IMG/VR virus record: IMGVR_UViG_3300037204_000004
Location: 1 to 21,868 of that record
Length of the DNA stretch: 21,868 nucleotides
Reading direction: 5' to 3' (one strand)
From: a virus
Shown: positions 1 through 21,868 of the stretch, piece after piece
How the letters are laid out: each line of letters opens with the position of its first letter
Position numbering within the stretch: position 1 is the stretch's first letter
Notes under the pieces: model-generated
The model's input: the letters and a program-made list of their open reading frames with translations, nothing else
Database searches by the model: none
Told to the model about the DNA's origin: nothing
Made by a program: the position numbers and the translations under genes

Positions 1-2
1 CG

Positions 3-518
3 GACAAGGGTTCGACCGGGCACAATTACCTCGGCTTCTACGAGTTCTTCCTTGCCGAGTGGACGGGGTCGTGCAGAACGCTGCTGGAAATCGGAGTCGG
101 CGGGGGCGGATCACTGAAGATGTGGCGGGACTGGCTGCCTCATGCTCGCATCATCGGTTTCGACAACGATGAGGGTAAACGGCAATATGAGGCCGACCGG
201 ATTGTGATTGAAGTCGGCGACCAAGCAAACGAAGCAGACCTACAGCGCCTCGCTACAAAGCATGCCCCATTCGACATCATCAACGATGACGGTGGCCACA
301 GCCACGAACAGCAATTAACGAGCCTGCTCGCGCTCTGGCCGCATGTATCTCCGGGCGGCTATTATCTTCTCGAGGACATCATCCATGATCAGGCCGGGGA
401 GCGTCTGGCCGAGGTATGCCGCAATATCATGCGCGAGCAGGAAAGCGACGATCCTATCGCCTCGACCTGCGAATTCGCCGCCGTGTTTCATGGCACCATC
501 GTGATGAGGAAAAAATGA
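3..518 (+). CDS. SAM-dependent methyltransferase, MycE/TylE-like (5' end outside window)
   Basis: The frame is open from base 3 and enters from beyond the window edge, so the true start is not seen. The order of motifs matches class I SAM methyltransferases of the macrolide-sugar O-methyltransferase type (MycE-like): an N-terminal DKGSTGHNYLGFYE segment, the SAM-binding LLEIGVGGGGSL loop, the acidic FDND that follows it, then INDDGGHSHEQQ, which in MycE-like enzymes helps bind a metal and position the sugar hydroxyl, and GGYYLLEDI. The substrate is unknown; a hydroxyl on a sugar or small metabolite is the family expectation. The stop overlaps the next methyltransferase start (ATGA at 515-518), so the two are probably co-translated. 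A 60-base line here is about 55% GC, below the tail genes, which suggests acquired cargo. Family assignment is firm; role in the phage is inference. Confidence 0.8.
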   Translation, partial: DKGSTGHNYLGFYEFFLAEWTGSCRTLLEIGVGGGGSLKMWRDWLPHARIIGFDNDEGKRQYEADRIVIEVGDQANEADLQRLATKHAPFDIINDDGGHSHEQQLTSLLALWPHVSPGGYYLLEDIIHDQAGERLAEVCRNIMREQESDDPIASTCEFAAVFHGTIVMRKK

Positions 519-1078
519 GTAAGCGCGCCATTAAGGCTGCCACGGCACCAGCGCCGGAGTTTAAACTCAACCTTGCTTGCGGCGATCACAGGATCGAAGG
601 CTACCTCGGCGTCGACCTCCACAAGTTCGACAACGTCGACCAGCAGCGAGATCTGAAGCAATATCCGTGGCCGTGGGACAATGAAGCGGTCAGCGACATC
701 ATCTGCAACTATTACCTGTCTTTCCTCGACGGGCCGGAGCGCATCCTCTTCATCGAAGAGTGCTGGCGCGTCCTCAAACCCGGAGCCAAGGTAACCATCA
801 AAGCCCCGCATTGGATGTCGATGCGGGCGGTCTCGGACCCTTTCTACAAGTGGCCGCCGATCTGCGAGACGTCGTTTCTGGTGTTCAACAAAGCCTTCCG
901 CGAGGCCAACAAGCACCAATACTATCCGATCGCCTGCGATTTCGATTTTGCGGCTAACTATGGTTATGCTGTCGACCCGCAGATCGCCTCACGTAACGAC
1001 GAATACAAGCAGTACGCGGTCAAGCACCTCAACAACGCCATCCTAGACATCACGATCACGCTCATCAAGCGGCCGTGA
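515..1078 (+). CDS. class I SAM-dependent methyltransferase (type 11-like)
   Basis: 187 residues. ATG at 515 overlaps the upstream stop and has GAGGA at 505-509; an in-frame ATG at 416 would add 33 arginine-rich residues read from the previous gene's other frame, so it was rejected. Visible elements are LNLACGDHRIEGYLGVDLH (SAM-binding loop and first acidic residue), a central WDNEAVSDIICNYYLSFL segment equivalent to the motif IV region, and ECWRVLKPGAKVTIKAPHW, the usual post-motif strand of type 11 methyltransferases. The C-terminal part, with DPFYKWPPICETSF and many aromatic and His residues, looks like a substrate-binding cap. It is adjacent to another methyltransferase, and the two could modify one substrate, such as a nucleotide sugar or a virion component. 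The acceptor cannot be told from sequence. Its stop overlaps the GTG of the next gene. Confidence 0.78.
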   Translation: MSKRAIKAATAPAPEFKLNLACGDHRIEGYLGVDLHKFDNVDQQRDLKQYPWPWDNEAVSDIICNYYLSFLDGPERILFIEECWRVLKPGAKVTIKAPHWMSMRAVSDPFYKWPPICETSFLVFNKAFREANKHQYYPIACDFDFAANYGYAVDPQIASRNDEYKQYAVKHLNNAILDITITLIKRP

Positions 1079-2739
1079 CAACAGCCTTCCAGCCAAACAC
1101 CTTCCAGACGAATGCCTTCCAGTCGCAGGGTCAGATCGCGGCCGTCACATGCGACAGCGGCGCGCCCGCAGAGGTGCTGAAGAGCCTTCTGGCCGACGCC
1201 GCCGTTCTGGCAGAGGTGCTCGAGAGCATCCGCGGAGATGCCGTAGACGATCTCGAGGTCGCGGCCAGCCAGCGGATCGATGCGGCGACATCCTCGGAGA
1301 GCTTGGGCGGGGACAAATCAGATTCGGCGGTGCCGCTGGAGGTGGTCGCGGCCTCAGCAAGGAGTGACGGCGCCGTGCCGCTAGAGAGCGAGGCCGGGCT
1401 GCGCGCCGACGCTGCCGTTGCGCTTGAGGACGTGGCAAACGCCAGGGCGGACACCGCCCCTCCGGCGGAGGTTCTTGCGGGCCTAAGGGGTGACGGCCAA
1501 GTGCCGCTGGAATCGCTTGTCGGGGGTCGCGCGGACGCGACGGTACCGGCCGAGGCCATCGTAAAGTTGGCCGGCGATGCGGCTGTGCTAGGCGAGGTGC
1601 TGGGAGGCATCCGTGAGGATGCCCTGGCGCCCCTCGAGGTGTTGGCCGCTAGCAAATCCGACTATGCGGCGCCGGCCGAGCAGCTCGCGGGCGTGCGCGC
1701 CGACGCCCATGCACCGACCGAGATCGTCGGCTCGGTGGTGGTGACCAGCGATGGCGTCGCCGTCCTCGAGATCGTGGCCGCCCGCGCGTTCGATTCGGCA
1801 CCTCCCGCCGAGTACCTAACCACGCGCCGGTACGACGCGCTGGCGCCGAGCGAGGCGCTGCTGGCTGCCGCGATCGACGCCGCAGTCCACGAAGAGATCA
1901 TCGGCGGCATCGCCGTGACCTCGGACGCGGCCGCGCCGATCGAGGTCCTGATCGAGGTCGCCCGCGACACCGGGGTGCCGGCCGAAACCATCGCCGCCCG
2001 GCAGTTTGATTCGGCAGCGCCGCTGGAGAGCGCGGTGCGGGTCGTCTTCACGCCGGGAACACCCCGCCTCGAGATGAAGATCTCGGTGCGGCGGGACGCG
2101 AGCACTCCGATCGAGATCGTCGCCGGGGCCATGGTCACGGCCGACGGCTCCGTCCACCTCGAGATCGGGCACGGGCTACGGGCGCAGACCGCCGCGCTGC
2201 TGGAGATCATCCAAGAATTCTTTCCGTTGTTTCCGACCTTCGCGTTCGCGAACGACGTGGCACTGTGGGCGAGCGCGGCGTTGGACGCGGCGTTGTTTGC
2301 TGTGGAGTGCAGTGACGCACTCCCGAACCTGGAAGTGAGCGGGCAAGATGCGGCCGTCTGGCAGGCAACGGCTAACGACGCCGCTTTGTTCGAGGTCCTG
2401 GCAAGCGACACGTCGGAGAACCCGGTCCCGATGGGCGACTACCAGATCGACACGACGATCGAGCTTACCGGCACATTCGTCTCGCTGCAGACCGGACAGC
2501 CGGCTGACCCCGGCACGATCACGCTGCTGATTCAGGACCCGACCGGCGACCAGCAGACGCTGATCTTCGGCGACCCCGGGGTCGGTATCGTGCGGACCGG
2601 CACCGGCGTCTACATCTACAACATGACGCCGTCGATTTCCGGGACGTGGACCTACAAGTGGCAGGGGACCGGCGCGGTGGTGGCAACGTCAGCGGACACA
2701 ACCTTCACCGTCGAAGGCTCCGCGCTGATCCCGGGGTGA
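1075..2739 (+). CDS. repeat-rich virion-associated protein with about 25 copies of a 14-residue unit
   Basis: 554 residues, GTG start at 1075 overlapping the upstream TGA. The N-terminus (MTTAFQPNTFQTNAFQ) is a short Phe/Gln-rich segment of a kind often seen in phage structural proteins. Residues 27 to about 375 are an array of 14-residue units of the pattern D-[ASG]-x-x-P-x-E-[VIS]-L-A-x-x-R-x, with small insertions such as VVVTS. Glu at position 7 is present in every unit I could align. A looser stretch (DVALW, DAALF, DAAVW) follows to about residue 440. Residues 445-554 form a separate domain rich in Thr, Gly and alternating hydrophobics (YQIDTTIELTGTFVSL to TTFTVEG) that looks like an immunoglobulin-like beta sandwich. 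I recognise no enzyme motif. Position between cargo and neck/fibre genes suggests a virion or fibre-associated protein; function unknown. Confidence 0.72.
   Translation: MTTAFQPNTFQTNAFQSQGQIAAVTCDSGAPAEVLKSLLADAAVLAEVLESIRGDAVDDLEVAASQRIDAATSSESLGGDKSDSAVPLEVVAASARSDGAVPLESEAGLRADAAVALEDVANARADTAPPAEVLAGLRGDGQVPLESLVGGRADATVPAEAIVKLAGDAAVLGEVLGGIREDALAPLEVLAASKSDYAAPAEQLAGVRADAHAPTEIVGSVVVTSDGVAVLEIVAARAFDSAPPAEYLTTRRYDALAPSEALLAAAIDAAVHEEIIGGIAVTSDAAAPIEVLIEVARDTGVPAETIAARQFDSAAPLESAVRVVFTPGTPRLEMKISVRRDASTPIEIVAGAMVTADGSVHLEIGHGLRAQTAALLEIIQEFFPLFPTFAFANDVALWASAALDAALFAVECSDALPNLEVSGQDAAVWQATANDAALFEVLASDTSENPVPMGDYQIDTTIELTGTFVSLQTGQPADPGTITLLIQDPTGDQQTLIFGDPGVGIVRTGTGVYIYNMTPSISGTWTYKWQGTGAVVATSADTTFTVEGSALIPG
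1153..2220 (+). repeat. tandem 42-base coding repeat (14-residue units)
   Basis: About 25 consecutive units within the gene starting at 1075. Copies are diverged in DNA but keep Asp at position 1 in most units and Glu at position 7 in every aligned unit. Examples are DAAVLAEVLESIRG, DTAPPAEVLAGLRG and DALAPLEVLAASKS. Two units carry a two-residue extension ending VTS. The period was counted by hand from the translation. Confidence 0.85.
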
Positions 2740-2743
2740 TGGC

Positions 2744-3462
2744 GTGGGCGGGATCAATGTGCACGGCCTAGCATCAGGCGCGATCGCGGTGGTCAACCCG
2801 CCGTTCCCGGTCGCCGTTTTCATCAGCGTCGGGACCGTCGCCTATCCCGACGGCAGCAGACTCCCGGCGTACGCGACTCCAGGCGCGTTCGTTGGAAGCA
2901 TCAACGGCACGGTGCTGTCAGTGATGGCAATCTCTGCCGGCACGATCCAGGCCGGCCAGGCACTGGCCGACCTCAGCGGCAACCTGGCGCCGGGCACGGT
3001 CATCACCGAGACGCTGACCGGCGCCGGCGGCACCGGCACGTACACCGTCAACCAGTCACAGACCGTGGCCCTCGAGGCGATGACGACGTCGTTGGCGCTG
3101 AGCGCGCAGGTGCAGCCGACGTCCTTCCGCGACTTGCAGCAACTTGATGGCCTCAACCTCGGGGGCATCCGCTGGAAGGCCTTCCTCTACGGCGAGGTCG
3201 ATGCGATCGTCCGGCCCGAGAAGAAGGGCGGCGACCTGATCGTGATCTCGTCCGGCCGCCACCAGGGCAACTGGCTCGTGGCGCAGATCCTCGAGCAATG
3301 GCCCGATTGGTGCTGCGCCGCCATCACGCTGCAGAACAGCGAGCCGAAGGCACCCCCGCCGTCACCGCCGCCGATCGACGCCTACGCCAACGAGCAGCAG
3401 ACCGCGGTCTATATCACCGACGGCAGCGGCGCGGTCATCATCACCGAGCCGGGGAGCGGCTG

Positions 3463-3463
<1 letters not shown>
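2744..3463 (+). CDS. neck-type (head-tail completion) protein with inserted beta module
   Basis: 239 residues; GTG at 2744, 4 bases after the previous stop. No in-frame ATG fits better. The N-terminus ([17 protein letters not shown]) and the C-terminal core ([19 protein letters not shown] to [13 protein letters not shown]) match, from my memory of the family, a conserved phage protein encoded just before the tail-terminator gene in DUF3383-sheath myophages. Residues 49-113 are a beta-rich module ([10 protein letters not shown] to [10 protein letters not shown]) also found in the neck protein at 10930 and the sheath at 11863. The C-terminus is a proline-rich linker (PPPSPPP) followed by a short hairpin-like tail ([14 protein letters not shown]), resembling the end of the 10930 protein. 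A stopper or connector role is inferred from family and expected order. Here the fibre locus separates it from the other neck gene. Confidence 0.66.
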
Positions 3464-6099
<2,636 letters not shown>

Positions 6100-6110
6100 G
6101 AGGTAAAGGA

Positions 6111-6407
6111 ATGATAAGCCAAAGTTACGTGCCGGTTGGGTATCAGCAGGTCGGATCGGGTGCTCTGGCATCCGCTGCGCCGCTTGCTGTTCCTGCGACG
6201 GCTAATTTTTGCATCATCTCTGTTGACGGCTCATCGTCCGGAGTGAGATGGCGAGACGATGGCACTCTGCCGACGGCTACTACCGGGATTCTGATAGACG
6301 CCGGATCGGCGCCGTTCGAGTACAGCGGCGACCTGCGGGCGATTCAGTTCATCACCGCAGCCGGTGGCCCGATCTTGAACGTCGCCTACTACAAACTGGC
6401 GGGGTGA
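6111..6407 (+). CDS. small virion-type protein (VRWRDDG family), function unknown
   Basis: 98 residues from ATG 6111, with AGAGG about 8 bases upstream; an in-frame ATG at 6075 lies inside the fibre gene and was rejected. The sequence SSGVRWRDDGTLPTATTGIL followed by GDLRAIQFITAAGG and LNVAYYKLAG is a pattern I recognise from small phage structural-region proteins of about 100 residues, where it usually sits near capsid or fibre genes. It is predicted to be an all-beta, soluble protein with no signal peptide or membrane segment. Between two fibre genes it could decorate or cap a fibre or the capsid, but no biochemical role can be read from the sequence. Confidence 0.7.
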   Translation: MISQSYVPVGYQQVGSGALASAAPLAVPATANFCIISVDGSSSGVRWRDDGTLPTATTGILIDAGSAPFEYSGDLRAIQFITAAGGPILNVAYYKLAG

Positions 6408-6413
6408 CCGCGC

Positions 6414-7070
6414 GTGACCGGCGTCAGACGCTTCTCCCAGATACCGCGCGCCACGGAGAACCCGCAGGCAGGGGACCAATTTCTCGGCGTCAGCGGTGGC
6501 ACCGTCGACGTGCTGTTCTCGCTGGCGCAGGCCGCGGCCTCAATCGCGCCGCTTGCCATGCCGACCACGCCTGGCATCATGGTGCCGGATGGCCTCACGA
6601 CTTTCGTCAACGCCAGCGGCGTGATCTCGGCGCCGTCCTCGGGCGCCGGTGTGACGCTGACGTCCGCGATCGTGACCGCCGCCCAGCTAGCCGCGATCGG
6701 CACCGAGCCCGTGCAGATCGTCCCGCCGCCGGGCGCCGGCCTAAAGATCGTGGTGCTGTCCGTCGATTACTCGATCGTGTCGGGCAGCGGGGTGTTCACC
6801 AGCGGGTCGGCTTGCGCTCTGTTCTATGGAGCGCCGTCGCTCGGCATCCAGGCGTGCACCGATGACGACGTGATCCCCACAAACACGTCCGGGGTCAACA
6901 CGACTAGGATCGCACTGCTCCAGGCTCTCCTCGAATCGTCGGCCGCGTTCGAGAACCAGCCGCTGGTGTACGGCAACGCTGGCGCCGTCGACTATGGGGG
7001 CGCCGGCAGCGTCAACCTGCAGATCAACGTGCTCTGGTACAAGACCCCATGCATCCCGGGATCGCTCTAA
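6414..7070 (+). CDS. short tail fibre protein sharing both ends with the large fibre
   Basis: 218 residues; GTG at 6414, 6 bases after the previous stop. Residues 8-40 (SQIPRATENPQAGDQFLGVS then GGTVDVLFSL) align with residues 10-40 of the large fibre at 3463 ([20 protein letters not shown]), indicating a common virion anchor. The C-terminal 130 residues also align with the large fibre's end: VTAAQLAAIGTEPVQIVP with [18 protein letters not shown], and NQPLVYGN...LQINVLWYKT with NKPLTYSN...[11 protein letters not shown]. The collagen and beta-helix centre of the large fibre is absent. It is therefore a minimal version of the same fibre plan, probably a second receptor-binding or adaptor protein. 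Homology of the ends is seen in the sequence; the binding role is inference. Confidence 0.78.
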   Translation: MTGVRRFSQIPRATENPQAGDQFLGVSGGTVDVLFSLAQAAASIAPLAMPTTPGIMVPDGLTTFVNASGVISAPSSGAGVTLTSAIVTAAQLAAIGTEPVQIVPPPGAGLKIVVLSVDYSIVSGSGVFTSGSACALFYGAPSLGIQACTDDDVIPTNTSGVNTTRIALLQALLESSAAFENQPLVYGNAGAVDYGGAGSVNLQINVLWYKTPCIPGSL

Positions 7071-7105
7071 TGGCCGACGTGCACCCGGGCCAGTTTTAGG
7101 AGCGA

Positions 7106-8797
7106 ATGATGTTGCCACCCGATACCCTGTTCGCCGACGCTCGTTCGGGGTACATCTTCAATCTAGCCCAGCTGCAGGCGGCCATCGGCGGCGGCGGGTC
7201 CGACGTGACGCTCAACGCCGCAACAGAGCTTGCGGCCGGTACCTCGGTGTCGGTGGACGGCTCTGGCGGCGCCAACCAAACGTGGGGGCCGGCGCCGGAC
7301 GTCGACGGTCTGGTGACACTTCTGAACGGGGCGAATATTGGAACGGCACAAGGATACGATGGGGTCACACTCGTTCTGTCGCCGTCTAAATTCGTTGTTT
7401 GGGGTGCCACCAACAGCCTTATCGGAGCGCAAGCCTGTTCGGTGGACGCCGACGGAACGATTACTCCTGGTCCAGTCGACACCTCAACGCCAAGCATTTA
7501 CGTCTCCACCGATTTTCACATCCTGCAGGACGGCGTCGGCGGAACGTTTTTAGGAACGGGCGGCAATCCGACCGCGGCGGCACTTTCGGCAAATACGTTT
7601 CTCGCGGCATATAACGACGGCACCAACAGCAACAGCTTCACGGTCGCGGTCGGCTCGGTTGATAGCGACAACAACATCACCTACGGAACGCCGGTCGTCG
7701 TTGACACGACACCGTTAGGTGATCCTCACATGGAAATTGTAATCGTTGTTTTAAGCGCAACCAGCTTCGCGCTCGTCTACGCTGCCAGCGACAGCCTCAT
7801 TGCCGCCGGATCAATTGTGGGGACCGACATCACGGTGGGGACGCCAGTTTCCCTCAGCGGCGCGAACAATACTTTAACCGCCGGCATGTTGACGTCGACC
7901 TCGGTGCTTGTTGGCACTGTGGTGGGCGGCGTGAGTACGGTCACCGTCGCCAGCGTCGTCGGCGGCACGGGCGTAATTTTGGGGACACCGGTCGGAGCGC
8001 CAGACTCGGTCAACGGCGGTCATGTTTTGGTGTTGACCCCCACATCCTTCGTGCTTTCCGAGGGGGGGACCACTTCTACTGGCGCACAGCAAGTCTACGC
8101 GGGCACGGTTGACGGCACGACGGCCGAGATCGGTTTGCCTCTGGCGGTGGGGCAGCCATCGCCAAATGCGATCGCTGGTCCGTGGCGGTTGAATGCGACC
8201 CAGTTCCTCCTGACCGGCGGTCTTGGTTCGCCGTATATCTTGACGGTGAATGGAACCGGCGTGTCATTGACTGTGCAGCCGAAGGCCCTGTCGATTGGGC
8301 TCGGCCCTGGAGGAACCACCGTCATCGGCCAGGGAGGAGGCTCTCCGATCGCGGTCAACCCGCCGGCGGTTCTGTCCGACCAAATGTTCATGTTCGTCGA
8401 CAACAATGTTTCGATCTATCAGGAGAGCTCGTCCGGTCAGGTGTCCGCGCCGATCGGCCACCAATACTTCAGTTGGTATTGGCTCTTCGCGTTGAGCCCG
8501 ACGCGGGCCCTCGCGTCCATCATCGACAATTCGGGCGTGTTCAAAGCCCGCGTGATCAACGTTAACCCGATCAACAGCGGGCCAATCGGCTTTGTCGCCG
8601 CGGCCGCGAGTCCAGGGGACAACGTGACCGTGACCACGTCCGGCATCGCCTCAGGCTTTACCGGTTTGACTCCGGGCGCGAACTACTACCACAACGGCGA
8701 CGGTACGATCACGCTCGGCAACACTGGCCGCTTCGCCGGCGTGGCATTGGCCGGCGGTCAATCTCTACTGATGGCGCCGTTGCCGATGGCAGCGTGA
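7106..8797 (+). CDS. tail fibre-like protein with beta-propeller-like repeats
   Basis: 563 residues from ATG 7106. AGGAG at 7098-7102 is better spaced for the second ATG at 7109, which also matches the start of the truncated relative at 8841, so the protein may be 562 residues. The N-terminus (PPDTLFADARSGYIFN) is a short anchor shared with that relative. Residues from about 85 to 490 contain seven or eight blade-like repeats of roughly 45-50 residues: a strand such as LSATSFALVYA or LTPTSFVLSEG, a turn, then a strand ending TVGTPV or TYGTPV. The C-terminus (GLTPGANYYHNGDGTITL to GVALAGGQSLLM) is the common closing module of many phage fibres and matches the fragment at 10809. No enzyme motif is visible. 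Host recognition is the likely job. Confidence 0.75.
   Translation: MMLPPDTLFADARSGYIFNLAQLQAAIGGGGSDVTLNAATELAAGTSVSVDGSGGANQTWGPAPDVDGLVTLLNGANIGTAQGYDGVTLVLSPSKFVVWGATNSLIGAQACSVDADGTITPGPVDTSTPSIYVSTDFHILQDGVGGTFLGTGGNPTAAALSANTFLAAYNDGTNSNSFTVAVGSVDSDNNITYGTPVVVDTTPLGDPHMEIVIVVLSATSFALVYAASDSLIAAGSIVGTDITVGTPVSLSGANNTLTAGMLTSTSVLVGTVVGGVSTVTVASVVGGTGVILGTPVGAPDSVNGGHVLVLTPTSFVLSEGGTTSTGAQQVYAGTVDGTTAEIGLPLAVGQPSPNAIAGPWRLNATQFLLTGGLGSPYILTVNGTGVSLTVQPKALSIGLGPGGTTVIGQGGGSPIAVNPPAVLSDQMFMFVDNNVSIYQESSSGQVSAPIGHQYFSWYWLFALSPTRALASIIDNSGVFKARVINVNPINSGPIGFVAAAASPGDNVTVTTSGIASGFTGLTPGANYYHNGDGTITLGNTGRFAGVALAGGQSLLMAPLPMAA
7361..8575 (+). repeat. blade-like protein repeats, about 45-50 residues each
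   Basis: Recurring pattern L[ST]xxxFxLxY...GxV...I[TI]xGTPV. Clear copies include LSPSKFVVWGA, LSANTFLAAYND, LSATSFALVYA, LTSTSVLVGTV, LTPTSFVLSEG, LNATQFLLTGG and LSPTRALASI. The spacing suits a seven- or eight-bladed propeller. Diverged at DNA level. Confidence 0.65.
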
Positions 8798-8840
8798 GAC
8801 ACAGTGATCAGGATTCCACCCAAACCCGAAGGAGCGCTTC

Positions 8841-8957
8841 ATGGGCACACTGCCCGCTGATACGCTGTTGGCCGATGCCCGCTCCGGCTATGTTTTCAAT
8901 GGGAATTATATACTTTACTCCATTCGCGAAATGGGCTATATTGACGGCAGAAATTGA
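8841..8957 (+). pseudogene. 5' fragment of a third fibre gene, cut by the IS after codon 20
   Basis: ATG at 8841 follows a good ribosome binding site (AAGGAG, 8829-8834). The first 20 codons (LPADTLLADARSGYVFN after MGT) match the N-terminal anchor of the fibre at 7106. At base 8901 the frame runs into the inverted repeat of the insertion element and stops at 8955-8957 after 18 foreign codons. The distal fragment of what is probably the same gene lies at 10809-10922 beyond the element. A 38-residue product could still be made but would be an anchor with no fibre. Confidence 0.8.
8901..8927 (+). repeat. left terminal inverted repeat of the IS
   Basis: Identical to the inverted right end over the first 13 bases (GGGAATTATATAC), and 23 of 27 overall. 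It abuts codon 20 of the broken fibre gene. Confidence 0.88.
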
Positions 8958-8967
8958 GGGCTTGGAC

Positions 8968-9897
8968 ATGAGCAAATCGACCATTTCGACCTTCCAGCTT
9001 TTCGCGATGTTCCCGGACGCGGAAAGCGCCCGCGTTTACCTTGAGGGGCGCCTTTGGCCGAACGGGGCAACCTGCCCGGTCTGCGGCCTTGGCGAGCGGG
9101 TGACGGTTCGGAAGGGCAAGCCGGGCTTCTACCACTGCCAACAGTGTTCCGAGGACTTCACGGTGCGCACCAGCACGATATTCGAGCGCAGCCATGTTCC
9201 ACTGCACAAGTGGGTTTACGCGATGTACCTGCTTGTCACGGCCCGCAAGGGCATATCCAGCCTGCAACTGAGCAAGGAAATCGGCGTCACGCAAAAGTCG
9301 GCTTGGTTCATGTTGCAGCGGCTTCGCGAAGCCTGCGGCAAAGACCTGACGATGCTGCAAGGGCTGGTCGAGATCGACGAAACCTACGTCGGCGGCTTGG
9401 AGGCCAATAAGCACGAAGCCGACAAACTCCGCATGGGGCGCGGCCCGGTCGGCAAGCAGCCCGTTTTGGGCTTGCGGGAAAAGGGCAAAGGCGGGCGCGT
9501 CAAGGCGTTCAAGATCGACAGCACGGATGCCGGGACGATCACGGACGTTATCGTGCAAAACGTCGCGGTCGGATCGACCCTGCACACTGACGAAGCCCAA
9601 GCCTACGGCGAAATCGGCGGCCTGTTTTTCGACCACGCGACGATCAATCACTCGGCCGGCGAATATGTCCGCGACGGCGTTTCGACCAATTCGATTGAGA
9701 GCGTTTTCGCGGTCCTGAAACGCGGCCTGATCGGCGTTTATCACCACGCCAGCCCGAAACACATCGGCCGCTATGTCGATGAATTTGCCTTCCGGCTCAA
9801 CGAGGGCAACGTAGCCCGGCACACTCTGGAACGGCTGGACTCGTTCGTCAGTCGCGTCGCCGGGAAACGGCTTACCTACAAGGCGCTGATCGCATGA
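8968..9897 (+). CDS. tnpA: IS1595-family (ISXO2-like) DDE transposase
   Basis: 309 residues. ATG 8968 has GAGGG 7 bases upstream; the longer in-frame start at 8794 would lie outside the element and was rejected. An N-terminal zinc ribbon (C36-x2-C39 and C57-x2-C60) is followed by a helical DNA-binding region containing SLQLSKEIGVTQKSAWFMLQ (helix-turn-helix-like). The catalytic core has D137 in EIDETYVGG, D208 in LHTDEAQAY, and the third position near N241/E244 in STNSIESVFAVLKRG with K251, then YHHASPKHIGRYVDEFAFR, the family signature. The expected reaction is cut-and-paste or copy-out transposition of the 8901-10808 element. The gene is full length with no frameshift. Its stop overlaps the start of the small ORF at 9894 (ATGA). 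Confidence 0.93.
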   Translation: MSKSTISTFQLFAMFPDAESARVYLEGRLWPNGATCPVCGLGERVTVRKGKPGFYHCQQCSEDFTVRTSTIFERSHVPLHKWVYAMYLLVTARKGISSLQLSKEIGVTQKSAWFMLQRLREACGKDLTMLQGLVEIDETYVGGLEANKHEADKLRMGRGPVGKQPVLGLREKGKGGRVKAFKIDSTDAGTITDVIVQNVAVGSTLHTDEAQAYGEIGGLFFDHATINHSAGEYVRDGVSTNSIESVFAVLKRGLIGVYHHASPKHIGRYVDEFAFRLNEGNVARHTLERLDSFVSRVAGKRLTYKALIA

Positions 9898-10031
9898 GCG
9901 CGCCAGCGAAGCCGCCAGCGGCGCTAGACGCCATCGCCGACAAGGTGTTGCGGTATCGGCCGCCCGCCAGGTCGAAGCCTCAGAAAAAGCGCCAGCGCAA
10001 GCGGAGGAAATATGCGCCCGCTCGCGATTGA
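9894..10031 (+). CDS. 45-residue basic protein of the IS, function unknown
   Basis: ATG at 9894 overlaps the transposase stop (ATGA), and the ORF ends at 10031, overlapping the methyltransferase start by 20 bases. The first half (LDAIADKVLRYRPP) could form a short helix; the second half is strongly basic (KPQKKRQRKRRK). It may be a nucleic-acid-binding accessory factor or a translational bridge coupling the transposase and methyltransferase. No family is recognised. Its reality rests on tight overlaps at both ends and on its position inside the element. Confidence 0.5.
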   Translation: MSAPAKPPAALDAIADKVLRYRPPARSKPQKKRQRKRRKYAPARD

Positions 10032-10776
10032 TCTCTATTGCGGCCTTGGCGGCTGGTCCGAAGGCTTGCTCGCCGAAGGCTTCGACGTGATTGGCTTCGA
10101 TATTGAACGGCACGTTTATGGCGATCACCGCTATCCGGGCCAGTTGGTCATCCAGGACGTGCGGACGCTTCACGGCTCGCAATTCAAGGGCGCCGCGCTG
10201 ATCGTCGCGTCGCCGCCCTGTCAGGACTACAGTTACCGGGCGATGCCCTGGAAACGCGCCAAGGCACTTCCGCCGCCCGACAATACCCTTTTCGAGACGT
10301 GCTTTCGCTTGCAGCGCGAGGCTTGCGAGGCGGCGGGGCACCATATCCCGCTGATCGTCGAGAACGTGCGCGGCGCTCAGAAATGGGTCGGGCGAGCTCG
10401 CTGGTCGTTCGGATCGTTCTACCTGTGGGGCGACGTGCCGGCGCTCATGCCCGTAGTGTTGCGGCGGGGTAAGTCCAGCGGAATGAATTGGAGCGACCAA
10501 TCGAAGCGCGGCCAGGATTTTACCCGCGTCGCTGGCGAGCAGGCTATCAAAAATGCGGGCGGCTCTTGGTTCAACATCGCCCACAACACGGCCAGCGGTA
10601 AGGGGCGCAACCCGGACGGCAAAGGCAAAGGCGGGACGTGGTTTCACGAATATGGCCCGGATCAGGGAAGCCGCAATTTCAGTTCCAAGAGTCCTAAGCG
10701 CAAGTTCTATAGCGCCATGATCGCCAAGATACCGCTCCCGCTCAGTCGTCATATCGCGGCAACCTTTCGGCCTTGA
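10012..10776 (+). CDS. DNA cytosine-C5-type methyltransferase, IS passenger gene
   Basis: 254 residues, ATG 10012 with a strong GGAGG at 10003-10007. Motif I is IDLYCGLGGWSEGL (residues 6-19), followed by GFDIE; motif IV is SPPCQDYS with the presumed catalytic Cys70; motif VI is VENVRG (Glu117). The C-terminal IPLPLSRHIAATF resembles the helix that closes the SAM site. The protein is short for the family, I see no clear QxRxR motif VIII, and the variable target-recognition region is small, so specificity cannot be guessed. No restriction endonuclease is adjacent, making it an orphan. IS1595-family elements are known to carry passenger genes. A role in modifying element or phage DNA against host restriction, or in modulating transposition, is inference. 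Confidence 0.82.
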   Translation: MRPLAIDLYCGLGGWSEGLLAEGFDVIGFDIERHVYGDHRYPGQLVIQDVRTLHGSQFKGAALIVASPPCQDYSYRAMPWKRAKALPPPDNTLFETCFRLQREACEAAGHHIPLIVENVRGAQKWVGRARWSFGSFYLWGDVPALMPVVLRRGKSSGMNWSDQSKRGQDFTRVAGEQAIKNAGGSWFNIAHNTASGKGRNPDGKGKGGTWFHEYGPDQGSRNFSSKSPKRKFYSAMIAKIPLPLSRHIAATFRP

Positions 10777-10781
10777 AATGG

Positions 10782-10808
10782 GGGAATGGACTCATGTATA
10801 TAATTCCC
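10782..10808 (-). repeat. right terminal inverted repeat of the IS
   Basis: Reverse complement begins GGGAATTATATAC like the left end. It lies 5 bases past the methyltransferase stop and abuts the distal fibre fragment. Confidence 0.88.
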
Positions 10809-10922
10809 TATTATAGCAACGGCGACGGAACGGTCATCCCAGTGGATATCGGTAAAATCGGACCACTGATGGGGGTCGCGCTCACGCAGAGCACGATACT
10901 GCTACAACGCGGCGCTGGATGA
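10809..10922 (+). pseudogene. 3' fragment of the IS-disrupted fibre gene
   Basis: Open frame of 37 codons with no start of its own, beginning exactly at the right end of the element. The translation starts YYSNGDGTVIPVDIGKIG and continues through GVALTQSTILLQ. It aligns with the C-terminal module of the fibre at 7106 (YYHNGDGTITL...GVALAGGQSLLM). It is most simply the tail of the gene whose first 20 codons remain at 8841. The roughly 500 residues expected between them, judging from the intact relative, are missing. Confidence 0.82.
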
Positions 10923-10929
10923 TGGCCGC

Positions 10930-11775
10930 GTGACGCCGAGCCCTAATCAGTCGACGGTCCAGGCCGCGCTCGTCAACTTCCTGACGGCAGTGCTCCCTGC
11001 CACCGGTAGCGACGGCAAGCCCGTGTCCGTGCTCACCGCCCAGCAGAACCGAGTCCCGGAGCCGCTCGGCACCGACTTCTGCCTGGTCACGCCAATCCGC
11101 TTCGAGCGCCTGGAGACGAACTATGACACGACCGCGGACGTGCGCTTCACCGGCAGCATCGTCGGCGGGATCATGGCCGTGTCCGCGGTGTCGATCGGAC
11201 CGATCGCCGTCGGCGCCCAGGTCTTCGGCTCGGGCGTCGCCGCCAACACCTTCGTCACCGCCGTCGGCAGCGCCGGCGGCACCTACAACATAGCGCCGGC
11301 GCAGAACGTGCCCGCCCAGCTGATGGCCGCCGGCCAGCTGGTGATCCAGCAGGCGGTGAAAGTGACTGTGCAATTGGACTTCCATTCTCAGAACGCGACC
11401 ACCGCCGGCGACATGGCGCAGACCGTCAGCACGCTGTTCCGCGACGAGTATGCGGTCGACCAATTCGCCAACCAGCCGCCGCCGAACAACGGCGTGGTCC
11501 CGCTCTACGCGGAGGACCCGGCGCAGCGCCCGTTCATCAACGAATCACAGCAATATGAATGGCGATGGACGATAGACGTATACGTCCAGATCAACCAGAT
11601 CGTCACGGTGCCGCAGCAGTACGCGGACGCGATCACCGTGGTGCTCAAGGACGTGGACGAGGTCTTCCCGCCCCCGCCTCCGCCCCCACCACAAAACGGC
11701 TACATCACCGAGGACGTTTTCGTCTACTACGTGAGCGAGGACGGCTCAGTGTACTACATTCAGGAGACGGCCTGA
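10930..11775 (+). CDS. phage neck / tail terminator protein (LIC_12616-like) with inserted module
   Basis: 281 residues from GTG 10930; ATGs at 10919 and 10922 lead to a stop after a few codons, so GTG is the only sensible start. Residues 1-72 and 133-240 form the family core: STVQAALVNFLTAVLP, then VKVTVQLDFHSQNATTAGDM, a TLFRDEYAVD helix, VPLYAEDPAQRPFINESQQY, and the final strand of the WRWTIDVYVQIN type. These proteins cap the tail and join it to the head in contractile phages. Residues 73-132 are the beta-rich module (FTGSIVGGIMAV onward) also present at 2744 and in the sheath; it splits the core. The C-terminus is eight prolines, then a hairpin-like tail (VYYVSEDGSVYYIQE). It sits directly upstream of the sheath gene, the usual order. 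Confidence 0.78.
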   Translation: MTPSPNQSTVQAALVNFLTAVLPATGSDGKPVSVLTAQQNRVPEPLGTDFCLVTPIRFERLETNYDTTADVRFTGSIVGGIMAVSAVSIGPIAVGAQVFGSGVAANTFVTAVGSAGGTYNIAPAQNVPAQLMAAGQLVIQQAVKVTVQLDFHSQNATTAGDMAQTVSTLFRDEYAVDQFANQPPPNNGVVPLYAEDPAQRPFINESQQYEWRWTIDVYVQINQIVTVPQQYADAITVVLKDVDEVFPPPPPPPPQNGYITEDVFVYYVSEDGSVYYIQETA

Positions 11776-11862
11776 CGCTCCGCCTGTGTGTCAGCGCAGC
11801 ACTATGACCGCGCCTGCGCATGAGGCAATTTTGCCGGCGCGCGCTGCACGGCAGGGAGCCTC

Positions 11863-13626
11863 ATGGCCACGATCCCAGCAAGTCTTTTCAATGAGGTGAC
11901 GCCGAGCGTCATCGCCGCCGGCGGCAACGAACTCTCCATCACCGGGCTGGTGCTGTCGACGAGCTACCGCGTGCCGATCGGCAGCGTGCTGTCCTTCCCT
12001 TCCGCGGCAGCGGTCTCCAGCTACTTCGGCCCGGCCTCGAAGGAGGCGGCGGTCGCCGGCGGTGGCACCGGCCTTGGCGGTGGCTACTTCGCTGGATTCA
12101 CGAACGCCGACGCGCTGCCAGGTGCGCTGCTGTTCGCGCAGTACCCGCTGGCCGCGGTGTCGGCGTGGCTCCAAGGCGGCGACATCTCGGCGCTGCCGCT
12201 CTCGACCATGCAGAGCTACAGCGGCCAGCTGAGTGTCGTCATCGATGGCGTGGCGCACGCTGCGAGCATCAACCTCTCGGCCGCGGTCTCGTTCTCGAGC
12301 GCGGCACAGATCATCCAGAACTCGCTCGGTATCACCGGCGTCCAGACGGCCGCGTTCACTGGCAGCATCGCCGGCGGCACGCTGACGGTCACGGGCGTGA
12401 CCTCGGGTACCATCGGCGTCGGGAATGCCGTCAACGGCACCGGGGTCTCGGTCGGCACCTACGTCACCGGCCAGATCAGCGGCGCGACCGGCGGCACCGG
12501 CGCCTACAGCGTGACCGTGAACCAGACGGCGCTGAGCGCGCCGATGACCGCGGCCAACGCCGCCGTGCAGTACGACCCGATAAGTGGGTCCTTCTTCATC
12601 TTCTCGGGCACCACCGGCGCGAGCTCGACGATCGCGTACGCGACCGGTCCCATGGCCGCGAACCTGCTGCTGACGCAGGGCCTGGGCGCGGTGACTTCGC
12701 AGGGCGCGGCCGCGGCGACGCCGAACACCTTTATGCAGGGCATCGTCGCCGTGACCACGAACTGGGTCTGCTACATGACCGCGTTCGACCCGGACGGCGG
12801 CAACGGCAACACGCAAAAGCAGGCGTTCGCCGCCTGGAAGAATTCGGTCCCCAACCGCTACATGTACGTCTGCTGGGACACCGACATCACGCCGACGGAG
12901 TCGGTGCCGGCGCAGTCGTCCTTGGGCTTCATCCTTGCGAACAATTCGGACTCGGGCACGTTCCTGGTCTACGAGCCGACCGACCTCAACTACGCGGCCT
13001 TCGTCATGGGGCTCGCGGCCTCCATCGACTTCTCGGAGACGAACGGCCACACCACATTTGCGTACAAGGGCCAGGCCGGACTCGTGCCGAGCGTGGTCAA
13101 TGCGACCGCGGCCGTGAACCTCGGCGGCAACCCGCAGATCTCCGGCAGCTTTGGCAACGGCTACAACTACTACGGGGCCGTGGCCGACGCGACGCAGTCC
13201 TTTCAGTGGCTGCAGCGCGGCACCGTCACCGGTCCCTACACCTGGTCCGACACCTACATCGAGCAAATCTGGCTCAACGCGAACTTCCAGAATGCGATCG
13301 ACAACCTGCAGAACAGCGCGAAGTCGATCCCCTACAACACCTCGGGCTCGGCGCTGATCGAGGCGGCACTGGCCGCGCCGATCCAGGCCGGTCTCAACTT
13401 CGGCGCCTTCGGCCCCGGGGTGCTGTCCCCGACCCAGATCCAACAGGTCAACTCGCAGGCCGGTGCTAGCATCGCCGGCACGTTGCAAAGCCAGGGCTAC
13501 TACCTCCAGATCAAGCCCGCTGCCGCCGCGACCCGCAACGCGCGCACGAGCCCGCCTTGTACATTTTGGTATGTCGTGGAGGGTTCGGTGCAGAGCTTGA
13601 ATTTGGCTTCGATCGCGCTGCTGTAG
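11863..13626 (+). CDS. contractile tail sheath protein (DUF3383 family)
   Basis: 587 residues; ATG 11863 with GGGAG upstream. The N-terminus (ASLFNEVTPSVIAAGGNELS), the middle (VTTNWVCYMTAFDPDGGNGN, KNSVPNRYMYVCWDTD) and the C-terminal NARTSPPCTFWYV...SLNLASIALL match the DUF3383 family, the sheath of a major group of myophages. It polymerises around the tube and contracts to drive injection. Residues 165-228 are the beta module (FTGSIAGGTLTVTGVTSGTI to GTGAYSVTVNQTALS) shared with two neck proteins, probably exposed on the outside of the sheath. The last 70 bases drop from about 72% to 52% GC next to the homing endonuclease gene, so this end has probably been replaced. The reading frame is intact. 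Confidence 0.88.
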   Translation: MATIPASLFNEVTPSVIAAGGNELSITGLVLSTSYRVPIGSVLSFPSAAAVSSYFGPASKEAAVAGGGTGLGGGYFAGFTNADALPGALLFAQYPLAAVSAWLQGGDISALPLSTMQSYSGQLSVVIDGVAHAASINLSAAVSFSSAAQIIQNSLGITGVQTAAFTGSIAGGTLTVTGVTSGTIGVGNAVNGTGVSVGTYVTGQISGATGGTGAYSVTVNQTALSAPMTAANAAVQYDPISGSFFIFSGTTGASSTIAYATGPMAANLLLTQGLGAVTSQGAAAATPNTFMQGIVAVTTNWVCYMTAFDPDGGNGNTQKQAFAAWKNSVPNRYMYVCWDTDITPTESVPAQSSLGFILANNSDSGTFLVYEPTDLNYAAFVMGLAASIDFSETNGHTTFAYKGQAGLVPSVVNATAAVNLGGNPQISGSFGNGYNYYGAVADATQSFQWLQRGTVTGPYTWSDTYIEQIWLNANFQNAIDNLQNSAKSIPYNTSGSALIEAALAAPIQAGLNFGAFGPGVLSPTQIQQVNSQAGASIAGTLQSQGYYLQIKPAAAATRNARTSPPCTFWYVVEGSVQSLNLASIALL

Positions 13627-13637
13627 TAAAATGGCCC

Positions 13638-14405
13638 ATGCTTAGAAAATGCCCAGATTGCACAATTGAGAAAGCAGCGACGGAATTCGGACGCGCCTCT
13701 CCGCGCTGTCGCTCGTGCGCATTGATACGCAAAAATCAGCAACAGCGTGAGGCAAACCTACGATGGCTGGCGCGGAATCCTGATTATCCGACGCGACGCA
13801 ACAAGCGTTATTATGCGGAAAATCGCGAGCAAGAAAAAACGCGTCGTCGAACTTACTATGAAGAGAATAAAGAACGCGTCGCGAGGGCGAGCAAAGAAGC
13901 GAGAAACACCGATGAATATCGCGCATGGAAACGCGAGCATCGTCGCAAAAATCGCGAACAGCGCCTGCAACAGGACCGGGAGCGCCGAGCTCGGGACATT
14001 GAACGAGTGCGAGAGCGCGATCGTCTCTACTACGCCAAAAATCCGTCAGTCCGCGAGCGAAGCGTCCGGTGGATGAAAGAGCATCCAGAATACAATCGCT
14101 TCCGCCGTTCGATGAGGCGTGCCGCCGAAAAGCAGGCGACGCCGATATGGGCGGATATGGACGCGATGCTCGCGTTTTACACTGAGGCAGTGCGCCTGAC
14201 GCACCAGACTGGCATTCCGCACGAAGTGGATCACATCTATCCGCTGAAGTCGGACATCATGTGTGGGCTGCACTGTCACACGAACTTGCAGGTCGTTCCT
14301 AAAATCTACAACCGCAAGAAAAAGAACCGCCTGCACATGCACGATGGCGAAGTGCGTTGCTGCGCGTGGCCTTCGATCGCGGTGGCGATGGAAATGAGGG
14401 TTTAG
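13638..14405 (+). CDS. free-standing HNH homing endonuclease
   Basis: 255 residues from ATG 13638; the longer in-frame start at 13557 overlaps the sheath end and was rejected. The N-terminus has a zinc ribbon (C5-x2-C8, C24-x2-C27). Residues 30-165 are Arg/Glu-rich helix with repeated YYxxN[RKP] steps (RYYAENRE, TYYEENKE, LYYAKNPS), likely a DNA-tracking arm. The HNH site is at the C-terminus: EVDHIYPLK (D198, H199), GLHCHTNLQVV and KIYNRKKKN. It would nick or cut a site in related phages lacking it and be copied in by repair. It is markedly AT-richer (one 60-base line about 43% GC) than the sheath and tube genes. It sits precisely between them without breaking either, 11 bases after the sheath stop. 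Confidence 0.86.
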   Translation: MLRKCPDCTIEKAATEFGRASPRCRSCALIRKNQQQREANLRWLARNPDYPTRRNKRYYAENREQEKTRRRTYYEENKERVARASKEARNTDEYRAWKREHRRKNREQRLQQDRERRARDIERVRERDRLYYAKNPSVRERSVRWMKEHPEYNRFRRSMRRAAEKQATPIWADMDAMLAFYTEAVRLTHQTGIPHEVDHIYPLKSDIMCGLHCHTNLQVVPKIYNRKKKNRLHMHDGEVRCCAWPSIAVAMEMRV

Positions 14406-14407
14406 CG

Positions 14408-14839
14408 ATGGGCGATATAACGAGTGCCAATTCTGTCGTGGTCGTGTCTATCCCAAATTTATTCCCCGTGCCGCAGCAGCTGCAGGGATTCGCCGCCGAC
14501 GACGTGTTCGACATCCCGGCGATCCAGTCGGTCGAGACCTTGATGGGCGTCGACGGCGTACTCTCGGCCGGCTTCGTGTTCAAGGAGCTGCCGATGGAGG
14601 TGACGCTGCAGGCTGACAGCGCGCTCAACGCGTTCTTCGACCAGTGGTGGACCCAGATGCAGGCCACGCTCTCGACGCTGGCGTCGTCCGGGATCATCCG
14701 GCTGCCGTCGATCTCAACCAAGTTCACGCTATCGAACGGCTACCTGACGTCGTACAAGCCGGCGCCGGCCGCAAAGAAGCTGCTGCAGCCCCGACGGTAC
14801 CAGATCACCTGGAACACGATCGCCCCGGCCCCGGCGTAA
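14408..14839 (+). CDS. tail tube protein (DUF3277-like)
   Basis: 143 residues; ATG 14408, 2 bases after the endonuclease stop, with GAGGG upstream. VFDIPAIQSVETLMGVDGVL, then FVFKELPMEVTLQADSALNAFF and ISTKFTLSNGYLTSYKP, fit the tube (inner tail) protein that follows the sheath in DUF3383 phages. It forms stacked hexameric rings through which DNA passes. The first 55-60 bases are AT-rich (about 45% GC) and then switch abruptly to about 68%, a sign that the 5' end came in with the endonuclease. An alternative in-frame start at 14357 lies within the endonuclease and was rejected. Confidence 0.8.
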   Translation: MGDITSANSVVVVSIPNLFPVPQQLQGFAADDVFDIPAIQSVETLMGVDGVLSAGFVFKELPMEVTLQADSALNAFFDQWWTQMQATLSTLASSGIIRLPSISTKFTLSNGYLTSYKPAPAAKKLLQPRRYQITWNTIAPAPA

Positions 14840-14850
14840 AAGGGTTCCAC

Positions 14851-15081
14851 ATGGACGTGAGCATTCTCGAAAAGACGCCGTGTCCTCGATGCGGCGATGG
14901 CCACAATTTGTGGGCATGCTCTTACGTGAAAGCGATCGAAATGGACGCGGCCGACACGGGCCTGCGCGTCGAGTTCGTGAGCCTGGCCGATTTCACCAAG
15001 GTGCAAAAAGAGGATGGTGCGACGCCATCCCCTCAGGGTATTGATTACCCGAAGCTGAGGGCGGTGAAGGATGACGGATAG
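14851..15081 (+). CDS. small zinc-knuckle-like protein, function unknown
   Basis: 76 residues, ATG 14851. The N-terminus has C11-x2-C14-x3-H18-x4-C23 (CPRCGDGHNLWACSYV), close to a CCHC zinc knuckle but one residue shorter between the second Cys and His. The rest (LRVEFVSLADF, TKVQKEDG) is mixed alpha/beta with an acidic end. It lies between the tube gene and the tail assembly chaperone and overlaps the chaperone start by 11 bases, so it is probably translated with it. A role in tail assembly or RNA binding is possible but unproven. An in-frame start at 14644 was rejected because it runs inside the tube gene. Confidence 0.68.
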   Translation: MDVSILEKTPCPRCGDGHNLWACSYVKAIEMDAADTGLRVEFVSLADFTKVQKEDGATPSPQGIDYPKLRAVKDDG

Positions 15082-15628
15082 ACCAATCCCGGAGCCAAAG
15101 CGCGCGGTCGTAACCGTCCCCGAGTCCTGGGGTGGCCGCGACGCCGGCAGCGTGTTCGAGATCACAGAGATGAACGTCTACAAGGCCGAGAAGTGGGCGG
15201 TCGCGATGACGTTCGCGCTCAAGGGCACGTCGGCGCAAATTCCGGAGATCGATTACCCACTCGGCGCGGTCGGGGTGATGGTCCGCGGCGTCAACGCGTT
15301 CTTGGCGGCCGACGTCGACGTCGATGTGGTCTGGCCGCTGTGGGAGCAGCTGCTGACGTGCGTGAGGATCATCCGCAACCCGGAGCCGGACAAGACGACC
15401 GGGCGCCCGGTGGCCCACGAGCTCCTGCCGAACGACATCTGGGAAGTGAAGACCCTGCTGTGGCTGAGGCAGGAGGTCCTCAGCCTTCACGTGGGTTTTT
15501 CCATCCTGGACGCCTTGTCCGTGTGGATCTCGGCGATACTTCGGCACCCGGCATCAAAGAGTATCCCAACGTCCCCGCCCTCATCGGTTACGTCGTCTCC
15601 AGCGGACGAGCAACCCTCGCCGAGCTGA
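15071..15628 (+). CDS. tail assembly chaperone, short form
   Basis: 185 residues from ATG 15071, overlapping the previous gene. It begins EPKRAVVTVPESWGGRDAGS and contains a hydrophobic helical core (WAVAMTFALKG, GVMVRGVNAFLAA, VVWPLWEQLLTCVRII). Its position between tube and tape measure is that of the chaperone pair (lambda gpG/gpGT) in tailed phages. The last 42 residues after the slippery site are Ser/Pro-rich (SKSIPTSPPSS) and look like read-out of a non-selected frame, as expected of the terminated product. The short form would act as the abundant partner coating the tape measure. A -1 shift at 15493-15499 gives the longer form. Confidence 0.8.
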   Translation: MTDRPIPEPKRAVVTVPESWGGRDAGSVFEITEMNVYKAEKWAVAMTFALKGTSAQIPEIDYPLGAVGVMVRGVNAFLAADVDVDVVWPLWEQLLTCVRIIRNPEPDKTTGRPVAHELLPNDIWEVKTLLWLRQEVLSLHVGFSILDALSVWISAILRHPASKSIPTSPPSSVTSSPADEQPSPS

Positions 15629-15732
15629 AGTCGGTCTACGGGCTCGAGGACCTGTGGGACCTGATCGAGGTGGTGATGATCGACGCGCACAACGCGCGGG
15701 CCGTCGCCAAGCATGAGGCGAAAGACAAGTGA
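15071..15732 (+). CDS. tail assembly chaperone, -1 frameshift fusion form
   Basis: Residues 1-143 are as in the short form, up to GGT-TTT. A -1 slip then continues as TTC CAT CCT (FHPGRLVRVDLG) into a 77-codon extension ending at 15732, 220 residues in total. The extension (GIKEYPNVPALIGYV, ATLAELKSVYGLEDLWDLIE) is a compact helical domain without a start or ribosome site of its own, which is the arrangement of gpT-type extensions that contact the tube protein. Family knowledge: in many tailed phages the ratio of short to fused form controls tail assembly. The stop overlaps the next gene's GTG. Confidence 0.85.
15462..15499 (+). promoter_or_regulatory. programmed -1 frameshift signal: hairpin plus G_GGT_TTT
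   Basis: The heptamer GGGTTTT at 15493-15499 is read G_GGT_TTT in the chaperone frame, a canonical XXXYYYZ slippery sequence; both tRNAs can re-pair after a one-base slip. Seven bases upstream ends a perfect 8-bp inverted repeat, GGCTGAGG (15462-15469) and CCTCAGCC (15478-15485), with loop CAGGAGGT containing the Shine-Dalgarno-like AGGAGG (15471-15476). The spacing from AGGAGG to the site is longer than the usual stimulatory distance, so its effect is uncertain. I see no convincing downstream hairpin. Confidence 0.8.
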
Positions 15733-16076
15733 GGCTGACAGAGCTCGAGCCGCAGTTTCTGCGCTACGACAAAAGGGAAGACGGAATCTTCTACTGCCCC
15801 GTCGAGCGCATCGAGGACGCGCAGGGGATCGAGTTTTTATGTCCGAAGTGCTTCGCGGCGAACAACGGCAACGTCGGCACCCATGCCGTGATTTGTTGGT
15901 CGCGCTCGCGCGGCGTTCCCGATGATGCCAAGCCCGGTCCCGGGCGTTGGTCGCTGCACGGGACCGACTATACCAATCTGACGCTGAATGCTGACCCGCC
16001 CGGCACCGCGCGATCGGTCGCGCTGAGCGGCGGTTGCGCGTGGCATGGGCACCTCACAAACGGCGAGGTGACGTGA
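15729..16076 (+). CDS. DUF6527-like zinc-binding protein
   Basis: 115 residues from GTG 15729, overlapping the chaperone fusion stop; its own stop overlaps the tape measure start. Conserved-looking features are LEPQFLRYDKRED at the start, GIEFLCPKCF (C38, C41), HAVICW (H52, C56), a WSLHGTDYTNLTLNAD segment and GGCAWHGHLTNGEV at the end (C103, H106). Together they suggest one zinc-stabilised beta-rich domain. I recognise the pattern from phage proteins of the DUF6527 type and from their place beside the tape measure; no function is established to my knowledge. A tail-assembly accessory role is inferred only from position. Confidence 0.68.
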   Translation: MRLTELEPQFLRYDKREDGIFYCPVERIEDAQGIEFLCPKCFAANNGNVGTHAVICWSRSRGVPDDAKPGPGRWSLHGTDYTNLTLNADPPGTARSVALSGGCAWHGHLTNGEVT

Positions 16077-17689
16077 TGCCGACGGTCCTTGACAGCTTCA
16101 CCATCGAACTAGGATTGGATCCGCGCCAGTTCACCGAGGGCGAGCGCGACGCCATGGCCGCCTTCAAGAAGACCCAGGAGGCGGCACTCGCATACGGCAA
16201 GGACGTCGAGATGCACGCCGGGCGCCTGGCCGACCTCTTTAGCGTGGCCAAGGCCGGTGCCATCGGTCTCGTCGGCGCGTTCGCCGGCGGCGAGATCGCC
16301 GGCTTCATCAACAACGTCGCAAACATGGACGCGACCACCGGGCGCTTGGCGCACAGCCTCGGCCAGAGCACCGAGAACCTCTCGAAGTGGGAGGGGATGG
16401 TGCGGATGGTCGGCGGCAGCGCCGGCGACGCCCAGCGCGTATTCGCCGGCGTGACCGACGCGATCAACAACTACATGGCCACCACCGGATTGCCGCCACC
16501 GGCGCTGATCTCGCTGTTTAACCGGACGGGCGTCGGCATGAATCAGTTCATGCAGAACCCGAACGCGGCCTGGGACAAGATCTCGGCGTTCGCGTCTGGG
16601 GAGAACCAACGCCAGCCCGGTATGGGCAGGTGGTGGCTGCAGCAGATCCCCGGCATGACCGAGGCGTTCATGAACCTGCTGCTGCAGGGCCCCGAGCGCA
16701 TGCGCCAGATGCGTGAGGAGATCAGCCGCTTAGGCTTCGCGACCGAGATGTCGGCGGACGAGATGATCGACTTCCAGGCCAAGTCCGCGGGCCTGAACGT
16801 GGCCCTCGAGAACCTGGCGCGGCGCACGTTCCCGGCGCTGATCTTCCTCACCAACGAGCTGGCCAAGGCCGTCGACGGCATCTCGGCGATGTTCGGCAAC
16901 AACGACAAGAACGTCGCGAACCTGAAAAAGGGTGAACTCGGCAAGGCGCTCTGGGGCGATGACATGTGGAACTACATCCACCAGCCGGGCGCGAACTTCA
17001 GCGGCGTGTGGGATCTGCTGCGCGGGCGCAAGCCCGGGGGCGCGGCCGGGACACCGGGCGCCGGCGGCACGCTTGGCGCCAACGAGCGCAACTTCCTGGC
17101 CGGACTCTCCTTCCTCGAGACCGACCACCGCAACGTCGGCAACGCGTCGAGCTCGGCTCAGGGCTTTTTCCAGTTCCTCTCGGGGACCGCGCAGAAGGCG
17201 ACGGGCGCCGGGCTGCCGGACCCGCGCGCCGGCACCTGGGCGCAGCAGGCCGACGCGACGATGCAGTTCATCAAGAAATTCTATCCGCAGGCCGCCGACG
17301 CGATCGACAAGGGCGATTTTGTCACGGCGACGATGATCCTGCGCGGGGAGTGGCCGAGCCTGCCCGGCGGCGCCCAGTCGCAATCGCGGTCGCGCTACGA
17401 GACCTGGGCCGACGTGGTCCACGGTAGCGGCCCGCGGCCGCCAGGCGAAGGCGGTTCGTTCGAGGATCGCTGGGGCGGAATCGCGCCAGGCGCCGGAGCC
17501 GCAGCCCGCGGCCAGATCAACAACTCGACGCAGACCAACCAGCACCAGAGCAGCACCGACATCTCGATCGGCGACGTGACGATCGTAACGCAGGCCAAGG
17601 ACTCGGACGGAATCTTCCGCGACGCGGCCTCGGGCCTACGCAAGAACCTGGCCGCGGCGATGAACTACAACAACTCGATGACGGGGTGA
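16076..17689 (+). CDS. tail tape measure protein with muramidase-like domain
   Basis: 537 residues from ATG 16076 (TGATG overlap); the in-frame start at 16034 was rejected as it lies in the previous gene. The N-terminal 330 residues are largely helical (FTEGERDAMAAFKKTQEAAL) with a Gly/Ala hydrophobic stretch near residues 60-80 (AGAIGLVGAFAGGEIAGF). Residues about 335-435 resemble a lysozyme or transglycosylase fold: FLAGLSFLETDH with candidate acid Glu348, then SSAQGFFQFLSGTAQKATGA and an Ala-rich helix. The C-terminus (NSTQTNQHQSSTDISIGDVT then LRKNLAAAMNYN) is the tip-binding end often seen in such proteins. The tape sets tail length; 537 residues imply a fairly short tail. The enzyme domain may open peptidoglycan during entry. 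Confidence 0.82.
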   Translation: MPTVLDSFTIELGLDPRQFTEGERDAMAAFKKTQEAALAYGKDVEMHAGRLADLFSVAKAGAIGLVGAFAGGEIAGFINNVANMDATTGRLAHSLGQSTENLSKWEGMVRMVGGSAGDAQRVFAGVTDAINNYMATTGLPPPALISLFNRTGVGMNQFMQNPNAAWDKISAFASGENQRQPGMGRWWLQQIPGMTEAFMNLLLQGPERMRQMREEISRLGFATEMSADEMIDFQAKSAGLNVALENLARRTFPALIFLTNELAKAVDGISAMFGNNDKNVANLKKGELGKALWGDDMWNYIHQPGANFSGVWDLLRGRKPGGAAGTPGAGGTLGANERNFLAGLSFLETDHRNVGNASSSAQGFFQFLSGTAQKATGAGLPDPRAGTWAQQADATMQFIKKFYPQAADAIDKGDFVTATMILRGEWPSLPGGAQSQSRSRYETWADVVHGSGPRPPGEGGSFEDRWGGIAPGAGAAARGQINNSTQTNQHQSSTDISIGDVTIVTQAKDSDGIFRDAASGLRKNLAAAMNYNNSMTG

Positions 17690-17693
17690 GGCG

Positions 17694-18323
17694 ATGGCGA
17701 TCCCCAACGTGCCGGGCGTGCCCCCGCTCGCGAGCTACGCGGCCAACACCGTCGAGCTGCTGTTCGCCGACGTGCTCTCGGCGTTGTTCGGGTTCGCGGC
17801 CCCGATCTGGGGCGTTTACTCGGACGGGTTCCCCGTGATCGCTGCCGACAACCAGGTCGACTTCGAGTTCAAGCAGGACTCGCCGATTTCCACCTATCCG
17901 GTCGAACAAGGGCAGTTCCAGACCTATGACAAGGTCCAGCTGCCCGCCGAGATCCGGTGCCGGTTCTCCGCCGGTGGCACCGAGGCCAACCGCCAGCAGT
18001 TTCTGCAATCGATCGAGCAGGTGTACAACACCATCGACCTGTTTGACGTGGTTACGCCTGAGCAAATTTTCTCGAACTACAACTTCACCCACCGTGACTT
18101 CGCGCGGTCGGCCGACAAGGGCGCTGGCCTAATCGTCGTCGACCTGTGGATGACCGAGGTGCGGCAGACGGCGACGGCGCAGTATCAGAACACGCAGCAG
18201 CCCGGGAGCGCCGGGCAGCAGGGCCAGGGCGCGGTCCCCGGGGTGCCGCTCTCGAGCATCCCGAGCTCCGGCAGCGCCTCGGGGGTGCCGGCGGCGGCAG
18301 CAGCAGCAGGGCCAGTGGGATGA
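17694..18323 (+). CDS. baseplate Dit-like protein
   Basis: 209 residues, ATG 17694, 4 bases after the tape measure stop. VYSDGFPVIAADNQVDFEFK, then SPISTYPVEQGQFQTYDKVQ, are typical of Dit-like baseplate N-terminal domains of contractile phages, where a ring around the tube links tube to hub. FLQSIEQVYNTIDLFDVVTP and ADKGAGLIVVDLWMTEVRQT complete the core. The last 45 residues are Gln/Gly/Ser/Ala-rich low complexity, ending in an Ala run encoded by GCG/GCA repeats, probably a flexible tail. Stop and next start overlap (ATGA at 18320). Confidence 0.78.
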   Translation: MAIPNVPGVPPLASYAANTVELLFADVLSALFGFAAPIWGVYSDGFPVIAADNQVDFEFKQDSPISTYPVEQGQFQTYDKVQLPAEIRCRFSAGGTEANRQQFLQSIEQVYNTIDLFDVVTPEQIFSNYNFTHRDFARSADKGAGLIVVDLWMTEVRQTATAQYQNTQQPGSAGQQGQGAVPGVPLSSIPSSGSASGVPAAAAAAGPVG

Positions 18324-18634
18324 TCCTAGTTCCGGTGGCGTCGGTCCCGAACCAGCAGCTTCAGGTCCAGCTCGGCGGTCAGTCGTGCACGCTCAACATC
18401 TACCAGAACGCCTTCGGGCTGTTCATGGACGTGCTCGTCGGCACCGAGCAGATCATCGCCGGCGTGATTTGCCAGAACTGGAACCGGATCGTGCGCAGCC
18501 TGTATTTAGGCTTCACTGGGGATTTCGCGTGGCTTGATTTGCAGGGTGATTCTGACCCGATCTACACGGGCATCGGCACGCGCTACCAGCTAATCTATCT
18601 GGAAGAGAGCGACCTCCCCGCCGGGGAGGGCTGA
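18320..18634 (+). CDS. baseplate plug protein (Pam3 gp18-like)
   Basis: 104 residues from ATG 18320, overlapping the previous stop; an in-frame start at 18146 was rejected as it lies in the Dit-like gene. VPNQQLQVQLGGQSCTLNIY, then FMDVLVGTEQIIAGVICQNW and GDFAWLDLQGDSDPIYTGIG, match the small beta-barrel plug family that sits at the tube-hub junction in simple contractile phages such as cyanophage Pam3. Location between the Dit-like protein and hub fits. The next gene starts on the base after the stop. Confidence 0.8.
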   Translation: MILVPVASVPNQQLQVQLGGQSCTLNIYQNAFGLFMDVLVGTEQIIAGVICQNWNRIVRSLYLGFTGDFAWLDLQGDSDPIYTGIGTRYQLIYLEESDLPAGEG

Positions 18635-19741
18635 ATGGTCACCGTCTTCGTCAACAAGGCACCGGAGACCCCGACAGACAACGGCCAATTCCAGCCGCAG
18701 CAGAGCTTCGTGCAGCGGCTGCTCAACTTCCAGATCACGCTCGACAGCAATCCGGCCACGGCCCAGCCGACCCAGTTCGACACGACCACGGGCAGTAACA
18801 CGGTGCTGCTGTCTGGCTTTCGCGCGAGCGTGCGCGTGACCAACAGCGGGGCCCGGGCCGGGTGCATGGCCGAGGTCGTGATCTATGGGCTGCCGCAGAA
18901 CCTGATGAACCAGCTGGCCACGCTGGGCATGGGCTTCAACCTGGTCCAGAAGAACCAGATCACGATCTTCGCCGGGAGCTCGAACACGTTCACGGCCGGG
19001 CTACCGGCGGTGCCGGGGTCGATGGCTGACCCCGGCGCCCAGTCGCTGCAGGGCTTCTCCCCGATCTTCAACGGAACGATCTACTTCGCACTGCCCGACT
19101 ACAATCAGCAGCCGAACGTCCCCATTCGGATCATGGCCTCGTCGCCAGGCATCAACGCGATCGCGCCGGCGACGCCCGCGAGCTTTCCCGGGTCGACCAA
19201 CGTCGCCACGGCGATGGCCGGCTTCGCGAAGCTGATGAACGTGGGCTTCGAGAACAACAACATCAACGTCACGCTGGCGCCCTCCTATTACCCTGGAACG
19301 GTGTACCAGCAGATGCGCAAGCTGGCGAAGGACGCGCACGTCAACGCGGAGCTGGTGTCGGGCGCGCAGGCCGGTAGCGGCGGCGGCAACGGCGCTACCG
19401 GCGAGGTCCTTGCCATCTGGCCGATCGGCGGCTCACGCACGAGTCTGAACGGGGGCGGTCCGCTGCCGCTGATCGGCCCGACGTCGGGGTTGATCGGCTA
19501 CCCGTCGTTCGCCAACAACGGTTGGGTCATCGTCAAGATGCTCTTCAACCCGCTGGTCGGCCTCGGCAGCCAGTTCACGGTCCAGAGCAGCATCCCGCAA
19601 GTCAACAACAAGACGCTGGTGGTCTACAACCTCGGTCTGATGTTGGAGTCGCTCGAGCCGAAGGGGAAGTGGGAAGGGACAGCGCACTGCTATCCCCTGG
19701 GGCTGCCGGCACCGGCCGTGCCGCAGGCCAGCGCGGGATAA
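18635..19741 (+). CDS. baseplate hub protein
   Basis: 368 residues; ATG 18635 immediately follows the plug stop. The N-terminus is Gln-rich, then comes a beta-rich segment (LLSGFRASVRVTNSGARAGC, AEVVIYGLPQNLMNQLATLG) with the pattern of T4 gp27/Mu gp44-type hubs, in which the MNQLATLG helix follows the first barrel. Later parts (PIFNGTIYFALPDYNQQPNV, VYQQMRKLAKDAHVNAELVS, NNKTLVVYNLGLMLESLEPK) complete a two-barrel trimeric ring that holds the spike. No lysozyme motif is seen here; that activity seems to reside in the tape measure. Assignment relies on fold pattern and neighbours. Confidence 0.75.
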   Translation: MVTVFVNKAPETPTDNGQFQPQQSFVQRLLNFQITLDSNPATAQPTQFDTTTGSNTVLLSGFRASVRVTNSGARAGCMAEVVIYGLPQNLMNQLATLGMGFNLVQKNQITIFAGSSNTFTAGLPAVPGSMADPGAQSLQGFSPIFNGTIYFALPDYNQQPNVPIRIMASSPGINAIAPATPASFPGSTNVATAMAGFAKLMNVGFENNNINVTLAPSYYPGTVYQQMRKLAKDAHVNAELVSGAQAGSGGGNGATGEVLAIWPIGGSRTSLNGGGPLPLIGPTSGLIGYPSFANNGWVIVKMLFNPLVGLGSQFTVQSSIPQVNNKTLVVYNLGLMLESLEPKGKWEGTAHCYPLGLPAPAVPQASAG

Positions 19742-19754
19742 GTTAGGGGGACGG

Positions 19755-20582
19755 GTGAGCGACACGAGCGGGTTCGGCTACGGGCAGATGACGCCCGAAG
19801 ACGTGGCGACCGAAGGCGCCGTCGTCAATTTCCTTTGCCGGCAACTCATCCAGCAGCTGAACATGATGAAGCTGGTGAAGGTGGTGGCCGTGCACCCGGG
19901 CTCCGGCACGGCGCCCGGCCCCGGCACCGTCGACGTCCAGCCGCTGGTAAGCCAGATCGACGCGAACGGCTACGCGACCGCCCACGGCACAGTGTTCGGC
20001 ATTCCCATATGGCGCCTGCAGGCCGGCCCGTGGGCGCTCGTCGCGGACCCGGTGAAGGGCAACGTCGGCTACGTGGTGTGTGCCGACCGCGATTCCTCTA
20101 ACGTGGTCCGCAACGCCGGCGCCGTAGCCGGGCCTTACAATCCCGGCAGCAGGCGCCAATACGATCTCGCCGACGGCGTCTACATGGGCGGTTGCCTCAA
20201 TGCTGCGCCGACGCAGTATGTCTGGCTGAAGTCCGATGGCACATTGGTCATCGTCGACGGGCACGGGAACACGATCCAGACGACGCCGAACGGCTTCCAG
20301 CTGTCCGACGCCAACGGCAACTCGGTCCAGAGCTCGCCGACCGGGCTGACGTTGACGGCGGTGACGGTGACGGTGACGGGGAACCTGAATGTCGAAGGCG
20401 GACTCGAGGTCGGAGGCACGATCACGCCGATCTCAGGAGGCACCCTCAACTTCGGCAGCAGCAACCTGCAAACGACCGGGACCGTCGCTGCTTCGCAGGT
20501 GACCGGCGGCGGCGTTCCGCTGTCGACCCACATCCACAGCGGCGTCACCACGGGCGGCTCCGACACCGGACCGCCGACTTGA
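19755..20582 (+). CDS. baseplate spike / membrane-puncturing protein (Gp138/gpV-like)
   Basis: 275 residues, GTG 19755 with AGGGGG at 19745-19750. The N-terminal OB-fold region (LVKVVAVHPGSGTAPGPGTV, PIWRLQAGPWALVADPVKGN, GYVVCADRD) matches the Gp138_N domain. The middle has a mixed link (YDLADGVYMGGCLNAAPTQY), then repeated short strands (TQTTP-like, LSDANGNSVQSSPTGLTLTA, VTVTVTGNLNVEGGLEVGG) forming a triangular beta-helix needle; a GGTGAC triplet repeat at 20360-20377 encodes its VTVT. The C-terminus STHIHSG (H259, H261) is the classic HxH motif that binds an iron ion at the needle tip, followed by TGPPT. Confidence 0.86.
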   Translation: MSDTSGFGYGQMTPEDVATEGAVVNFLCRQLIQQLNMMKLVKVVAVHPGSGTAPGPGTVDVQPLVSQIDANGYATAHGTVFGIPIWRLQAGPWALVADPVKGNVGYVVCADRDSSNVVRNAGAVAGPYNPGSRRQYDLADGVYMGGCLNAAPTQYVWLKSDGTLVIVDGHGNTIQTTPNGFQLSDANGNSVQSSPTGLTLTAVTVTVTGNLNVEGGLEVGGTITPISGGTLNFGSSNLQTTGTVAASQVTGGGVPLSTHIHSGVTTGGSDTGPPT

Positions 20583-20589
20583 TGGGAAT

Positions 20590-21099
20590 ATGATTACAAT
20601 GGCCGAATTAATCACGCACAAGGAAGTCTTGGCGCTGCTGCATTACAATCCGACAACTGGCGAGTTCACTTGGAAAAAGAGCAGAGGGGGAAGCCTAGTC
20701 GGGAGTCGAGCTGGGCACCTGGATGCCAAGATTGGCTATTGGGTAATTCGCATCAACTACCGTCTCTATCTGGCGCAGCGACTTGCCATCTTCATGATGA
20801 CCAAGAAGTGGCCACCGCAGAAAACGGATCATCGCAATCTCAAGAGAGACGACAATCGCTTTGAAAATCTGCGCCCGGCCACTCATCGTGAAAATCAAGG
20901 CAACCAAGGAATCCGCAGCGACAACACGAGCGGTGCCAAAGGCGTGAGTTGGGACAAGTCTCGCGAAAAGTGGGAGGCCTATATTACCCGCGATGAGCGC
21001 AAGCATCATTTAGGCCGCTTCGATTCTAGAGAGGATGCTGCAGCCGCTTATTGGAAAGCCGCACGAGAGCACTTTGGTGAATTCGCGAGGGTCAGTTGA
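20590..21099 (+). CDS. HNH-AP2 homing endonuclease
   Basis: 169 residues if started at ATG 20590; ATG 20599 (MAELITHKEV) is an equally good choice, as GGGA at 20584-20587 is better spaced for it. HNH part: LLHYNPTTGEFTWKK, LYLAQRLAIFMMTKKWPP, TDHRNLKRDDNRFENLRPAT with D80-H81 and N89. The position before Arg64, usually His in HNH_3 proteins, is Gln63; the catalytic DH pair is kept, so activity remains plausible. AP2 DNA-binding domain, residues about 113-165: TSGAKGVSWDKSREKWEAYI, LGRFDSREDAAAAYWKAA. It sits between the spike and wedge genes, breaking neither, and is AT-richer than both. Free-standing mobile gene. Confidence 0.9.
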   Translation: MITMAELITHKEVLALLHYNPTTGEFTWKKSRGGSLVGSRAGHLDAKIGYWVIRINYRLYLAQRLAIFMMTKKWPPQKTDHRNLKRDDNRFENLRPATHRENQGNQGIRSDNTSGAKGVSWDKSREKWEAYITRDERKHHLGRFDSREDAAAAYWKAAREHFGEFARVS

Positions 21100-21483
21100 A
21101 TGGCCCCAGCGACGATCCTTCTTGATCCTGACACTTGGGATATTCTGTTGGATGCCCAAGGGAATATCGCTGTTGCCGAGGCTCCTTATGCACTAGCCCA
21201 AGATGCAGCATCAGCAATCTTGACATATCTGGGCGAAATATATTTCGACACGACGATCGGACTGCCGTGGCTGACGCAGATATTCGGCAAGAAGCCGAGC
21301 CTGGCGCTGCTCAAGCAGCAGCTCGTGGACGCGGCCGAGACCGTGCCCGACGTGGCCTCGGCCCAGGTCTTCATCTCCTCCTTTAGTAAGCGCGCCGTCA
21401 GCGGCCAGGTCCAGGTGACGAGTCAATCGACCGGACAGACCGCGGTTGCCGCGTTCTCCACCGTTGACCCGCAGGGGACGTGA
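21100..21483 (+). CDS. baseplate wedge protein, gp25/Mu gp46-like
   Basis: 127 residues, ATG 21100 directly after the endonuclease stop. DTWDILLDAQGNIAVAEAPY, then ALAQDAASAILTYLGEIYFD and TTIGLPWLTQIFGKKPSLAL, match the gp25-like wedge family, which triggers and anchors sheath contraction at the baseplate. The first 140 bases are 47-50% GC in hand-counted lines, then the gene switches to about 73%. The amino-acid sequence is continuous, so the two halves are a recombinant rather than a frameshift. Its stop overlaps the next start. Confidence 0.86.
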   Translation: MAPATILLDPDTWDILLDAQGNIAVAEAPYALAQDAASAILTYLGEIYFDTTIGLPWLTQIFGKKPSLALLKQQLVDAAETVPDVASAQVFISSFSKRAVSGQVQVTSQSTGQTAVAAFSTVDPQGT

Positions 21484-21868
21484 TGACAGCGGGTACAAAC
21501 GTTCCAAATATAACTTGGACCGACACCGGCTTCACGATCCCGAGCGGGCCCGCGGTGCTCGCTGGCGTCCAGGCCGACATTCAGGCCGCGTTCATACCCA
21601 CGCTCAACTTCTCGCTGACGACGCCGCAGGGGCAGCTGTCCTCGAGCGAGGCCGCGACGATCAGCAACGTCTATGCGCTGTTCCAGTACTACACGCAGCA
21701 GGTCGATCCCGCGTACGCCAGCGGCCGGATGCAGGACGCGATCGCGCGCATCTACTTCCTCGAGCGCGACCCGGCCGAGCCGACCGTGCTGCAGATCATC
21801 TGCTCGGGGCTGCCCGGGGCGACGATCCCGATCGGCTCGTTGATCGCCGACCAGGCGCAGAACCTGTA
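21483..21868 (+). CDS. baseplate J-like wedge protein (3' end outside window)
   Basis: ATG 21483 overlaps the upstream stop (TGATG), and the frame stays open to the window end, so 128 residues are seen. DTGFTIPSGPAVLAGVQADI, LNFSLTTPQGQLSSSEAATI, YTQQVDPAYASGRMQDAIAR and ARIYFLERDPAEPTVLQII are typical of the N-terminal half of Mu gp47/P2 gpJ baseplate proteins, the main wedge component paired with the gp25-like protein just upstream. The gene continues downstream of this window. Confidence 0.88.
   Translation, partial: MTAGTNVPNITWTDTGFTIPSGPAVLAGVQADIQAAFIPTLNFSLTTPQGQLSSSEAATISNVYALFQYYTQQVDPAYASGRMQDAIARIYFLERDPAEPTVLQIICSGLPGATIPIGSLIADQAQNL

Follow-up and report, generated by a model that had tools for sequence, protein, structure and literature searches.

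A conserved distant Shine-Dalgarno-like element, displayed on some lineages in a hairpin loop, upstream of a predicted frameshift site in phage tail assembly chaperone genes

Frameshifts in the tail-chaperone genes of phages are common, and little is known about the determinants of their ratio beyond the slippery heptamer. The -1 frameshift of the lambda gpG/gpGT-type tail assembly chaperone was described by Xu, Hendrix and Duda 2004 and is reviewed in PMC5009743. In the -1 frameshift of E. coli dnaX (PMC5009743), an internal Shine-Dalgarno (SD) sequence is located 10 nt upstream of the heptamer. Such sequences stimulate -1 shifting (PMC5009743), at spacings that are given as 9-14 nt in the same review and more widely as 6-17 nt elsewhere (PMC4066793). 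Upstream attenuators, which were studied in the SARS-CoV element (PMC3639245) and in a test with 70S ribosomes (PMC6321510), are stable hairpins located immediately 5' of the slip site, which have to refold behind the ribosome. With 70S ribosomes, a stable hairpin upstream was found to attenuate -1 shifting to a similar degree as a close SD duplex (PMC6321510), and in eukaryotic systems the attenuation drops by about half as the spacer is extended from 2 to 5 nt (PMC3639245). Finally, the 5' stem-loop of T4 gene 60 has been proposed to start closing from its loop end (PMC5009743).

In distinction to lambda gpG/gpGT, the locus investigated in this study belongs to a contractile-tail family (phrog_1932/phrog_3976), it contains a small ORF between the frameshift extension and the tape measure gene, and it shows a conserved upstream SD-like element that on some lineages is carried by a hairpin. 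It is part of a window, by which we denote the whole stretch of 21,868 nucleotides that was analysed, and its genes and slippery site are the following:

11863..13626, plus strand: tail sheath gene (contractile tail); phrog_205, 9e-61
15071..15628, plus strand: ORF1, tail assembly chaperone, 0-frame product of 185 aa; phrog_1932, E 3e-22, homologues annotated as tail assembly chaperone
15493..15499, plus strand: slippery heptamer G_GGT_TTT; from sequence and frame, canonical heptamer at the same codon in 90/107
15493..15732, plus strand: ORF2, C-terminal domain of the fusion, -1 frame; phrog_3976, E 2e-19
16034..17689, plus strand: tape measure protein gene; phrog_9570 and phrog_2276

The chaperone genes sit between the genes for the sheath and the tape measure protein, which is the position known from the G/GT type, and the ORF separating the extension from the tape measure gene in the window encodes 115 aa. 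A similar gene order is found in annotated relatives in Pantoea, Pseudomonas, Aeromonas and Acinetobacter phages. In the records OQ847583.1 (L002), NC_054466.1 (L005) and NC_019527.1 (L006), the extension either appears as a hypothetical protein of its own or is left unannotated, and the fusion product is missing.

At the slip site, the 0 frame reads GTG GGT TTT TCC and the -1 frame GGG TTT TTC CAT, and the heptamer between the two ORFs is in frame and of the canonical X_XXY_YYZ form found in shifts of the G/GT type. A -1 slip would connect 141 residues of ORF1 to 79 of ORF2, resulting in the 220-residue fusion that had been proposed in a preliminary description of the sequence and whose coordinates, frames and length we were able to reproduce. 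Equally in line with the G/GT type, the chaperone ORF is overlapped by a -1 extension ORF with no start of its own at the junction. In relatives, which were retrieved with small ORF2 alignments, the sheath protein and peptide-derived DNA patterns, ORF2 is located in the -1 frame in each of the 168 sequences screened (107/107 of a first set including the window and 61/61 later loci). The -1 frame past the slip site is open for at least 35 codons in 124/124 sequences and reads from the heptamer directly into ORF2 in the first eight relatives, and the homology of ORF1 to relatives mostly ends at the slip codon. Since ORF2 resides in the -1 frame throughout and a canonical heptamer occupies the same codon as in the window in 90 of the 107 first-set sequences, the assignment to the G/GT type is well supported, and it appears nearly certain, as judged from sequence, that the event is a programmed -1 frameshift in the tail assembly chaperone gene of a contractile-tailed phage. 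Gene identity, frames and heptamer are directly evident, and it is the frameshifting itself that we infer from them; a frameshift of this kind is already known. The other 17 first-set sequences (L010, L011, L022, L056, L057, L066, L072 and others) have no canonical heptamer and still contain ORF2 in the -1 frame. Most of these contain either GAT TTT TCC or GGT TTT together with a T run, a pattern suggestive of single-tRNA slipping on TTT.

Three further features are located upstream of the heptamer:

15462..15469, plus strand: hairpin 5' arm GGCTGAGG; recurs in L129, L139, L140 (partly) and L157, with a compensatory change in L090
15471..15476, plus strand: internal Shine-Dalgarno-like AGGAGG, 16 nt before the heptamer; anti-SD pairing above synonymous nulls across the family
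15478..15485, plus strand: hairpin 3' arm CCTCAGCC; same basis as the 5' arm

The presence of an internal SD upstream of the heptamer is shared with dnaX, whereas its gap of 16 nt exceeds the 10 nt found there, as the preliminary description had noted. This gap is larger than the 9-14 nt of dnaX-type spacing and lies at the edge of the 6-17 nt range, which encompasses 36/50 members of the GGGTTT class, mostly at its outer edge. In many family members, the upstream Glu-Val codons give rise to GAGGT or AGGAGGT. When anti-SD pairing energies at each position were compared with synonymous nulls, positions -25 to -18 relative to the TTT codon were found to pair 2.2 kcal/mol more strongly in 91 non-redundant sequences under a locus codon-usage null (t = -6.3), and a similar Glu-Glu-Val site at -57, which serves as internal control, showed no significant excess under the same null. 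With a stricter null, where synonymous codons were permuted within each ORF1, the SD site retained t = -4.7 and no other position reached below t = -1.7. The signal originates mainly from the GGGTTT class (t = -4.8), it is weaker in the TTTTTTN class, where the SD is 3 nt further away (t = -2.3), and it recurs out of sample in 33 later-found sequences (t = -2.6). When all 124 non-redundant sequences are taken together, pairing exceeds that of synonymous permutations by 1.5 kcal/mol (t = -5.4), in a test which, as those for the hairpin described below, treats sequences as independent irrespective of their relatedness. By this measure the SD is kept at the RNA level across the family beyond amino-acid need, as expected for a dnaX-type shift, which answers in the affirmative the earlier question of whether the AGGAGG of the loop would be conserved in this way, and we consider the element very probably functional. 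The long spacing and the residual excess in the TTTTTTN class would also be compatible with a role in general pausing or nascent chaperone folding only, with no relation to frameshifting, a reading that we regard as unlikely in light of an excess that is found at one fixed position before the slip site and that is strongest in the GGGTTT class, with a spacing inside the published 6-17 nt. With -10.5 kcal/mol, the SD of the window is as strong as an initiation SD, and in annotated relatives a portion of ORF2 is listed as a gene of its own, both of which would be in line with translation of ORF2 starting internally from this SD as its ribosome-binding site. Against this highly improbable account, conservation of the open -1 frame extends back as far as the slip codon, and since an ATG, GTG or TTG in the -1 frame 4-16 nt after the SD is found in 0/62 SD-bearing sequences, the element would not act as the initiation site of ORF2.

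In the window, the SD is displayed by a hairpin (GGCTGAGG, loop CAGGAGGT, CCTCAGCC) with a perfect 8-bp stem and an 8-nt loop, which is separated from the heptamer by a 7-nt spacer and whose dimensions and coordinates agree with the preliminary description. Its predicted RNA fold has an energy of -15.2 kcal/mol (z = -2.8) and contains an additional pair, C15470-G15476, inside the loop, which is thereby narrowed to AGGAG. When ORF1 was permuted synonymously 20,000 times, an 8-bp stem and loop of 3-12 nt arose within the 57 nt upstream in 2.7% of cases, and in 2.0% with GAGG also located in the loop. The whole 21.9-kb window contains only four distinct hairpins of such strength, and the other three perfect 8-bp hairpins with loops of up to 12 nt are found at 2827-2852, 4446-4471 and 19012-19036. 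We rejected an operator or other DNA repeat, as no second copy of the inverted repeat is found in the window with up to three mismatches allowed, and equally discarded was the inverted repeat 15387-15403/15505-15521, whose 5' arm is lost in L090. In a larger predicted fold (15441-15502), AAGACCC upstream of the hairpin pairs with the slippery GGGUUUU, and free mRNA may thus hide the slip site. Across the family, the region from -51 to +5 is modestly more structured than synonymous permutations (t = -3.6). For dnaX, we know of no SD-bearing upstream hairpin.

The recurrence of this hairpin is illustrated by the closest relative found (L090, 72% identity in ORF1), where the equivalent structure (GGCTCAGG, loop CAGGAGGT, CCTGAGCC) differs from that of the window in one stem pair: G-C has been replaced by C-G through synonymous changes in two Leu codons (CTG to CTC in one, CTC to CTG in the other). 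With a peptide-derived pattern that left the variable stem bases free, we found L129 (stem GGCTCAGG/CCTGAGCC), L139 (GGCTGAGG/CCTCAGCT) and L140 (partial stem), and a later ORF2-based search added L157 (GGCTGAGG, loop GGGGAGGT, CCTCAGCT). In 6/6 hairpin members the SD resides within the loop, and the two variable Leu codons end in matching bases, with G opposite C in four members and C opposite G in two. Each of them encodes Arg by AGG, a triplet with a share of about 5% among the Arg codons of the window, L090 and L129. SD-enclosing stems of at least 7 bp number 3 compared to 0.42 expected in 90 first-set relatives (P = 0.007) and 4 compared to 0.12 expected in the W-L-R subset, whose membership was set by the retrieval pattern, with the window excluded in both cases. 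No structure excess was detected outside the W-L-R subset (P = 0.77) or inside it after removal of the hairpin members (P = 0.56). In the GGGTTT class, stems of at least 7 bp are restricted to 4/50 sequences, and just one stem pair varies on both sides, a covariation that is matched by 44/500 shuffles. A protein tree places the hairpin members on three lineages (the window with L090; L129; L139 with L157 and L140), and the hairpin has either arisen more than once or was lost often.

Conservation of the hairpin throughout the family was rejected, as most relatives have no such stem, and this also holds for the majority of those with GGGTTTT. The preliminary description, which had proposed to look for conserved stem pairing and had taken free loss of stem and loop in relatives retaining GGGTTTT as evidence against the idea, was borne out in part: the hairpin, present in six sequences, exceeds chance and shows a compensatory change in L090, but is not family-wide, and relatives with GGGTTTT have mostly lost the stem, whereas the SD of the loop is not lost freely. 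Compared to an attenuator, for which a stable 5' hairpin with retained pairing would be expected, the structure is stable and recurrent and shows one compensatory pair, and it is absent in most of the relatives, with few sequences to judge from. Relative to synonymous permutations the recurrence of the hairpin is non-random, and we find it rather likely that it is under selection at the RNA level in the lineages that carry it. A functional frameshift and SD might also be accompanied by a hairpin that is a mere coincidence of codons, with Leu-Arg(AGG) and Leu-Ser(AGC) around a conserved Glu-Val being self-complementary without selection for pairing. The absence of the stem in most of the family, the 2% of permutations in which the gene's own codons yield such a hairpin and the single covarying pair are in line with this possibility, which we nevertheless consider doubtful in view of the excess over synonymous permutations in relatives with the window excluded, the presence of the infrequent AGG in all hairpin members and the match of both Leu third positions in each of them.

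Downstream of the slip site, the family shows excess structure in a 36-nt stretch starting 6 nt past the slip (t = -4.6; t = -2.8 in the set found later), relative to a null that is imperfect since this stretch is read in two frames. A position 6 nt after the slip is the textbook place for downstream structure. No such excess was detected in the window (p = 0.8), L090, L129 and L139. Unlike dnaX, the window has no significant downstream hairpin, for which a position 5-8 nt after the heptamer would be expected in the dnaX type, and the family-wide excess starting at 6 nt falls in this two-frame stretch. The preliminary description had pointed out that an upstream hairpin carrying the SD departs from the textbook arrangement with an SD upstream and structure downstream. 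A trade-off between the upstream hairpin and downstream structure was rejected, as both showed no correlation. The 0-frame tail past the slip (15500-15628 in the window, and GGGTTT-class relatives) contains a sequence Ser-x-Ala-x-Ala-Leu-Ser-x-Leu, which looks partly conserved. The stretch after the slip may thus be coding in two frames, which would confound tests of downstream RNA structure.

In the mechanism that we propose, most ribosomes would synthesize the 185-aa chaperone and a minority would slip from GGT-TTT to GGG-TTT to produce the 220-aa fusion. The passage of the ribosome would open the hairpin and liberate the SD, which would be available for pairing while the P site is still a few codons upstream and which, from its position 16 nt upstream, would interact with the anti-SD of the elongating ribosome, with a pause or tension at the slip site as the most likely consequence. 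An SD hybrid was reported to remain intact over 5-7 nt of further translation before it ruptures (PMC5009743). With GGT in the P site, the last base of the stem is located 9 nt and the last G of the SD 18 nt upstream, and from known ribosome geometry the 3' arm should thus still be inside the ribosome. At this stage, the stem may start to re-form from its loop end at the mRNA exit, which resembles the 5' stem-loop of T4 gene 60 in that pairing can begin there with the recoding codon in the P site, although the latter underlies a long bypass and not a single -1 slip. The hairpin would most likely be a modulator of the SD-assisted slip, either as timer or as attenuator, because the re-forming stem would compete with the SD:anti-SD hybrid and resist backward movement. 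It shares with upstream attenuators the stable structure just 5' of the slip site that refolds behind the ribosome, and it differs by its spacer of 7 nt instead of the 2-4 nt of strong attenuators, by the SD in its loop and by an effect that is predicted only. The preliminary description had suggested that the hairpin could tune the ratio or block sliding of the ribosome. Attenuation is plausible from published work and predicted to be weak at a 7-nt spacer (PMC3639245). The attenuation observed on 70S ribosomes together with the spacing data lead us to read the SD as an element of pausing or tension and the hairpin as a competing modulator, which would probably lower or time the shift. Whether the hairpin modulates frameshifting we see as an even chance, and to the explanation as a whole, an SD-assisted -1 shift with the hairpin as modulator where present, we assign a probability of about 0.55. 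We are more skeptical of an extended version, a rather unlikely co-translational switch, in which the SD stored in the loop would be opened and pair with 16S rRNA and the hairpin would re-form to break this pairing a set number of codons later, thereby timing the tension on the mRNA and fixing the ratio of products, and which would have arisen or been kept on three lineages of a family that otherwise relies on a bare SD at unusually long spacing.

A literature search that covered few subscription papers found no description of a hairpin that carries an SD and precedes a bacterial slip site, and the new part of our findings is a distant SD that is conserved and on some lineages displayed in a hairpin loop. 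If an SD acts at 16 nt throughout the family, the range of spacings for such elements in -1 frameshifting would be widened. The SD-carrying hairpin would unite in one natural element two upstream regulators that are known separately from experiments with 70S ribosomes, and in this element the competition between SD and hairpin would be testable by synonymous changes alone.
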